From positions 1 through 64,000 of the forward strand of contig CANRSX010000004.1 of the NCBI GenBank assembly GCA_947642555.1: a DNA stretch of 64,000 nt, read 5' to 3'. Origin of the DNA: an uncultured Roseburia sp. Lineage in GTDB: Bacteria; Bacillota; Clostridia; Lachnospirales; Lachnospiraceae. Positions 1-64,000 of this stretch are shown here, piece by piece (the first letter of the stretch is position 1; each line of letters opens with the position of its first letter). Both the position numbers and the translations under genes were made by a program. The notes under the pieces are model-generated. The model was not told the DNA's origin, made no database searches, and worked only from the letters and a program-made list of their open reading frames with translations.

Positions 1-92
1 TTTATCAACCACCTTTCTTGGGATTCCCTATGTTTGTATTATACAGGAAGCTCCTGATTCAGATTCCGATAAAACGGAAATTATTGCGATCA

Positions 93-503
93 TTATAAAC
101 ATTTTACCTCTAACAGTTTCACAACATCTTCATAGTGTTCCTGGCAGGTCACCCTATAATGGATCCAGCCGCCATCACCACAAGGATATTTATGATCAAT
201 GTGTTCCCGGGTGTATTTTTTCAGCTCCTCATAAACTGTTGCATACTGTGCATCTGTTAATCTCATCATAACTGTAAATGCGCCATTTTCTGCAAAGATA
301 TTACACATCAGCTTTTTCTTTTTATAATGTCCGATTCCCCAGCCGTATTTGTTGCCATAAGGGAAAACAACTTTCTGCTCTGTATGAAACGTAGCAGTCA
401 GCCAGTCATTGATCATGGAAAAGCGTTCTGCATTGTCCGCACAATACGTTGTCATTTCCTCTACGGTTGGAATAACCTGCTTATTCAGCATTCTCTCGTA
501 CAT
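93..503 (-). CDS. DUF3788 family protein
   Basis: A 136-residue cytosolic protein with no signal peptide or membrane segment. The central part (about residues 48-85, with YGWGIGHYKKKKLMC) matches what I know of the DUF3788 family, small soluble proteins of unknown biochemical role that are common in Firmicutes and Bacteroidetes. The length is normal for that family. The ATG at 503 has a good ribosome site (GGAGGGCGGCT) just upstream. The gene is markedly more AT-rich than the genes beyond 2459, as are its two neighbours, so the three may have been acquired together. About 140 bases separate it from the next gene, which ends in its own hairpin, so it is probably transcribed separately. No function is assigned. 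Confidence 0.8.
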   Translation of the reverse strand: MYERMLNKQVIPTVEEMTTYCADNAERFSMINDWLTATFHTEQKVVFPYGNKYGWGIGHYKKKKLMCNIFAENGAFTVMMRLTDAQYATVYEELKKYTREHIDHKYPCGDGGWIHYRVTCQEHYEDVVKLLEVKCL

Positions 504-602
504 AGCCGCCCTCCAATTTTAAGTATAACACACATATCCTGACATCCTTTGTCAGGTTTTATTTTAGATATAAATTTCTTGTGCCTGTAAAGCTAAAACA
601 GC

Positions 603-634
603 AGAGGGGGCTGGTAAAACCAGTCCCCCCTCTT
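603..634 (-). terminator. hairpin terminator after the DUF4365 pair
   Basis: A GC-rich inverted repeat (gaggggg-ctgg, loop taaaa, ccag-tccccc) lies directly after the stop of the 641-1798 gene. On the plus strand it is followed by TCTTTT and on the minus strand by a weaker T-rich stretch, so it could work in both directions. Confidence 0.6.
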
Positions 635-640
635 TTCGTA

Positions 641-1798
641 TCACTCAATAATATGAAAAGAATCGCAGGTAATGTGAAAATTACGCTTTCCATGATTATG
701 AACATCACCAACTATTTCAATATAACTTCCCTTCCTGTGCGCTTCAATTGCTTTATCATAGTCTTCCCTTGTCAAAGTTATTGCTGCCTGTTTTTTCCTG
801 TCGCTGTCATCCAGATAAACTACTGTTATTTTCCCCGAAGTCCTTTTCGAAAGATCCGGCGCGGAGTCAAGCGCTTTGATTCTTCCGACTATTTTTGTCT
901 TTTCCCTGTTTGTTTCCCTAAGCTTTTCTATCGCCGTGGATATTGGCTGATAATAATTATTTGACAGCAGAATCCGGTCCATGACAGATCTGTTTTTCTT
1001 TACTGCCGGCGACCACTGTGCCATGAATTCAACCTCTGCCCCATCTTCACTAAGGTTCAGACCTGTCAGCGCTTCATAAAAATTTACGCTGATAATCGAC
1101 GTTTCATTTTCCTCAGTAAGCTTCTCATATTCCCCTTTATCGATATTGCTTTTTATTGTAGAAATATTTGTCATGATCCTGTTTGTCACTTTTCTTGTAA
1201 GTGACTCAGCACACTGCTCTTCTTCCGAAAATATACTTAACTGCTTATAGCCATCCACTTCATCCAATTCTGCAAAAGGACACACAACAGATACCACATA
1301 ACTTCCTATTTCAGTCTGTCCGAATTTGCAATTGCTTATAAATTTTGATATTGAATCGTCCGGTCGGCCCTGATGATATCTTTTGGGATGCAGGATATCC
1401 TGTGCTGCTGCCGCAATAAGCTTCTTTGCATTTTCGTAAATCCGAATCGCATCATCAAAAAGAATATTGCCGGCTTCAATATCTTTCCGATCAAAACGTA
1501 TTTTTAAGATATCTGTGTTAGGATTCAGCAGAAAAAGCAGAAGCTGTTCTGTGGACTGTCCTTCGGCAGCTGCTACTGTTTCGATCGCCTGATACATTGC
1601 ACTCCTGTAATCGGATAAACTTTTATCAAGCGGAATATTCACCTGAAACGCCTCTCCGTTATCCTTTATGATCTGATATATCTTTACATATGTTCTCTTT
1701 GTCGGAAAAACATGCCATCCCGTTTCCTTTAAATACCTGTCAAAGGAAAATGGGCTGATTTTTTCTGTCAAATCCATAAAATTTACTGAATATATCAT
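641..1798 (-). CDS. unknown protein coupled to a DUF4365 gene
   Basis: I do not recognise the family with confidence. The start is set at ATG 1798 rather than 1804, because the AGGAGGA site then has normal spacing and the start overlaps the upstream stop as ATGA, which implies translational coupling. The product has 385 residues, is soluble and has no signal peptide. The N-terminal and middle parts are mixed alpha/beta with a helical stretch (FDDAIRIYENAKKLIAAAAQ) and a strand pair (GQTEIGSYVVSVVCP). The last 85 residues (IVGRIKALDS, GKITVVYLDD, YIEIVGDV) alternate strands and glycines like a small beta-barrel or OB-type fold. Base composition is AT-rich like its partner. Because it is locked to a nuclease-like DUF4365 protein, a role as a partner or sensor in a defence or DNA-processing module is plausible, but this is inference only. 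Confidence 0.6.
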   Translation of the reverse strand: MIYSVNFMDLTEKISPFSFDRYLKETGWHVFPTKRTYVKIYQIIKDNGEAFQVNIPLDKSLSDYRSAMYQAIETVAAAEGQSTEQLLLFLLNPNTDILKIRFDRKDIEAGNILFDDAIRIYENAKKLIAAAAQDILHPKRYHQGRPDDSISKFISNCKFGQTEIGSYVVSVVCPFAELDEVDGYKQLSIFSEEEQCAESLTRKVTNRIMTNISTIKSNIDKGEYEKLTEENETSIISVNFYEALTGLNLSEDGAEVEFMAQWSPAVKKNRSVMDRILLSNNYYQPISTAIEKLRETNREKTKIVGRIKALDSAPDLSKRTSGKITVVYLDDSDRKKQAAITLTREDYDKAIEAHRKGSYIEIVGDVHNHGKRNFHITCDSFHIIE

Positions 1799-2304
1799 GG
1801 CCATTCCTCCTTTGCTATTTTTTCCAGTATATTTAACATCGTTTCCCTATTGAAGATATTTTCTTTTGGTATTCTTACATAAACGGAACTATCCTTATCT
1901 TCCTTTTCCTCTCCCGAAAACTCCGCCCAGTACATACATCCTTTTATAAGCAGTTCCTCCGTGCTCCATCTGACCCACTCGCTGTCATCTTCCGGAAGAA
2001 TAAGCAGCCCCAGAATAATCGGCGTCGTCGCACGCATACAAAGATCATTATAATTCTTCACTCTCAGTCTGTAACGTATGTGATCTCCTTTATCTTCATA
2101 CTGTGAGGCTGACGCTGTACTCTTTAATTGTATCCTTACCGATGAATCGCAAAATAATCCCTCGCCAAGAATAATCCGCTTTTTTATAATCCCATCCGTA
2201 CTATCATCGTCATGCCTTTGTATGTCATATGACACACCCGACGCTGCACACAATGCAGCGATATAACTGATATGCAGATCTTCCATTTGCTGTGTTGTGT
2301 GCAT
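1795..2304 (-). CDS. DUF4365 domain protein, PD-(D/E)XK-like
   Basis: A 169-residue protein with the layout of DUF4365, a family related to restriction-endonuclease-like folds. Visible elements are an N-terminal helix with acidic residues (E8, D9), an acidic turn DDDSTDG (D37), and the strand VRIQLKST, where Q59-x-K61 corresponds to the (D/E/Q)-x-K half of the nuclease motif. A later segment (TPIILGLLILPED, SEWVRWS) fits the second half of the domain. The ATG at 2304 follows AAGGGGAAC. The gene overlaps the downstream unknown gene by 4 bases, so both are made from one message. DUF4365 proteins often occur with or fused to defence genes. Metal-dependent nuclease activity is likely but unproven here. 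Confidence 0.7.
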   Translation of the reverse strand: MHTTQQMEDLHISYIAALCAASGVSYDIQRHDDDSTDGIIKKRIILGEGLFCDSSVRIQLKSTASASQYEDKGDHIRYRLRVKNYNDLCMRATTPIILGLLILPEDDSEWVRWSTEELLIKGCMYWAEFSGEEKEDKDSSVYVRIPKENIFNRETMLNILEKIAKEEWP

Positions 2305-2458
2305 TTTAAGTTCCCCTTCCTTTTTTTCTTATTGTATTTCCATGCCCTGGTATGCCGGATAACGTAAAATCTGTCGTTTCCTACTCGTAGAATACCTTAT
2401 TTGGGGTTAGAAATCAACCATTTTCAAAAGTACAGCCTTTGCCAGCGTATATAACTTT

Positions 2459-3523
2459 TTATTTCCCACTCTCAATCCTGATATTCCCGCTGTCGCAGCG
2501 GACCACCACGCTTTTCTCACGGGTCTCCAGCGACCGGTACGCGCTGCCCATATCACGATGATCAATCTCCACATCCCCGAACTCCGTATCCAGGTCAAAC
2601 ATGTACTCCGCCACCGCGCCGGCAAGCGTAAGCTTCACGTCGCCGAAGTCCGAATCAATGGAAAGGGTCGGGATATCCAGCGACCGCAGGATACAGGCCC
2701 CGCTCTCCAGCTCAAAGGTCCCGCCCGCTGCGCTGACCGCTTCTCCTTCCACGTCCCCGAAGGAACTCTTTACGTCAAGGGATGCTGCCGTCACACTTTC
2801 AAGCCGGATCCCACCTGATTCCGACGTGATCTGCGCCTCCCCGCAGGACACATCGCATAGCCGCACCGCGCCGAATTTCTGCACCAGCACCAGCTCTCCC
2901 AGCTCCGACGCCTCCGCCTTAAAATCGCCGCTCTCCATCGTGATCTCCGAGGTCTCTGCCTGAAGATCGGAGAGCTTCACATTTCCAAAATCCGCCTCTA
3001 CGGTAAGGCTCTGCGCCGTTATATCCTTTGCGGCGACCTCACCGCTTCCGTCCGCCAGCCGCACCGTATCAAATTCCGCCCCGGCCGGGACATAGATTGT
3101 GATGTATTCCTCCTCCCACTGTCTCTGCAGATTTCCGCTCCCAATGACCACAAAATTTCCCTGTATCCCCAGGACAGCACGGGTCTTCTTTACCACCTTT
3201 AACATGCCGTCCTCCACATTCACGGAAAACTCACAGTCCTCCGGCACGTTATAAGAAATCCCGTAATGATCGGAGGGCTCGATCACCAGATCCCCGAAAT
3301 CCGTATCCGCGTCGATGCCGGTAAACGCCTCCAGCTCTTTCGTCTCCTTCACATAGTGACATCCCTTCCGTTTTTCTATATTGGGAGAGTTCACCCAGAC
3401 GCCGCCCCGATTCAGGCCCACGCCCCATACCCGGCCCCCCAGCAGATAACCGGCCGCAGACAGCAGCAGTCCCGCGACGATCATCATACAGCAGACCAGC
3501 GACAGTTTTTTCGATCGAAACAT
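2459..3523 (-). CDS. DUF4097 beta-strand repeat protein, membrane anchored
   Basis: The start is placed at ATG 3523, preceded by AAGGGGG and 1 base from the upstream stop. The product has 354 residues with an N-terminal hydrophobic anchor (about residues 5-25) and then a long run of short repeated strands with the pattern FGDV, SGDF and FGNV, which is typical of DUF4097 right-handed beta-helix-like (putative adhesin) domains. The protein should sit outside the membrane. It is the last gene of a padR-DUF1700-DUF4097 cassette that recurs in Firmicutes and is often linked to cell-envelope stress responses. Its precise function is unknown. The base composition returns to the GC-rich background here, so the boundary with the AT-rich left patch lies at about 2300-2460. 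Confidence 0.85.
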   Translation of the reverse strand: MFRSKKLSLVCCMMIVAGLLLSAAGYLLGGRVWGVGLNRGGVWVNSPNIEKRKGCHYVKETKELEAFTGIDADTDFGDLVIEPSDHYGISYNVPEDCEFSVNVEDGMLKVVKKTRAVLGIQGNFVVIGSGNLQRQWEEEYITIYVPAGAEFDTVRLADGSGEVAAKDITAQSLTVEADFGNVKLSDLQAETSEITMESGDFKAEASELGELVLVQKFGAVRLCDVSCGEAQITSESGGIRLESVTAASLDVKSSFGDVEGEAVSAAGGTFELESGACILRSLDIPTLSIDSDFGDVKLTLAGAVAEYMFDLDTEFGDVEIDHRDMGSAYRSLETREKSVVVRCDSGNIRIESGK

Positions 3524-3524
3524 C

Positions 3525-4106
3525 TTATTTTTCCCCCTTCTGCACGATTTTTCCAAATAATTTTACCAGCCAGCCGGTACATCCCCGGATGAGCAGATAC
3601 ATGCCCTGCATCAGCAGGATGCCGGCCCCCACCGCGGCGATCCCCCGCCCGAAGCAGATCAGCGCGTCTCCGATGCTCTGTCCGATCACGGAAAAACCTC
3701 CCACAAAGGCCACGGGCCCGCAGATCACCAGCAGCAGTCCTGCCAGAAAGAGCAGCAGAAGCAGCAGAAGCGCCATCAGGATCATCACAAGCCCGATCAG
3801 CGTCGCCGCTGCAAAGACCGGCAGGGTAAAGGGCGCCGCAAACAGCGCCAGGATCCCGACCCAGACCGCGCTCATGCCCTTTTTTATGCCTGCCACCGGC
3901 TCCGCCGTATTTTTGATCGCGATATCCTGAATGATCTGAGCCGCCGCTTCCTCCGGCATTCCGAGGTCCGCAATCGCCTGCTGCTCCTGCTCTGCGCCCG
4001 CCTCGTCAAAATATTCCTCAAAATATGCCACTGCCCGGTCAAATTCCTCCTTCGGAAGATGACGCAGTCTCTGTTTCAGCAGTTTCATGTACTGTTCCCT
4101 GTTCAT
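3525..4106 (-). CDS. DUF1700 domain membrane protein
   Basis: The start is ATG 4106, giving MNREQYMKLLKQRLRHLP with an upstream GAGGGAGGAA. The longer reading upstream overlaps padR and has no such site. The product has 193 residues. The N-terminal 60 residues form the amphipathic DUF1700 helical domain (PKEEFDRAVAYFEEYFDEAG, then LGMPEEAAAQIIQDI). The C-terminal part contains several hydrophobic helices. DUF1700 proteins are commonly encoded immediately after a PadR repressor and before a DUF4097 protein, as here, where the gene starts inside the end of padR. It is likely to act with them at the membrane, and the role is not known. Confidence 0.85.
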   Translation of the reverse strand: MNREQYMKLLKQRLRHLPKEEFDRAVAYFEEYFDEAGAEQEQQAIADLGMPEEAAAQIIQDIAIKNTAEPVAGIKKGMSAVWVGILALFAAPFTLPVFAAATLIGLVMILMALLLLLLLFLAGLLLVICGPVAFVGGFSVIGQSIGDALICFGRGIAAVGAGILLMQGMYLLIRGCTGWLVKLFGKIVQKGEK

Positions 4107-4425
4107 GTTCTGGATTCCCTCCTCCCTCAATAATCCGTGCAATCTGTTCCTGGTACGCCTGCCACTCCCGCGCAAGCATCTGATAATACCCCCTGCCCTG
4201 CTCCGTCATCCGGTAATACTTCCGGTTCCGGCCCTGATACTGCCTGTCGTACGCCTCGATACAGCGGTTTTCCGACAGACGCTTTAAGACCGGATAGAGC
4301 GCCGAGTCCTTGAGCCCGGACACCGGCCGGATCCTCTGGCTGATCTGATAGCCGTAGCTGTCCTCCTGATCCACAATCGAGAGAATCAGAAGCTCGAGCA
4401 GAGGCGGTGTCAGAGAAAAAATCAT
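4039..4425 (-). CDS. PadR family transcriptional repressor
   Basis: A 128-residue winged-helix protein. Residues 1-80 show the PadR pattern: LLELLILSIV, the DSYGYQIS segment, recognition helix SALYPVLKRL, and wing RKYYRMTEQGRGYY. A short dimerisation helix follows, and the last 30 residues are polar and probably disordered. It is the first gene of the cassette and overlaps DUF1700 by 68 bases in another frame, so the tail is also the leader of the next gene. PadR proteins usually repress their own operon. The very AT-rich stretch 4470-4540 just upstream is the probable promoter-operator region, though no clear inverted repeat was singled out. Confidence 0.88.
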   Translation of the reverse strand: MIFSLTPPLLELLILSIVDQEDSYGYQISQRIRPVSGLKDSALYPVLKRLSENRCIEAYDRQYQGRNRKYYRMTEQGRGYYQMLAREWQAYQEQIARIIEGGGNPEHEQGTVHETAETETASSSEGGI

Positions 4426-4540
4426 GCGATCGCCTCCTGTTTCTGTTTTCTGTTCCAGTGGGTTACATATACTTTTTTATTTATATATATGATTTTTCTA
4501 TATTATATATTGTATAATATGCTTTGTCAAGATATATATT

Positions 4541-4573
4541 AAAAAAGACGGCATACCATACGGTACACCGTCG
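4541..4573 (-). terminator. intrinsic terminator of the esterase/ABC operon
   Basis: Read on the minus strand, the stem ACGGTGTACC with loop GTAT and GGTATGCCGT is followed directly by TTTTTT. It lies 17 bases after the stop of the esterase gene and separates that operon from padR. Confidence 0.85.
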
Positions 4574-4589
4574 TTTCATCTTCTGTTAT

Positions 4590-5900
4590 TTATTCCGCTC
4601 CCGGCCTTCTCCAGCCATAGTGCAGCCGCTCGCTTCTCCAGTCCATCCGTCCGCTTGTCAGCGCCGCCATCGGGTTTGCCGGATCAGGCTTCTCATAAGA
4701 AGTCGGGATCAGGCTCGTGGTCAGCTCCTTTCCATAAAAGATCCGGTCACAGAAATCCGCGACGACAAGCCAGTCGCTGCCCTTGTACTCATGGCCGCCC
4801 TCGCGCAGATGCAGCGCGTTTTTTCCGTCCGCGCCGAGGAACTGATACACCTCGTCCGCCGCCATCCAGGTAATCTGGGTACCGAACGGGTTCGCCCAGG
4901 TATCGCCCAGGCCGTCGGTCGTGATCAGCGCGCGCGGCGCGATCAGGGCCTTTACGGTGTGCAGGTCAAACGGCAGGTACTCCTCGTCCCTGGTAATACC
5001 AAGCTTTTCGGGCTTTATCGCGCCCATCATCTCCTTCATGGCTTCCATCTGATTCTCCGCCACCTTCATCGTCGCACGCGTCACGTCCGTCTGACGGCAG
5101 CCAAATTTCCCGAACTCGTCGTTCCACCAGAACGGGAAGAAATCAGCGATGCTGCCCGCTGTCTCGCAGACGGCGGTTCCCTCGCCCAAACGACCGCCGA
5201 GATAACGGAAGCATCCGGCGCCGCCGCAGCCCGAACCGCTCGCCGCACACAGCGCGATCCGCTCGTCATAAATCGCTGCACACAGCGCCACCTTTCCGCC
5301 CCGGGAATGGCCGGTCGCCACGATTTTTTCCATATCCGCGTAGTCCGTGGTCGCAAGATAATCAATGATCCTGCTGTGTCCCCAGCTCCACATCGCGATC
5401 GCGCCCCAGTCATACTCCGGGTATGCCGTTGCAAGCGGGCCGCTCATCGCCTTCGCGGAATCCGCCGCCAGATCCTCCTTGTCAAACTCCGCGACCGCAT
5501 AGCCGTGTTCCACGACCACCTTCTCCTCCTCGGGGCAGCCGTAGCGTCCCTTAAACTGGTTCCAGGTGATCACCGGTACCTTTCCCTCGCGGGCCGGCCT
5601 TGTCATGTGCACCAGCATCGATACCTGATGCTCCGGAAGGTCATCCGGCCCGAACGTGATGCGGATCGTCTCAGCGATCGCCGCTCCACCGTAAATCCTC
5701 CTGGAATACAGAAGCTCTCCCTTCGTATTCGCCGGCGCGGGCGGCATGTGGCCGTACATGTAATGCGCCAGCATTTCCTTTAAATATTCCCGCTGCGCGG
5801 GCCATTCCTCCGCGGTCTTAACCCGGCTCCCGTCCGGCTTTACAAACGGATCCGGCAGCTCGCAGATGCGCGGCAGCTCCTCTTTGGATAAAAATTTCAT
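4590..5900 (-). CDS. CE15-like glucuronoyl esterase (alpha/beta hydrolase)
   Basis: The start is ATG 5900, overlapping the upstream permease stop as ATGA. The longer frame upstream runs inside the permease. The product has 436 residues. It shows the alpha/beta hydrolase nucleophile elbow GHSRGGK (Ser199), the following SGSGCGGAGCFRY segment typical of CE15 and related esterases, and a late His in GGHEYKGSDW that completes the triad. CE15 enzymes cleave esters of 4-O-methyl-glucuronate. No signal peptide is visible, so it should act in the cytoplasm on an oligosaccharide imported by the transporter it is coupled to. It is the last gene of the operon, before a terminator. The exact ester substrate cannot be told from sequence. 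Confidence 0.75.
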   Translation of the reverse strand: MKFLSKEELPRICELPDPFVKPDGSRVKTAEEWPAQREYLKEMLAHYMYGHMPPAPANTKGELLYSRRIYGGAAIAETIRITFGPDDLPEHQVSMLVHMTRPAREGKVPVITWNQFKGRYGCPEEEKVVVEHGYAVAEFDKEDLAADSAKAMSGPLATAYPEYDWGAIAMWSWGHSRIIDYLATTDYADMEKIVATGHSRGGKVALCAAIYDERIALCAASGSGCGGAGCFRYLGGRLGEGTAVCETAGSIADFFPFWWNDEFGKFGCRQTDVTRATMKVAENQMEAMKEMMGAIKPEKLGITRDEEYLPFDLHTVKALIAPRALITTDGLGDTWANPFGTQITWMAADEVYQFLGADGKNALHLREGGHEYKGSDWLVVADFCDRIFYGKELTTSLIPTSYEKPDPANPMAALTSGRMDWRSERLHYGWRRPGAE

Positions 5901-6781
5901 TCCTTTACACCCCCTATCATCATTCCGGTCACAAAATATTTCTGCACAAACGGATAAATACATAAAATCGGCACCGTCGATACAACGATTGTAGCATATT
6001 TTACAATTTCCGCAAGCGCCGTCACGTTTGTCGCATCGCCCGCCGTCGCCAGAATCGACTCCGACGAGCTCGTCAGCAGAATCTCCCGCAGGAAAATCTG
6101 TAACGGGAACAGCGTCCGCGTCCGCAGAAAGATCGTCGGCAGCAGCCACTCATTCCAGCGGGATACCGCGTAAAACAGTACAATTACAGCTGTAGACGCC
6201 TTGCTCAGCGGAATCATAATCTTCGTCAGACAGGTAAATTCCGACGCCCCATCCATCTTTGCCGCCTCGATCAGGCTCTCCGGGATACTGTCAAACGCGG
6301 ATCTCAGCACAATCACATTGTAAGTGCTCAAGGCCGTCGGCAGAAGCACCGCCCAGCGCGTATCCATTATCCCCAGCTGCTGTACCCACAGATACATCGG
6401 GATCAGGCCGCCGTTAAAATACATAGTAAACATAATGATAAGCGTCAGCGGCTTGCGGAACATGTAATGCTTCCGCGACAGCACATACGCCCCCAGGAAC
6501 GTAAAGCACATGCTGATCATCGTACCGGCCACCACATAAAAAATTGTATTCATGTATCCGGTCGCAATATCCTTTGTGAACACCTGGCGGTATGCTGTGA
6601 GGTCAAATCCGGCGGGCTTTAGCAGAATCGCAAAATCATGCTTGATAAACTGATTCGGATCGCTGAAGGAAGCCAGCACCACATACAAAAACGGATACAG
6701 GCACACGATTCCGACAAACGTCAGAAGTATAATGTTAAACACGTCAAATGCCCGCTCTCCGGCTGATTTTTTCCTGTTCAT
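5897..6781 (-). CDS. carbohydrate ABC permease, LplC/YtcP type
   Basis: The start is ATG 6781, with the strong site AAAGGAGG placed over the stop of the preceding gene. The product has 294 residues with six predicted membrane helices and the EAA loop (ESLIEAAKMDGASEFTCLTKIMIPLSK), which contacts the ATPase. The sequence type is the LplC/YtcP group that works with LplB-like permeases and large LplA-like binding proteins to import oligosaccharides, often pectin- or uronate-derived. No ATPase is encoded here. Such systems usually share a general MsmX-like ATPase encoded elsewhere. Coupling to the CE15-like esterase suggests that the cargo carries an ester. Confidence 0.9.
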   Translation of the reverse strand: MNRKKSAGERAFDVFNIILLTFVGIVCLYPFLYVVLASFSDPNQFIKHDFAILLKPAGFDLTAYRQVFTKDIATGYMNTIFYVVAGTMISMCFTFLGAYVLSRKHYMFRKPLTLIIMFTMYFNGGLIPMYLWVQQLGIMDTRWAVLLPTALSTYNVIVLRSAFDSIPESLIEAAKMDGASEFTCLTKIMIPLSKASTAVIVLFYAVSRWNEWLLPTIFLRTRTLFPLQIFLREILLTSSSESILATAGDATNVTALAEIVKYATIVVSTVPILCIYPFVQKYFVTGMMIGGVKE

Positions 6782-6792
6782 CGCTTCCTCCT

Positions 6793-7716
6793 TTACCACA
6801 GACTCGTCTCGCTGACCTTCGCACTGATCTTATTCACCACAATTACCAGAAGGAAATTCACAATGGAATTGACCAGGCTTACCGCCGCACTGAAGCTGAA
6901 ATTTGATTCAATCAGACCCTTGCGGTAGACAAATGTGGAAATGACATCCGCGGTCTCATAGGTATTTGTGTTATACAAAAGCAGAATCTTGTCATAGCCC
7001 ACGGACATAAACTGTCCCACGCGAAGGATAAACATAATAATGATCGTCGGCAGAAGCCCCGGCAGCGTGACGTTTAAGATCTTTCGGAACCTTCCGGCCC
7101 CGTCCACCGACGCCGCGTCATACAGCGTCGGGTCAATTCCGGACAGGGCCGCCAGGTAGATAATGGAGTTCCAGCCGATCGTCTGCCACAGATCACTGAT
7201 CACATAGATCGGACGGAACCGTGCCGGATTGATCAGCATCGTCTCCGGCGTTCCTCCGAAAAACGCGATGATCGCATTGATCAGTCCGGTGCTCTGCGTA
7301 AACTCCTTGATGATACCGCAGATCACGACCAGCGAGATAAAATGCGGCAGATAGCTCACCGTCTGCACGGTTTTCTTAAAGGCTTTGTTCTTCACCTCAT
7401 TCAGCAGCAGCGCAAACAGAATCGGCGCCGGGAAGCACACAAGGATGGTATACAGGCTGATCAGCAGCGTGTTGCGCAGCGTGCGCCAGAAATACGGCCC
7501 GGTAAAAAAACTCTGAAAATGCTTAAACCCCGCCCACGGGCTTCCCCATATCCCGGCTCCCAGGTTAAAATCCTTAAACGCAATCTGCAATCCGTAGATC
7601 GGAATATAGGAAAAACAGATGTAAAACGCAAGCACGGGGATCGCCATCAGGTAGATGCCGCGGTTTTTCCTCAGATCGCGCTTCGCTCTGCTAAAAAAAC
7701 GTTCTTTTTTCTCCAT
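6793..7716 (-). CDS. ABC permease, LplB/YtcO type
   Basis: A 307-residue membrane protein whose N-terminus (MEKKERFFSRAKRDLRKNRGIYLMAIPVLAFYICFSYIP) and six-helix layout fit the LplB family of sugar permeases. The EAA loop reads DAASVDGAGRFRKILNVTLPGL. It is the partner of the permease at 5897-6781, which starts 11 bases after its stop. It follows the binding-protein gene after a 61-base gap that contains a strong hairpin. Confidence 0.9.
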   Translation of the reverse strand: MEKKERFFSRAKRDLRKNRGIYLMAIPVLAFYICFSYIPIYGLQIAFKDFNLGAGIWGSPWAGFKHFQSFFTGPYFWRTLRNTLLISLYTILVCFPAPILFALLLNEVKNKAFKKTVQTVSYLPHFISLVVICGIIKEFTQSTGLINAIIAFFGGTPETMLINPARFRPIYVISDLWQTIGWNSIIYLAALSGIDPTLYDAASVDGAGRFRKILNVTLPGLLPTIIIMFILRVGQFMSVGYDKILLLYNTNTYETADVISTFVYRKGLIESNFSFSAAVSLVNSIVNFLLVIVVNKISAKVSETSLW

Positions 7717-7736
7717 AGAATACCATACCTTCCCAG

Positions 7737-7760
7737 GGCCTGCGGAACATTCCGCAGGCC
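7737..7760 (-). other. intercistronic hairpin between binding protein and permeases
   Basis: A perfect 10-bp stem (ggcctgcgga, loop acat, tccgcaggcc) lies between the binding-protein stop and the permease start. It has no T-run, so it is more likely an mRNA-stabilising or expression-ratio element than a full terminator. Confidence 0.6.
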
Positions 7761-7777
7761 GGCTCTGATTTTATTCC

Positions 7778-9538
7778 TCACTCGGCGGTTCTGCTGTTGT
7801 AGCGCTCCAGCGCCGCCTCCTGCGTTGCGATCACATCGTCGATGCCCATCTTTTTCAGGTTCTCGATGTACGCGTCAAAATTATCCAGAGATTCCTGTCC
7901 CATGATAAACTTGGAGTACATCTCGTCCACGTACGTACTGATCTCATTAAATTTCGACGCATAATCCGCCGATTCCTCAGCAAGAATCGTCGTGGAGGGA
8001 AGTCCTGCCGGCTGCACGCCGTTCTTCGCCCACAGATTTAAGGATGCGATATTCTCATCCACCTGCCCCTCTTCCAGGAAATGATCGGTCTTCGAGACCA
8101 GTCTCTGCCAGTGATCCATCGGGAACGGACCGTTTAACTGACGGTACTGCGCATGCGCCTGCGACGGGCTCAGTCCCTGATCATTGTTGATGATCTGATC
8201 CGTAAACTGCGGCCAGCCGTCCACCATCTCGTAGGACACGCCCTCGATTCCCCAGTTGACAAGCATCTCGCCTTCCTCGCTCCAGCAGTAATCCAGAAGC
8301 TTCACCGCTGTCTCGACATCCTCACAGGAGGTCGTGATCGCCGCGCCGGCATTGACATACGGATAATTCGCCTGGAAGTAATAAAGCTTCTGTCCTTCCT
8401 CCTGCACCGGATTCGCAACGCCTACCGGGTAGAACGTGGATTCCGGATCCGCCTCAAGCACCTGTGTCCGAAGCGTTCCAAGGCCAGCCGGCATCATCTC
8501 GATCCACGCGCCGACTTCCCCGTTTACCACCTTCGACTGAAGCGTGGTGCGGTCCTGTACCATGAAATCCGGATCCAGCAGCCCCTCGCTGTAGAGCTTG
8601 TTCATGAACTCCAGATAGCCGCGGTATCCTTCCTCCGCCGGACCGTACTGGATCGAACCGTCCTCCCGGATCCCGAAGCCGGTCGTTCCTCCCATCGCGG
8701 AAAGCGGAAGCGTCACGTCATACGCCGTTGCAAAGCTCTGCGCCATGACGCCGAACATATTGACATAGGAGAGCGGATATTTACATCCCTTTTCCTCTTT
8801 AAACGCCTTTAATACAGTATACCAGTCGTCCAGCGTGACCGGCATCTCAAGCCCCAGGTCGTCCAGCCAGTCCTTGCGGATCACAAGACCGATAAACGGC
8901 TCGTAGAACGGCTCTCTGTCAATGGCGGTCTGCCACACATCGCTGTCCTCGGACGTCGAGGTGTAGATCCCCGGGAAGCAGTAGATATTTCCCTCGTCCG
9001 TGGTGATCGCCTTTGCCATATCCGGATGCGCCTCAAGGTATGCGGACAGGTTCGGCGCGTATTCTTTTATGTAATCATTCAGCGCCAGGATCTTTCCGTC
9101 GCGGATCGCCGCGTCCGGGCCGCCCGGATAGGAGCTTCCCCATGTATAGTACATGATATCCGGCAGCTCCGTGCTCGCGATAATCAGGTTGAACTGCTCC
9201 TGCGCCTGGCCGCTTGCCGGGTGCTCCCACACCACATCGATCCCTGTATTCTCCTGGATCGCCTGCCAGCACGGTGCGTCGTCAAATGTGGTTGCATTTG
9301 TAATTCCGCCCTGCTGCGGATCAATCCAATAAGAAACGCTCTTTCCGGAAGACGTGCCGCTTCCCGCGTCTGAACCGCCGGTATCTCCCCCGCTCTCGGT
9401 TCCCGCTGCGGTGTTTCCTGCACCTGCATCTCCTGAGCCGCCCGCATTCCCTGCTCCTGTGTCTTTATTCCCGCAGGCTGCCACGGACAGTACCATGGCC
9501 GCTGACAATAGCAGCGATACGATCTGTTTCTTCCTCAT
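7778..9538 (-). CDS. extracellular sugar-binding lipoprotein, LplA type
   Basis: A 586-residue lipoprotein. The signal sequence MRKKQIVSLLLSAAMVLSVAAC ends in a lipobox with Cys22, followed by a Gly/Ser/Thr-rich linker to about residue 68 and then the binding domain (KSVSYWIDPQQ onward). The large size and the sequence type match LplA/YtcQ binding proteins that serve LplB/LplC permeases. It is anchored outside the cell and delivers oligosaccharide to the two permeases downstream. Upstream lie a -10-like TATAAT and a 16-bp palindrome at 9577-9592. The neighbouring membrane AraC regulator at 9735 is the natural candidate to control it. Confidence 0.9.
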   Translation of the reverse strand: MRKKQIVSLLLSAAMVLSVAACGNKDTGAGNAGGSGDAGAGNTAAGTESGGDTGGSDAGSGTSSGKSVSYWIDPQQGGITNATTFDDAPCWQAIQENTGIDVVWEHPASGQAQEQFNLIIASTELPDIMYYTWGSSYPGGPDAAIRDGKILALNDYIKEYAPNLSAYLEAHPDMAKAITTDEGNIYCFPGIYTSTSEDSDVWQTAIDREPFYEPFIGLVIRKDWLDDLGLEMPVTLDDWYTVLKAFKEEKGCKYPLSYVNMFGVMAQSFATAYDVTLPLSAMGGTTGFGIREDGSIQYGPAEEGYRGYLEFMNKLYSEGLLDPDFMVQDRTTLQSKVVNGEVGAWIEMMPAGLGTLRTQVLEADPESTFYPVGVANPVQEEGQKLYYFQANYPYVNAGAAITTSCEDVETAVKLLDYCWSEEGEMLVNWGIEGVSYEMVDGWPQFTDQIINNDQGLSPSQAHAQYRQLNGPFPMDHWQRLVSKTDHFLEEGQVDENIASLNLWAKNGVQPAGLPSTTILAEESADYASKFNEISTYVDEMYSKFIMGQESLDNFDAYIENLKKMGIDDVIATQEAALERYNSRTAE

Positions 9539-9576
9539 ATGAAATCTCCTTTTCTATTATAGTAGATCAGTTGTGC

Positions 9577-9592
9577 TGTTCCGGCCGGAACA
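9577..9592. promoter_or_regulatory. 16-bp perfect palindrome upstream of the binding protein
   Basis: TGTTCCGGCCGGAACA is a perfect palindrome 38 bases before the binding-protein start. Minus-strand TATAAT (in CTACTATAATAG) lies between it and the gene. It is placed like an operator for this operon. The cognate regulator is unknown. Confidence 0.5.
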
Positions 9593-9734
9593 ATGGATCG
9601 TTTATAATATAAAAGGAGATTGTGCAAAAAGTCTATATTTAATTTTTGGAAATTCTATATTTTGTGCGTTTTGCCTCATTATCGCGATATTTAATTTTTT
9701 ACTTATCACGATTCTTTTACTTTCTGACTGATTT

Positions 9735-12005
9735 CTACTCTTTTTCCAGGAAAACTCCCGGCGTTTTGCCCTCAAATTTCTTGAACAGACGGATAAAGGT
9801 GTTCTGATTTTCAAAGCCCGCCGCTTTTGCCGCCTCCGCCACCGTGATATTCTGCTCCCGCATCAGCTGCTTGGCATAGTCGATCCGCACCCCGTTGATA
9901 TAATTGAGCAGCCCGATCCCCGTATGCTCCTTAAAATAACGGGAGAGATAGGTCATATTCATCTCCAGGTACTCCGCCGCACGCGACACGTTAAAATCGC
10001 ATTCCCGGAAGTGCTCCTCCACACAGTTCATGATCCGCTCCACCGGCAGATTTTTTGCCGTGCGCTCCTTCTCTTTTTTCGCCGCGCATTCATCGGCAAT
10101 CTCCGATACAAGCTCGTTGACAAGGTTTTTTAACGCATCCCGCGAGCTGGCCCGCCGCAATGCGTCTAACGTCTTACTGATGCGCTCTGACGTCTCTTCG
10201 TTTAAATAGCGCTCCGCGGAGAGGGTCTTCATCATGCCGATCACAATATCCTCCATCAGACAGCACGCGACCGGCAGGGAAATGCGCTGCTCCGTGAAAT
10301 TATTCTCATAGATCATACGCAGAAGCTCCAGCGCATCCTCCCGGTTTCCCGCCAGCAGATAGCGCATCAGAAGCTCCTCCTGCGCGGCGGAATAGCGCAT
10401 CTGCCCGTATTCCGGAAGCTCCGGCTCCTCCTCCGCGCCTTCCGCCTCCATGCCGAATTTGAAATGCTTATAATCTAACAGCTCGCATGCCTCCAGATAT
10501 GCCAGCTGGATCTCGGAGAGTCCCCGGTGCAGGGAGCCGAACGCATACACCAGATCCCAGCAGAACTGCTCGGATAACAGGCTAAGCTTTTCCTTGCACC
10601 GTTTTTTCAGCGCGCTCTCCTGACCGGCGTCCCGCAGGTAAAACAGCAGGACAGGCAGCTCGTTTTTCACCAGCACAAAACCGGTACCGTACTCCGCAAA
10701 CTCCTGTCCCGAAAACAGCTGCGTCATGATATCCACCAGATCGGCAACCGGCAGCAGCTGGCCGTCGTCCCCGGTACTGATATCAAAAATACCCGCGAGA
10801 AAGCTTTCTCCCGGAATGCTGACTCCCAGATTTTCTATGATTTTTAACAGGCTGCTCTCGTCGAGATTGATGCTCTTCTCCAGACAGAACCGTAAAAATT
10901 CCAGCCTTAGCTGTTCGGCCTGCATATTCTGTAACAGCTGCATGGATTCCAGCTCCGTGTGCATATCACGGAACGCGACATTTAACAGCTCGAATTCATT
11001 TTTCAGATTTACCGCCAGATTTTTCGAGGGAACCGCCCGGCTTAGTTTCCGCAGCGGAAGATAATTCATGCAGACTCCGCTGACGGATACCAGTGTCCCG
11101 ATCAGCAGAACAATACACAGAAACGGGGCCAGGATCCGCGGAACCCATTCCGTTTTCGCGACAATTGACGACATGGGGAGCAGCGTGATGAGCCGCCACT
11201 GTTCCACATTCATACTCTCCCCCGCGATCCAGTAGTTCTCCCCGTCGATCAGGACCTCGGAATAACCGCTGAGCGAAAGATCCGAAAACGGAATTTTATC
11301 CACAATCGCTGTGTTTCCGCTGCTGCAGAGCACCTGACCCATTTCGTCCACCAGCACGGTCGTGCTGTCGGGAAGCACGGTTCTGCTTCTTAAAATCTCC
11401 TGCAGGACATCCTGATCCAGGATCTGCACAAACATGCCCCGTTTGCCGACTCCCACGAGAGGGATCCCCGTGAGCATGGCGACCGTCATCCCATCCCCGT
11501 CGCCGGCGTCAAGCGCCAGTACGGTATGAAGATATTTCCCGTTCAGCAGCTGCTCGTATTCTCCGCTGTCCAGCTCAAAGAAGCGGTTCAGCTCCTGCCA
11601 GAACGATATATTGTCATACACCGTTGTGGAGGAAACCGCCTTGTCGATATTCTCCAGATACAGATACAGCATGACCTCATCCTGCGCCGTCAGCATCTGA
11701 TTGCGCAGCCTCTCCTGCATCAGGATCAGATTGTGATAATTCGCGCCGCCCGGCTGGGCGGACAGTGCATAATTCACGATGATGGTATCGCTGCAGATCT
11801 CGGTCGCCTGATTCTTCATCTTCTGAAAATACGTCTGCAGGGAATCATTTGCCTGTTCCTGCAGGGTCCCGGTGATCTCCTTGTACTCCTCAATCAGCTT
11901 GTTTGTCGCGATGCGCTCCATCAGAATCCCTGAAATGATAAACAGCACCATGATCAGGACATACGAGCTGATCCAGGTATAGATAACACTGTGCTTCCTT
12001 TTCAT
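9735..12005 (-). CDS. membrane-bound AraC-family regulator (YtdP type)
   Basis: A 756-residue one-component regulator. A first membrane helix (about residues 8-28) and a second at about 290-312 flank a roughly 260-residue extracytoplasmic sensor region. A linker of about 330 residues follows, and the last 100 residues form an AraC DNA-binding domain with two helix-turn-helix units (FNVSRAAEYLEMNMTYLSRYFKEHTG, then ITVAEAAKAAGFENQNTFIRLFKKFEGKTP). This is the architecture of Bacillus YtdP-like regulators encoded beside Lpl-type sugar transporters. It probably senses the transported glycan or a bound binding protein and activates the 9538-4590 operon. It starts 7 bases after the stop of the MFS/spermidine synthase gene, so the two may be co-transcribed. 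Confidence 0.88.
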   Translation of the reverse strand: MKRKHSVIYTWISSYVLIMVLFIISGILMERIATNKLIEEYKEITGTLQEQANDSLQTYFQKMKNQATEICSDTIIVNYALSAQPGGANYHNLILMQERLRNQMLTAQDEVMLYLYLENIDKAVSSTTVYDNISFWQELNRFFELDSGEYEQLLNGKYLHTVLALDAGDGDGMTVAMLTGIPLVGVGKRGMFVQILDQDVLQEILRSRTVLPDSTTVLVDEMGQVLCSSGNTAIVDKIPFSDLSLSGYSEVLIDGENYWIAGESMNVEQWRLITLLPMSSIVAKTEWVPRILAPFLCIVLLIGTLVSVSGVCMNYLPLRKLSRAVPSKNLAVNLKNEFELLNVAFRDMHTELESMQLLQNMQAEQLRLEFLRFCLEKSINLDESSLLKIIENLGVSIPGESFLAGIFDISTGDDGQLLPVADLVDIMTQLFSGQEFAEYGTGFVLVKNELPVLLFYLRDAGQESALKKRCKEKLSLLSEQFCWDLVYAFGSLHRGLSEIQLAYLEACELLDYKHFKFGMEAEGAEEEPELPEYGQMRYSAAQEELLMRYLLAGNREDALELLRMIYENNFTEQRISLPVACCLMEDIVIGMMKTLSAERYLNEETSERISKTLDALRRASSRDALKNLVNELVSEIADECAAKKEKERTAKNLPVERIMNCVEEHFRECDFNVSRAAEYLEMNMTYLSRYFKEHTGIGLLNYINGVRIDYAKQLMREQNITVAEAAKAAGFENQNTFIRLFKKFEGKTPGVFLEKE

Positions 12006-12012
12006 ACTCCCC

Positions 12013-13623
12013 TCACATTACCCCGAGCAGCCCTTCGATCCCCCGCTCTTTAAAAATATCCCGATAGATCCCGATCTCGTCCCGGATCAGCTCATCGATC
12101 ACCCGCATCCCCAAAAGCTCCACCGGCGCTTTATCATCAGTCAGGATCCGATTCCCCGGTTCATATGCAGTCAGGGAATCGCTGACGCTCTCCATCAGCC
12201 CGCCAAGCTCCGGATCCGCCGCCTGTCCCGCCCTCGCGGCGAGAAGCTCTGGCAGCACGCCGTCACGCGCCGCAAAAAGCTCCCGGTTTGTCGATCCGGT
12301 CACATCCACAGTATACACGGAATCAAACACCGTTGCAATCGTATCCGCCAGATATGCGTTGATGCTCTCCTTTGCCGCGGCGTCGCCGGACTTCATATTC
12401 ATATTGACGACCATGACGCCGTCCTCTTTTAAATGCTCCTCCACCAGGGTAAAAAATTCCACGGATGACATCTGAAACGGAATCGTGATATCCTGATAGG
12501 CGTCCACCATGATTACATCGTATTTCTGGTCCACGGCCTGTAAATACGCCCTTCCGTCATAGGTCGTGACCTGTACGGAATCCGGCAGCGCAAAATATGT
12601 ACCGGCCAGATCGGTGATCTTCTGGTCGATCTCGACCCCCTCGACCGTCACATTCTCAAAATACCGCATACACTGCTTCGCGTAGGTTCCTGTCCCCATC
12701 CCGAGAATTAAGATATCAGCCGAATCCTTCTCCGTGACATTCGCCATAAACGGGGCCGCCAGCGCATAATCATAATACATCCGGGTCAGGGAATCGTCCT
12801 TTGTCATAATCGACTGTACGCCGAACAGGACGTTTGTAGAAAGTATCACGCTGCGCGGCGTCTCCTTCACCTGGAGATAATTGTAGATCGATTCTCCCTC
12901 ATACACAAGATCCTCCTCCCAGAAAGCGAAGCTCCCGGAATGCCCGAAGACACTGCAGATGAGAAACAGGATAACCGACACGGCGCAGGCGCGCTTTCCC
13001 GCGCCTTTGCTGATAAAGTATAAAAGCCCGAGCGCCAGCAGAATCCCCGAAAAAATCAGAAACGTAATCGAGGTGCCGACCGCCGGAATCGTCACGAAGG
13101 TGGGCAGAAAGGTGCCCAGGATGCTTCCGATCGTATTAAACGCCCCTAAGGTACCCACGATCCTGCCGTTGTCATCCAGGCTGTTCACCGTATACTTGGC
13201 AAGCGACGGCGTCACTGTCCCGAGAAGAAACAGGGGAAAGACAAAGATCAGCATACAGGTGACAAAGGCCGCCAGCACCAGAAAATTGCTGCTGATCGTT
13301 AAGACCAGAAGCGCCGACACGCCGAGAATGATATATTTTCCCAGCAGGGGGATCGCCGCGATCCAGACCGCGGCGACAAGCAGCCGCAGATAAAGACGGT
13401 CCGGATCCGGGCGCTTATCCGCGCTCTTTCCGCCGTAAATATTTCCCAGCGCCATCGCGATCATGATCGTGCCGATGATGATCGTCCACACGATCTGCGA
13501 CGAGGAAAAATACGGCGCCAGAAGCCGGCTCGCGCCGAGCTCCACGGCCATCACGGACATCCCCGCAAAAAACTCGGTCATGTACAGATAATACTTGTTT
13601 TTCAGGATACTCTCTGATTTCAT
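12013..13623 (-). CDS. fused MFS-like membrane domain and spermidine-synthase-like domain
   Basis: A 536-residue two-part protein. Residues 10-225 hold about seven membrane helices of the truncated MFS type (VELGASRLLAPYF at the start). Residues 240-520 form a Rossmann fold of the spermidine-synthase/methyltransferase class with the glycine motif LILGMGTGTYAKQ (about 305-317), acidic strand end VEGVEID, and DGRAYLQ then DVIMVDAYQD. Such fusions are widespread and their reaction is not established. Polyamine aminopropyl transfer is only one possibility. The start follows GAGGGAGAGAC. A 34-bp tandem repeat lies just upstream and the AraC regulator just downstream. Confidence 0.85.
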   Translation of the reverse strand: MKSESILKNKYYLYMTEFFAGMSVMAVELGASRLLAPYFSSSQIVWTIIIGTIMIAMALGNIYGGKSADKRPDPDRLYLRLLVAAVWIAAIPLLGKYIILGVSALLVLTISSNFLVLAAFVTCMLIFVFPLFLLGTVTPSLAKYTVNSLDDNGRIVGTLGAFNTIGSILGTFLPTFVTIPAVGTSITFLIFSGILLALGLLYFISKGAGKRACAVSVILFLICSVFGHSGSFAFWEEDLVYEGESIYNYLQVKETPRSVILSTNVLFGVQSIMTKDDSLTRMYYDYALAAPFMANVTEKDSADILILGMGTGTYAKQCMRYFENVTVEGVEIDQKITDLAGTYFALPDSVQVTTYDGRAYLQAVDQKYDVIMVDAYQDITIPFQMSSVEFFTLVEEHLKEDGVMVVNMNMKSGDAAAKESINAYLADTIATVFDSVYTVDVTGSTNRELFAARDGVLPELLAARAGQAADPELGGLMESVSDSLTAYEPGNRILTDDKAPVELLGMRVIDELIRDEIGIYRDIFKERGIEGLLGVM

Positions 13624-13639
13624 ATGTCTCTCCCTCTTC

Positions 13640-13707
13640 CGGCGGCCTTACGCACCGCCTGCCTCTCTCCGCCCGGCGGCCTTACGCACCGCCTGCCTCT
13701 CTCCGCC
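13640..13707. repeat. two perfect 34-bp direct repeats upstream of the MFS/SpeE fusion gene
   Basis: Two identical, abutting 34-bp units start at 13640 and 13674, in the gap between a response regulator stop and the fusion gene start. Each contains GGCGG and CCGCC arms 9 bases apart that can form a hairpin, so the message leader would carry two tandem stem-loops. They lie outside any convincing gene. Confidence 0.85.
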
Positions 13708-13724
13708 CGGTGGTTTGGCCCGGA

Positions 13725-14462
13725 TCACGCCTCATGCGCGCTCTTCATCCTCTCGTCCGGGCTGCTCTCTAACATGCGGTAGCCCACCCGCGGAATCGTG
13801 ATAATATAGGCCGGCTCCATTGGAACCTTCTCGATTTTTTTGCGGATATTCGTCATATTGACGCGAAGGATCCTGCTGCCGCTGCTCGCATACGGACCCC
13901 ATATTTTTTCCAGCAGCATCTGATACGGCACTACCGTGCCCGAATGCATTGCCAGATATTCCAGAATCCGGTATTCCACCGGCGAAAAATGGATCTCTTC
14001 TCCCTCCAGCCGCACCTGGCGGCGCAGGAAATCGATCGTCAGATCCTGCGCCTCATAGCATGCCGTCTGCCCGCCCGGAATTCTCCGGCGGAGCACCGCA
14101 TAGACGCGCGCAGCCAGCTCCGTCCCGCAGAACGGTTTCAGAATATAATCATCCGCCCCTGCATACAGCGCCTGCGCCTTCGTCTCCCCGCTCTCCTCCG
14201 CTGAGAGCACGAGAATCGGACAATCCGTCCAGTTCCGGAACCAGCGGATCAGCGCCAGGCCCTCCATATCGGACAGACAGGTATCCATCAGAATCAGATC
14301 CGGACAGATGCTCGTACTCATCTGCATCCCCTGCTGCGCGCTCTCCGACAGATACACCTTGTAATCAGCGGTGGACAGCACATTTACGATCTGTCCGTAC
14401 ATCCCCGCATCCTCATCGATCAGCAGAACCTTCACCCGGTCCTTTCTGTTATTTTTTTTCAT
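13725..14462 (-). CDS. OmpR-type response regulator, orphan
   Basis: The start is ATG 14462, with CAGGAGGCG upstream; the longer frame to 14576 lacks support. The product has 245 residues. The receiver domain has acidic residues at 16-18 (DED), phospho-acceptor Asp60 in LILMDTCLSDMEG, and Lys109 in DDYILKP. The C-terminal winged helix (FSPVEYRILEYLAMHSGTVVP, then RVNMTNIRKKIE and the wing GYRML) is OmpR/PhoB type. No histidine kinase is encoded nearby, so its sensor is elsewhere. The small membrane protein encoded 44 bases upstream is the only obvious local partner. Confidence 0.9.
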   Translation of the reverse strand: MKKNNRKDRVKVLLIDEDAGMYGQIVNVLSTADYKVYLSESAQQGMQMSTSICPDLILMDTCLSDMEGLALIRWFRNWTDCPILVLSAEESGETKAQALYAGADDYILKPFCGTELAARVYAVLRRRIPGGQTACYEAQDLTIDFLRRQVRLEGEEIHFSPVEYRILEYLAMHSGTVVPYQMLLEKIWGPYASSGSRILRVNMTNIRKKIEKVPMEPAYIITIPRVGYRMLESSPDERMKSAHEA

Positions 14463-14506
14463 AAAAACGCCTCCTGAAAGTATCGCACGCTGCGGTTTCC
14501 CGCAAA

Positions 14507-14953
14507 TCAGTGTCCCATACACAGGATGCGCCCTTTCTCTCCGTCCGAACGGTGAATATAAAAGATACTTTTCCAAAGCGCAATCATTTTACAGCTCTGA
14601 CGCCGGATCGCAAACCGCCAGCCGGCGGATGCAGCCGAAAAAAGCGCCCATACGACGGCCAGGAAACGGAGAAACGATATCCGCGACCCATTCTGTCCTC
14701 CTGCATGAAATGATCCCGTCAGAATCCGCGCCATCGTGATATAATCCTTATCGCCGGGAAGCCTTGCGTCCGTTTCCTCCGGCAGGCCGATCACTTCCTC
14801 CTCTCCCATGGTTTCCGCCCGCAGGATCTGACGCTCCACGGGAAACCGCTCCATATCCTCCTGCACGGAAACGAGCGAGAAAAACGCAAAAGCCAGCAGC
14901 ATCACTGCGGATAACAGCCAGCAGATTTTTTTCTCAGCCCTGGTCTTCTGCAT
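14507..14953 (-). CDS. small membrane protein, unknown
   Basis: An unrecognised 148-residue protein supported by a very good ribosome site (AAAGGAGGAAAAAAC) before ATG 14953. It has an N-terminal hydrophobic helix (about residues 11-28), a charged acidic segment of about 60 residues, and a second hydrophobic helix (about 93-110, FLRFLAVVWALFSAASAGW), then a basic C-terminus. The topology suggests two membrane spans with an extracytoplasmic loop. It directly precedes the orphan response regulator gene on the same strand. No enzymatic motif is visible. Confidence 0.6.
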   Translation of the reverse strand: MQKTRAEKKICWLLSAVMLLAFAFFSLVSVQEDMERFPVERQILRAETMGEEEVIGLPEETDARLPGDKDYITMARILTGSFHAGGQNGSRISFLRFLAVVWALFSAASAGWRFAIRRQSCKMIALWKSIFYIHRSDGEKGRILCMGH

Positions 14954-15160
14954 GTTTTTTCCTCCTTTCCATCACAGCCCTGTCTTATCAATGTATCAAA
15001 CCGCACCGCGGCATGGCAAGCATCCGCGGAATTCTTAACAGAATTTTAATATTTTGCAAATGGCGCGGGCCAGACTTTAACTTTTGTATAAAGAACATGT
15101 TTCCTGTCCATACTATCAGGAAAGAAGTTTCATTATTATCACAGAGAAAGGAAACCTGTT

Positions 15161-15346
15161 ATGAAAGCAAAAGTAATCGACGGCTGCATCAGCTGCGGCC
15201 TCTGTGTCAACACATGTCCCGAGGTCTTTCAGATGAACGACGAGGGCGTCTCCGAGGTTTATGCCCAGCCCACCGCGGAAAATGAGGATGCGGCGCGCGA
15301 GGCGGCGGAAGGCTGTCCGGTCAGTGTCATTGTGATCGAGGAATAA
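15161..15346 (+). CDS. small ferredoxin
   Basis: A 61-residue electron carrier. CISCGLCVNTCPEVF supplies three clustered cysteines plus the CP cysteine of a [4Fe-4S] site, and GCPVSVI near the C-terminus supplies one more, the pattern of single-cluster clostridial and Thermotoga-like ferredoxins. It is acidic and cytosolic. The start ATG 15161 follows AGAAAGGAAACC. It stands alone on the plus strand between a divergent small membrane protein gene and a convergent symporter gene, with a terminator behind it. Redox partners cannot be inferred from context. Confidence 0.92.
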   Translation: MKAKVIDGCISCGLCVNTCPEVFQMNDEGVSEVYAQPTAENEDAAREAAEGCPVSVIVIEE

Positions 15347-15370
15347 ACCGTACGCCGCACGGCGCATACC

Positions 15371-15410
15371 AAAACAGAACGGCGCAGTCATCTGGCTGCG
15401 CCGCTTTTGT
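15371..15410. terminator. bidirectional terminator between ferredoxin and symporter genes
   Basis: The stem cggcgcag / ctgcgccg with an 8-base loop is followed by CTTTTGT on the plus strand and TTCTGTTTT on the minus strand, so it can serve both convergent genes. Confidence 0.75.
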
Positions 15411-15422
15411 CGTCCGATGTCC

Positions 15423-16820
15423 CTACGCCTCTCTTTTCTTCTTCAGGTACGCCACATTTTCCGCCACCTTCTGCTTATTCAGCGGGTACACAAACCATAA
15501 AAACGCCGCCACCGCAAAAAAACCGATCGCCGGTATCAGCGTGGTGGACAGATACAGGCCCCGGAGCACCTCATCCGTCTGCGCCGCGGCCGCCGGATCA
15601 TAGCCGATGATCTCCAGCGCCCAGCCGCCGGCTCCTCCCGCCAGCGCCTGTCCGACCTTTCTCGCAAAGGAATATACCGCATAGATCGTTCCGTCCTCGC
15701 GCTCCCCGTCCCGGACCTCCTGGTCATCTATGACATCTGTAATATTGGCCCAGATCACCGTGTTAAAAAATCCAAGCCCCAGGTAACCCACAATCGACAG
15801 CAGCAGAAACGCCCACATATTTTTCAGCTGAAGCAGATACATCAGCGTAAAAATCCCTCCCGAAAACAGCATTCCCGCCACCGAGGCTTCTTTTTTGCCA
15901 AAGCGCCTCGCCAGCGACACACTGAGCGGCGCCACCACAAGAAGCATGATCGCGGTCGAAAGCAGCGTATACAGCGAGATTCCCTTCGCATTTCCAAAAT
16001 AATCCGGATAGATATAATTGTTCATCGTACCGATCAGAAGCTGGCTTAGCAGAAGAAAGATCGCGGCTCCGATAATTCCGATCAGCGCCCTGCTGCCCGC
16101 GATCGCACGGAACGTATCGATCAGCGTAATCTGCTTCGCGCCCTCTTTCTTTTCTGTACTGACCCGCTCTGTGGTCAGGCGGTAACAGATCAGATAACAG
16201 ATCAGCGCGCCAAGCGAAAAAATTCCGGCTACAATCGTAAATGCCGCTCCGCCCCGCACCACCTGATTTCCGTCCGCATCCGTTGTATAGATAAAGATCG
16301 GCGTCCCCACCCCGATCACGAGGCCGGCAAGCGCCGCACCCACAGACCGGAAGGTCGAGAGCGATGTGCGTTCTCCCGGGTCCGCTGTGATCGCAGACGC
16401 CATGGAGCCATAGGGGATGTTAATCGATGTGTAAAAAATGCTTCCCCACAGCAGGTACGTCACATACATGTATAAGATCTTTAATGTCATGGACGCATCC
16501 GCCACTGCCGTCTGATACATCAGAAAGCTCGAGAGCGCCACCGGCCCGCACATCCGCCGGATCCAGCAGCGGAACCTCCCGTCCCGCGCGGGCCGCACCG
16601 AATCCACGATGCGTCCCATCGTCACATCCGTAAACGCGTCCACAAACCGCGAAGCGAGAAACAGCGTTCCCACGACTCCCCCGCTGATTCCGAGTACCTT
16701 GGTATAAAATACCATTAAAAAGGAGCTTGCGAAGATAAACGTGAAGTCATTTCCAAAATCTCCAAACATATAACCCAGCTTATCCCGCATGCCAAAGGGT
16801 CTTTCCTTCTCTGTCTGCAT
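15423..16820 (-). CDS. GPH-family glycoside-cation symporter (MFS)
   Basis: A 465-residue protein with about twelve membrane helices. The N-terminus (FGMRDKLGYMFGDFGNDFTFIFASSFLMVFYTKVLG) is characteristic of the MelB/GPH glycoside-pentoside-hexuronide symporters, as is DVTMGRIVDSVRPARDGRFR after helix 2. Members bring sugars or glycosides in with sodium or protons. The substrate is not predictable and no sugar gene is adjacent. It lies 44 bases downstream of the two diguanylate cyclases on the same strand and could be read through from them. Confidence 0.88.
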   Translation of the reverse strand: MQTEKERPFGMRDKLGYMFGDFGNDFTFIFASSFLMVFYTKVLGISGGVVGTLFLASRFVDAFTDVTMGRIVDSVRPARDGRFRCWIRRMCGPVALSSFLMYQTAVADASMTLKILYMYVTYLLWGSIFYTSINIPYGSMASAITADPGERTSLSTFRSVGAALAGLVIGVGTPIFIYTTDADGNQVVRGGAAFTIVAGIFSLGALICYLICYRLTTERVSTEKKEGAKQITLIDTFRAIAGSRALIGIIGAAIFLLLSQLLIGTMNNYIYPDYFGNAKGISLYTLLSTAIMLLVVAPLSVSLARRFGKKEASVAGMLFSGGIFTLMYLLQLKNMWAFLLLSIVGYLGLGFFNTVIWANITDVIDDQEVRDGEREDGTIYAVYSFARKVGQALAGGAGGWALEIIGYDPAAAAQTDEVLRGLYLSTTLIPAIGFFAVAAFLWFVYPLNKQKVAENVAYLKKKREA

Positions 16821-16864
16821 AATTTTCCTCCATACTGCTCTTTTCAGTAGTAGTATGACAGAAA

Positions 16865-18016
16865 TTATGCCTGCCTATTCTTTTTTTTGTGTTTCTCCTC
16901 GTACATGCGGCTGTCCGCCGTCTCAACCAGCTGCTGCGTATTTGTGACCGCCGCCTCCTCCCACGACGCATAGCCGACGCTTAAGGAAATCTCCCACGGC
17001 CTTCCGTCCGCCCAGCTCATCATCGCGACTCCGTCCTTCAGCTTTAAGATCCTGGCCTCCAGCTGTTCCTTTGTCTCATCGCGCAGGACAATCACAAATT
17101 CGTCCCCGCCGTAGCGTGCCAGAAACGACCGTGAGGCGCCAAACACTTTTTTCATCTGATCCGCCACCTGGCGCAGAACCACATCGCCTTCCACATGTCC
17201 GTAGGTATCGTTGATCTTTTTAAACTTATCGACATCCATCAGAACAAAATAACAAAGTCCCTCTCCCCAGCTCTGCGCTTCCAGTTCGCTTAAGTACTGG
17301 TTTAAGCGTCTCCTGTTATTCAGCCCGGTCAGGGAATCTCTCGTCACCTGATTCTGCTGCCCGTAAATGTGGATCAGCAAAAGCGACGCCGTGGTCAGCG
17401 GCAGGATCAGCTCCGTCCCGTAAAAAAGGATCTGCAGGATCGTTCCGCACAGCGGCAGCACGACGAACCCGGCAAGCCAGTGATACTGCCTGCGCTTTTC
17501 CTCCGAGCTCTCCCTGCGGCAGCCGTTCAGCGCCAGCGCAGACGCCGCCAGCAGATACGCAACGGAAACCCCGGAATGTACCAGGTAAAACGTCCCCCTC
17601 ACATACTGGTTTTCCTCATTGATATCATAAATCAGCCTGGTCCATGGATTGGACAGCACGACCGCCATCATACACATCATCGGAACTGACGTGAGAATGA
17701 CAAATCCTCTCTCCGCCCGGTCCTTATTTCCCACAACCCCGTACACGTAAAAAAACCACAGCAGCGCCACCAGCTCGAGCGTCAGAAAGTGCAGCGTGTT
17801 TAAAATATACAGGATCAGCCGCGTCCCCGGAAACATCCGTCCGTCCATCATCCAGGCCATTGTGTTGATCACCATGACCAGCGCAAGCAGGATCATCGTC
17901 TGGCGCAGGACACGGTTATGCCAGGTAAAAGACGGGGTCTTTCCCATGTTTACCCACACCATAACCAGTGCAATCACCGGCACCAGATGCACCTGCAGAT
18001 ATGTCAGTGCACTCAC
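16865..18016 (-). CDS. membrane GGDEF diguanylate cyclase (copy 1)
   Basis: A 383-residue protein. Residues 1-220 are largely hydrophobic with about seven membrane helices and form a membrane sensor. Residues 225-380 are a GGDEF domain (DSLTGLNNRRRLNQYL at its start, active-site loop RYGGDEFVIV). It should make cyclic di-GMP. I see no RxxD inhibitory site nine residues before GGDEF, so product inhibition may be absent. It has the same architecture and closely similar sequence as the next gene upstream and begins 16 bases after that gene's stop, so the pair looks like a tandem duplication in one operon. Confidence 0.9.
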   Translation of the reverse strand: MSALTYLQVHLVPVIALVMVWVNMGKTPSFTWHNRVLRQTMILLALVMVINTMAWMMDGRMFPGTRLILYILNTLHFLTLELVALLWFFYVYGVVGNKDRAERGFVILTSVPMMCMMAVVLSNPWTRLIYDINEENQYVRGTFYLVHSGVSVAYLLAASALALNGCRRESSEEKRRQYHWLAGFVVLPLCGTILQILFYGTELILPLTTASLLLIHIYGQQNQVTRDSLTGLNNRRRLNQYLSELEAQSWGEGLCYFVLMDVDKFKKINDTYGHVEGDVVLRQVADQMKKVFGASRSFLARYGGDEFVIVLRDETKEQLEARILKLKDGVAMMSWADGRPWEISLSVGYASWEEAAVTNTQQLVETADSRMYEEKHKKKNRQA

Positions 18017-18032
18017 GTCTTTCCCCCCTTTG

Positions 18033-19187
18033 TCACAACGCCCCCGCTGCCTCTTTCTTTTTCTGTTTTTCTACATACATCCGTTCATCCGCCTGATCCA
18101 CAAGGCGCTCGGGTCTCTCATGCGTCACCTCGCGCCACAGCGCATAGCCGATGCTTAAGGAGATCCGGTAATCCCGTTTCGTCTCCTGATTAAAGCGTGT
18201 GACCTCACGGTTAATGCGTGTGATGACACCCTTCGCTTCCCGTTCATCCCGAAAATCGTCGATCACGACAAATTCGTCCCCGCCATAGCGCGCCAGAAAT
18301 GCCCGCTCGCGCCCGAACGTGCGCCGCAGGATCCCGGCAGTCTCCCTTAGCGCCTCATCCCCCACGACATGTCCCAGATTATCATTGATCCACTTAAAAT
18401 CATCAATGTCAATCATGAGCATCCCCCACATCTTTCCCGCAGGCTGATCCGCTCTCCGGTGCAGCTCCTGGTCAAACCGCCGGCGGTTGCTAAGCCCGGT
18501 CAGGCCGTCTGTCGTGATCTGATGATTCTGGCGGTTTAAGTAGAGCCAGAGAACCGCAAGCGAGACGGACGGCGCGGCAAACCACCAGCTTTCCCAGAAA
18601 TATTCCGCGCTGACGCCGGCAAGGATGCCGAGACTTAACCAGAAAAACTGGCTCTCTTCCGCACGGTGATCCCGGATCGCCTCATGGCTGTACAGATACA
18701 GCGAAATCCCCATGCACTCTGCAAGAAACAGCGCGCAGAAAAGCCATGACAGCCACCATCCGGGGCCCCGCCCAAAGCCGCTCTCCGATCTTCCGAACAG
18801 CAGACCGCTCCACGGGGTTGTCACCGCCAGCAGAAAAAAAAGAGCAAAAAGTACGGAAGAAATCCGAAGCACATGCTGTCTGAGCTGTTTATGTCCGCCG
18901 GTGAACAGGCGGTTGCACACACAGAGCAGCCAGGTTCCCGTCATCGTCACGGCGGACAGCGCCTGCAGTATGTACGGAATCCACAGAAACGGTCCCGCAG
19001 TCCATCCCGCGCCGGTCAGGCTGCTGATCAGAATATTTACCAGCATCAGCCCGATCGAAATCAGCGCCAGAACCCCTAACAGCCACTTATCCGCCGTTCT
19101 CGTTATCTTCTTCTCATTGTCCATCCAGATAATGAGGAGAATAATAATCGGGAACAAATCTATACTCAGATGGGTCAATACATCCAT
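18033..19187 (-). CDS. membrane GGDEF diguanylate cyclase (copy 2)
   Basis: A 384-residue paralogue of the 16865-18016 protein, also with a seven-helix-like N-terminal membrane region and a C-terminal GGDEF domain (DGLTGLSNRRRFDQELHRR, DIDDFKWINDNLGHVVGDEALR, RYGGDEFVVID). No RxxD inhibitory motif is seen before GGDEF. The membrane parts of the two copies have diverged more than the catalytic parts, which suggests different input signals. This is the first gene of the pair. The 69 bases upstream to leuA are AT-rich and include minus-strand TATAAT-like sequence. Confidence 0.9.
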   Translation of the reverse strand: MDVLTHLSIDLFPIIILLIIWMDNEKKITRTADKWLLGVLALISIGLMLVNILISSLTGAGWTAGPFLWIPYILQALSAVTMTGTWLLCVCNRLFTGGHKQLRQHVLRISSVLFALFFLLAVTTPWSGLLFGRSESGFGRGPGWWLSWLFCALFLAECMGISLYLYSHEAIRDHRAEESQFFWLSLGILAGVSAEYFWESWWFAAPSVSLAVLWLYLNRQNHQITTDGLTGLSNRRRFDQELHRRADQPAGKMWGMLMIDIDDFKWINDNLGHVVGDEALRETAGILRRTFGRERAFLARYGGDEFVVIDDFRDEREAKGVITRINREVTRFNQETKRDYRISLSIGYALWREVTHERPERLVDQADERMYVEKQKKKEAAGAL

Positions 19188-19256
19188 ATCGCTACCTCCG
19201 AAGATCGTTGTGATATATTATAACATTTTTCGGCGGTTTTGTCAGTATTAATCCGA

Positions 19257-21251
19257 TTATTGATATTTTCTGCGGAACTGTACCGGCGTCATCTCGTACG
19301 CTTTCTTAAACAGCCGGTTAAAATGCTCCACATTCTCATATCCTACATATGCCGCGATGGATTCCACCGTCTGATTCGTCTCCTTTAACATGGTGCGCGC
19401 CTTTTTCATCCGCGCCTTTTTCACCGCATCCTGGAAGGTCAGCCCGGATTTTTCTTTGATATACTTGGAAAGGTACGGCTTGGAAAGGCCGAAATTCTCC
19501 GCAAGCACGTCTAACGTCACGTCCGTATAATGGTTCTGAATATAGTTCATGATATCGACAATGCGCTCCTCCCGGCCCTCGACAATATTCTCGCTTTTCG
19601 CCAGCTTGTTCGCCGCCGTCGCAAGCGCCGCGATGGAGCTCGCGATGATGTCCTCGTCAATCCCCACGCCCCAGTAGTGCCTGCCCTGGCAGAGAATCTC
19701 CACATAAGCCGCGGCCTTTGAGGATGAGCCTGCCGAGATCGCATGCTCCTCATAGGTGGAGAGCTCATAGCTCACGCCGAAATACATCTTGATCGCATTG
19801 CTCACCGCATCCAGCCGTCCGTTTCCGGCGGTCTCGATCACCCGCCGCTCTTTATTCTGCTCAATCGTCACCCGGGCGGTAATCCCGTTCTTCTGCTCGA
19901 AATGGCATTCCGGGATATGGAACACGTCCCTGACATCCACATAATGCTCCTCGAAAATACGGTAAATCGCCTCCGGCGCGAGCTCCTGATGGCGGCGGTC
20001 CGACACGCCCTTGATCAGGTATCCGACCTCCTCCTTCATCTTATCCGGCAGGGAGATCCCAAAGTTCTGCTTTAAGATAAAGGCGACGCCGCCCTTTCCG
20101 GACTGGCTGTTGATGCGGATGACATCCGACTCGTACTCTCTCCCCACATCCTTCGGATCGATCGGAAGATACGGCACATCCCACCGCTCCCCGCTTTTTC
20201 CCGCCTCTCTCCAGGCCATGCCCTTTGAGATCGCGTCCTGGTGAGAACCGGAAAACGCGGTAAACACCAGATCGCCCGCGTACGGGGTCCGCTCATAGAC
20301 CTTCATGCCGGTAAACTGCTCATATTTTTCCCTGATATGAGAAATATCGGAAAAGTCAAGCCCCGGCTCCACACCGTGGCAGAACATGTTCATCGCAACC
20401 GTGACCAGATCGACATTGCCGGTGCGCTCTCCGTTTCCGAACAGCGTCCCCTCGACCCGGTCCGCCCCCGCGAGGATCCCGAACTCCGCGTCGCTGATGC
20501 CGCAGCCCCGGTCATTGTGCGGATGGACGCTCAAGATCACGCTGTCCCTGTATTTTAAATGCTTGTGAATATACTCGATCTGGCAGGCGAATACATGCGG
20601 CATCGCGATCTGCACTGTGGTCGGGATATTGATGATCGCCTTGTGCTGCGGGTCAGGCTTCCACACGTCAAGCACCGCGTTGCAGACCTCGACCGCGTAG
20701 TCCACCTCTGTCCCCGGAAAGCTCTCCGGGCTGTACTCAAAGGTAAAATTCCCTTCCGTCTCCTCCGCCAGGCTCTTTAAGAGCACGGCGCCGTCCACTG
20801 CCAGCTGCTTTACCTCTTCCTTACTCTTTTTAAAAACCTGTTCCCGCTGCGCTACGGATGTCGAATTGTATAAATGAACCACCGCGTGCGGCGCGCCCTT
20901 AACCGCCTCAAAGGTCTTCCGGATGATATGCTCCCTGGCCTGGGTGAGCACCTGCACCGTCACATCGTCCGGTATCATATCCCGCTCGATCAGCGTGCGC
21001 ATAAAATTGTACTCCGTATCGGAAGCTGCCGGGAATCCGACCTCGATCTCCTTAAATCCGATGTCGACCAAAAGCTGAAAGAACTCCACCTTCTCCTCAA
21101 GCCCCATCGGCTCAATCAGCGCCTGGTTGCCGTCCCTTAAATCCACGCTGCACCAGACGGGCGGTTTCTCGATGGTGTCCTTCTTCACCCAGTCATAGGT
21201 TACCTCCGGCGGCATAAAGTATGATTTTCCGTATTTCTCTGCTACGTTCAT
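19257..21251 (-). CDS. leuA: 2-isopropylmalate synthase fused to an AraC-type DNA-binding domain
   Basis: A 664-residue protein in one uninterrupted frame. Residues 1-555 are a yeast-type (long form) LeuA. They hold metal and substrate motif [10 protein letters not shown] (residues 36-45), HPHNDRGCG with the HxH metal ligands, NGERTGN, and a C-terminal LeuA dimer/leucine-sensing domain ([27 protein letters not shown] to [17 protein letters not shown]). Residues 560-664 are a full AraC/XylS double helix-turn-helix ([20 protein letters not shown] and [22 protein letters not shown], ending TPVQFRRKY). The enzyme condenses acetyl-CoA with 2-oxoisovalerate for leucine synthesis. The added domain suggests a leucine-sensing enzyme that also binds DNA. 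No other leu genes are nearby. The upstream region holds palindromes suited to such a regulator. Confidence 0.92.
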
Positions 21252-21290
21252 CTGTTCCTCCTGAAACCTGCTTTCCTGTTATATCCGTAT

Positions 21291-21336
21291 TGACAAATAT
21301 TTGTCAGCTGCCCGGATGTGATCCGACCACATACGG
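21291..21336 (-). promoter_or_regulatory. palindromes in the leuA-araC leader
   Basis: TGACAAATATTTGTCA (21291-21306) is a perfect 16-bp palindrome. Beside it, CCGGATGTG and CACATACGG (21312-21320, 21328-21336) form a second inverted repeat with one mismatch. Both lie 40-85 bases before the leuA start. They could be operator sites or RNA stem-loops. Confidence 0.55.
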
Positions 21337-21431
21337 AATAATTCAAGAAAGTTGATTTTTGATATTGTCACCGTCTATACTATCATACCATCCCGCCAAT
21401 TGCAAGGTGCGTTTTTATCAATCTTATTGAT

Positions 21432-22082
21432 TTATTTTGTCTTTTTCCCCAATCCTTTCTTTGCGCACAGATCCGAGAGACAGCACACCTCGCAGTGCGG
21501 CTTTGTCCGTGCCGTGCAGACCTCCCTGCCGTGATCCACAAGGCGATGGCAGAAATCATTGGTCTCCTCCGGCGGCAGAATCTTCCACAGCGCCATCTCC
21601 ACCTTTTTGGGCTCTTTTATCCCGTCCACAAGCCCCATGCGGTTCACGAGGCGGATGCAGTGCGTGTCCGTCACCACCGCAGGTTTGCCGAACACATCCC
21701 CCATCACAAGGTTGGCGCTCTTTCGCCCAACCCCCGGAAGCGAGAGCAGCGCGTCGAAATCCTCCGGCACCTTTCCCTCGTATTCATCCCGCAGGCGTTT
21801 CATGCAGGCGCTGATATCCCGCGCCTTGCTGTGTCCGAGCCCGCAGGGCTTTACGATCTCCTCGATCTCCTCCACCTCCGCTTCCGCGAGGGCATTAACG
21901 TCGGGAAATTTTTTATACAGATCCTGCACCACAATATTTACCCTTGCATCCGTACACTGGGCCGCAAGACGCACGCTGACCAGAAGCTTCCACGCATCGT
22001 CGTAGTCCAGGGTGCAGCCGGTATCCGGGTATTCCTCCTTTAAGCGCGCGATGATCTGCTTCGCCAGCTCCTTTTTTCTCAT
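21432..22082 (-). CDS. nth: endonuclease III
   Basis: A 216-residue DNA glycosylase/AP lyase for oxidised pyrimidines in base excision repair. It shows the helix-hairpin-helix LPGVGRKSANLVMG with the catalytic Lys, the catalytic Asp in VTDTHCIRLVNR, and the C-terminal iron-sulfur cysteines (CTARTKPHCEVCCLSDLC, C-x6-C-x2-C-x5-C type). ATG 22082 is chosen because GGAGG lies 6 bases upstream. An earlier ATG at 22094 is possible. It is a stand-alone gene behind glgD and its terminator. Confidence 0.93.
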   Translation of the reverse strand: MRKKELAKQIIARLKEEYPDTGCTLDYDDAWKLLVSVRLAAQCTDARVNIVVQDLYKKFPDVNALAEAEVEEIEEIVKPCGLGHSKARDISACMKRLRDEYEGKVPEDFDALLSLPGVGRKSANLVMGDVFGKPAVVTDTHCIRLVNRMGLVDGIKEPKKVEMALWKILPPEETNDFCHRLVDHGREVCTARTKPHCEVCCLSDLCAKKGLGKKTK

Positions 22083-22141
22083 TGTAACCTCCATTCCTGC
22101 CAGAAACACGCAGCCTTTATCCTGCTGCGGATCAGCGCTAC

Positions 22142-22176
22142 GAAAAACAGGGATGCCGCCACAGCGTGCATCCCTG
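22142..22176 (-). terminator. terminator of glgCD
   Basis: On the minus strand, the stem CAGGGATGC / GCATCCCTG with an 11-base loop is followed by TTTTTCG, 17 bases after the glgD stop. Confidence 0.85.
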
Positions 22177-22192
22177 CCTTCTGGTTCACTGC

Positions 22193-23335
22193 TTATACGA
22201 TCTGTTTCTTCATCACATATACCGGGAAGCTGTCGTTGCCCTTCAGCTCTTTGCCCGCGGTGATCGTAACGTTCTTGTCGGTAATCATATACTCGAGATT
22301 TGCTCCCTCTTCCACAACCGTATCCTGCATCAGCACACAGTTCTTCACCTTTGCGCCCTTTGCAATCTTCACGCCACGGAACAGAACGCAGTTCTCCACC
22401 TCGCCCTCAATGACGCAGCCGTCCGCCGCCATCGTATTGCTCACTTTCGCGCCGGCAATATATCTGGTCGGGTTGTCGTCGCGGATCTTGGTATAGATCG
22501 GTCCGGAGAACAGCGCATCCAGATTCTCCTCGTCGAGCATCTTCATATTCTCGCGGAAGTAGCTCTGAACATCCGTGATACGCGCCGCATAGCCCTCATA
22601 CTTATACGCCGCCACATGGATATCATCCAGGCGGTTTGCCAGGATATCGCGCTCTAAGTAAATCAGCCCCTGAATATGGCCGTCCGTAATCATATCGATG
22701 AGCTTCTCCCTCTCGATGATCGCGATGCTCATATAGTGGTTCTGCACGCCGGTATCGGCAGAGTTGGTCTTGATCTTCGTCACACGGCCGTTCTCGTCGA
22801 TATCGAAGGTGTAATACATGCTCTCCGTGCTCTCACGGTTTTCCAAAAGACTCGCCGGGGTCTCTTCCTCCCGGTACACAAGCGTCACGTCCGCGCCGCT
22901 GTGCATATGTGCGTCAATCAGCGCGCCAAAGTCAAAATTCATCGCGATGTTCGCATCCGACATAATCACATATTTCTGCTTCTGCGCACGCAGGAAATGA
23001 AGGATGGAGGCAAGCGCTTCCACGCGGCCGTTGTATACCTTTACGTGACGGTTTGCAAACGGAGGAACGATATTTAATCCGCCGTTCTTGCGAACCAGAT
23101 CCCACTCACGGCCTGAGCCCAGGTGATCCATGAGCGAGTGGTAATTCTTGCGGACGATCAGGGAAATATTGTCGATCCCGCAGTTTACCATGCTCGAGAG
23201 CACAAAATCTACTAACCGGTAACGGCTTGCAAACGGTATGGAAGCCATCAGACGCTCACTCACCAGCTCCGGAACCAGAGAATCATAACTATTTGGGAAA
23301 ATAATACCCAGCGCATCAGAGTTGGAATTTACCAT
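22193..23335 (-). CDS. glgD: GlgD subunit of glucose-1-phosphate adenylyltransferase
   Basis: A 380-residue nucleotidyltransferase-fold protein with a C-terminal left-handed beta-helix (hexapeptide repeats, [26 protein letters not shown]). Its N-terminus ([37 protein letters not shown]) lacks the full GxGxRL phosphate-binding loop of GlgC, as is usual for GlgD, the regulatory-type partner subunit. Together with GlgC it makes ADP-glucose for glycogen synthesis. It overlaps the end of glgC by 7 bases and is translationally coupled to it. glgA and glgB are not in the window. Confidence 0.93.
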
Positions 23336-24537
23336 TCTTCTTCACCGTCCTTTACATTATTATTGACCATGGCATTCGGTCCGATCTTCGCGTTGTCGCC
23401 GACATATACGCCAAATCCAACGGTAGCCACGCCGTTCTCGCTGTCTTCCGGCATCGCGCCGACCACGGCGTTCTCACCGATGATGACGTTCTCCGCCACG
23501 ATACAGTGCTTCACCACCGCACCGGCCTTGATCGTCGTGCCGCCCATAATCACGGCATCCTCAACCTCTGCCCCCTTCTCCACGCGGACGCCCGCAAAGA
23601 GAATCGAGTGCTTTACATTTCCTTCAATCCGGCAGCCGTCCGTGATCATGGAATTCTCGATCACCGCATCCCCGCTGATTCTGTGGCCGGTCATACCGCT
23701 GTTCCTGCTGTATACCTTCCAGTCGTCCTCAAACAGGTTGATCCCGCTGTGCTCCGGATCGAGCACCTCCATATTCGCCTCCCAGAGGGACGGGATCGTT
23801 CCGACGTCCTTCCAGTAGCCGTTGAAGTGGTATGCGTACATTCTGCGGCCGTCTCTTAACAGGTTCGGGATAATGTTGTTTCCAAAGTCGTTTTCCGACT
23901 CCGGATCCGCCTCGTCCTCGATCAGATACTTCTTTAACACATCCCAGTTGAAGATGTAGATACCCATGGACGCCAGGTTTGACTTCGGCTCCTTCGGCTT
24001 CTCCTGGAACTCGGTAATCTTGTCATTCTCGTCCGCCACCATGAGACCGAAGCGCGACGCCTCCTCCCACGGCACTTCTCTGACCGCGACGCTGAACTCC
24101 GCGTCCTTTTCCTTGTGGAACTTTAAGAAATCACTGTAATCCTGCTTGCAGATCTGATCCCCGGAAAGGATGATGACATACTGCGGATTATAACGCTCGA
24201 TAAACGAAATATTCTGATAAATCGCATTTGCCGTGCCCTTGTACCAGTCGGAACCGGATGCCTGCTGATACGGAGGCAGCACATGCACGCCTCCCTGTGA
24301 GCGGTCAAGATCCCAGGGCTGTCCATTTCCTATGTATTCGTTGAGTACGAGCGGCTGATACTGTGTCAGGATACCGACGGTATCAATTCCGGAGTTCACG
24401 CAATTCGATAACGGAAAATCGATGATACGATATTTCCCGCCAAAAGGAACTGCAGGTTTTGCCAGTTTCTCCGTCAGAGCATACAGCCGTGAGCCCTGAC
24501 CACCGGCAAGAAGCATTGCAACCATTTCTTTTGCCAT
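23329..24537 (-). CDS. glgC: glucose-1-phosphate adenylyltransferase, catalytic subunit
   Basis: A 402-residue enzyme making ADP-glucose from ATP and glucose 1-phosphate. The N-terminus has the pyrophosphorylase loop [15 protein letters not shown] and the [20 protein letters not shown] segment. The middle has the LSGDQI metal-binding strand and [11 protein letters not shown]. The C-terminus is a beta-helix ([26 protein letters not shown]). ATG 24537 is chosen because the longer frame starts upstream of a TAGGGGGAAAT ribosome site. It is the first gene of a two-gene operon with glgD. Confidence 0.95.
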
Positions 24538-24563
24538 GATATTTCCCCCTAGTCTATAATCCT

Positions 24564-24598
24564 TAAGTATCCGCAACGATACTTATGGTAAAATTATA
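24564..24598 (-). promoter_or_regulatory. glgC promoter -10 and leader inverted repeat
   Basis: Minus-strand TGATATAAT (extended -10, hexamer 24593-24598) is followed at once by an inverted repeat TAAGTATC / GATACTTA (24564-24571, 24578-24585). The position fits an operator or leader hairpin at the start of the message. No convincing -35 was found. Confidence 0.45.
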
Positions 24599-24692
24599 TC
24601 ACATAATCAGAAATTTCCATACCACTTTCGTAAAATTGTACCTTTTACATGATAAACCTGTACTTTTCTTGTATAGATTGACCAATTTCGTA

Positions 24693-25013
24693 TCAGTAAA
24701 CCATCTTACTCCACCGAAAACGCTCCATATCGACACAATTATCCGCGATTTCGATCCCCTCCTGTTCGAGCAGCGCCTTCTGCTGATTCACACCGCCAAA
24801 GACAAACGCCTCCGAGAGGCGTCCCTCGCGGTTCACCACCCGGTAGCAGGGGATCGTCTCCGGATCCGGATTCACATGAAGCGCATAACCGACCACGCGC
24901 GCCCAGCGGGGATTGCCGGCAAGAGCGGCAATCTGCCCGTAGCTCGCCACTTTCCCATACGGAATCTGCTTTACCACCTCATAGATCCGCTCGTAGGAAT
25001 TCTTCTGTTTCAT
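24693..25013 (-). CDS. MGMT-family (alkyltransferase-like) DNA-binding protein
   Basis: A 106-residue protein equivalent to the C-terminal domain of O6-alkylguanine DNA alkyltransferase. It has the winged-helix part (IPYGKVASYGQIAALAGNPRWARVVGYAL), the Asn hinge region and the active-site segment IPCYRVVNREG. The acceptor Cys is present, but the canonical PCHRV has Tyr in place of His. Alkyltransferase-like proteins without activity usually lose the Cys, so activity here is uncertain. ATG 25013 is chosen because GGGGGAAGAG precedes it. The gene sits 21 bases behind the flotillin gene. Confidence 0.8.
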   Translation of the reverse strand: MKQKNSYERIYEVVKQIPYGKVASYGQIAALAGNPRWARVVGYALHVNPDPETIPCYRVVNREGRLSEAFVFGGVNQQKALLEQEGIEIADNCVDMERFRWSKMVY

Positions 25014-25034
25014 CTCTTCCCCCATGCCGGACCG

Positions 25035-26555
25035 TCACTGCCCGGATTCCTGCGGTGCATTCTCCCCGTTTTTTACGACAACGTTCACCCCGTCCAGACC
25101 GGAGAGCTGAATGTTCCGGTTCACCTGCGCGTCATAGGTGTCCGCATTGATGATCTGCGCCATGTCGATCCCCGTCGCTTCCTTCATGCTCTCGAAGACC
25201 TTTGCCATGACCACAGGCACGTTGTCCGCCACCTGTTTTACGCCGTTGCTGCTGTCGCTTCCTCCGATAATTGTAATCTTATCAATCTGGGACAGCGGCT
25301 CCGCAACCTTTCCTGCGATGTCCGGAAGCACTTTGATCATCATCTCCGCAACCGCCGCCTTATTGTATTTCGCATAAGCCTCCGCCTTTTTCTCCATGGC
25401 CTCCGCCTCTGCGATACCCTTTGCCTGGATCGCCGACGCCTCCGCCTCGCCGACCGCACGGATACCGGCAGCCTCCTGCTCCTTGGAGAAGCGCTCCGCC
25501 TCCGCCTGGGCTTTCCTTGCCTCCGCCTCGCGCTGCGCCTCGAACTGTCTGGCCTCCGCTTCCTTCTGCCGCTGATAGAGCGCTGCGTCCGCACGCTGCT
25601 GCGCCGCGTATTTGTCCGCTTCCGCCTGCTTTTTGATCTCCGCCTCTAACGCCTGCTCTTTTACCGCGACTTCCTTCTGCTTGAGCTCGATCTCGCGCTC
25701 CTGCCTCGCGATATCCGCGTTCGCCGTCGTGATCTCGATCGTCTTCCGCTGCTCTTCCTTCTGGATCTCATACGCGGCGTCCGCCATAGCCTTCTTGGTA
25801 TCCGCCTCGCGCTGCAGCTCGGATCGCTTGATCGCAAGCTCGTTCTGCTTCTTGGCAATCTCGGTCTGCGCCGCAACCGCCGCGTCGTTGGATTCCTTGT
25901 CCGCGGATGCCTGCGCCACCTTGATATCGCGCTCGCTCTCGGCACGCGCGATCGCGGCCGCTTTCTTGATCTTTACGATGTTGTCGATACCGAGATTCTC
26001 GATCACCTCGTTGCCGTCCACGAAGTTCTGCACATTGAAGCTGATAATATCAAGCCCCATGGCCGCGAGATCCGGCTCCGCGTTTTCCTTTACCAGGTTC
26101 GCAAATTTCTGCCGGTCGGAGACCATCTCCTCAAGCTTCATCTTGCCCACGATCTCACGGACATTTCCCTCGAGCACCTCGCGCGCCACGCCCGCGATGT
26201 ATTCCGTATTTTTATTTAGAAAATTCTCCGCCGCAAGCCGCAGCTTTTCCGGATCATTGCTGATCTTGACGTTCACGGTCGCATCCACGTTGATATTGAT
26301 GTAGTCCGCCGTCGGAACCGCATTGCTTGTCTTCACATCGATCGGAATCAGGCGCAGGTTTAACTTATCGAGCCGCTCAAAAAACGGAATGCGGATGCTC
26401 GCCTTTCCGATCACCACCTTTGATTTCTTCTTGATACCGGAAATAATAAACGCCATATCCGGCGGCGCCTTGACATACCCCGCGGCAAAGAGCGCCACGA
26501 CAACAGCGAGAATCACGATCACCAGGATCGCCGGCACGAAATCTTCCAGATACAT
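25035..26555 (-). CDS. flotillin-family membrane scaffold protein
   Basis: A 506-residue protein. A single N-terminal membrane helix (about residues 8-27) is followed by an SPFH/band-7 domain (about 30-200) and then a long Ala/Glu/Lys/Arg-rich coiled coil (about 200-400) with repeated EAE/AQAEA units. The C-terminal region has the MIKVLPDIAGKVAEPLSQIDKITIIGG segment typical of flotillins. It should form oligomers marking ordered membrane domains. The usual NfeD partner is not adjacent. A 19-bp palindrome and a TATAAT lie in the divergent promoter region with the MATE gene. Confidence 0.92.
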   Translation of the reverse strand: MYLEDFVPAILVIVILAVVVALFAAGYVKAPPDMAFIISGIKKKSKVVIGKASIRIPFFERLDKLNLRLIPIDVKTSNAVPTADYININVDATVNVKISNDPEKLRLAAENFLNKNTEYIAGVAREVLEGNVREIVGKMKLEEMVSDRQKFANLVKENAEPDLAAMGLDIISFNVQNFVDGNEVIENLGIDNIVKIKKAAAIARAESERDIKVAQASADKESNDAAVAAQTEIAKKQNELAIKRSELQREADTKKAMADAAYEIQKEEQRKTIEITTANADIARQEREIELKQKEVAVKEQALEAEIKKQAEADKYAAQQRADAALYQRQKEAEARQFEAQREAEARKAQAEAERFSKEQEAAGIRAVGEAEASAIQAKGIAEAEAMEKKAEAYAKYNKAAVAEMMIKVLPDIAGKVAEPLSQIDKITIIGGSDSSNGVKQVADNVPVVMAKVFESMKEATGIDMAQIINADTYDAQVNRNIQLSGLDGVNVVVKNGENAPQESGQ

Positions 26556-26677
26556 AACTTTCCTCTCCCTTCTTCTGTGAAATATATGTGCGCACCGACC
26601 CGATTATTCCCAGAGAAAAGGACAGGCAGATCATGTGCACTGCTTATAGTATCATTATATCACATTCCCCGGATACA

Positions 26678-26696
26678 GCGTGAAAATTTTTCACGC
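26678..26696. promoter_or_regulatory. 19-bp palindrome in the flotillin/MATE divergent promoter
   Basis: GCGTGAAAATTTTTCACGC is a perfect inverted repeat around a central T. It overlaps the expected -35 area of the minus-strand promoter, whose TATAAT lies near 26655, and it lies just upstream of the plus-strand promoter of the MATE gene. Confidence 0.5.
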
Positions 26697-26709
26697 GGGA
26701 AATTTTTTC

Positions 26710-26738
26710 TTGCCAATCTGTCCCGGACATGGTATTAT
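26710..26738 (+). promoter_or_regulatory. promoter of the MATE gene
   Basis: TTGCCA (26710-26715), a 17-base spacer and TATTAT (26733-26738) form a near-consensus housekeeping promoter. The leader to the start codon at 26820 is about 75 bases. Confidence 0.65.
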
Positions 26739-26819
26739 GGAAAGCACATTGCGCATCATTTCCTGTCTGTTGCGTGTCATTATATTACAGTCGTAATTTA
26801 TTCACAAAGGAGGTATCCC

Positions 26820-28208
26820 ATGCAGGAAAATAAAATGGGCGTCATGCCTGTAAACAGACTTATCATTTCCATGTCACTGCCAATCATGATTTCCATGCTG
26901 GTTCAGGCGCTTTATAATATCATAGACAGTATTTTTGTCGCCATGATCAACGAAGCCGCGCTGACCGCTGTTTCCATGGCCTTTCCGATTCAGAACCTGA
27001 TGATCGCTGTCGGCGTCGGAACCGCTGTCGGCGTCAACGCGCTGCTCGCGCGCTCACTGGGGGAAAAGGATTTTGAAAAGGTAAATAAGATCGCCGAAAA
27101 CGCCGTTTTCCTGGCAATTGTCAGCTACCTGATCTTCCTGATTGTCGGACTGTTCTTCGCGGAGACGTTTTTCCGAAGCCAGACGGATATCGAGGAGATC
27201 GTGGTTTACGGGAAAGAATATCTGACGGTCTGCTGCTGCTTTTCCTTCGGCACGTTTACCCAGCTGATGTTTGAGCGCATGCTCCAGGCGACCGGGCGGA
27301 CGATCTATTCCATGGTCACACAGGGCATCGGCGCGATCGTCAACATTATTCTCGACCCGATCTTAATCTTCGGGCTGCTCGGCCTTCCGGCCATGGGCGT
27401 CACCGGAGCAGCAGCCGCCACTGTCATCGGACAGATTATCGCCGCGATTGTCGGTATCATCTTAAATCAGGCCAAAAATAAGGAGATCCGCATCCAGCTT
27501 AAGGGCTTTCGTCCTGACGGCGCACTGATCGGGCAGATTTACGCCATCGGCGTTCCTTCTATTATAATGCAGGCGATCGGCTCGGTCATGACCTACGGCA
27601 TGAACCGGATCCTGATCTCCTTTACCTCGACGGCAACCGCTGTCTTTGGCGTGTACTTTAAGCTGCAGAGCTTTATCTTCATGCCGGTTTTCGGTATGAA
27701 CAGCGGCGTCATCCCGATCATCGCTTACAATTACGGCGCCAGAAACCGCGAGCGCATTATCGATACCTTAAAGCACTGCGCTGTCTACGCGGTCTGTATC
27801 ATGTTTCTTGGGACCATGCTCTTCCAGTTCCTTCCGGTACAGCTGCTCGGGATGTTTAACGCGTCGGAGGATCTGCTCGCTCTCGGGATCCCGGCGCTTC
27901 GGATCATCAGTCTGTCCTTTATCCCGGCGGGCTTCTGTATTGCCTGCAGCAGCTCGTTCCAGGCGCTCGGAAAAGCGACTTACAGTATGTTCACCTCCAT
28001 CGCGAGACAGCTTGTCGTGCTGCTGCCGGCTGCCTTTGCGCTGGCGCAGCTCGGAAATGTGAGTTATGTGTGGTGGGCGTTTCCCGCGGCTGAGGTGGTG
28101 TCGCTTCTCATGACGCTGTTCTTTATGGCAAAGATTTACCGGACGATTATCTGTAAGATCGGAAAGCAGGAAAACGGGGAGGAATCCCTTTCCCCGGACC
28201 GGTCGTAA
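26820..28208 (+). CDS. MATE-family multidrug/cation antiporter
   Basis: A 462-residue protein with about twelve membrane helices. The start ATG 26820 follows the strong site AAAGGAGGTATCCC; the longer upstream frame has no support. The N-terminal segment (PVNRLIISMSLPIMISMLVQALYNIIDSIFVAMI) and the mirrored second half (GVPSIIMQAIGSVMTYGMNRIL) are typical of MATE exporters of the DinF/NorM-like clostridial group. It would exchange sodium or protons for organic cations or metabolites. It is a single gene divergent from the flotillin. Confidence 0.92.
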   Translation: MQENKMGVMPVNRLIISMSLPIMISMLVQALYNIIDSIFVAMINEAALTAVSMAFPIQNLMIAVGVGTAVGVNALLARSLGEKDFEKVNKIAENAVFLAIVSYLIFLIVGLFFAETFFRSQTDIEEIVVYGKEYLTVCCCFSFGTFTQLMFERMLQATGRTIYSMVTQGIGAIVNIILDPILIFGLLGLPAMGVTGAAAATVIGQIIAAIVGIILNQAKNKEIRIQLKGFRPDGALIGQIYAIGVPSIIMQAIGSVMTYGMNRILISFTSTATAVFGVYFKLQSFIFMPVFGMNSGVIPIIAYNYGARNRERIIDTLKHCAVYAVCIMFLGTMLFQFLPVQLLGMFNASEDLLALGIPALRIISLSFIPAGFCIACSSSFQALGKATYSMFTSIARQLVVLLPAAFALAQLGNVSYVWWAFPAAEVVSLLMTLFFMAKIYRTIICKIGKQENGEESLSPDRS

Positions 28209-28223
28209 GACCCGGTTCTGTCA

Positions 28224-28275
28224 CGGGCGGGAGCAGCCTGCTCTCTGGCTTGTGCCCCGCCCGCCTGCTGTTTTT
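28224..28275. terminator. probable terminator between convergent genes
   Basis: The arms CGGGCGGG (28224-28231) and CCCGCCCG (28256-28263) form a strong outer stem with a smaller inner hairpin. On the plus strand a TTTTT run follows after eight more bases. The distance makes this only moderately convincing. Confidence 0.45.
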
Positions 28276-28297
28276 CTGCACTGTTCGGCAATCCTGC

Positions 28298-29506
28298 TTA
28301 ATGGGGCTTCAAAAGTCCCTCCGCACTGTAGCGGTTTGTCGCATTCCACAGAATCCACTCCTCATACCCTGCGTCGTACACCGCGTCGATCTGCGCGCGG
28401 ATCTCCTCTCCGTCGTAGGAGATATATCCTTCCACCCAGGACGCCGTAAAGCTCTGCAGCCATGGCCGGACAATGGCGCGCTCCTCATCGGGAACCGGCT
28501 CGAGCTCTCTCACCGAACCCTCCAGGGCGTGAAGCACCGTCTCATAGGGATGCGCATCCGGCACGTCCAGTCCGAAGACGCCGTTGTCATAATGGGAGGG
28601 ATACACCATCGGGCTTAAAACGTCGATTGTCGCACCGATCGTCTGATAGTTCTGTCCGACCCGCTCAATGTCCGTCTCGCTCCCGATGATTGTCCCAAAA
28701 ACATCCGCGCCGACCACAACCCCTTTTTCGTGCAGGCGCTCCGTGGCGTAGGTCAGAAAATCGGTGATGGCCTGCTCTTTTGTATATACCGTCATATCCA
28801 CGCCGTAATCCGCGGCGTCCGCATCCTCCCCGATCGGGAAGCGGACATAGTCAAACTGGATCTCGTCAAATCCCAGCTCCGCGGCCTTCTCCGACACATC
28901 GACAATATATTCCCAGGTCTCCTCCCGATACGGATTCACAAACGCATTCCCGTTGGCGTCCGTCACCAGCGTGCCGTCCGGCTTCTTTAACGCCAGCTCC
29001 GGGCGGTATGCCGCAAGGCACGGATCCTTAAAGCAGACCACGCGCGCGATCGTATAAATCCCATGCTCTTTTAATTTCGCCATCAGCGCACCGATATCCG
29101 GGATATAGCGGATTCCCGCGCCCATCTCCTCCACGGCGGGCAGCTCCATTTTAAAGGTGATATTCCCGTCGTCATTTTTTACATCGATGACCATGGCGTT
29201 CAGTTCGGTCTGATCCGCCAGCGCAATCAGTCCGTCCATCGCCTCATTGCCGGCCATCGGGCCCGTCACATAAATTCCCCGCACCTTTGTGTGCTCATCC
29301 CGCCATTCTGCCGGCAGGTTGTCCGGGCGGGCCGCCTTTGCCATCGTCTCCGTCACTGCTTCCGTTCCCTCTGTGATCCCCTGGTGTTCCGTGGCCGTCA
29401 CGTCACCCGACTCCGTCTTCTTTTCTTTTCCGCAGGCGGATGCGGCCCCACAGAGCAGACATGTGACTATAAACGTCGCACACAGTCTTTTCCTCCACTT
29501 TTTCAT
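28298..29506 (-). CDS. lipoprotein with putative glycosidase (DUF4015-type) domain
   Basis: A 402-residue lipoprotein with start ATG 29506, preceded by AGAGGGAAG. The signal sequence ends in the lipobox LLCGAASAC, and a Thr/Glu-rich linker follows. From about residue 80 the protein matches the DUF4015 putative glycoside hydrolase barrel: VRGIYVTGPMAG, NAMVIDVKNDDGNI, RVVCFKDP, GFDEIQFDYVRFPIGE, VVGADVFG and SPMVYPSHY. The barrel resembles GH13/GH-A type TIM barrels, with acidic residues at strand ends as likely catalysts. It acts outside the cell, perhaps on a cell-wall or exopolysaccharide substrate. The substrate is unknown. Confidence 0.82.
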   Translation of the reverse strand: MKKWRKRLCATFIVTCLLCGAASACGKEKKTESGDVTATEHQGITEGTEAVTETMAKAARPDNLPAEWRDEHTKVRGIYVTGPMAGNEAMDGLIALADQTELNAMVIDVKNDDGNITFKMELPAVEEMGAGIRYIPDIGALMAKLKEHGIYTIARVVCFKDPCLAAYRPELALKKPDGTLVTDANGNAFVNPYREETWEYIVDVSEKAAELGFDEIQFDYVRFPIGEDADAADYGVDMTVYTKEQAITDFLTYATERLHEKGVVVGADVFGTIIGSETDIERVGQNYQTIGATIDVLSPMVYPSHYDNGVFGLDVPDAHPYETVLHALEGSVRELEPVPDEERAIVRPWLQSFTASWVEGYISYDGEEIRAQIDAVYDAGYEEWILWNATNRYSAEGLLKPH

Positions 29507-29641
29507 CTTCCCTCTGTCATCCTTCCGATTTTTTTCGCTTACAGCCGCATTATACCCCAGTCCGCCGGAAACGGCAAGCGGCACCGGCCGTTAATTCTGG
29601 ATATGCATAGAAAGAAAAACGATGGCTGATATAATAGAGAA

Positions 29642-29667
29642 GGCGCCTCCCTCTCCGGGAAGCGCCT
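29642..29667 (-). terminator. hairpin after the DUF4854-like lipoprotein gene
   Basis: GGCGC-CTCCC and GGGAA-GCGCC arms with a 5-base loop form a stable stem after the lipoprotein stop. It has only a weak T-rich tail on the minus strand. Confidence 0.5.
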
Positions 29668-29697
29668 CCTGTCTTCGTTTTTCTGACTCTGTGTACC

Positions 29698-30285
29698 TTA
29701 CTCTGTATAGTCTCTGGAATAAAGCTCCGTGCCATCCGGATTCGCTGCAACCAGACGAATGGTAACCGTCTCCTCGCTCGTCTCCGCCTTGACCTGCCCG
29801 CAAAGCTCAGAGAATGTGGAATCATAGCTGGCAAACATGGAATCATAGGTCTCGCCAAGCGTCGCCACGCTCTCCTCGTCGGTCGGGAACGCCTCATCAA
29901 GCGTATAGCAGAACACCAGTACATTGCCGTCAACCACGGAAAGCTCCAGCGTACAGCCCATATCCTCGGCGTTGACAGACTCCTCGATCGCGCGGAACTC
30001 CGCGTCGTTTGCCGCATACCAGTCAGCCATGGACGGCTTGTCGTTTGCCGGCGCCTCTGCTTCTGCCTCGGTGTCAGCCGCGGTGGTATCTGCCGGTGCG
30101 GTATCATCCGCATCGTCGGCGTTGTCCGCGTCCGCGTCACTGTCCGCCTTCGCGTCATCCGCATTGTCCTGCTTCTGATCCACTGCCGGTGTGTTCGTCG
30201 GCTCGTCCGCCTTTTTCCCACAGCCCGCAAAGCCTGCCACTGCAAGAGCCGCCACCATCATCAGCATCATAATCCTTCTCTTCAT
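29698..30285 (-). CDS. lipoprotein, DUF4854-like
   Basis: A 195-residue lipoprotein with start ATG 30285, preceded by TGGAGGATCAG. The signal sequence MKRRIMMLMMVAALAVAGFAGC ends in a lipobox. An acidic low-complexity linker rich in Asp, Ala and Thr spans residues 23-85. A folded domain of about 100 residues follows (WYAANDAEFRAIEESVN, then alternating strands LELSVVDGNVLVFCYTL), which resembles DUF4854. It is exposed on the cell surface and its function is unknown. It has its own near-consensus promoter and a hairpin behind, so it is a single-gene unit. Confidence 0.75.
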   Translation of the reverse strand: MKRRIMMLMMVAALAVAGFAGCGKKADEPTNTPAVDQKQDNADDAKADSDADADNADDADDTAPADTTAADTEAEAEAPANDKPSMADWYAANDAEFRAIEESVNAEDMGCTLELSVVDGNVLVFCYTLDEAFPTDEESVATLGETYDSMFASYDSTFSELCGQVKAETSEETVTIRLVAANPDGTELYSRDYTE

Positions 30286-30327
30286 CACTGATCCTCCATA
30301 TTTTTCAATTTTATTCATACCGAACAC

Positions 30328-30356
30328 ATTATATAACTTTTCTTTTGGCTCCGCAA
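30328..30356 (-). promoter_or_regulatory. promoter of the DUF4854-like lipoprotein gene
   Basis: On the minus strand TTGCGG (30351-30356), a 17-base spacer and TATAAT (30328-30333) form a strong promoter with a short leader. Confidence 0.7.
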
Positions 30357-30429
30357 TTACAGATATCACAAAAATCGCCGGTTTTTTTAGAAAAATCATG
30401 TAAAATCAGACGAAACGCCGGGGGCTGTT

Positions 30430-31230
30430 TCACATAAGAAGCTTCTCGTAGCAGAAATTCCGCAGGGATGTTTTTAACAGAATCCAGGCGAGTACAGCAA
30501 GCACGGCTCCGGCCGCCGCAAACATCCATACGTTAAGCAGCATGATCCCGCTAAACTGTCCTGCCACAAGAAGCACCAGCGGCAGCACCAGAAACGCCGC
30601 CTTCTGCTGCGCTTCCATCATGCTCTGCGCCTTCGCCGACCCGCGCACAATCAGTATAATCGCAATCATCGACACCGCGGGCGACACCAGCAGCATGACT
30701 GCCGCCCAGCCGGCGTCCGGCATCAGAAGGAGTCCGTTTAAGAAAAAGCTTTCCGTCTCTAACACCAGCAGCATGGCCGCAAATGAAACCCACGATACCA
30801 GCATACTGAACAGAAATGCTCCCAGCACCTTGGCGTAAAAGATCTGCTTTACCGTCAGCGGGCAGTAAAGCAGCGTCTCTAACGTGCGCTGCTCCTTCTC
30901 CCCCACAAAGGAGGCCGCCGCCATCACGGACGCCGCCATGATCGGTATGATCAGAAAAAATACCGGAAGGATGTGCAGAAACAGCAGCCTGGTGAAAACC
31001 TGCCTGATGTCTCCGCTCTGATCCCCGGCCGGCAGAAGCTGTAAGATCCGCTTTAATTCCCCGGCATCCTCCGGCGCAAAATTTACGGTCAGCATAAAAA
31101 TCGTCGGCACGACAAGGGCCAGCACAAGGGGAACCACCAGGATCGTCATAAACAGCTGTTTATTGACCGTGATTCCCCGAATATCCTTTTTCATAATCGC
31201 CTTCATCGCGCTCCTTTTCGTTTCGTTCAT
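30430..31230 (-). CDS. ABC-2 type permease
   Basis: A 266-residue protein with six predicted membrane helices. The N-terminus (MKAIMKKDIRGITVNKQLFMTILVVPLVLALVVPTIFML) and the SFVGEKEQRTLETLLYCPLTVKQIFYAKVLGAF segment are typical of ABC-2 export permeases of the NatB/CcmB-like group. It is the last gene of an XRE regulator, ATPase and permease operon and overlaps the ATPase stop by 4 bases. It probably exports ions, a peptide or a toxic compound. No cargo gene is seen. Confidence 0.88.
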   Translation of the reverse strand: MNETKRSAMKAIMKKDIRGITVNKQLFMTILVVPLVLALVVPTIFMLTVNFAPEDAGELKRILQLLPAGDQSGDIRQVFTRLLFLHILPVFFLIIPIMAASVMAAASFVGEKEQRTLETLLYCPLTVKQIFYAKVLGAFLFSMLVSWVSFAAMLLVLETESFFLNGLLLMPDAGWAAVMLLVSPAVSMIAIILIVRGSAKAQSMMEAQQKAAFLVLPLVLLVAGQFSGIMLLNVWMFAAAGAVLAVLAWILLKTSLRNFCYEKLLM

Positions 31231-32159
31231 CTGCTCCCACCCCTTTCCTTCTCCTGCCGTTTCTGCGATGTCAGCGCAAAATAAATATCCTCTAAGGAAG
31301 GCAGCTGCGATGTCACCTGATAAATCCTTCCCCCCGCTGTCACGATCGAGCGCACAATCTCCGGAATCTCCTCCTTTGACGCCGGCGAAAACTCAAAGCA
31401 GCCGTCTTTTGTTTTTCGTGAAGACAGCCCCGCCGGAACCGCATCCGCGCGGATGCGCAGCGTGATCCCGGGCGAGACCCGACGGCGCAGCTCCTCTAAC
31501 GTCCCTTCGATCAGCAGCTTTCCTTCCTCGATCAGCCCGTAGCGGGTGCAGATCTCCTGCGCATACCGAAGCTGGTGCGTGCACAAAAATACCGTGATCC
31601 CCTCTTCCCTTGCCAGCGAACCGATCATCCGGTTTACGTTCTGTACGCTCTCCGGGTCCAGCCCCGAGGTCGGCTCATCCAGAAACAGGATCCTCGGCCG
31701 GTGCATCAGCGCCCTGGCAAGCGACAGCCTCTGCCGCATACCGGTTGAATATGCCAAAAGCTTTTTATCCCCGGCATCCGCAAGCCCCGACTCCCCGAGC
31801 AGCTCCTTTGCGCGCGACGCGCTCTCCGCATCGCTCATCCCAAACAGTTTTCCGTAAAAAACAAGGTTCTCTCTCCCGGTCAGATAATCGTACATCTGCG
31901 CATGCTCCGTCATCACGCCGGAAACCGCGTGCACCCGTTCCGGGCGCTTCGCCGGATCGATCCCCAGAACCTCACAGCTCCCGTCAGACGGGGCAAGCAT
32001 CCCGTTTAGTATTTTTACAGTTGTAGTCTTTCCCGCGCCGTTCGGACCGAGAAATCCGAATACCTCGCCCTCCGTGAGCGTCAGACTCATCCGCTCCACG
32101 GCACGCTTCCCGTCCGGATATTGTTTTGTCATCTCATTCATGATAACCGCATCATTCAT
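31227..32159 (-). CDS. ABC transporter ATPase
   Basis: A 310-residue ATPase with start ATG 32159, overlapping the stop of the regulator gene by 8 bases and preceded by GAGGGAAAA. It has Walker A GPNGAGKTTT, signature YSTGMRQRLSLARAL, Walker B RILFLDEPTSGLD and switch His in VFLCTHQL. The C-terminal 90 residues form the extension typical of ABC-2 export ATPases (NatA/CcmA/YhaQ type). It pairs with the permease encoded immediately downstream. Confidence 0.93.
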   Translation of the reverse strand: MNDAVIMNEMTKQYPDGKRAVERMSLTLTEGEVFGFLGPNGAGKTTTVKILNGMLAPSDGSCEVLGIDPAKRPERVHAVSGVMTEHAQMYDYLTGRENLVFYGKLFGMSDAESASRAKELLGESGLADAGDKKLLAYSTGMRQRLSLARALMHRPRILFLDEPTSGLDPESVQNVNRMIGSLAREEGITVFLCTHQLRYAQEICTRYGLIEEGKLLIEGTLEELRRRVSPGITLRIRADAVPAGLSSRKTKDGCFEFSPASKEEIPEIVRSIVTAGGRIYQVTSQLPSLEDIYFALTSQKRQEKERGGSR

Positions 32160-33285
32160 CACGTTTTCCCTCATCTCTTTCATTCTGCCTTAACCGCCGC
32201 AGGATATCCAGAAAACGCGGATCTTTTTTCAGCACGTCAAATACCGGCTGATCCGCGACCTCCTCCGTCATGCTTTTCTTTACCATCCTCTCATCCCTCG
32301 GCAGCGCCGCGCCCAAAGGCAGCGTCTCCTCCAGCCATTCGTCCAGCAGATCAAAAAACCCGTCCCCGTGCAGCCCCAGCGTCCAGATCTCCCCGGTGGC
32401 AAGCGCGGTATAGCGTTCCAGATACTCCAGTGCCTGCTCTTCTTTTCCACAGGCAGCGTACAGACGCGCCGCAAACAGGTCATACGGCAGCACCGCTCCC
32501 GGATGCAGCGTTTCCAGTTCAAACGCCCCGATCAGCTGATCCGCGCGGGCGATGATGCAATCAGCTGTATCCGGATCTTCCCCGCACAGCCCCAGATATA
32601 AGCTCAGATCATTCATCAGTCTGATCAGATCCTGATACAGAGAGCTCTGCGCGATCTTCTTCGCCTGACGCTGCTCCCCGAGCATCTGATGCGCCGTCAC
32701 AAGCAGGCTCTCCAGGGAGGTCTGCAATAGCCCCGCGTCGCCCGCCAGCTCAATTGCTTCTTCCGGGCGCCCCAGCTGCAGCAGACAGAGCGCCTCCATG
32801 CTCTGCGCCTGCTTTGCCATGGCGGCATCGCCGCAGTTTTTCTTTACCCGGATAAATAAATCCATCGCCTCCTCCAGCACTGCTTTTGTCTCCTCATGCG
32901 CCACGGCAGGCATACTGTGATTCACCAGAAGGCTGCCCAGCTGCAGCAGAAGCGGATAACAGGTGTAATACCGGTGCGCAAGCTTCGTGCACCGCTCCCG
33001 CGCCGATGGAAACGGCTCCTTCACAAATGCCTCCGCGAGCTCACGGTAAAGATCCCGTATCTCCTCTTTTGACAGCTGCGGCTGATAGCCTATTAGCTCG
33101 TCGATGCTGATGTCAAAAAACGCCGCCAGCTGCGGCAGGATTGTAAGATCCGGATAGCACTGCGCCTTCTCCCACTTTGAGACCGACGCCTTGGAAACCC
33201 CGATATGCGCCGCCAGCTCCTCCTGCGTGATCCCCATCTCCCGCCGCTTCGCAAGAATCATCCCTGCAATGTTCAGTTCTCTCAT
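32152..33285 (-). CDS. XRE-type regulator with C-terminal helical-repeat domain
   Basis: A 377-residue protein. Residues 8-62 are a Cro/XRE helix-turn-helix (MGITQEELAAHIGVSKASVSKWEKAQCYPDLTIL). The rest is almost wholly alpha-helical with TPR-like pairs (CLLQLGRPEEAIELAGDAG, YAACGKEEQALEYLERYTALATG), suggesting a peptide- or protein-sensing domain. It heads the ABC exporter operon. Two near-identical 20-bp sites overlap and follow its promoter, which suggests autoregulation. It is comparable in layout to Rgg-like or transporter-linked clostridial regulators, but a peptide ligand is not shown. Confidence 0.85.
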   Translation of the reverse strand: MRELNIAGMILAKRREMGITQEELAAHIGVSKASVSKWEKAQCYPDLTILPQLAAFFDISIDELIGYQPQLSKEEIRDLYRELAEAFVKEPFPSARERCTKLAHRYYTCYPLLLQLGSLLVNHSMPAVAHEETKAVLEEAMDLFIRVKKNCGDAAMAKQAQSMEALCLLQLGRPEEAIELAGDAGLLQTSLESLLVTAHQMLGEQRQAKKIAQSSLYQDLIRLMNDLSLYLGLCGEDPDTADCIIARADQLIGAFELETLHPGAVLPYDLFAARLYAACGKEEQALEYLERYTALATGEIWTLGLHGDGFFDLLDEWLEETLPLGAALPRDERMVKKSMTEEVADQPVFDVLKKDPRFLDILRRLRQNERDEGKRDE

Positions 33286-33308
33286 ATGGTCTCCTTCCTG
33301 ACCTCTTT

Positions 33309-33386
33309 ATTATATCAGTTGACAAAATCAACCTGCAAGAAACTTATCATTAACTTTATATGGCAAAAAATCAACCTGCAGGAAAC
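33309..33386 (-). promoter_or_regulatory. promoter with two operator-like 20-bp repeats
   Basis: The minus-strand promoter is TTGCAG (33333-33338), an 18-base spacer and TATAAT (33309-33314). A 20-bp sequence occurs twice as a direct repeat, 33324-33343 (over the -35 and spacer) and 33367-33386, with 19 of 20 bases identical and 43 bases between starts. Copy 1 is part of an inverted repeat GTTGA-CAAAA-TCAAC. Confidence 0.7.
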
Positions 33387-33429
33387 AGGAGACTCCCGCA
33401 GCCCGCGAAACAGCCTGTCAGCGCAAAAA

Positions 33430-33458
33430 AACTCTGGATATTCTGCATATCCAGAGTT
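33430..33458 (-). terminator. terminator of gdhA
   Basis: A perfect 12-bp stem (AACTCTGGATAT / ATATCCAGAGTT) with a 5-base loop is followed on the minus strand by TTTTTT. Confidence 0.9.
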
Positions 33459-33484
33459 TTCTGCTTATTCCGTATTCTGTTCTG

Positions 33485-34834
<1,350 letters not shown>

Positions 34835-34855
34835 CTATGAATAGTATAGTCGCCC

Positions 34856-34871
34856 GCGCACATCTGTGCGC
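34856..34871. promoter_or_regulatory. palindrome upstream of gdhA
   Basis: GCGCACATCTGTGCGC is an inverted repeat of two 7-base arms 37-52 bases before the gdhA start. A minus-strand TATACT (34843-34848) lies between it and the gene. It may be an operator, but no good -35 is seen. Confidence 0.35.
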
Positions 34872-34992
34872 CGTCGGCAAACCTATTTTAGTACAAAATA
34901 TTCCGGCGCGCAATCTTTTTTTCTTTATTTCATTAAATTGTTAAAGCATATGCTGCACAGAGTGGCGCAGGCTGAACTTTTCAGAGCGCCTC

Positions 34993-35256
34993 CTAGATGA
35001 GCCTGTAGATGATAATCGCGATCAGCACACCGACGATACTGGCAATCGAAATCTTTATCGTCAGACCGAACGTAATCACCAGAATCCCGAGATCGAGCAC
35101 AATCGGGCTGGCAAAGCCAAAGCTCTGGCCGTAATTTAACCAGCTAAGCCCCGGAATCCCGGCCGTTAAGTTTCCGATAAAGCCGCCCAGCATAATCCCC
35201 GCCAAAAGCAGCAGAAACAGCGCCCAGTTATTCTTTCCTGCAAACCCTTTGCTCAT
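34993..35256 (-). CDS. DUF4321 small membrane protein
   Basis: An 87-residue protein with two hydrophobic helices (about residues 11-30 and 50-85). It matches the DUF4321 family, with GIMLGGFIGNLTAG and SPIVLDLGILVITFGLTIKI. The family is common in Clostridia and has no known function. It starts 3 bases after the fabT stop, so it is probably the last gene of the fatty acid operon and may have a role at the membrane linked to lipid supply. Confidence 0.85.
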   Translation of the reverse strand: MSKGFAGKNNWALFLLLLAGIMLGGFIGNLTAGIPGLSWLNYGQSFGFASPIVLDLGILVITFGLTIKISIASIVGVLIAIIIYRLI

Positions 35257-35259
35257 CGT

Positions 35260-35709
35260 CTAACCCTCCACTCCGTATGCGGCCTGAAAATAGTCCACAA
35301 GCTTTGCCATGCTGTAGATCAGCACCGGCAGCTCCTGCTCCGTCAGCTCTCCCTTGGCCTTTGCAATCATATCCCGGTGAAACTCCTCATGATGTGCAAA
35401 TGCCTTCCTGCCCTTCCCTGTCAGATAGATCCCGACCACACGCTTATCCTGCGTGCTTCTCTCGCGGATCACATAGCCTTTTTCTGTCAGGGCGTCGATC
35501 GCCTTTGTGAGCGTGCCTGTCGTCACCCGCATCAGCTTTGCAACTGTGCTCATGTTTTTGGGCTCCCCGGTTCCGATCGCCTCGATGATATGAAAATCAT
35601 TGCAGCTGATGTCCTTAAATTCCTTTGTCACCAGGCACTGCGCCTCTATCTCCGTAATGTTCTTAAAAAGCTTTACCAGTAATTCATTCAGTGTCTCGTC
35701 TGTGCTCAT
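35260..35709 (-). CDS. fabT: MarR-family regulator of fatty acid synthesis
   Basis: A 149-residue MarR winged-helix protein; ATG 35709 is chosen over a longer frame reaching into fabH. It has DNA-binding helices (MSTVAKLMRVTTGTLTKAIDALTEKGYVIRERSTQDKRVVGIYLTGKG) and dimerisation helices at both ends. Its position in a fab operon and the FabT-type sites at the operon promoter identify it as FabT, which represses fab genes when bound to long-chain acyl-ACP. Here it is at the distal end of the operon rather than at the start, so its own level should follow the transcription it represses. Confidence 0.88.
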   Translation of the reverse strand: MSTDETLNELLVKLFKNITEIEAQCLVTKEFKDISCNDFHIIEAIGTGEPKNMSTVAKLMRVTTGTLTKAIDALTEKGYVIRERSTQDKRVVGIYLTGKGRKAFAHHEEFHRDMIAKAKGELTEQELPVLIYSMAKLVDYFQAAYGVEG

Positions 35710-35780
35710 CCAATCACTCCCGTTTGCGGCTCCCCGCCGCGCAGTCTTTTCCTCGCCCTCTCTGGATATTTCCCGGCATC

Positions 35781-36845
35781 TCACCACTCCATCACCGTGG
35801 CTCCCCAGGTGAGTCCGGCTCCAAAACCGGCCAGCACAATTCTGCTGCCTTTTTTTATCATACCATGATTCTTCACATTATCAAGCAGAATCGGTACGCT
35901 GGCCGCGGAAATATTCCCATGGTCCGTCAGGTTGACCGGAAATTTTTCCATCGGCTGGCGCAGTCTCTTTGCGACCGCCTCGATGATCCTGTAATTCGCC
36001 TGATGCAGCAGAAACAGATCGATCTCATCCGGCGTAAGCCCGGCGTCCGCAACCGCCTGACCGATCACCTGCGGCACGGTGCGCACGGCAAATTTGTAGA
36101 CCTCCTGCCCGTTCATCGACACGTAGGAAAGTCCGCTCTCCCGCTTCACATACGGATTGTTCACAGGGCGGTTGTCGCAGGATAAGACCATCCCGCGGCC
36201 TCCGTCCGATCCCATCCGGATGCTTAAGATGCCGCGGCTTTCCCCGCTGGCAGCCGCTTTTGACGCTGCGCCATCCGTCTGACCGGATTCTGCTTTGGCA
36301 TCCTCACGGGCCGCTCTGGCATCCGGCTCTGTTTCCGCCTCATCGACGGCTTCCACCACCGCCGCTCCCGCGCCGTCCCCGAACAGCACGCAGGTGCTGC
36401 GGTCCGTCCAGTCGATGATCTTAGAGAGCGTCTCCGCCCCGATCACCAGGGCCTTTTTACACAGCCCGCCGCGCAGATACAGATACGCCGTATCCAGCGA
36501 GAACAAAAATCCGGAGCAGGCCGCGTTCAGGTCAAACGCCACCGCGTTTTCTGCGCCCAGCTCCCGCTGCACCTCGCAGGAAAGATTCGGCAGAAAACGG
36601 TCCGGCGTCACCGTCGCGGCGATGATCAGATCGAGCTCCTCCGCCGGGATCCCGGCCGCCTTTAACGCCCGCTTTGCCGCCTCCACGGAAAGCCCCGTCG
36701 TCGTCTCCTCCACCGCCAGATAGCGGCTCTCTATCCCGGTCCGGCTCCTGATCCACTCGTCGGAGGTATCCACGATTCTTCCCAGATCGTCATTGGTCAC
36801 ACGCTTTGCCGGGACCGCGCTTCCCGTTCCTGTTATTCTTATCAT
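35781..36845 (-). CDS. fabH: 3-oxoacyl-ACP synthase III
   Basis: A 354-residue condensing enzyme that starts fatty acid synthesis from acyl-CoA and malonyl-ACP. The catalytic triad is visible: Cys110 in LNAACSGF, His281 in LLHQAN and Asn311 in HGNISAAS. The protein is longer than usual because of an Ala/Glu/Asp-rich insertion at about residues 165-203, between the core strand GAGAAVVEA and RGILSIRMGSDG. The insertion looks like a flexible surface loop. The gene lies between accDA and fabT, whereas in many Firmicutes it is near the front of the cluster. Confidence 0.94.
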   Translation of the reverse strand: MIRITGTGSAVPAKRVTNDDLGRIVDTSDEWIRSRTGIESRYLAVEETTTGLSVEAAKRALKAAGIPAEELDLIIAATVTPDRFLPNLSCEVQRELGAENAVAFDLNAACSGFLFSLDTAYLYLRGGLCKKALVIGAETLSKIIDWTDRSTCVLFGDGAGAAVVEAVDEAETEPDARAAREDAKAESGQTDGAASKAAASGESRGILSIRMGSDGGRGMVLSCDNRPVNNPYVKRESGLSYVSMNGQEVYKFAVRTVPQVIGQAVADAGLTPDEIDLFLLHQANYRIIEAVAKRLRQPMEKFPVNLTDHGNISAASVPILLDNVKNHGMIKKGSRIVLAGFGAGLTWGATVMEW

Positions 36846-36905
36846 CCTGATCCTCTTTTCCGGGTCGGTTCGGCCCCTTTGTCATACCTCACTGCAGGAA
36901 ATCGT

Positions 36906-38588
36906 TTAAAACGCGCGGAATCTCTCATAGCGCTCCCGCGCGAGCTCTTCCCCGCTCTTTTTTTCCTGCCGCTTTAAAAACGCTTTCATCCGTCCCTTTA
37001 AGTAACGTGAAATCGACGCGCAGGCACGTTCATCCGCCGCCCCGTATTCCGGGATAATCTCCTCGATCACGCCCAGCTGCTTTAAGTCCGCCGCGGTGAT
37101 TTTCATGATGCCGCTGGCCTCCTTTGCCCGTTTCCCGTCCTTCCAGAGGATGGACGCGAAGCCCTCCGGCGAAAGCACGCAGTACGTCGCGTTTTCTAAC
37201 ATCCACACCTCATTGCCGACCGCAAGCGCAAGCGCGCCGCCGCTTCCGCCCTCGCCGATCATGATGCAGAGCACGGGCACACGCAGGGCTGCCATCTCAT
37301 AGAGGTTTCTCGCGATCGCCTCGCCCTGCCCGCGCTCCTCGGCCTCCATCCCGCAGAAGGCGCCGGATGTGTTTACAAACGTAATCACCGGTCGTCCGAA
37401 TTTCTCCGCCTGCTTCATCAGGCGCAGCGCTTTCCGGTACCCCTCCGGCGACGGCATCCCGTAGTTGTGGCGCATACAGTCTTTTAAATCTTTTCCCTTA
37501 TTTACACCGATCACAGTCACCGGCTGGCCGTCCAGCCAGGCGATTCCGCCCATGACCGCGGGATCGTCCCGAAACAGTCTGTCTCCGTGCAGCTCCATAA
37601 AGTCGTCAAAAATCCCGGCGATATAGTCCTCCGCCCCGCAGCGGTCCATCCGCCTGGCCGCTTTGACTTTTTCCCAGGCGCCAAGCGGCTTTGCTTTTGT
37701 CGCGCGCTCCTTCATGATCTCCGTCGGCTCATAGTGATCATCCATGCGCAGCGGGTCAAACGCGGCAAAGCCTTCTGTCCTGTGATGCAGATGCAGAATG
37801 TTGTACAGCGTCATCTTAAGATCACGGCGCGCCACAATGGCGTCCACAAACCCGTGCTCTAACTGGAATTCCGCCCGCTGAAAGCCCTCCGGCAGCTTCT
37901 GCCCGATGGTCTGCTCAATGACCCTCGGCCCCGCAAATCCGATCAGAGCTCCCGGCTCCGCCAGAATGATATCGCCGAGCATCGCAAAGCTCGCCGTCAC
38001 CCCGCCGGTCGTCGGATCCGTCAGCACCGGAACATAGAGGAGCCCGGCGTCGGAATGGCGGCGGATTGCCGCGGAGGTCTTTGCCATCTGCATCAGCGAC
38101 ACAATGCCCTCCTGCATCCTGGCTCCGCCGGAACAGCAAAATAAGATGACGGGCAGCTTTAATTCCGTGGCGCGTTCCATCGCGCGTGCAATTTTTTCTC
38201 CCACCACGTGTCCCATGCTGCTCATCAGAAAACGCGCGTCGCAGACGCCAAGCACGGCGTCCTCCCCGTAAATGTTACACCGGCCGATTGTCACCGCCTC
38301 GTGCAGCCCGGTCTTTTCCTTCGCCGCCTGTACCTTTTCCTCATATTCCGGGAAATCCAGCGGATTTGCGGATTCCAGTTCCTCAAACCACGGCGTGAAG
38401 GATCCCTCGTCCGCCACCAGGCGGATGCGCTTTTTCGTCCGCAGACGGAAATGGTTGCCGCACTCATAGCAGACATACCGGTTCTGCTCCACTTTTTTCT
38501 TATTCAGCTCCCTGCCGCAGGAAGGGCAGACGATCGTCTCCTGCTCCGCCTGACCGACAGTTGTCCTGCGCTTAAATATCCCTGCCAT
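36906..38588 (-). CDS. accDA: acetyl-CoA carboxylase carboxyltransferase, fused beta and alpha subunits
   Basis: A 560-residue fusion with start ATG 38588, preceded by TTTGGAGGT. Residues 1-285 are AccD: the zinc ribbon with C21, C24, C40 and C43, then [20 protein letters not shown] and the oxyanion region [17 protein letters not shown]. Residues 290-560 are Acc[50 protein letters not shown] and [15 protein letters not shown]. It transfers the carboxyl group from biotin to acetyl-CoA, making malonyl-CoA. The biotin carrier (accB) and biotin carboxylase (accC) genes, usually next to it, are not in this operon. Confidence 0.93.
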
Positions 38589-38610
38589 TTTTAACCTCCA
38601 AATCCGCCGC

Positions 38611-39039
38611 TTAACCGATCGCAAAGGTAAGCTCCGCCACACACACGGTCTTTCCGTCGACCGTTGCCGTCGCTTTTCCCACGCCGAGCGGCCCTTTCTG
38701 CCGGATGATTTCTGTCTCAAGAAGCAGCACATCCCCGGGCGTGACCTTCTGTTTAAATTTCGCCGATGTAATCCCGGCGAAATAAGCGGTCTTTCCTTTA
38801 TTTTCTTCTAAGGCCAGCATCGCCACCGCCCCGGTCTGCGCCAGCGCCTCGATGATCAGAACGCCCGGCATCACCGGCTCCCCCGGAAAATGGCCGCCGA
38901 AATACGGCTCGTTGTAGCTGACGCATTTTTTTGCCACCGCCCGCTTTCCCGGCTCTAATTCCTCCACCGTATCGATCAGCAGAAAGGGCTGACGGTGCGG
39001 TATGATCTTCATAATCTCACTTGTAGTTAATACTGACAT
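38611..39039 (-). CDS. fabZ: 3-hydroxyacyl-ACP dehydratase
   Basis: A 142-residue hot-dog-fold dehydratase. The active-site helix [25 protein letters not shown] supplies the catalytic His and Glu, and [13 protein letters not shown] is the family N-terminus. ATG 39039 is preferred because GGAGAG precedes it; an alternative ATG at 39054 overlaps the fabF stop. It dehydrates 3-hydroxyacyl-ACP before the FabK step. No FabA-type isomerase is seen in the operon. Confidence 0.94.
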
Positions 39040-39050
39040 TGTCTCTCCAT

Positions 39051-40286
39051 TCATTCTGTATACTGCTTCAGCAGAAGGCTGGCATTGTGGCCGCCGAAGC
39101 CGAGGGAATTGGAGAGGGCGTATGGGATCTCCATCTCCACCGCCTCCCTGCAGTAATCCAGCCCAAGCTCCGGATCCGGCGTCTCATAGCCTGCCGTGGC
39201 GTGCACGTAGCCCTCCTGCATCTCTTTGACACAGGTGACAAGCTCCACAGCCCCCGCCGCGCCCAGAAGATGCCCGATCATGGATTTGGTGGAATTGATT
39301 TTCAAATTCTTCGCATGTTCGCCGAAGGCCAGGCGGATCGCCCGCGTCTCAAACAGATCATTTAAGTGGGTTGCCGTCCCGTGGGCATTGATGTAGGTGA
39401 TCTCCTCCGGGGACACACCCGCATCCTGCATCGCGTATTCCATCGCCTTTGCCGCTCCCGATCCGTCCTCCGCCGGGGAGGTGATATGAAATGCGTCTGA
39501 GGTGCAGCCGTAGCCCGCCAGCTCCGCGTAGATCCTGGCCCCGCGCCGTTTCGCATGCTCAAGCTCCTCTAAGATCACGATCCCGGCGCCCTCTCCCATC
39601 ACAAAACCGCTGCGGTTTAAGTCAAACGGAAGGGAGCATTTCTGCGGATCCTCCACTGTGGAAAGCGCGGTGAGCGAGGTAAATCCCGCGATGCCGACCG
39701 GGGTGATGCACCCTTCGGTTCCGCCCGCCACCATGACCTCGGCCTCGCCGTGCTGAATGCTGCGGAACGCCTCGCCGATCGTGTTCGTCCCCGTCGCACA
39801 GGCCGTCACGACGTTTAAGCTCTTGCCTTTCAGTCCGAAGAGGATCGAGACGTTTCCGGCCGCCATGTTGGAGATCATCAGCGGCACAAACAGCGGCCCC
39901 ACTCTCCCCGGCCCCTTTTCCATCAGCCTCTGATGCTCGCGCTCGATCGCCTGCAGGCTCCCGATGCCGCTTCCGATCGCGGTTCCGACACGGTAGGGAT
40001 CCTCCTGATCCATGGAAAGCCCGGCATCCAGAAGCGCTTCCTTTGACGCCGCGACCGCGTACTGGCAGAACAGCTCCATCCGCCTTGCCGTTTTGGCATC
40101 CATATAGTTCTTCGGGTCAAACTCCTTTACCTCCGCCGCAATATGGCATTTATATTCAGACGCGTCAAAATGCGTGATCTCTCCAAACCCTGTCTTTTTT
40201 TCCCGGACCGCCTGAAAGAATTCCGGTACGGAATTCCCGATCGGCGTCACTGCGCCAAGCCCGGTAATCACTACTCTTCTATTCAT
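39051..40286 (-). CDS. fabF: 3-oxoacyl-ACP synthase II
   Basis: A 411-residue elongating condensing enzyme. The nucleophile Cys is in VTACATGTNTIGEA, with the two histidines in INAHGTATHLND and SIMIGHLLGAAG plus the C-terminal NSLGFGGHN. The length is typical. It starts with the GGAGGAACACA ribosome site 16 bases after fabG. It extends acyl-ACP with malonyl-ACP. Confidence 0.96.
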   Translation of the reverse strand: MNRRVVITGLGAVTPIGNSVPEFFQAVREKKTGFGEITHFDASEYKCHIAAEVKEFDPKNYMDAKTARRMELFCQYAVAASKEALLDAGLSMDQEDPYRVGTAIGSGIGSLQAIEREHQRLMEKGPGRVGPLFVPLMISNMAAGNVSILFGLKGKSLNVVTACATGTNTIGEAFRSIQHGEAEVMVAGGTEGCITPVGIAGFTSLTALSTVEDPQKCSLPFDLNRSGFVMGEGAGIVILEELEHAKRRGARIYAELAGYGCTSDAFHITSPAEDGSGAAKAMEYAMQDAGVSPEEITYINAHGTATHLNDLFETRAIRLAFGEHAKNLKINSTKSMIGHLLGAAGAVELVTCVKEMQEGYVHATAGYETPDPELGLDYCREAVEMEIPYALSNSLGFGGHNASLLLKQYTE

Positions 40287-40302
40287 TGTGTTCCTCCAGC
40301 TC

Positions 40303-41028
40303 TTACATACTCATGCCGCCGTCCACCGCGATCACCTGTCCGGTGATATAGGACGCGGCATCGGACGCCAGAAATACTGCCAGTCCTGCGACGTCCGCCA
40401 CGGTTCCGGTCCGCTTCAGCGGAATCTGGGACAGCACGGCTTCCTTTGCCGCGTCCGCCATCGCATCCGTCATCTCCGTCTCAATATAGCCCGGTGCGAT
40501 CGCGTTGCAGGTGACCCCGCGGGAGGCAAGCTCTCTCGCCACGCTTTTCGTCAGGCCGATCACCCCGGCTTTGCTGGCGCTGTAGTTTGCCTGCCCGGCA
40601 TTGCCCATCAGCCCCGACACCGAGGAGATATTGATGATCCTGCCGGACCGCTGCTTTAAAAACCAGCGCGACGCATGGCGGATCGTATGAAAGGTTCCCT
40701 TTAAGTTTGTCGCGATCACATCGTCAAAATCCGCTTCGCCCATCTTCATGATCAGCCCGTCCCTGGTGATTCCGGCATTGTTGACCAGGATATCCAGGCG
40801 GCCGTATGTTTTTACAATCGTCCCGATCATCTGGCCGCAGGCCTCGTAATCCGCCACGTTGCAGCCGTACGCGACACCGCCAATCTCCGCGGCGGCTGCC
40901 ATGGCGCGTTCCTTCGATCCGTTATAATTGAGGATGACAAACGCGCCCTCATCCGCCAGCGCTTTCGCGATTCCAAGGCCGATCCCACGGCCGGCGCCTG
41001 TGACCAGCGCAATCTTTCCAGTTAACAT
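40303..41028 (-). CDS. fabG: 3-oxoacyl-ACP reductase
   Basis: A 241-residue short-chain dehydrogenase. It has cofactor loop [25 protein letters not shown], catalytic Ser in [23 protein letters not shown] with YxxxK, and the [10 protein letters not shown] segment typical of FabG. It reduces 3-oxoacyl-ACP with NADPH. The ribosome site is GGAGGAAGCGA. Confidence 0.95.
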
Positions 41029-41050
41029 TCGCTTCCTCCACCTTATCTTC

Positions 41051-41980
41051 TTACGCTGTCACGGGATGCGCCTCCGCAAATTTGCGGAAGTCTTCCAGAT
41101 GATCGATATTGTACACCGTCACGTTTCTGCTGATCTTGCGCACAAATCCGCTTAAGGTGCGGCCCGGCCCGATCTCCACGAATTCGTCCACGCCGTCAGC
41201 GATCATTTTTTCCACCGACTGCTGCCAGCGCACCGGCGACGACACCTGTAAGCGCAGCAGATCCTTTACCTGCGCCGTGTCGGTGACATAGTCCGCCAGG
41301 ACATTGGACAGATAGGGGATCGTGAACGGGCGGATCTCTACGTGCTCTAACTCCGCGCCCAGCTTTTCGCCCGCGCTCTCAAGCATTGGCGAGTGGAAGG
41401 GTCCGCTGACCTTTAACGGGAGCGCCCGCTTTGCCCCTGCCTTGATGCACGCCTCGCCGGCCGCCGCAACCGCCTCTTCCTCCCCGGTGATCACGATCTG
41501 TCCCGGGCAGTTGTAGTTTGCCACGGACACCTGTCCTTTGGCGTGTCTGCAGACCTCCTCGACCGCGGACGCGTGAAGCCCTAATACCGCCGCCATCGCA
41601 CCGCCCTTCGGCACTGCCTTCTGCATATAGATCCCGCGCTTTCTCACCAGCGCGAACGCATCCTTCCAGTCCATGACATCCGACGCCAGCAGCGCGCCGT
41701 ATTCGCCGAGACTTAAGCCCGCCGTCACATCCGGCGTATATCCCGCGTCCTGCACTGCTTTTAAAATGGCCGCCTCCGCAGTCAGCATACAGATCTGCGT
41801 ATACTGTGTGATGTCAAGCTTTTTATTCTCCTCAAAACAGAGCGCGGGGATATCAAGCCCCGACGCCTCTGACGCCGTCTCAAACACCTCTCTGCACGCC
41901 GGGAATTCGTCGTAAAACTCCTTTGCCATTCCCACATACTGCGCGCCCTGTCCCGGAAAGATAAATGCTGTTTTTCCCAT
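41051..41980 (-). CDS. fabD: malonyl-CoA-ACP transacylase
   Basis: A 309-residue transacylase with start ATG 41980 ([18 protein letters not shown]). The nucleophile Ser lies in [10 protein letters not shown], and the conserved His in [16 protein letters not shown]. It loads malonyl groups on ACP. The longer frame upstream runs into the fabK region and is not supported. Confidence 0.95.
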
Positions 41981-42014
41981 CTCCGTTACCTGCCTTTCTC
42001 TTCGATCCGCCGGA

Positions 42015-42941
42015 TTATCTGCCGCCAAGCAGCGTTTCCGCCTCACCCATCATCTCTTCGATCATTTCCCGGCAGGTCTGCTCTTTTTTTACCAGTCCGG
42101 CGCTCTGCCCTGCCATCAGGCTGCCGTTTACCACATCGCCGTCCATCACGGCCTTCCGGAGCGACCCTAAGGTCAGCTGCTCTAATTCCTCGAAGGACGC
42201 GCCTTCCTTTTCCATTTTCAGATACGCGCGGCTCATCTGATTGCGCAGCACGCGGATCGGATGCCCGGTGCTCATGCCCGTCACCTCGGAATCGATATCC
42301 TTCGCTTTGATCACGCGCTCCTTGTAGCTGGCGTGTACAATGGACTCCTTTGCGACTACAAATCTCGTGCCGATCTGCACGCCCTCCGCGCCCAGCATCA
42401 TGGCCGCCGCGATGCCTCTCCCGTCCGCGATGCCGCCCGCCGCGATCACCGGGATCTGAACGGCGTCAGCCACCTGCGGGACCAGCGTCATCGTCGTCTG
42501 GGAGCCGATGTGTCCGCCGGATTCCATGCCCTCGGCGACCACCGCATCGGCGCCCGCGCGTTCCATCAGCTTTGCCATGGCGACGCTGGCCACCACCGGA
42601 ATCACGGTGACGCCGGCTTCCTTCCAGGCCGCCATGAATTTTCCCGGATTGCCCGCGCCCGTCGTGACAACCGGCACGCCCTCCTCGATCACGATCTGCG
42701 CGACCTCTGCGGCGTTGGGATTTAACAGCATCACGTTCACGCCAAAGGGCCGGTCCGTCAGCTTCTTCGCCTCGCGGATCTGCTCGCGCACGACCTCAGG
42801 CGGTGCGCTTGCCGCCCCGATCAGCCCTAATCCTCCCGCGTTCGATACGGCTGCCGCGAGATGGTATTCCGCCACCCACGCCATTCCGCCCTGTATCACG
42901 GGGTATTTGGTTTTCAGCAATCTGCTCACTCTTGTCTCCAT
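42015..42941 (-). CDS. fabK: FMN-dependent enoyl-ACP reductase
   Basis: A 308-residue flavoprotein of the nitronate monooxygenase-like FabK family. It has YPVIQGGMAWVAEYHLAAAVSNAGGLG at the N-terminus, then VVAEGMESGGHIGSQTTMTLVPQVADAV and the FMN phosphate site AAGGIADGRGIAAAMMLGAEGVQIGTRF. It catalyses the last reduction of each cycle. FabK is insensitive to triclosan, and no FabI is seen here. ATG 42941 has GGAGGAAAACG upstream. Confidence 0.94.
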   Translation of the reverse strand: METRVSRLLKTKYPVIQGGMAWVAEYHLAAAVSNAGGLGLIGAASAPPEVVREQIREAKKLTDRPFGVNVMLLNPNAAEVAQIVIEEGVPVVTTGAGNPGKFMAAWKEAGVTVIPVVASVAMAKLMERAGADAVVAEGMESGGHIGSQTTMTLVPQVADAVQIPVIAAGGIADGRGIAAAMMLGAEGVQIGTRFVVAKESIVHASYKERVIKAKDIDSEVTGMSTGHPIRVLRNQMSRAYLKMEKEGASFEELEQLTLGSLRKAVMDGDVVNGSLMAGQSAGLVKKEQTCREMIEEMMGEAETLLGGR

Positions 42942-43018
42942 CGTTTTCCTCCATGCCATCCATGGCCGGCGTTCTGCCGCGCTGCTCTGGCTCCTTCCGC
43001 GTCCTCGCTGTATGTACC

Positions 43019-43252
43019 TTACTGCGAAATACCCTTGCCCTTCAGATAATCCATGATATCCTGTACCGTCACAACGGACTCCAGATCCTCGGACGGGATC
43101 TCCACGTTAAATTCCTCCTCAAGCGCCATCACAAGCTCAAACAGATCCAAAGAATCGATCCCCAGATCATCCTTAAAGCTGGCCTCCTCCGTGATCAGGG
43201 CTTCCTCAATGTCTAACTGCTCCACAATAATCTCTTTGATCTTCTCTAACAT
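43019..43252 (-). CDS. acpP: acyl carrier protein
   Basis: A 77-residue acidic four-helix carrier. The phosphopantetheine attachment Ser is in [19 protein letters not shown]. It is the first gene of the fatty acid operon, about 100 bases downstream of the promoter and FabT-site array. It carries the growing acyl chain for all enzymes encoded downstream and as long-chain acyl-ACP is the corepressor of FabT. Confidence 0.95.
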
Positions 43253-43296
43253 CGTCTCTTCCTCTCATTCTTTTTCAGATTCGGTTCGTCTCATTG

Positions 43297-43385
43297 CCTG
43301 ATGATCAGACAGTTTGAAAATCAAATAGTTTGATCATCAAACATTTTGCGAATCAAAGTATATAACTGCTTCCAGGATTTGTCAA
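43297..43385 (-). promoter_or_regulatory. fab operon promoter with FabT-box array
   Basis: The minus-strand promoter is TTGACA (43380-43385), a 17-base spacer and TATACT (43357-43362). Immediately downstream are three TTTGN5TCAAA-type boxes at 43313-43325, 43329-43341 and 43345-43357. A fourth, weaker copy (CCTGATGATCAGA) lies at 43297-43309. Starts are exactly 16 bases apart. The boxes match the known FabT operator core TTTGATNATCAAA. Confidence 0.88.
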
Positions 43386-43431
43386 GACGGTTTTTGGAAA
43401 AACTGTGCACATATTCATTTCATTCTGACGC

Positions 43432-43460
43432 TTGACAAACAATTAAAAAATGATTATAGT
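43432..43460 (+). promoter_or_regulatory. thiT promoter
   Basis: TTGACA (43432-43437), a 17-base AT-rich spacer and TATAGT (43455-43460) lie just upstream of the TPP riboswitch. The region 43253-43673 between acpP and thiT is filled by the two divergent promoters, the FabT boxes and the riboswitch. Confidence 0.85.
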
Positions 43461-43484
43461 GAAATGCGATATCAGAATAACCAA

Positions 43485-43587
43485 ATGCCAGGGGTGCTTT
43501 TGCTGAGAGGTGCGCCGGCTCCGCTATGGAGACGCGACATCGACCCTTATTTACCTGATCCGGATAATACCGGCGTAGGGAGGCTTT
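43485..43587 (+). promoter_or_regulatory. TPP riboswitch (THI element)
   Basis: The conserved TPP aptamer elements are present in order: GGGGTGC, GCTGAGAGG, GACCCTTATTTACCTGATCCGG (as separate GACCCTT and ACCTGATC blocks), then GGATAATACCGGCGTAGGGA. It lies between the promoter and the thiT start, so thiamine pyrophosphate should switch off thiT expression. The following 85 bases may hold the expression platform. Confidence 0.93.
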
Positions 43588-43673
43588 TGATCCACGCTGC
43601 AGGCTGTGCCTTTCGCCGGTCAGCGCGGCAGATGAGATCCCCCTGGCAGCACTTTTTACCAGGAGGTTTTTTT

Positions 43674-44357
43674 ATGAATAACTTTTTTGCAACTCCGGAA
43701 GGCGCATGGGGAGACGGTTCGGTTCATCTCACCACCACGGGGATCCTTCTCGTCGTCGCTGTCATCGTGATACTGCTAATCGCCGCCGCAGTGATGCGTC
43801 AGCGCAGAGCAGTGCGGAAAACGGTCCTGACAACAAAACAGCTCGTGTATTCTGCGGCAGCGGTCGCACTGGCAGTCGTATGCTCGATGATCAAACTCTT
43901 CGAAATGCCAATGGGCGGTTCGGTCACGCTGCTCTCCATGCTGTTTATCGTACTGATCGCATACTGGTACGGGCCGTATGTCGGCATCATGACCGCCGTT
44001 GCCTACGGGCTGGTACAGTTCGTGATGGAGCCGATCTTCTACACAATCCCGCAGATGCTGCTCGACTATCCGCTCGCCTTTGGCGCGCTCGGGCTGGCCG
44101 GCTTCTTTCATAAGAAAAAATGGGGGCTGCAGACCGGATACATCGTCGGCGTCATCGGCCGCTTTGTGTTTGCCACCATCTCCGGCGTCGTGTTTTTTGG
44201 CGCATTCGCGCCCGAGGGGATGCATCCTCTCGTCTACTCCGCCGGTTATCAGGCATCCTACCTGATCCCGGAGGCTGTCGTGACGCTGATCATCATCTGC
44301 ATTCCGCCGGTCACAAAAGCGCTGGCTCATGTAAAACAGCAGGCCGTGGAGAACTGA
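43674..44357 (+). CDS. thiT: energy-coupled thiamine transporter S component
   Basis: A 227-residue membrane protein with start ATG 43674, preceded by AGGAGGTTTTTTT. An extra N-terminal helix (about residues 20-38) is followed by the ThiT core of six helices (TTKQLVYSAAAVALAVVCSMIKLFEMPMGGSVTLLSMLFIVLIAYWYGP, then MEPIFYTIPQMLLDYPLAFGALGLAGF). The first extra helix makes it longer than the usual ~190 residues. It binds thiamine for an ECF transporter whose ATPase/EcfT module is encoded elsewhere. The upstream TPP riboswitch confirms the substrate. Confidence 0.93.
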   Translation: MNNFFATPEGAWGDGSVHLTTTGILLVVAVIVILLIAAAVMRQRRAVRKTVLTTKQLVYSAAAVALAVVCSMIKLFEMPMGGSVTLLSMLFIVLIAYWYGPYVGIMTAVAYGLVQFVMEPIFYTIPQMLLDYPLAFGALGLAGFFHKKKWGLQTGYIVGVIGRFVFATISGVVFFGAFAPEGMHPLVYSAGYQASYLIPEAVVTLIIICIPPVTKALAHVKQQAVEN

Positions 44358-44387
44358 CCGCCTGTCTGCCCGAAAAAGACGGATAAA

Positions 44388-44421
44388 GGGGCTGCTGCAA
44401 AATTGTCTTTGCAGCAGCCCC
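44388..44421. terminator. bidirectional terminator between thiT and the fucosidase gene
   Basis: A perfect 14-bp stem (GGGGCTGCTGCAAA / TTTGCAGCAGCCCC) with a 6-base loop lies between the convergent genes. The minus-strand side is followed by TTTATCC and a second T-rich run. Confidence 0.75.
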
Positions 44422-44431
44422 GCATATAGTT

Positions 44432-45679
44432 TTACTCCTCAAACGCTTCATAAACCGGATCCCGTTCCTCAAGCTCCAGGCCCAGGCAGTAATATGCCCG
44501 GTCCCTTAAATGCTCCGGCAGCGGGATGATGGTAACCGAATCCTTCTCACAGGATTTTGTCGTAACAAATTCAATCTCCTCCCCGGTCTCCAGCAGGTAC
44601 ACCCGTTTCACATGATTGGCGCACTTATACAGATCAATATGCAAAACCGGCGCGAACACGTGGATGAACAGCCGATGATCCCTGCAGGTAAACTCCGCGT
44701 AGTCCAGCTCATAGGGATAAATCCCGGCGGACCGCGTGCCGAAGATCGCCTCGCCGTTTGCCTTCACATATCTTCCGACTTCATCGAGGATCTCCACGCA
44801 GCGCTCCGGCACTCTGCCCAGCGCGTCCGGCCCCACGTTCAGCAGATAATTGCCGCCGCGGCTGTTGATCTTTACCAGAAGCCGTATGATATCCTCCGGC
44901 TTTTTCCAGTTGGTGTCAAACCGGCTGAAGCCCCAGGTATCGTTTAACGTCGCCGGAACCTCCCAGTCGCCCTCATACGGAAGCCGCGGGATGAAATTGT
45001 CCCCGGTGGTCATGTACTCTCCCATGTTGTTCCCGATCCTGCCGCTGACGATGCAGTCGGGCTGCAGCTCTTTCACCAGCTTTACCATGACCTCGCTCTG
45101 CTCTAAGGTCGTCTCCATGGGCGTGTCAAACCAGATCAGCGCGATGGGGCCGTAATTCGTGAGAATCTCCCGCAGCTGCGGGAAACATTTCCGCTCCAGG
45201 TACGCCTGATAGTCCTTCCCCTCGTTATCCTTCCGGTGCATATACCCGTCCGGGTCGTGCCAGTCCTGGGCCTGGGAATAGTAGAGTCCCAGCTTCATCC
45301 CGTATTTCTCACAGGCGAGCTGCAGCTCCTTTAAAATATCCCGCCCGCAGGGCGTGGCATCCTGCACGTTGTAGGCGCTGCACGCGGAGTGATACATCGC
45401 GAATCCCTCGTGATGCTTGGAGGTAAACACCAGGTACTTCATTCCCCAGTCCTCCTTCGCCCTGCGCACCAGCTCGTCCGCGTCAAACTCCTTCGGATCA
45501 AATTCCTTTGCCAGCTTCTCATACTCCGCTGCGGGGATGTCCAGATCATTCATGATCCATTCCGCGATGTTATGGGTCCGTTTCCCCTGGTACTCCCCGG
45601 CCAGCACCGCGTAAAGCCCCCAGTGGACAAACAGGCCGTAGGCCGCCTCCTTAAACCACTTCTGTTTTGTGTCCTTCAT
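44432..45679 (-). CDS. alpha-L-fucosidase, GH29
   Basis: A 415-residue GH29 enzyme. The N-terminal barrel has WFKEAAYGLFVHWGLYAV, KYLVFTSKHHEGFAMYHS and the nucleophile Asp in PIALIWFDTPMET. SRGGNYLLNVGPDALGRVPE closes the barrel, and a small C-terminal beta domain follows. There is no signal peptide, so it acts on imported oligosaccharides, releasing alpha-linked fucose. It is the last gene of the transporter-sulfatase operon, 25 bases after the sulfatase stop, implying that the imported glycan is both fucosylated and sulfated. Confidence 0.93.
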   Translation of the reverse strand: MKDTKQKWFKEAAYGLFVHWGLYAVLAGEYQGKRTHNIAEWIMNDLDIPAAEYEKLAKEFDPKEFDADELVRRAKEDWGMKYLVFTSKHHEGFAMYHSACSAYNVQDATPCGRDILKELQLACEKYGMKLGLYYSQAQDWHDPDGYMHRKDNEGKDYQAYLERKCFPQLREILTNYGPIALIWFDTPMETTLEQSEVMVKLVKELQPDCIVSGRIGNNMGEYMTTGDNFIPRLPYEGDWEVPATLNDTWGFSRFDTNWKKPEDIIRLLVKINSRGGNYLLNVGPDALGRVPERCVEILDEVGRYVKANGEAIFGTRSAGIYPYELDYAEFTCRDHRLFIHVFAPVLHIDLYKCANHVKRVYLLETGEEIEFVTTKSCEKDSVTIIPLPEHLRDRAYYCLGLELEERDPVYEAFEE

Positions 45680-45704
45680 GATACCTCCTCCGATTTTTTA
45701 CCTT

Positions 45705-47129
45705 TCAGACCTCCAGCGGCATCCGGCGCACATCCACCGGATATTCCTCCGTATTCCACACGTCGCCCTCGACGTCTCTTATTTTTACGCCCAGCACACG
45801 CCGCAGCAGACGTAAGATGAGGTCATTTCTGATATCGGCATATTCCGGCCGTTCAAACAGGTTTTTCGTCTCCTCCGGGTCTTCGGTGATGTGATACAGC
45901 TCCCCCCGGTCCTCGGCATAGACCGACAGCTTCCACTCTCCCCGCCGAAGCATGGCGCCGCAGCCGTAGGAGGTGGGCTCAAAGGGGGCCCGAAGCTTTA
46001 ATCCGGCCACCGGCTCATGGAGCATGGGAGCGGCGATCCCGGCCTCGCAGAGCACAGAATCCCTTCCGGTATCCTCCCCGGTCCGAAGCGCCTCTGCCAG
46101 CGATCTCCCAACCATGGTGGCGGGAACCGGCACCTCCAGCAGTTCTAAAAGTGTAGGTGCAAGATCCACCTCCTCCACCAGCCCCCGGAAGACATGCCTG
46201 TCCCAGCGCTCCGTCGGGTGCCGCAGGATCACCGGGATCCTGGTGAGCGATTCATAGAACACCGGAATCTTGTGGGTCATCCCGTGATCGCCCAAAAGCT
46301 CCCCGTGATCGGAGAAGAAGAGCACCAGGGTGTCCGCATCCCTTCCCGTCTCCTTTAACGCCTCCATCAGCCGGCCCACGGAATCGTCCACGTAGCGGAT
46401 CTGCCCCATGTAGGTCGCCATCGCCTTTTTCATATCATCCTCAGAGCAGAGCTCCATCTCGGAGTGATGTCTCCACACCTCGTTCCGGTCCGGCTCCTTT
46501 GCCCGGTCATAGCCCGCAAAGCTCTCCGGCAGCGCCATGTCGTCCGGGGAAAACATCGTGTCATAGGGCTTCGGGCAGGCGAAGGCCGGATGGGGATCCT
46601 GATAATTCACCCAGGCAAAAAACGGACCCTCCTGCCGTCTGATAAAATCGATGGTCTCTGTGGTCAGCCGTCCCGTGATGTTGTACGGGTGGTCGTCCTC
46701 CATGGTAAAGGCGCTGAAGGAATGCTCATATTTCTCATGCCCGTCGCAGTTGCCCAGGCAGATCTCGTCCAGCTCGTCCCAGAGCTCCGGCAGCCTGTCG
46801 TAGGTAAACAGGTGGTTTTTTCCAAACATCCCGGTCCGGTAGCCCTGTTTCTTTAAGGAGGTCACCAGGTTCGGGACGTCCGGACTGATCTCCGCCCCGT
46901 AATCCCGGTGGTTGTGCTCACTGAAATACGTGGAGGTGGCAAAGCTGATCCGGCTCGGCCCGCACAGCGGCGCCGCGCAGTAGCAGCTGTCGAATCTGAC
47001 CCCCTCCTCTGCCAGGCGGTCTAAGTGTGTCGTGCCGATTGTGGGATGCCCGTAGCATCCCAGGTAATCGGCGCGCATCTGATCCGGCGTGATAATCAGC
47101 AGGTTTAGTCGTTTTTTACTTTGTCCCAT
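45705..47129 (-). CDS. sulfatase (S1 family), CGPSR type
   Basis: A 474-residue arylsulfatase-fold enzyme with start ATG 47129. Metal ligands are in LIITPDQMRADYLGCYG, the formylglycine Cys56 is in APLCGPSRISFAT, further active-site residues are in GMFGKNHL, and the late SDHGELLGDHG holds the metal-binding DH pair. The Cys-type site needs activation by an anaerobic sulfatase-maturing enzyme, not encoded in the window. No signal peptide is present, so desulfation should take place inside the cell. It overlaps the binding-protein gene by 14 bases and precedes the GH29 gene. Confidence 0.92.
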   Translation of the reverse strand: MGQSKKRLNLLIITPDQMRADYLGCYGHPTIGTTHLDRLAEEGVRFDSCYCAAPLCGPSRISFATSTYFSEHNHRDYGAEISPDVPNLVTSLKKQGYRTGMFGKNHLFTYDRLPELWDELDEICLGNCDGHEKYEHSFSAFTMEDDHPYNITGRLTTETIDFIRRQEGPFFAWVNYQDPHPAFACPKPYDTMFSPDDMALPESFAGYDRAKEPDRNEVWRHHSEMELCSEDDMKKAMATYMGQIRYVDDSVGRLMEALKETGRDADTLVLFFSDHGELLGDHGMTHKIPVFYESLTRIPVILRHPTERWDRHVFRGLVEEVDLAPTLLELLEVPVPATMVGRSLAEALRTGEDTGRDSVLCEAGIAAPMLHEPVAGLKLRAPFEPTSYGCGAMLRRGEWKLSVYAEDRGELYHITEDPEETKNLFERPEYADIRNDLILRLLRRVLGVKIRDVEGDVWNTEEYPVDVRRMPLEV

Positions 47130-48651
47130 ATCCGTTTTCCTCTGACCATCCGTTCTCGATCTTCGCATTCTCGCACATGGTCTTCCACTCCTCATTCAGC
47201 TCTTTTGTGTACTCCTCGAGGGACATATCCCCGGTCAGGTAGACCTGGCTCATCAGCACCTGGAAGTCCGTGAATTCTTTTGACGTCGCGTAGCCGAAGT
47301 AGTTGGCGCGAAGCACGTCCTCGGTCTCCGTGGTCAGCCATCCCTGCAGAGCTTCCGACATCTCCATATCCTTAAGGGGCGGAATCACCATGAACTCATC
47401 CATCAGCTTCTGTAAGGCAGCCGGGGAGAGCATATAGTTTACAAAATCGATGGCAGCGGCCTGCTTCACCGGATCCTCGTTTTTCACCACCGCGTAGACA
47501 TCCACCACACGGCCGCCGTTATTTAAGGACTTTCCGGTCACATTCGCGTAATTATTTTCCGTTAAGATCGGCAGCGGCATCAGCCCGTACTCAAACTCCA
47601 GCCCTTCCAGCTCCGCGATCAGGTTCGCCTGGAAGCTTCCGACCGTCGTCATGGCCACCTTGCCCGAAAGCCATAAGTCCACCACGCCCGTCTGGTCCGT
47701 GCTGTTGAAATCACTGTTCCAGTACTGGGAGAAATCCTTTAAAAGCTCGATCCCGTCGCTGTAGGGCGACTGGCTGAAATCGATGATTCCCTGATCCGTT
47801 GCGGCCACCAGCTCGTTTTTCGTCACAAAGCCGTCGCCGGAGAGATCCATCTGATCCCGGACATCCTTGTCCATCTGGCAGACGAAATTGTGCAGCCACC
47901 AGTTCATGTGGGCATCGTTGACCTTCGCATTGGCAAAGCCGAAGGGCACGTACCCTTTTTCCTCCAGCTTTTTACAGCAGTCGACTAATTCGTCGTATGT
48001 CGTCGGAAGTTCCGTGATCCCGGCGTCGTCAAACATCTGCTTATTGTAAATAATCTTGACGCCCAGCACACGGCTCGGCAGTCCCGGAATGGAACCGTTA
48101 TCCGGATTTTTTGCCTGCATCATCAGCATGTCCGACATGGTATCCCGAAGCACGGCGTCACCGTTGTAGGGATTCGCCTGATCCAGGTAATCGTCCAGAT
48201 TCACCAGGTATCCCTTGGTATAGTCATCCCAGGCCCAGCTGTAATTCATGTCCATCACGTCCGGCGCGTTGTTGGCCGCATACTGCGTCGTGGTCCAGGT
48301 GCGGAATTCGCTGTTCTCGAAGTTCTCCATGACGACCTCGACGCCGCTCACCGCCTGATAATCCGCCAGGATCTCATCCCACACGGCCTGGGTCGCCTCG
48401 TCCTTCATGCTGGAGGATGCAAAACGGATCGTCGTCCCGGAAATATCGATATCCGCTGTATCCTCAGATCCATCTGCTTCCGCCGCTCCCCCGGCTTCCT
48501 CGGTGGCCGGCGCCGCTCCTCCCGCCGCGGGCTCACTCTTTCCCGGATCCTCCGTCTTTCCTCCGTCGCCGCCTCCGCAGGCTGCAAGAGAAAGGCACAT
48601 AGTCCCCGCCAGTACCGCTGCCATCCATTTCTTCCATGTTCCACTTAACAT
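47116..48651 (-). CDS. sugar-binding lipoprotein with EF-hand loop
   Basis: A 511-residue lipoprotein. ATG 48651 is used; a GTG two codons earlier is possible with AAGGAG closer to it. The signal ends in the lipobox LSLAAC, and an acidic Gly/Ala-rich linker runs to about residue 68. The binding domain follows. Residues 269-280, DLSGDGFVTKNE, form a complete EF-hand loop (Asp, Ser, Asp, Thr and final Glu at ligand positions), as in the calcium-binding alginate-type binding proteins. It should capture a sulfated or fucosylated oligosaccharide outside the cell and pass it to the two permeases encoded upstream in the same operon. Confidence 0.9.
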   Translation of the reverse strand: MLSGTWKKWMAAVLAGTMCLSLAACGGGDGGKTEDPGKSEPAAGGAAPATEEAGGAAEADGSEDTADIDISGTTIRFASSSMKDEATQAVWDEILADYQAVSGVEVVMENFENSEFRTWTTTQYAANNAPDVMDMNYSWAWDDYTKGYLVNLDDYLDQANPYNGDAVLRDTMSDMLMMQAKNPDNGSIPGLPSRVLGVKIIYNKQMFDDAGITELPTTYDELVDCCKKLEEKGYVPFGFANAKVNDAHMNWWLHNFVCQMDKDVRDQMDLSGDGFVTKNELVAATDQGIIDFSQSPYSDGIELLKDFSQYWNSDFNSTDQTGVVDLWLSGKVAMTTVGSFQANLIAELEGLEFEYGLMPLPILTENNYANVTGKSLNNGGRVVDVYAVVKNEDPVKQAAAIDFVNYMLSPAALQKLMDEFMVIPPLKDMEMSEALQGWLTTETEDVLRANYFGYATSKEFTDFQVLMSQVYLTGDMSLEEYTKELNEEWKTMCENAKIENGWSEENGYGTK

Positions 48652-48749
48652 ACTCACATTCTCCTTCCTTTTAAAAAATGATATCTTATCTCACGCCGGC
48701 ATGTGCACCTCCGGCGGTAAAACGGCCTGTAATCGGCCGGATTACTCTT

Positions 48750-49574
48750 TTATCCTTTCACCGCCCCCGCCGTGATTCCCTCGATGAACTGCTTTGACGC
48801 GAAGGAAAACAGCACCAGGATCGGCAGCGCGGCAATCACATACCCCGCAAACAGCGGCCCGTCCCCCTCGCTGATGGAAGCCGTGATCCTGGTAATCGCC
48901 ACGATCACCGGCACCACCTTCTGCCCGTTGGTGATGATTAAAGGCCACATATAATTGTTCCACAGATTCAGCCCTGTGGTGATGGCAACCGTCGCCATGA
49001 TCGGTTTTGACAGCGGCAGGATGATCCTCCCGAACAGCCGGACGGATCCGCAGCCCTCCACCTTCGCCGACTCCGTGATGCTCGACGGGATCGCCTTAAA
49101 AAAGCTCGTCATCAGCATCACACCCATGGCCACATTGTTCGCCGTGGGCGGCAGGATCTGCCCCAGGTACGTATTAAAAAGATTCATATCCCGGACCACC
49201 AGAAACTGGGGGATCAGGATGACAAACCCGGGCACCATCAGCAGCGAGATGATATAAAAATAGATGATGGATTTTCCCGGCATGTCGGAATGCGCGATGG
49301 CATAGGCCGCAAGCCCGGAGATGGCAAGGGTCAGCAGAATCCCTCCCGCGGTGATGACAAGGGAATTAAACAGCGGCCATAAAATCTGCGACCCGGCTAC
49401 CCGGTAGTTGCCGAAATGCATGGGCAGATCAAAAAACCAGGGATTTTCGATCAGCTGCATCTTGTCCTTCAGTGAGCCGCACAGCAGCATGAAAAACGGG
49501 TAAAATGTCACGAACAGCAGGATCGCCGCGATCACGCTCACCACCACTTCCAGCGTTACTTTTTTGCTCTTCAT
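48750..49574 (-). CDS. carbohydrate ABC permease, MalG type
   Basis: A 274-residue permease with six predicted helices and the EAA loop ESAKVEGCGSVRLFGRIILPLSKP. It follows its MalF-type partner by 15 bases and precedes the binding-protein gene by about 100 bases. No ATPase is encoded in the operon, so a shared MsmX-type ATPase is expected. Confidence 0.92.
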   Translation of the reverse strand: MKSKKVTLEVVVSVIAAILLFVTFYPFFMLLCGSLKDKMQLIENPWFFDLPMHFGNYRVAGSQILWPLFNSLVITAGGILLTLAISGLAAYAIAHSDMPGKSIIYFYIISLLMVPGFVILIPQFLVVRDMNLFNTYLGQILPPTANNVAMGVMLMTSFFKAIPSSITESAKVEGCGSVRLFGRIILPLSKPIMATVAITTGLNLWNNYMWPLIITNGQKVVPVIVAITRITASISEGDGPLFAGYVIAALPILVLFSFASKQFIEGITAGAVKG

Positions 49575-49589
49575 CGGTATCCCTCCCCT

Positions 49590-50492
49590 CTAGCCCATAT
49601 TTTCGCTCTCTTTGAGCAGCTTCTGATTTACGATTGTCACGCAGACGACCACGAGAAACAGCACCACGCCGATGGCTGCCGAATAGCCGAACTGATTGTA
49701 GTTAAACGCCCTCTGATAGATATGGAGCGCCGGGGTCAGTGTGGACATCCCGGGACCTCCGCTGGTTAAGACGAAGGGCTGGTCAAACATCTGAAACGCC
49801 TGGATCAGCATGTAGGTCACCACCAGCTTTCTCTGGCTGGACAAAAGCGGCAGATCGATGTAGCGGATCTTCTGTAAGGTTCCGGCTCCCTCCAGCTCGG
49901 CCGCCTCGTAGAGATCTCCCGATATGCTCTGCTTTCCGGCCAGGTAGAGCAGGAAGGGCAGTCCCGCGATCCAGGGAAAATTGATGGCCAGGATCGCCCA
50001 CAGTGCGGTGGATGACGTGGCCAGCCACGGCTTTGTCAGGCTCTCAAGGCCGATGGCCCGAAGCAGCATATTGAGTACCCCGTAGTCCCCGGCTAAGATC
50101 CATTTCCACAGCAGAGTTACCACCATGCCCGGCACCACCATGGGAACGATAAATCCCATCTTGAAAAAATTCTGCTTCCGCGCTCCCTTTAAGTTCGTCA
50201 CCACCTCCGCCGCCAGAAACGGGAAGGTGAGGTTGATCACAATGGTTCCGATACAGATCTTTATGATGTTAAAAATCGAGGTCCAAAAGGCCTTGTCCCC
50301 CATCAGCTCCTTATAGTTTTCCAGTCCGATAAACATATGGACGTTTGCACCGTTCCACCGGAAGCCGGACTGATAAATACTCGTCAGAAACGGATAATAT
50401 TTAAAAATCGTGATGATTAACAGCGCCGGCAGTACAAATAAGTAAAAAATCTTATTTTTCCACAGTCGTTTTCTTAAAGCTTTCTTCTGCAT
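49590..50492 (-). CDS. carbohydrate ABC permease, MalF type
   Basis: A 300-residue permease with start ATG 50492 (MQKKALRKRLWKNK), six bases after GAGGAGG. A second ATG six bases earlier would sit on the ribosome site. Six helices are predicted, with the EAA loop YEAAELEGAGTLQKIRYIDLPLL and GGPGMSTLTPALHIYQRAF. It is the first gene of the permease-permease-binding protein-sulfatase-fucosidase operon, divergent from yesN. Confidence 0.92.
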   Translation of the reverse strand: MQKKALRKRLWKNKIFYLFVLPALLIITIFKYYPFLTSIYQSGFRWNGANVHMFIGLENYKELMGDKAFWTSIFNIIKICIGTIVINLTFPFLAAEVVTNLKGARKQNFFKMGFIVPMVVPGMVVTLLWKWILAGDYGVLNMLLRAIGLESLTKPWLATSSTALWAILAINFPWIAGLPFLLYLAGKQSISGDLYEAAELEGAGTLQKIRYIDLPLLSSQRKLVVTYMLIQAFQMFDQPFVLTSGGPGMSTLTPALHIYQRAFNYNQFGYSAAIGVVLFLVVVCVTIVNQKLLKESENMG

Positions 50493-50519
50493 CGCCATCC
50501 TCCTCTCTAAGTGATCCAA

Positions 50520-50569
50520 AGTATAGCACGGCCCGGTCTCTTTGACATGAAACAAATTTTAGATGTTTC
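50520..50569 (-). promoter_or_regulatory. promoter of the sulfatase/fucosidase operon with inverted repeat
   Basis: Minus-strand TATACT (50520-50525) lacks a good -35. Just upstream is the inverted repeat GAAACA-N9-TGTTTC (50549-50569), at about -36 to -56 from the expected start. This is the arrangement expected for activation by an AraC-type regulator such as the divergent YesN. Confidence 0.5.
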
Positions 50570-50601
50570 TGGTAATATCTTTTCGTCTGTTTTAGCGTAT
50601 A

Positions 50602-50630
50602 TTGACTTTTCCACAGGCGGATCCTATACT
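50602..50630 (+). promoter_or_regulatory. promoter of yesN-yesM
   Basis: TTGACT (50602-50607), a 17-base spacer and TATACT (50625-50630) precede the response regulator gene, with its GGGAGGATACCGC ribosome site. Confidence 0.75.
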
Positions 50631-50685
50631 TAAATCCATACTTTCATACCGCATCTCTTAGAAAAAAAACGGGAGGATACCGCAT

Positions 50686-52251
50686 ATGATAAAGCTTATG
50701 ATTGTCGACGACGAGCCGTGGATCCGGACAAGCTTAAAGAACAGAATCGACTGGTCCGAAGAGATGATCCTCTGCGGGGAAGCCTCCGACGGCTTTGAGG
50801 CCTTAGAGCTGGCCGCAAATCTCCGTCCGGATATCGTGATCACCGATGTGCGCATGCCGGAGATGAGCGGTCTTGAGCTGATCCGGCGGCTCCGCGAATT
50901 TCTGCCTGACATCCAGTCGGTCATCATCAGCGGCTACAATGAATTCGAATATGCGAAATCCGCCATCGAGCTCGGATCCTGCGGTTATGTCTTAAAGCCG
51001 GTACGGAAGGAAGAATTAAATCAGGTGATTAAGAAGGCGATCGACAATATCGCGCAGAACAACCTGCTGCGGCTGACCACACAGACCCAGGCGGCGCTGT
51101 TAGATCAGCTCCTGGTCAATCTCTACCACGAGGCTCCCGTATCAGAAGAATCCTTTTTGTCGGTGCTAAGGCACCTTCACTTTTTTACGGAGTGTTTTTC
51201 CGTGCTGTTTGTCCGGTTTTTAAACGGGGAGGAGTCCGCGGAGACCATCGGGCAGCGCTTAAACGCAGCCACAGCGGCGCTGTTTTCTTCCTGTACCTGC
51301 TGCAGCTTTGGCGTTTCCGAAACCGTCTACGGCGTTTTTCTGACCTCACCGGATCCCATCGATCTGCCCGCAGCCGCAAAAGAACTGATCCGGCAGCTTC
51401 AGATCAAAGCGTCTCTCGACGTCAGCATTGCCATCGGTACCGGATGCCGTTCTTTCAGACAGCTGGGCGAAACCTTTCGCAGCGCGCGCGAGGGACTGCA
51501 CCACATGCATTTATATAATGCCCGTGAAATCATCCTGCCGGCTGCCGCCGATCCCGGACGCAAACCCTCCTCCGGCGTTTCACTGCCCGCGGGGATCACC
51601 GGAGATATCATAGACAGCATCTATTCCCACAGCCGCACCGATTTGGACGCTGCGATCAGAAAGCTGAACGATTTTATACAGAAGACCCCCGAAATTACCG
51701 TTTATGATATCAGCAACATGCTCTATCTGATGCTCGGCGACTTAATCCGGATCTGTTACGAACGGAACGCGTCAAAAGAATTGTGTGACAAAGGAATCGC
51801 CTTTATGCAGCTTCTCTCCGGTTACCAGCCGAACAGGGATTTTGTCAGCCAGTTCGCCGACTACTGCTGGGAGATCTCCTCCTCCTTTCAGGAGACGCCC
51901 TCCATCGTGCAGGTGATCCGGAATGCGGAGCAGTATATCCGCTCGCGGTACAATGAGGAGATCTCCTTAAAAAAAATCGCGGCGCTGTTTTACCTCAATC
52001 CCTCGTATTTCAGCGTTTCTTTTAAAAATGTGACAGGAAAAAATTTTAACGAATACCTGACGAGCGTCAGAATGGAAAATGCCAAACAGATGCTGTTGAA
52101 TCAGTCCCTGCGCGTCAGCCAGATCGCCCGTATGACGGGTTATGACGACTGTAGTTACTTTTCCAAGGCATTTCGCAAATACACCGGCAGAATGCCGAGC
52201 GAATACCGGCAGGAGGCCGGACAGATACCGGAAGGAGAAAAAAATACATGA
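50686..52251 (+). CDS. response regulator with AraC output domain (YesN type)
   Basis: A 521-residue regulator. The receiver domain (1-120) has DDEPWI, phospho-acceptor Asp in DIVITDVRMPEMSG and Lys in YVLKPVRKEE. A middle region of about 290 residues is of the YesN kind. The last 100 residues are an AraC double helix-turn-helix (ISLKKIAALFYLNPSYFSVSFKNVTGKNFNEYL, VSQIARMTGYDDCSYFSKAFRKYTG). It overlaps the kinase gene by 4 bases and is divergent from the permease operon, which it probably activates. Confidence 0.93.
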   Translation: MIKLMIVDDEPWIRTSLKNRIDWSEEMILCGEASDGFEALELAANLRPDIVITDVRMPEMSGLELIRRLREFLPDIQSVIISGYNEFEYAKSAIELGSCGYVLKPVRKEELNQVIKKAIDNIAQNNLLRLTTQTQAALLDQLLVNLYHEAPVSEESFLSVLRHLHFFTECFSVLFVRFLNGEESAETIGQRLNAATAALFSSCTCCSFGVSETVYGVFLTSPDPIDLPAAAKELIRQLQIKASLDVSIAIGTGCRSFRQLGETFRSAREGLHHMHLYNAREIILPAAADPGRKPSSGVSLPAGITGDIIDSIYSHSRTDLDAAIRKLNDFIQKTPEITVYDISNMLYLMLGDLIRICYERNASKELCDKGIAFMQLLSGYQPNRDFVSQFADYCWEISSSFQETPSIVQVIRNAEQYIRSRYNEEISLKKIAALFYLNPSYFSVSFKNVTGKNFNEYLTSVRMENAKQMLLNQSLRVSQIARMTGYDDCSYFSKAFRKYTGRMPSEYRQEAGQIPEGEKNT

Positions 52252-54071
52252 AGATCAGAAACCGCATCATCGTCTATTCCATGATCTCTTCCTTTATCCC
52301 GTTTTTTATCCTCGGAGGCACTTCCTGGTATCATTATCAGGCCACTATCCGGGACAACGCGTTTTCCTACACCCGGCAGATGATGACGCTGACGGCCTCC
52401 GATTTCGAGGATTTTTTAAATCAGCTGGATCAGTATTATTACGCCGTTTACGCACAGGGGCTTCCCGGATTTTTAGCCGAGCTGGAGGACTCGCCGACGG
52501 GAAGCGTCCGGGCGCAGATCACTTTAAATGAGACGATCATACGGCTCTGGACCTTCTATGGCCTTTCTGATCTCATGCCCTACCTGTCCATCGTATCAGA
52601 ATCCGGAAAGATTATCTACCAGAATGACCGGGCTGCCTCCGGTGATTATCATTTTTCAAATTCCGACTGGTTCCGTTCTCTGGTAAATTCCGGGGCGCAC
52701 ACGGGTCTGTCTCCGGCCGTGTGTCTTCCCTACCAGAAGGATGACGGCGGCACATACATCACCTACGCCCAGAAGATCATCGACTATAACACAACGGAAA
52801 ACAATTATTATTTTCTGATGGATTTTGATACAGATGTCGTCGACCAGCTGCTCTCAAACCTGATTCAGGGAAACACCGGCGCCCTGTTTCTCTTAAACGG
52901 AAACGATCTGATCTATTCCATCAGCCCGGAACCGTTCCAAACAGATGAAGTTATGCGCTTTTGGGAGCAGTGCCGCAATGAGACGCATTCCTGTCAGGAA
53001 ACGATTGACGGCGTGCCCTGTTTTATCAGCGCCTACCCTGTCAGCCAGGCATCCTTAAACATTCTCTGCGTCAACTCCATACCGGAGCTGACCGCGGGCG
53101 TGCCTGATCTGAAATCATTCACGCTGTTTCTGACTGCCGTCAGTATGCTGCTGACCGTGCTGCTCTCCTGTTTTTTCTCGGCACGGCTGGCAAAGCCCAT
53201 CCACGACTTAAAGGAAGTGACCCTTGAGGTAATGCGCGGCAACCTCGAGGTGACGGTTCCGCCCCTGACGCACGACGAGATCGGGGATCTCGGGAGATGC
53301 CTCGATCAGATGCTCTCCCATATCCGCCAGCTGATTCAGGAAAAATATGAATCCTCCCTCCGCGAAAAGGAACTGCAGATCCACACCTTACAGTCCCAGA
53401 TCAATCCTCATTTTTTATATAACACCTTAGAGACCATCAGCAGCATCGCGGAGAGCGAGGGGATCGACACCATCCGGGATATCGCGTTTTCCATGGCCGA
53501 GCTCTACCGGTACAGCATCAGCGCTTCCGACCAGTTCGTGCCGATCCGCTCCGAGCTGGAATACGTCCGCAATTATCTTGACATTATCCGGGTGCGCTTT
53601 GGCGACCGGATCCGGATTCACTACCAGATCGACGAGGACGTCCTGGAATCGCCGATCTTAAAGCTGACGCTCCAGCCTCTCGTGGAAAATGCCGTCTATC
53701 ATGGGCTGGAACCCAGACGCGGCACGGGAAACCTGACCATCTCCATGCGATCGAACGCGTCGTCTGTAGAAATCGTGATTCAGGACGACGGCGTTGGAAT
53801 GGACGCCGCACAGCTTGAGGCGCTGCAGCGTCAGCTTGCGCTGGCGCGTCAGCTCACGCTGACGCATCAGCTCGCAGATTCCTCGCCCGATACCGCCTCA
53901 TCCCCACGCGGGCACATCGGGATCTCCAATGTCAACCGCAGGCTGATCCTGCGCTTCGGCCCCTCAAGCGGCGTTCAGATCAGCAGCCGGCCCGGAGAGG
54001 GGACCTGCGTTACGATCCGGCTGGCAGGGCAGGAGATCGCTTCCTCCCACTCCGGCACCCGTTCCGTGTAA
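52248..54071 (+). CDS. sensor histidine kinase, YesM type
   Basis: A 607-residue kinase. Membrane helices at about residues 9-29 and 292-312 enclose an extracytoplasmic Cache-like sensor. A HAMP domain follows (RLAKPIHDLKEVTLEVMRGNLEVTVPPLTHDEIGDLG), then the phospho-acceptor helix LQSQINPHFLYNTLETISS and the ATPase domain (PLVENAVYHGLEPRRGTG, IQDDGVGMD, GHIGISNVNRRL). The partner is the YesN regulator encoded immediately upstream. The last 97 bases overlap the end of a convergent gene. The ATPase domain has a repetitive LALARQLTLTHQLADS insertion before GHIGIS. Confidence 0.92.
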   Translation: MKIRNRIIVYSMISSFIPFFILGGTSWYHYQATIRDNAFSYTRQMMTLTASDFEDFLNQLDQYYYAVYAQGLPGFLAELEDSPTGSVRAQITLNETIIRLWTFYGLSDLMPYLSIVSESGKIIYQNDRAASGDYHFSNSDWFRSLVNSGAHTGLSPAVCLPYQKDDGGTYITYAQKIIDYNTTENNYYFLMDFDTDVVDQLLSNLIQGNTGALFLLNGNDLIYSISPEPFQTDEVMRFWEQCRNETHSCQETIDGVPCFISAYPVSQASLNILCVNSIPELTAGVPDLKSFTLFLTAVSMLLTVLLSCFFSARLAKPIHDLKEVTLEVMRGNLEVTVPPLTHDEIGDLGRCLDQMLSHIRQLIQEKYESSLREKELQIHTLQSQINPHFLYNTLETISSIAESEGIDTIRDIAFSMAELYRYSISASDQFVPIRSELEYVRNYLDIIRVRFGDRIRIHYQIDEDVLESPILKLTLQPLVENAVYHGLEPRRGTGNLTISMRSNASSVEIVIQDDGVGMDAAQLEALQRQLALARQLTLTHQLADSSPDTASSPRGHIGISNVNRRLILRFGPSSGVQISSRPGEGTCVTIRLAGQEIASSHSGTRSV

Positions 54072-55084
54072 AAAAACAGCTCTGCTTCCATCTCACGCAC
54101 GTCCGGCGCCACCGGCGTCTGGATCGCACAGCCGCGCCGGGGCAGTCCGTGCGGCCCCACCGGGTCGTCCGGCTTCAGCGTCATCATACGGATCGTGACG
54201 CTGCCCCGGTGTACCGGGGGCTCCTCCTCAAGCCAGGCGCTGTCGTAAAATGTAAGATTTCCGTCTAATGTGCACTCGTATTCCACACCCATGTAGCACA
54301 TCCCACGCGGACAGTCCTCCTGAAGCCCCTGATAAAACTTCTGCTTATGCTGCTCGAATTCCTCTTTTGTCATGATTTCCAGGTACCTGGGATCCGAAAA
54401 CTGCTTTTCCTGCTCCGCCCAGACATCGATCGGATAAACAGCGCTGACGTGGCAGATCCCCTCTCTCCCGTCTTTTAGCGCAAACGGAATCTCCTGCTTT
54501 TGCCCCACGACGAGACGTACGGGCAGTTCCAGCAGATGATGCTCCCATTTTTCCCCGTGCCGGATTCGCACCTCATTTTTGTTCCAGTCCGGCAGCGCTG
54601 CCACCGGCGTCCGAAACACGACCTCCTTTAAGAGGATCCGCTCCCAGTCCCTGCGCCAGAACGGATGCCCCTCTGGCAGGCTCCATCCGGCCTTCATCAG
54701 CTCATAAATGAGCAGCCAGTTCAAAAAATTGTCCGGTATCCCGAAGCAGGCCGACACCGCGCTTTCCACCAGAAGCTCCTGTTCCCCGACGATCACGGCT
54801 GTCACCCAGTCAAAGAAATTTCGCTCGTCAATATGGGAAAAGCTCTCGCGGTTCGTGTGCCGTTCCGGAAGCGGTTCACCCTGCCTGGCTGTCATTGCTG
54901 CTTTCTGTGCCAAAACAGTCCCCTCTGCCGGCTCCGCGTCCTCGAGCACATACAGCTTCGCCTGGTGACCCTGCCTGATCATGCCGACGATATGGCTGAT
55001 CCTTCCCTCCGTCTCCACATCAAGGCCGATCACCCGCGCCTCATCCCAGTCCGGCATCGCTTCCTTCATCAATTCCAGGTTCAA
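53975..55084 (-). CDS. unknown 369-residue protein
   Basis: I do not recognise this family. The frame is long and its composition is protein-like, rich in Trp, Glu and Asp, with several conserved-looking blocks (FFDWVTAVIVGEQELLVESAV, EGHPFWRRDWERILLKEVVF, CHVSAVYPIDVWAEQEKQFSDPRY). It begins at a TTG (55084) six bases after AAGGAG; the next ATG is at 55069. There is no signal peptide or membrane helix. It is 66 bases behind the ROK glucokinase, beyond a terminator hairpin, and its 3' end overlaps the convergent yesM by 97 bases. No function can be assigned. Confidence 0.65.
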   Translation of the reverse strand: MNLELMKEAMPDWDEARVIGLDVETEGRISHIVGMIRQGHQAKLYVLEDAEPAEGTVLAQKAAMTARQGEPLPERHTNRESFSHIDERNFFDWVTAVIVGEQELLVESAVSACFGIPDNFLNWLLIYELMKAGWSLPEGHPFWRRDWERILLKEVVFRTPVAALPDWNKNEVRIRHGEKWEHHLLELPVRLVVGQKQEIPFALKDGREGICHVSAVYPIDVWAEQEKQFSDPRYLEIMTKEEFEQHKQKFYQGLQEDCPRGMCYMGVEYECTLDGNLTFYDSAWLEEEPPVHRGSVTIRMMTLKPDDPVGPHGLPRRGCAIQTPVAPDVREMEAELFFYTERVPEWEEAISCPASRIVTQVPSPGRLLI

Positions 55085-55101
55085 AGCATGCTCCTTCCCT
55101 T

Positions 55102-55144
55102 AAAACAGCCGGCGGGCCCCTGTCTTAACAGGGCGCCCGCCGGC
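55102..55144 (-). terminator. terminator of the ROK glucokinase gene
   Basis: A 10-bp GC stem (GCCGGCGGGC / GCCCGCCGGC) caps an inner CCCTGT / ACAGGG stem and is followed on the minus strand by TGTTTTAAGG. Confidence 0.8.
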
Positions 55145-55150
55145 CGATGA

Positions 55151-56092
55151 TTACTCTCCCAGCAGAAGCTCCACACAGCCGTACATACCGGCGTCATTTC
55201 CAAGATCCGCCAGCGCAAAGCGGGTATTCCTGCACGCATGGAAGGAGGTCTCAATGTAATGCTTCTGAATCGTCCCGATTAAAATCTCCCCGGCTTTGGA
55301 TACGCCGCCGCCGATCACGATCACCTCCGGGTTTACGACACAGGCGATATTCGAAAGCGCCGCGCCGAGAATCCCGCAGACCTCATCCACGAGATCAAGC
55401 GCCACCGCATCGCCGGCCTTCGCCTCGTCAAAAACGTCCTTTGCACTGAGGTTCTCAAACTTACGCAGGCTCGTCTCCTCCGCGGTCTTTGCAAGCTTTC
55501 TCTTTGCCACACGCACAATTCCCGTCGCGGAGGCATACTGCTCCAGGCAGCCGTACTGTCCGCAGTTGCAGGCCTCGATCTCATCCGGGTTCACCGTCAT
55601 ATGTCCGATCTCGCCGCCGGCACCGTTAAATCCTGCCACAATCCTGCCGTCCACGATCACGCCGCCGCCGACGCCCGTGCCGAGCGTCACCATGATGACA
55701 TCCTTACAGCCCTTCGCGCCGCCCTGCCACATCTCGCCGAGCGCGGCGACATTCGCATCATTGCCGACCTTAACCTTTAACCCGGTCAGCGCGCCGAGCG
55801 ATTCCGCAACATTTACAACGCCCCAGCCAAGATTCACGCAGGTGTTCACCACGCCGTCGCTTCTCACCGGCCCCGGAACTCCGATCCCGATCCCCTCTAC
55901 CTCGTCCTTGCTGATCCCCTCCTGCGCCAGCTTGTTATCCACCGCAAGGGCGACATCGGAAAGAATGCTCTCCCCTTTATTCTCCGTGTTGGTACGGATC
56001 TCCCACTTGTCGATCAGCTCTCCTCTGGTGTCAAAAAATCCAATCTTGCAGGTCGTTCCTCCGATGTCCACTCCAAATGCGTACTTCTTCAT
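55151..56092 (-). CDS. glcK: ROK-family glucokinase
   Basis: A 313-residue sugar kinase. It has the phosphate-1 motif VDIGGTTCKIGFFD, catalytic Asp in VGNDANVAALGEMWQG, GTGVGGGVIVDG, and the ROK zinc motif CNCGQYGCLEQYAS with His in GGEIGHM. The length and sequence fit Firmicutes glucokinase of the ROK type. It phosphorylates glucose released from imported oligosaccharides. It has its own consensus promoter and a terminator. Confidence 0.92.
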   Translation of the reverse strand: MKKYAFGVDIGGTTCKIGFFDTRGELIDKWEIRTNTENKGESILSDVALAVDNKLAQEGISKDEVEGIGIGVPGPVRSDGVVNTCVNLGWGVVNVAESLGALTGLKVKVGNDANVAALGEMWQGGAKGCKDVIMVTLGTGVGGGVIVDGRIVAGFNGAGGEIGHMTVNPDEIEACNCGQYGCLEQYASATGIVRVAKRKLAKTAEETSLRKFENLSAKDVFDEAKAGDAVALDLVDEVCGILGAALSNIACVVNPEVIVIGGGVSKAGEILIGTIQKHYIETSFHACRNTRFALADLGNDAGMYGCVELLLGE

Positions 56093-56170
56093 CCTTCCAT
56101 CTCCTTCTCTCCTCGTTGTGCCTTAGCGTCTGCGCGCCGGGCCGGGATGTCTCGCCATCCTTTTTATTTC

Positions 56171-56199
56171 ATGATACCCCGTGTCGGGACATCTGTCAA
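56171..56199 (-). promoter_or_regulatory. glcK promoter
   Basis: On the minus strand TTGACA (56194-56199), a 17-base spacer containing a GTCCCGACACGGG inverted repeat, and TATCAT (56171-56176) form a near-consensus promoter. Confidence 0.8.
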
Positions 56200-56235
56200 T
56201 TATCTGTCCCGTCCGCAGCGAAAAATCGTCGCCGT

Positions 56236-58341
56236 TTACTCCCCTGCCGCTCCTTCCGGCTCTGACGACTCTTTTGCGGCAGCTCCTTCCGGCTCTGACG
56301 GCTCTTTTGCGGCGGCTCCTTCCGGCTCTGACGACTCTTCCTCAAATTCCTCCGACAGCTGCGCATACGGCAGAAATTCCAGCGGCTCAAGCCCCTCGTG
56401 CGCCTGCTCCATAAAATCCCTCCAGATCCGTCCCGGGTAAGTCGAACCCATCAGATCATCCATCGGCCTTGGCATATCGTATCCCACCCAGACGCTGGTC
56501 GTATAATATCTCGTATATCCGACAAACCAGCCGTCTTTGTTTTCATTTGTAGTTCCTGTTTTCCCCGCACAGGGCATGTTTTTTAACCCGAGACCTTTTC
56601 CCGTCCCGTCTGTAAACACACCGCAGAGCACATCCGTCATCGTCCGCGCCGCATTCTGCCGGTAGACCTCTTCCCCTGTCTCCTGCCTGACGTACACCTC
56701 TGTGCCGACCGCATCGACAATTTTCAGAATGCAGGACGGCGCGCGATAACGCCCGTCGTTCGCAAGCGCCGCATAGCCGGACGCCATCTCAAGGGCGGAT
56801 ACCCCGTTGGTAAATCCTCCGAGCGCGCTGGACGGACGGTAGTCCTCCCGGTCCAGCCTTGAAAAATTCATCCGCCGCAGGTAGGATAATCCGGTCTCCG
56901 GCGTCAGCTCCACATATATCCTCCACGCGATCGTGTTGATCGAGCGCTCCACTGCCTCACGCAGCGTCACCTCCCCCGCGTAGCTCCCGTTCGCGTTCCT
57001 CGGACCGTCCTCAATCGGTTCGTCCACGACAAGGCTTTCCGGCGTGTAATTCCGCTCAAAAGCCGGCGTGTAGACGGTTAACGGTTTGATCGCGCTTCCC
57101 GGCTGGCGGAAGCTCTGCCAGGCGCGGTTTAAGGTATAGCCCGAAACCTCCTGGGAGCGCCCTCCGACAATTGCGCGCACGCATCCGTTCTGATTGTCAA
57201 TGCAGACCGCCGACGCCTGAAGCGCATAGATGCCGTCCTCATTCTGTTCCGTAAAACCGGCGAGAACATCGTCAACCGATCCCTGCAGTTCCTTTTGCAG
57301 CGTCAGATCCAGCGAGGTGTAGATCTGATACCCCTGGGTGTGCATCTGTTCCTGACAGATCTCATACAGTGTGTCATACGCTTCCCGGTATGTCTCCTCC
57401 TCTTTTTTAGAAGAAAATTCATAGCGGAACACAAATCCCTTCTGCTCCATCAGCGTCCTTGTGGCACAGTACCATGCATAGGTCTCCACATAATCATTTT
57501 TCTCACGCCCTCCCTCGGGCCGTTTCAGCGTGATGGTCTCGGCAACGGCCTCCTCATAGCTGCTCTCCGTAATCTTTCCGTCCTGCTTCATATTCAGAAG
57601 AATCCGGTCACGCCGCGCCAGCGTCTGGTCCATACCGGTAATCGGATCGTACAGCGTGGGATTATTGGGAATGGCACAGAGAAACGCGGCCTGCGAGAGG
57701 CTTAAATCCCTGACATCCTCGTCAAAATACCCGCGGCTTGCCGCCTGGATCCCATAGTAGCCGTTCCCGAAATAAATACTGTTGATATAAAATTCCAGAA
57801 TCTGGTCTTTGGAATATTTCTTTTCCAGGTTCCATGCGATATACATCTCCTGTACCTTGCGCTGCCAGGTCCGCTCTTTTGTGATAAACACGTTGCGCGC
57901 CAGCTGCATTGTGATCGTGCTGCCGCCCTGCGTTACCTTTCCGTCCTCCACCGCTGCCTTCGCTGCCCGAAGCAGCGCGCGGTAGTCCACGCCGTCGTGC
58001 TGATAAAATTTTTTATCCTCAATGCTGATAAACGCGGCGATCACGTTTCCCGGGATATCCTCCCTCCGCAGATAAAAGGTATCCTTCTCCCCTTTAAACT
58101 CCGAGATGACGCTCCCGTCCGCCGCGTAAATCACACTGCCCTGCCCGCCGCGGAACGTCTCTTCCGAGGAATCCCGGACCATCCGCTCCGCTGCGCGCTC
58201 AAGCTCTTTTACTTCCTTTGCGTATCCGCCGAAAAAATAATAACCGCACGCACCTGCCACGAGAAGGAACAGCACAAACTGTATTTTCACAAACACCCAG
58301 AACAGGCGGTATTTTTTCTTCTTTTTCTTTTTCTGAGCCAT
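56236..58341 (-). CDS. class A penicillin-binding protein (PBP1A type)
   Basis: A 701-residue bifunctional peptidoglycan synthase with start ATG 58341, preceded by AAAGGATG. It has a lysine-rich cytoplasmic tail, one membrane helix (about 18-40), and a GT51 glycosyltransferase domain with SIEDKKFYQHDGVD and GGSTITMQLARNVF. The transpeptidase has SAIK (catalytic Ser in RQPGSAIKP), SIN in ERSINTIAW, and KTGTT. The last 32 residues are three near-identical 11-residue units rich in Ser, Glu, Pro and Ala, encoded by a 33-bp tandem repeat. Confidence 0.94.
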   Translation of the reverse strand: MAQKKKKKKKYRLFWVFVKIQFVLFLLVAGACGYYFFGGYAKEVKELERAAERMVRDSSEETFRGGQGSVIYAADGSVISEFKGEKDTFYLRREDIPGNVIAAFISIEDKKFYQHDGVDYRALLRAAKAAVEDGKVTQGGSTITMQLARNVFITKERTWQRKVQEMYIAWNLEKKYSKDQILEFYINSIYFGNGYYGIQAASRGYFDEDVRDLSLSQAAFLCAIPNNPTLYDPITGMDQTLARRDRILLNMKQDGKITESSYEEAVAETITLKRPEGGREKNDYVETYAWYCATRTLMEQKGFVFRYEFSSKKEEETYREAYDTLYEICQEQMHTQGYQIYTSLDLTLQKELQGSVDDVLAGFTEQNEDGIYALQASAVCIDNQNGCVRAIVGGRSQEVSGYTLNRAWQSFRQPGSAIKPLTVYTPAFERNYTPESLVVDEPIEDGPRNANGSYAGEVTLREAVERSINTIAWRIYVELTPETGLSYLRRMNFSRLDREDYRPSSALGGFTNGVSALEMASGYAALANDGRYRAPSCILKIVDAVGTEVYVRQETGEEVYRQNAARTMTDVLCGVFTDGTGKGLGLKNMPCAGKTGTTNENKDGWFVGYTRYYTTSVWVGYDMPRPMDDLMGSTYPGRIWRDFMEQAHEGLEPLEFLPYAQLSEEFEEESSEPEGAAAKEPSEPEGAAAKESSEPEGAAGE
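56249..56340. repeat. 33-bp coding tandem repeat in the PBP1A 3' end
   Basis: Units start at 56249, 56282 and 56315 (the third one partial, 26 bases). They differ at a few bases and encode the SSEPEGAAAKE-type units at the protein C-terminus. Copy number could vary by slippage without breaking the frame. Confidence 0.85.
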
Positions 58342-58416
58342 AAAGCGGCATCCTTTCATTCCTCTTTATAATGCGTCACCTGTTCATCTCCTCCGCAAAC
58401 GCGTTGCTTTTTGCAG

Positions 58417-59394
58417 TCAGCTCCCCGTCTGTTCCAGTTTCCGCCGGAGCATTTCAATCTCATCGACAAGCGCGCTTTCTCTCGCCAGAAGAGCAGCTTT
58501 CAGCTCCCGGTTTTCCTCGGTCAGCTTATCATTCCTTGCTTCCAGCTCTCCGTTCTTTTCTTCCAGCTCTCCGTTCTTTTCTTCCAGCTCTCCGTTCTTT
58601 TCCCCCAGTTTCACATTCTCCACCGTCAGCTTTTCATTTTCATCCCGGAGGAACATCTGCTCTCTTACCATCATATTCTGCAGACGGTAATAGTCTTCTC
58701 TCGCCCTGCATTTCTGACGTTCAATATCATCTGTGTTCAGTTCGTAGAGACTCTGTGAAGCGGATGACAAATATTCACTGTTTTTTGCAATCATACGGAT
58801 CTCCTCCCATGTACTCGCAGTAAACAATTCTGCCCAGCGATCGAGCTGCCACTCCCTGTCTTCTTCCGTCGCCAGCTCGATATGAGTCAAGTCTACCACA
58901 CCGAGTGTAAATTTGTCACTATAGACCGCATGATTTTTCATGTTCTGAAGTTTGTAGATCGCAAAGAATTCCAGCGGATTTCTGTCTGGTGTAAAATTCA
59001 GAAAACCAATATGAACGACTGTTTTCGTCTCCGTGTAGTCCTCTCCCCTGGTAAGCTGGTCAAACGAACGGCAGAGATAGCTCAGAGACCGGTCCTCCCA
59101 GTTATGCAGATTCTGCACCTGCATTTCCAGGTTAATCACAGTGTTTCCGTTCAGCATTACATGGATATCGAGAATAAACTCTTTCATATCCGATGATACT
59201 CCCGGTTCAATCGGATTTGTGACCACGACCGAGTGGATCTCTTCCGGTTCTAAACGGAGTACAGCGCTGATCAGACCTTTCAGCACCGTGTTATTCCGCT
59301 GCAGTATAGTGCGAAACATATAGTCGTTTGTCATTCCATAGTCAATCGGTCCGGTTGCGTTTCTGTAAGATGCTGCAGTTGTGTCATTTTTCAT
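58417..59394 (-). CDS. Rpn-family PD-(D/E)XK nuclease/putative transposase with coiled-coil tail
   Basis: A 325-residue protein. The N-terminal 230 residues match the Rpn/PDDEXK-transposase family common in Lachnospiraceae: DYGMTNDYMFRTILQRN, the catalytic Asp in FILDIHVML, the ExQ in VINLEMQVQN, and WEDRSLSYLCRSFDQLTRGEDY. The last 90 residues are a coiled coil (RLQNMMVREQMFLRDENEKLTVENVKL), including a perfect threefold 7-residue repeat EKNGELE. E. coli Rpn proteins cause DNA cleavage that promotes recA-independent recombination. The function here is unknown. The base composition is less GC-rich than its neighbours. Confidence 0.85.
   Translation of the reverse strand: MKNDTTAASYRNATGPIDYGMTNDYMFRTILQRNNTVLKGLISAVLRLEPEEIHSVVVTNPIEPGVSSDMKEFILDIHVMLNGNTVINLEMQVQNLHNWEDRSLSYLCRSFDQLTRGEDYTETKTVVHIGFLNFTPDRNPLEFFAIYKLQNMKNHAVYSDKFTLGVVDLTHIELATEEDREWQLDRWAELFTASTWEEIRMIAKNSEYLSSASQSLYELNTDDIERQKCRAREDYYRLQNMMVREQMFLRDENEKLTVENVKLGEKNGELEEKNGELEEKNGELEARNDKLTEENRELKAALLARESALVDEIEMLRRKLEQTGS
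58540..58602. repeat. perfect 21-bp x3 coding repeat in the Rpn gene
   Basis: Three identical 21-bp units (58540-58560, 58561-58581, 58582-58602) encode the heptad EKNGELE in the coiled coil. The sequence is read in frame, and gain or loss of a unit changes only coiled-coil length. Confidence 0.9.
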
Positions 59395-59546
59395 AGGCAG
59401 TATTTTCCTCCTTTTGTGACTGCTCTGTTTTCATCCGGATTTTGTCTAAGATACTCCTGATTTACCCGAAAAAATAATATGAATAAGATAAACTTAGATA
59501 GTGGAACAACTATATCACATATTTCTACGCATGTAAATACCTATAA

Positions 59547-59593
59547 CAAAAAAATTTCAGCCATCATCTGTCGGATTTACAGATGATGGCTGA
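59547..59593 (-). terminator. terminator of the sulfatase operon
   Basis: A perfect 14-bp stem (CAGCCATCATCTGT / ACAGATGATGGCTG) with a 7-base loop is followed by AAATTTTTTT on the minus strand. The rest of the gap 59395-59608 is AT-rich, and no other element was identified in it. Confidence 0.92.
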
Positions 59594-59608
59594 GTTCTTC
59601 AGACAGCC

Positions 59609-61003
59609 CTATATGGAATACGGATTCGTACCCAGGAAATCCACCTGGTACCCCCATTTTTTCAGATACACATTCGCAGGAAGAAGCTCGTCCCCTGCCT
59701 CCCGCATCACATCCGCGAGGATCTGATCCAGCCGCTCCATGAGTTCCCCGCTGCACCCCGTCTCCACCAGGTTATGAAGCTGATACGGATCCTCCCTGTT
59801 ATCGTACAGCAGCCACGGCCCGTTTATATCCCGCACATACGTATACCGCGGCGTGCGGATCCCCCGGTACGGCCTGCCTCCCGCAAATTTGTGCCACTCG
59901 CCGCTGGGACTGATGCACTGCAGCAGAACGGCATCGTTTTCGCGGCTTACCACGCCCACGGGGACCTCTCCCGAACCCCTTCCCCCGCACCGTGCCGCCA
60001 GGATCTCCCCCGCAAAGCTCTTTCCGTCCACCGTATCCGGGATCGGGATCCCGCAGAGGTCAAGAAGCGTCGGCATCAGATCCGGGCTGTTTACCGGCAG
60101 ATCCACCCGTCCGGGCTGATCACCTCCGCGCGGATAGCTGATCAGCAGCGGGACACGGATCGACTCGTCCCAGGGCTTCTGCTTTAAGCGTACTCCCTGG
60201 GAATGCAGCATATCCCCGTGATCCGACGTGTAAACAAAAACCGTGTCCTCCCAGATCCCGCTTCTCTTTACCTCGTCCATCAGCATGCCGAGGCACTCGT
60301 CGAGCGCGGAAATATGGGCATAATACCCGGACAGCTCCTCTCTGGCCGCCGCCTGCTGATACGCGGGCACATTCTCCCGGAGCGTCAGTGCTTCCGGCGG
60401 GTACATCTCACGAAACCGCTGCGGCGCCGTGCCGTAGGGGTCATGGGGCGGTCCCCATGAGAGTACCAGAAAAAATGGTTTCTCATCCGGATCCGCTTTG
60501 CCGTGTTCCCGGATATACTGTATGGCATCTTTCGTCTGTGCCGCCGCATCATATCCCTGCCAGTAACGCATGCGGGGATCCTCCCCCTCATAATAGCCGG
60601 AATGAAAATAGTCATGTGTGCATTCCTGCACCTTCCAGTACAAAAAGCCCATTCTCTGCTCCGCGGGGACCGGGTTTTGCCTGCCATGCCCGTTAAGATG
60701 CCATTTCCCGATATAGGCCGTGTCGTATCCCGCCTCCAGGAACGCCTGCCCGATGCACTTCGCCTCCGTCCTCAGACACAGATCATTTAAAAACACCCCG
60801 TGGTGATGGGGATACTGCCCGGTCATAAAGGTGGCCCGGTACGGACAGCAGACCGGCATGCCGGACACCGCCAGCGTAAAACAGATTCCCTCCTCCGCCA
60901 GCCGGTCCATGGCAGGTGTCTTTACATTGGGGTCGCCGGCATAGCCTAAGGCCTGCGCCCGGTGCTGATCACTGAACACAAAAATCACATTGGGTCGCTT
61001 CAT
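59609..61003 (-). CDS. sulfatase (S1 family), CCPYR type
   Basis: A 464-residue sulfatase with start ATG 61003, preceded by GGAGGAAACGG. It has VIFVFSDQHRAQALG (metal ligands), formylglycine Cys52 in PVCCPYRATFMTG, AYIGKWHLNG, and YTSDHGDMLHSQG. The core C-x-P-x-R is kept, but the usual Ser or Ala of CxPSR/CxPAR is Tyr55. No signal peptide is visible. It is the last gene of an operon with another sulfatase and a binding protein, before a strong terminator. The substrate is probably a different sulfated position from that of its neighbour. Confidence 0.92.
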   Translation of the reverse strand: MKRPNVIFVFSDQHRAQALGYAGDPNVKTPAMDRLAEEGICFTLAVSGMPVCCPYRATFMTGQYPHHHGVFLNDLCLRTEAKCIGQAFLEAGYDTAYIGKWHLNGHGRQNPVPAEQRMGFLYWKVQECTHDYFHSGYYEGEDPRMRYWQGYDAAAQTKDAIQYIREHGKADPDEKPFFLVLSWGPPHDPYGTAPQRFREMYPPEALTLRENVPAYQQAAAREELSGYYAHISALDECLGMLMDEVKRSGIWEDTVFVYTSDHGDMLHSQGVRLKQKPWDESIRVPLLISYPRGGDQPGRVDLPVNSPDLMPTLLDLCGIPIPDTVDGKSFAGEILAARCGGRGSGEVPVGVVSRENDAVLLQCISPSGEWHKFAGGRPYRGIRTPRYTYVRDINGPWLLYDNREDPYQLHNLVETGCSGELMERLDQILADVMREAGDELLPANVYLKKWGYQVDFLGTNPYSI

Positions 61004-61084
61004 ACGCCGTTTCCTCCGTTTTTTGTACACAACCGTTCCTGAAAGCCCGTGGGACTGCTCTGCACGTTCACCGGGATCGGGCTT

Positions 61085-62566
61085 TTATAACATAAAGTCC
61101 GTCACCCCCGACGACTCGTCAAACTGATGGATCCTCACCCTGGGCCGCTCCTTATACGGAAATGTCCGGAAATGCTCCTCAGAAAGCGCCTGCTGCAGTC
61201 CCTCGCAGCGGCAGCGCTCCTCCGCAGTCCTCCGCAACCGCTGCAGGACATCCGGCTGTTCCTCATTCGCCAGCTGATCCTCCCGCCGGTGCTCCGACAG
61301 ATCAAACAGCTGCTCCCTGCCGCCGTTGGCGATCCAGATATACTTCCAGCTGCCGCTTCGCACCATACATTTAAACCGGGGGGTCCCGGGGCGTCCGTAG
61401 CAGGCGAACAGATCGTCCCGCTTTGTCCCCTCCCCGGCCAGCACCCGGAGCACCGGATGGCCGTCCCGCAGCTCCTCCGCCCCGGCGGCAGCCGTGGCGA
61501 TGCCGAACAGATCCGTCAGGCAGACCAGCTGATCGCTGACGCCCTTCTGCCACCGCTCTGGCCAGCTTAAGAGAAACGGGACATGGCAGGATGCCTCAAA
61601 GTAGCTCTCCTTCTGCCAGGCATGGTGGTCGCCCAGATGATCCCCGTGATCCGAGAAAAAGCAGATCAGCGTATTGGCGTCGTTTCCTTTCGCCTCCACC
61701 GCGTCAAGGATTCGTCCGATACAATTGTCGATATACGTGATCTCCCCGTAGTACCTGGATTTGAGATTCCGGATCAGAAAATCGTTCATCCCCTCCGCCC
61801 AGATCAGGTGGTTCATCCAGGGAATCTGCTCATCCATGTGGTCGATCGAAGAATCCGTCTCATACGGCAGGGGCATATGATCCGGGTTGTAATACCGGTT
61901 ATAGGGGATGGGCGGCGCGCAGGGCGGATGCGGCCCCACAAAGGACACAAACCCGAAATACGGTTTTTCCCTGTCCTTTTCGATCTGTTTTACCGCCTCC
62001 CCCGCCACGAAGCTCTCGACGGTAAGCTCCGCCGGAAGGGGGCTAAGCTGCGGCATATAGTACATATTCGTCCGCTCCCCGTGCAGCTGCTCGAGGTGGC
62101 TGTATTCCGGGTGGCGCTCTGCCAGGAAGCGGGCAAAGGCATCCTTTCCCCGCTCCTCCTTTGTGCTCCACAGCTCCTCCGTGTTCATCTGGAGATCATA
62201 GCCCAGATCCTCGTCAAACTGCGGCATGGTGTGAAATTTTCCGATTCCGAAGGTCTCATAGCCCCGCTCCCTCATGGCCTCTGCGAGGTACGGGCCGCAG
62301 CGCTCCCGCATCCCCTCCGGCTGACCGTCCAGCGCCTTTGGGATCTCATTCTCATAACATCCCGTGTGGAAGGGCTCACGCCCCGTGCGCGCCGTATAGC
62401 GCGCCGGGACGCAGACCGGACAGGTGGAGTAGGCATTGGTAAAGGTAAGCCCCCTGGCCGCGAGCCGGTCTAAGTTCGGGGTGTCGATCCCGGCGTTTCC
62501 CAGGGCATGGATGCAGTCAAAGCGGAACTGATCGCACATCAGAAATAAAAGATCCGGTTTTTTCAT
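61085..62566 (-). CDS. sulfatase (S1 family), CVPAR type
   Basis: A 493-residue sulfatase. Metal ligands are in LLFLMCDQFRFDCIHALG, the formylglycine Cys52 is in CPVCVPARYTARTG, and FGIGKFHTMP and FFSDHGDHLGDHHAWQKESYFEAS follow. There is no signal peptide. The start overlaps the binding-protein stop as ATGA, so the sulfatase and the transporter component are coupled. It resembles the choline-sulfatase/heparan- or fucose-sulfate group only in general features, and the substrate is not assigned. Confidence 0.92.
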   Translation of the reverse strand: MKKPDLLFLMCDQFRFDCIHALGNAGIDTPNLDRLAARGLTFTNAYSTCPVCVPARYTARTGREPFHTGCYENEIPKALDGQPEGMRERCGPYLAEAMRERGYETFGIGKFHTMPQFDEDLGYDLQMNTEELWSTKEERGKDAFARFLAERHPEYSHLEQLHGERTNMYYMPQLSPLPAELTVESFVAGEAVKQIEKDREKPYFGFVSFVGPHPPCAPPIPYNRYYNPDHMPLPYETDSSIDHMDEQIPWMNHLIWAEGMNDFLIRNLKSRYYGEITYIDNCIGRILDAVEAKGNDANTLICFFSDHGDHLGDHHAWQKESYFEASCHVPFLLSWPERWQKGVSDQLVCLTDLFGIATAAAGAEELRDGHPVLRVLAGEGTKRDDLFACYGRPGTPRFKCMVRSGSWKYIWIANGGREQLFDLSEHRREDQLANEEQPDVLQRLRRTAEERCRCEGLQQALSEEHFRTFPYKERPRVRIHQFDESSGVTDFML

Positions 62567-64000
62567 TCTCCCTCCACAATCTGATAATTATTTTCCTCGC
62601 TCCAGCCGTTGGTATCCTTCAGCCGCTGGGCCATATCCTTTAAGGAGCGCTGCATTTCCTCTAAGTACTCCTCCAGTTCGATTTTCCCCTCGAGATAGAG
62701 CTGTCCGAACATCACGCTGTCGTCGGAAAACTGCTGATCCACCGCCGGTCCGTACAGGTTCAGCTTTACGGTCCGCCCTTCCGGCGCCCAGCCGTCCAGG
62801 GAATCCGTCACCGGCTCCGCCGCGGTGGGCATTAAAAACAGCAGATCCGCCGTGAGGGCCATCCCCTCCGGGGAGCCTAAGAACTGTAAAAAGTCAATGG
62901 CCGCGGAAAGCTGCTCGCCCTCGATGTTGGAGGGAATGCAGTACACCTCGGTGACGTTCGCCCCCATCTCATAGCTGGCCTCGCAGGCGTATTCGCTGTT
63001 GGATTTCGTCAGATACGGGAAGGTAAACACGCCGTATTCAAAATCCGCTCCCATCTGTTTCATATCCTCCACCGTGCTCGGGAAGCCCAGCATCATCGCG
63101 GTTTCTTCGCGGATAAACATCTGCTCCGCTGTCAGATCGTCAATCGCGTTATAGCCCGGCGCCCAGTACTCGCTCCAGTCCTTTAACAGCGGGAATACAT
63201 CGGCGTAGGGGGATTTTGTGATATTGATGATATCCAGATCAATTCCCCGGACGATCTCGTTCGTCTCGATCGTCCCGCTCCCGTTGACATCCAGCTCCGG
63301 AAGGAAATCCTCCACCACCTGATAGGTCAGCAGACGCTCGCACCAGTTATACAGATTGTCCGCCGGTTTGGAATTCGGGAAGGAAAATGACGCATAGCCC
63401 GCATCCTTTAACTTTGCGGACGCCTCCATAAATTCGTCCCAGGTCTCCGGCAGCTCCGTGATCCCCGCATCGGCAAACATATCTTTATTGTAAAACAGTT
63501 TCACGATGCTCATGTAATTACAGACCGAATAATAGGAGGGCAAGATCGCCTGCATCTGCGCATTCACCATCGGCGCGTAAAACTCCTCCCAGGTTGCCGT
63601 CTCTGTGTACGGATTCGGAGACTTCAGAATATCGGTCAGATCCATAATCAGTCCTTTATTGTAGTCTTCCGTCCCCCACGACAGTTTAGAATGAAACACC
63701 TCCGGTGCTGTTCCCCCGGTCAGCTGCATCGTCAGCCATGTGCGCTCATTCTCCCAGTCCACGGGAACAAGCTCCACTTCCACGTCCGGCTGATGCACGT
63801 TATATGCTGCTATGATTGTCGCCCATGCCGCTTTCTTATCGTCTGTTGCCGTTTCACTCGTCGCAAACCGGATGCTGACTTTCCCCTCCGGCTTCCAGGC
63901 CCCGCCGGTCTCCTCTCCCGCGGCGGCTTTGTCCTGCCCGCTCTCCGTGGATACGGCTGCTCCTCCATCGCCGCCGGAGACTTTGCCGCTCCCGGATGTC
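62563..64000 (-). CDS. sugar-binding lipoprotein with EF-hand loop (5' end beyond window)
   Basis: The reading frame stays open from the stop at 62563 to the window edge, so the start and lipobox are missing. The part near the edge is a Gly/Ser-rich linker like those behind lipoboxes, followed by KPEGKVSIRFATSE. It is homologous to the binding protein at 47116-48651, sharing YNKDMFADAGITELPETWDEF and the SPYADVFPLLKDWSEYW region. DVNGSGTIETNE at 63256-63291 is a canonical EF-hand loop. It would feed a permease pair outside the window with a sulfated glycan. Confidence 0.88.
   Translation of the reverse strand, partial: TSGSGKVSGGDGGAAVSTESGQDKAAAGEETGGAWKPEGKVSIRFATSETATDDKKAAWATIIAAYNVHQPDVEVELVPVDWENERTWLTMQLTGGTAPEVFHSKLSWGTEDYNKGLIMDLTDILKSPNPYTETATWEEFYAPMVNAQMQAILPSYYSVCNYMSIVKLFYNKDMFADAGITELPETWDEFMEASAKLKDAGYASFSFPNSKPADNLYNWCERLLTYQVVEDFLPELDVNGSGTIETNEIVRGIDLDIINITKSPYADVFPLLKDWSEYWAPGYNAIDDLTAEQMFIREETAMMLGFPSTVEDMKQMGADFEYGVFTFPYLTKSNSEYACEASYEMGANVTEVYCIPSNIEGEQLSAAIDFLQFLGSPEGMALTADLLFLMPTAAEPVTDSLDGWAPEGRTVKLNLYGPAVDQQFSDDSVMFGQLYLEGKIELEEYLEEMQRSLKDMAQRLKDTNGWSEENNYQIVEGE

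Follow-up and report, generated by a model that had tools for sequence, protein, structure and literature searches.

Can an enzyme of leucine biosynthesis also control transcription of its own gene? The question is raised by a locus of an uncultured Roseburia sp. (assembly GCA_947642555.1, contig CANRSX010000004.1, positions 1 to 64,000; this whole stretch of 64,000 nucleotides is referred to as the window), in which leuA runs into the coding sequence of an AraC-type DNA-binding domain. An earlier note, made from the sequence alone, had proposed that the product could be a trigger enzyme (a class defined in a passage of PMC8249747) that senses leucine and regulates genes directly. Comparison across related genomes leads us to a similar reading. 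With a probability of roughly three in four, this 2-isopropylmalate synthase is bifunctional and acts on the gene that encodes it as a transcription factor of the AraC type.

Domain organization of the fusion protein

The leuA-araC fusion gene (19257..21251, minus strand, as for all window coordinates below unless stated otherwise) is a single open reading frame with ATG start, coding for 664 amino acids without any internal stop. Pfam profiles recognise an HMGL-like (TIM-barrel) catalytic domain at residues 32-307 (20331..21158, 228 bits), the post-catalytic domain IPMS_D2 at residues 327-394 (20070..20273, 117 bits) and the allosteric leucine-binding domain LeuA_dimer, a relative of leucine-bound 3fig, at residues 423-550 (19602..19985, 90 bits). 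A variable linker (residues 551-562, 19566..19601) leads to an AraC-type double helix-turn-helix (HTH) at residues 563-661 (19269..19565); HTH_18 covers residues 583-661 (78.2 bits, cut-off 33.6) and HTH_AraC residues 625-661 (44.9 bits, cut-off 26.6). Since HMGL-like, IPMS_D2, LeuA_dimer and the AraC-type HTH all exceed curated Pfam cut-offs, the protein belongs by domain content to both the LeuA and the AraC/XylS families. The NCBIfam model NF002991 (2-isopropylmalate synthase) matches residues 16-549 with 799 bits, the cut-off being 455. Judged from its sequence, the protein is a complete M. tuberculosis-type LeuA to which an AraC double HTH is joined through some 12 residues. The earlier note had read it in the same way, as a complete LeuA with its regulatory domain, and had placed the AraC part (residues 560-664, about 19257-19574) correctly in one open frame.

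Among solved structures, residues 26-519 are closest to M. tuberculosis LeuA (1sr9, 3fig), and the final 100 residues to AraC-type domains. An AlphaFold model has seven helices in 562-663, with mean pLDDT of 82-90 per 10-residue block across 551-660; the predicted recognition helices of the HTH span residues 591-602 and 641-652. Over the whole model pLDDT is 71.7, the catalytic part being modelled poorly because the alignment was shallow (20 rows), and among the 50 matches listed in a PDB fold search with this model only LeuA-like and other TIM-barrel proteins appear. Residues R39, D40, H243, H245, N273 and G274, which we take to belong to the catalytic motifs of 2-isopropylmalate synthase, are invariant in all 20 of 20 sequences. 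When 105 different fused proteins, drawn from 110 distinct loci, are aligned, the linker is the least conserved segment (mean entropy 1.89; 0 of its 12 columns 97% conserved). Conservation in both halves of the HTH (1.00 and 0.85) is similar to that in LeuA_dimer (0.92) and lower than in the catalytic domain (0.45).

Besides the fusion gene, profile search of the same genome gave two further HMGL-like hits. Since the hit on contig C11, adjoining an acetaldehyde-dehydrogenase-like frame, reads by eye as 4-hydroxy-2-oxovalerate aldolase, and that on contig C1 covers profile positions 115-258 only, the fusion is apparently the sole 2-isopropylmalate synthase of this genome (assembly 96% complete).

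Genes neighbouring the fusion on the same strand are, by eye, nth-like and GGDEF-like; two adjacent GGDEF-like membrane proteins (16865-18016 and 18033-19187) are encoded directly downstream of it. Elsewhere in the window, a TPP riboswitch (Rfam RF00059; 43480-43598, plus strand) scores 54.9 bits, barely above the gathering score of 54.3.

Distribution of the fusion

A survey across Lachnospiraceae, suggested in the earlier note, found the fusion to be conserved: a LeuA match runs through the HTH in at least 89 of the 397 family genomes searched, of which 88 loci, the present one included, were compared (G214 was left out). Further, the 80 best-scoring of 321 confirmed named loci, hence a biased pick, are fused in frame without exception (80/80). 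They come from Roseburia, Eisenbergiella, Acetatifactor, [Clostridium] symbiosum, Lachnoclostridium and further Lachnospiraceae. In-frame fusion is thus conserved over 168 loci (80 named and 88), some of them from identical or close species, and this rules out both chance fusion and a sequencing error that joined two genes. With it goes the concern, raised in the earlier note, that a stop might be hidden between the domains.

Two loci carry an AraC HTH directly behind leuA in another frame (identity 63% in L125 and 46% in L138), in L138 after a run of A8; the operator described below still precedes leuA in both. Recent splits, sequencing indels or frameshifting are candidate readings.

Among the matches listed from 391 genomes of the class, three fusions lie outside the family (G607, G471 and G609, from two other families). 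G607 and G471 also hold an unfused LeuA with 51-52% identity. Occurrence of a fused (L308, L309) beside an unfused LeuA is likely due to horizontal transfer of the gene together with its operator.

Candidate operator upstream of leuA

When upstream regions were read, a repeated element before the promoter was spotted, the probable operator TAAAATAAATCAATAAAATTGATTAAAA. Its predicted copy in the window, site 1 (CAAAATAAATCAATAAGATTGATAAAAA), lies at 21412..21439 and scores 34.6 bits. The exact pattern ATCAAN5TTGATNAAA occurs once in the 5.0-Mb genome, at the fusion gene, and the chance expectation of the 25-mer with at most 3 mismatches in the window is 0.01.

For a 28-column matrix, 61 sites of the named set (80 loci) served as training data; the remaining loci were then scored with it. 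A site of at least 10 bits within 450 bp was found in 73 of 87 other fused loci versus 3 of 42 loci classed as unfused (shuffles 0.5%), some test loci being near-copies of training loci (upstream regions are identical in L006/L084, L007/L076, L008/L091, L009/L108 and L010/L098). In one of the three "unfused" site-bearers, L124, the contig stops within the HTH; the other two are L125 and L138 with their HTH frame behind leuA.

The candidate operator is partly palindromic, which counts against an AraC-type binder, as sites of that family are usually asymmetric. Two other identities were considered and rejected. The FNR box is TTGATN4ATCAA, and the element has these half-sites in reverse order. 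A general AT-rich promoter element would not be absent at 39 of 40 HTH-less loci, nor would its exact matches be confined to HTH-bearing genomes.

The leuA leader in the window (21290-21340) contains a perfect 16-bp palindrome TGACAAATATTTGTCA within a CCGTAT/ATACGG inverted repeat. By eye, the leader of L034 is without such a palindrome.

Promoter geometry and second site

In the window, site 1 is followed by a predicted -35 hexamer TTGCAA (21400..21405) and a predicted -10 hexamer TAGTAT with TG extension (21377..21382), both at the same offset as in relatives. A TANNNT -10 is present at offset 57-59 from the first base of the site in 132 of 149 leuA sites, versus 5.4% of 4160 random upstream positions. 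The TG extension accompanies it in 129 of these 132 sites, and their -35 is weak, with on average 3.4 of 6 matches to TTGACA. The -35 begins at offset 34-36 in 97 of 152 sites, which leaves about 7 bp between the end of the site and the -35. Such location is typical of AraC-type activators. Because the geometry is fixed and the -35 weak, activation is favoured.

A second copy of the site (at least 6 bits) was detected in 67 of 145 loci (shuffles 1.3%), and 33 of the 67 are spaced 72-77 bp from site 1, which corresponds to about seven helical turns. The helical phase over all second sites (R=0.35, n=67) is given little weight since the loci are related. The window itself has a weak second copy (21337..21364, 2.5 bits) 75 bp downstream of site 1, just past the predicted transcription start, and its counterpart is strong in many relatives.

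Instead of activating, leucine-bound LeuA-AraC might occupy the positions by the -35 and past the -10 and block RNA polymerase. Autorepression of this kind would agree with end-product repression, the usual logic for leuA, and with second sites that lie past the predicted start in many loci and, where they are about seven turns from site 1, suit a closed loop. We consider it a serious but unlikely alternative, since site 1 stands at a fixed distance from the -10 and before a weak -35 as expected for an activator, the second site was not found in more than half of the loci, and promoters of leuB, ilvB and leuC are found with this geometry too (see below).

Association of the site with the HTH

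Upstream regions of 900 bp were compared in the 206 loci for which 250 bp or more of upstream sequence was available; this set includes the three fusions from other families and two unfused paralogues. HTH and site occur together in 156 loci, 10 have the HTH only, 39 have neither, and the site alone is found in one (L151; 16.8 bits and, by eye, far from consensus). As the loci share ancestry, these large counts are not independent, and a test on the tree is the fair measure. A FastTree phylogeny of 210 LeuA parts contains seven independent pairs on supported branches in which one member has the HTH and the other has not. On average, site and HTH change together in 6.7 of the 7 pairs and in opposite directions in 0.0 (p has a median of 0.016 and a range of 0.016-0.125). 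The fusions outside the family score 22.7, 21.6 (in reverse orientation) and 33.2 bits for the site; around unfused LeuA paralogues the best scores are 0.8 (G607), 6.3 (G471) and, in two members of the family, 0.0 (G022) and 5.8 (G108).

Since its presence and absence track the HTH, the site very probably marks control of the gene by the enzyme it encodes. By sequence, an enzyme and a DNA-binding domain are united in one chain, and comparison places the candidate site at the leuA promoter and, in some genomes, at leuB, leuC and ilvB. The gene-regulation part of the trigger-enzyme proposal gains strong comparative support from the 206 loci. It is further backed by the fixed promoter distance, by the site found with fusions outside the family and by changed DNA-contact positions in four of the ten site-less fusions.

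Could the site be bound by a separate regulator that merely co-occurs with the fusion? An operator alone does not tell which protein binds it, the motif is partly palindromic, and some fused loci are without it, six of them having a normal HTH. Nevertheless, such a regulator is improbable: the site goes with the fusion in other families and not with unfused LeuA of the same genomes, loss of the HTH in separate branches coincides with loss of the site, and those four site-less proteins combine altered contact positions with a normal LeuA part.

A T-box sequence, which we take to be GGTACCGCG, is present upstream of 30 of 40 HTH-less versus 43 of 166 HTH-bearing loci, a difference that is not significant on independent pairs (median p 0.5). 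It is absent from 123 of the 166 HTH-bearing loci, and 37 have both this sequence and the site. No T-box leader was found in the window at the Rfam gathering threshold.

Conservation of putative DNA-contact positions

DNA-contact positions of the HTH were assigned by presumed analogy with MarA. Putative contact positions 592, 593, 595, 596, 642, 643 and 646 are kept in 148-155 of 155 operator-bearing loci, and position 641 in 145 of 155. Contact residues, whose loss was another concern of the earlier note, are kept in nearly all orthologues that bear the site. In site-bearing loci a median of 0 (mean 0.71) of 34 key HTH residues are changed; the highest values are 11 in L194, which keeps the site despite these differences, and 8 in the split L138.

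The ten HTH-bearing loci without site fall into two kinds. Six have a normal HTH with 0-2 of the 34 key residues changed. In the other four (L092, L101, L103 and L209), 11-17 of 34 are changed, contact positions included, and the LeuA part is normal. These four have a T-box sequence upstream and no operator; decay and a new DNA target are candidate readings.

Ratios of dN/dS in the HTH are 0-0.07 in 15 of 17 hand-picked pairs, 0.18 in L092-L103 and not computable in one pair; they are rough because many dS values exceed 1. Together with the kept contact positions they point to purifying selection on the HTH, the same four loci aside. That the HTH is a passive passenger, or a purely structural or protein-contact domain, as these four loci with their retained domain, changed contact positions and missing site might suggest, is very improbable in view of purifying selection elsewhere and of the coupling to a promoter site.

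Genome-wide specificity and further targets

Genomes were scanned with the degenerate 27-base pattern TAAAAWANATCAANNNNNNTGATNAAW. There are 41 exact matches in 118 genomes, distributed over 39 of 74 HTH-bearing genomes and absent from the 44 without the fusion; 40 lie at leuA and one at leuB-ilvD-ilvB. Twenty fused and 18 other genomes, the latter picked for best LeuA match scores below any complete fusion, gave 11 exact matches in 10 fused genomes (10 before leuA, 1 before leuB-ilvD-ilvB). A set of 52 fused, 2 split and 26 HTH-less genomes gave 30 in 29 HTH-bearing genomes and none in the 26 HTH-less ones, and all 30 are located at most 900 bp upstream of leuA (positions compared by hand). 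No exact match occurs in 35 of the 74 HTH-bearing genomes, and the leuA site of the present genome has one mismatch. Looser matches are also found without the fusion, with one mismatch in 5 of 26 genomes and with two mismatches in 14 of 18. Matches with 2-3 mismatches in the present genome were discarded as noise, since five stretches (L236-L240) have no promoter geometry.

All matches with 0-1 mismatch outside leuA were fetched except G306:C11, G317:C63, G262:C2 and G112:C3, along with some two-mismatch and own-genome matches picked by eye; genes were named by eye from translations. Promoter geometry was judged in 41 stretches, two of them leuB loci, each at its best matrix site. The leuA-like geometry is present in 9 of 41, and 6 of these are at leu/ilv genes: leuB-ilvD-ilvB (G341), leuB (G068 and G017), ilvB-ilvN (G191) and leuC-leuD (G207 and G216). 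It was not found in the other 32, four of which come from HTH-less genomes. Outside leucine synthesis, the same geometry is seen with 25-30 bits at folD (G191, L228), trpB (G282, L233) and amtB (G380, L289), where the site sits between gltD-like and amtB-like genes.

Among leuC promoters, a score of at least 20 bits is reached in 1 of 26 fused genomes and in none of the 11 HTH-less ones, where the best value is 13.7; of the 45 genomes searched, 8 had distant LeuC matches only and were left unscored. The same holds for leuB in 2 of 22 fused and 0 of 8 HTH-less genomes (best HTH-less 14.9). A leuB match in G156 (L292) was rejected for its wrong orientation and lack of promoter geometry. Since leuC and leuB promoters rarely bear the site, a general leu/ilv regulon is dismissed; self-regulation appears as the core role and extension as sporadic. 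The earlier note had envisaged a search for sites shared by leu, ilv and own promoters. This idea holds mainly for the own promoter; at leu and ilv genes the site is sporadic, and neither leuC nor leuB of the present genome was found to have it.

Proposed mechanism

Comparison across loci provides the fusion, the site, the fixed promoter geometry and the coupling of the site to the HTH; from these we infer how the protein could act. The HTH would bind the 28-bp site about 7 bp upstream of the weak -35 of a promoter with TG-extended -10 and, when leucine is scarce, the leucine-free dimer would activate leuA. Leucine entering the LeuA_dimer pocket, beside the HTH, would inhibit the enzyme and by the same event alter the paired DNA-binding domains. 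In the leucine-bound form activation would end or, where a second site is present about 74 bp downstream, the two sites would be bridged and the promoter shut. This bridging is a guess modelled on AraC. Leucine is the likely natural signal because the domain order puts its pocket next to the DNA-binding domain; substrates could signal instead. The site has also spread, in certain lineages, to leuB-ilvD-ilvB, leuC-leuD and ilvB-ilvN.

A broader reading, to which we give even odds, joins these points. One leucine pocket would shut both enzyme and gene. The feedback-inhibited first enzyme would sense leucine and serve as its own activator of the AraC type, in many gut Lachnospiraceae without the T-box leader that is common where leuA is unfused. 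With sites about 6-7 helical turns apart, the promoter could be switched in the manner of AraC from activation to a closed loop and back, and the regulon would now be spreading to leuB, ilv and leuCD promoters.

If true, nature would have provided a minimal feedback device that uses a single pocket for both allosteric inhibition and gene control. Its occurrence in many related gut bacteria would allow one to trace how a regulator with a single main site is gained, lost and rewired, and to test how trigger enzymes evolve. For these organisms, the leuA promoter would be at hand as a candidate leucine-responsive promoter.

Comparison with known systems

No description of a LeuA-AraC fusion was found among the open-access papers searched, judged by titles and abstract starts; the passages of PMC9026213 and PMC5171806 that were consulted make no mention of it. 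PutA, which according to a passage of PMC8249747 acts only on the putA-putP spacer, as well as BirA and NadR, similarly combine an enzyme and DNA-binding ability in one chain and control genes of their own pathways. These proteins differ in enzyme, DNA-binding fold and pathway, and PutA and BirA are repressors, whereas LeuA-AraC stands at the committed step of the leucine pathway, which is feedback-inhibited, and the geometry of its site suggests activation.

LeuA of the M. tuberculosis type (1sr9, 3fig) has the same three enzyme domains, with 44-45% identity across some 550 aligned columns, and has been solved in leucine-bound form (3fig), but is without the AraC domain. T-box control of leuA likewise tunes amino-acid genes to supply, but is RNA-based. 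Ada also unites enzyme activity, that of a methyltransferase, with an AraC-type HTH in one chain; it is a suicide repair protein and not an allosteric biosynthetic enzyme.

AraC belongs to the same double-HTH family and joins a ligand domain to the DNA-binding domain. It uses a site just before the -35 plus a second distant site, as found in part of the LeuA-AraC loci. The ligand domain of AraC is a cupin, whereas LeuA-AraC has a complete catalytic enzyme with its allosteric domain. Unlike in AraC, the second site of LeuA-AraC loci lies mostly after the -10, and the site is partly palindromic.
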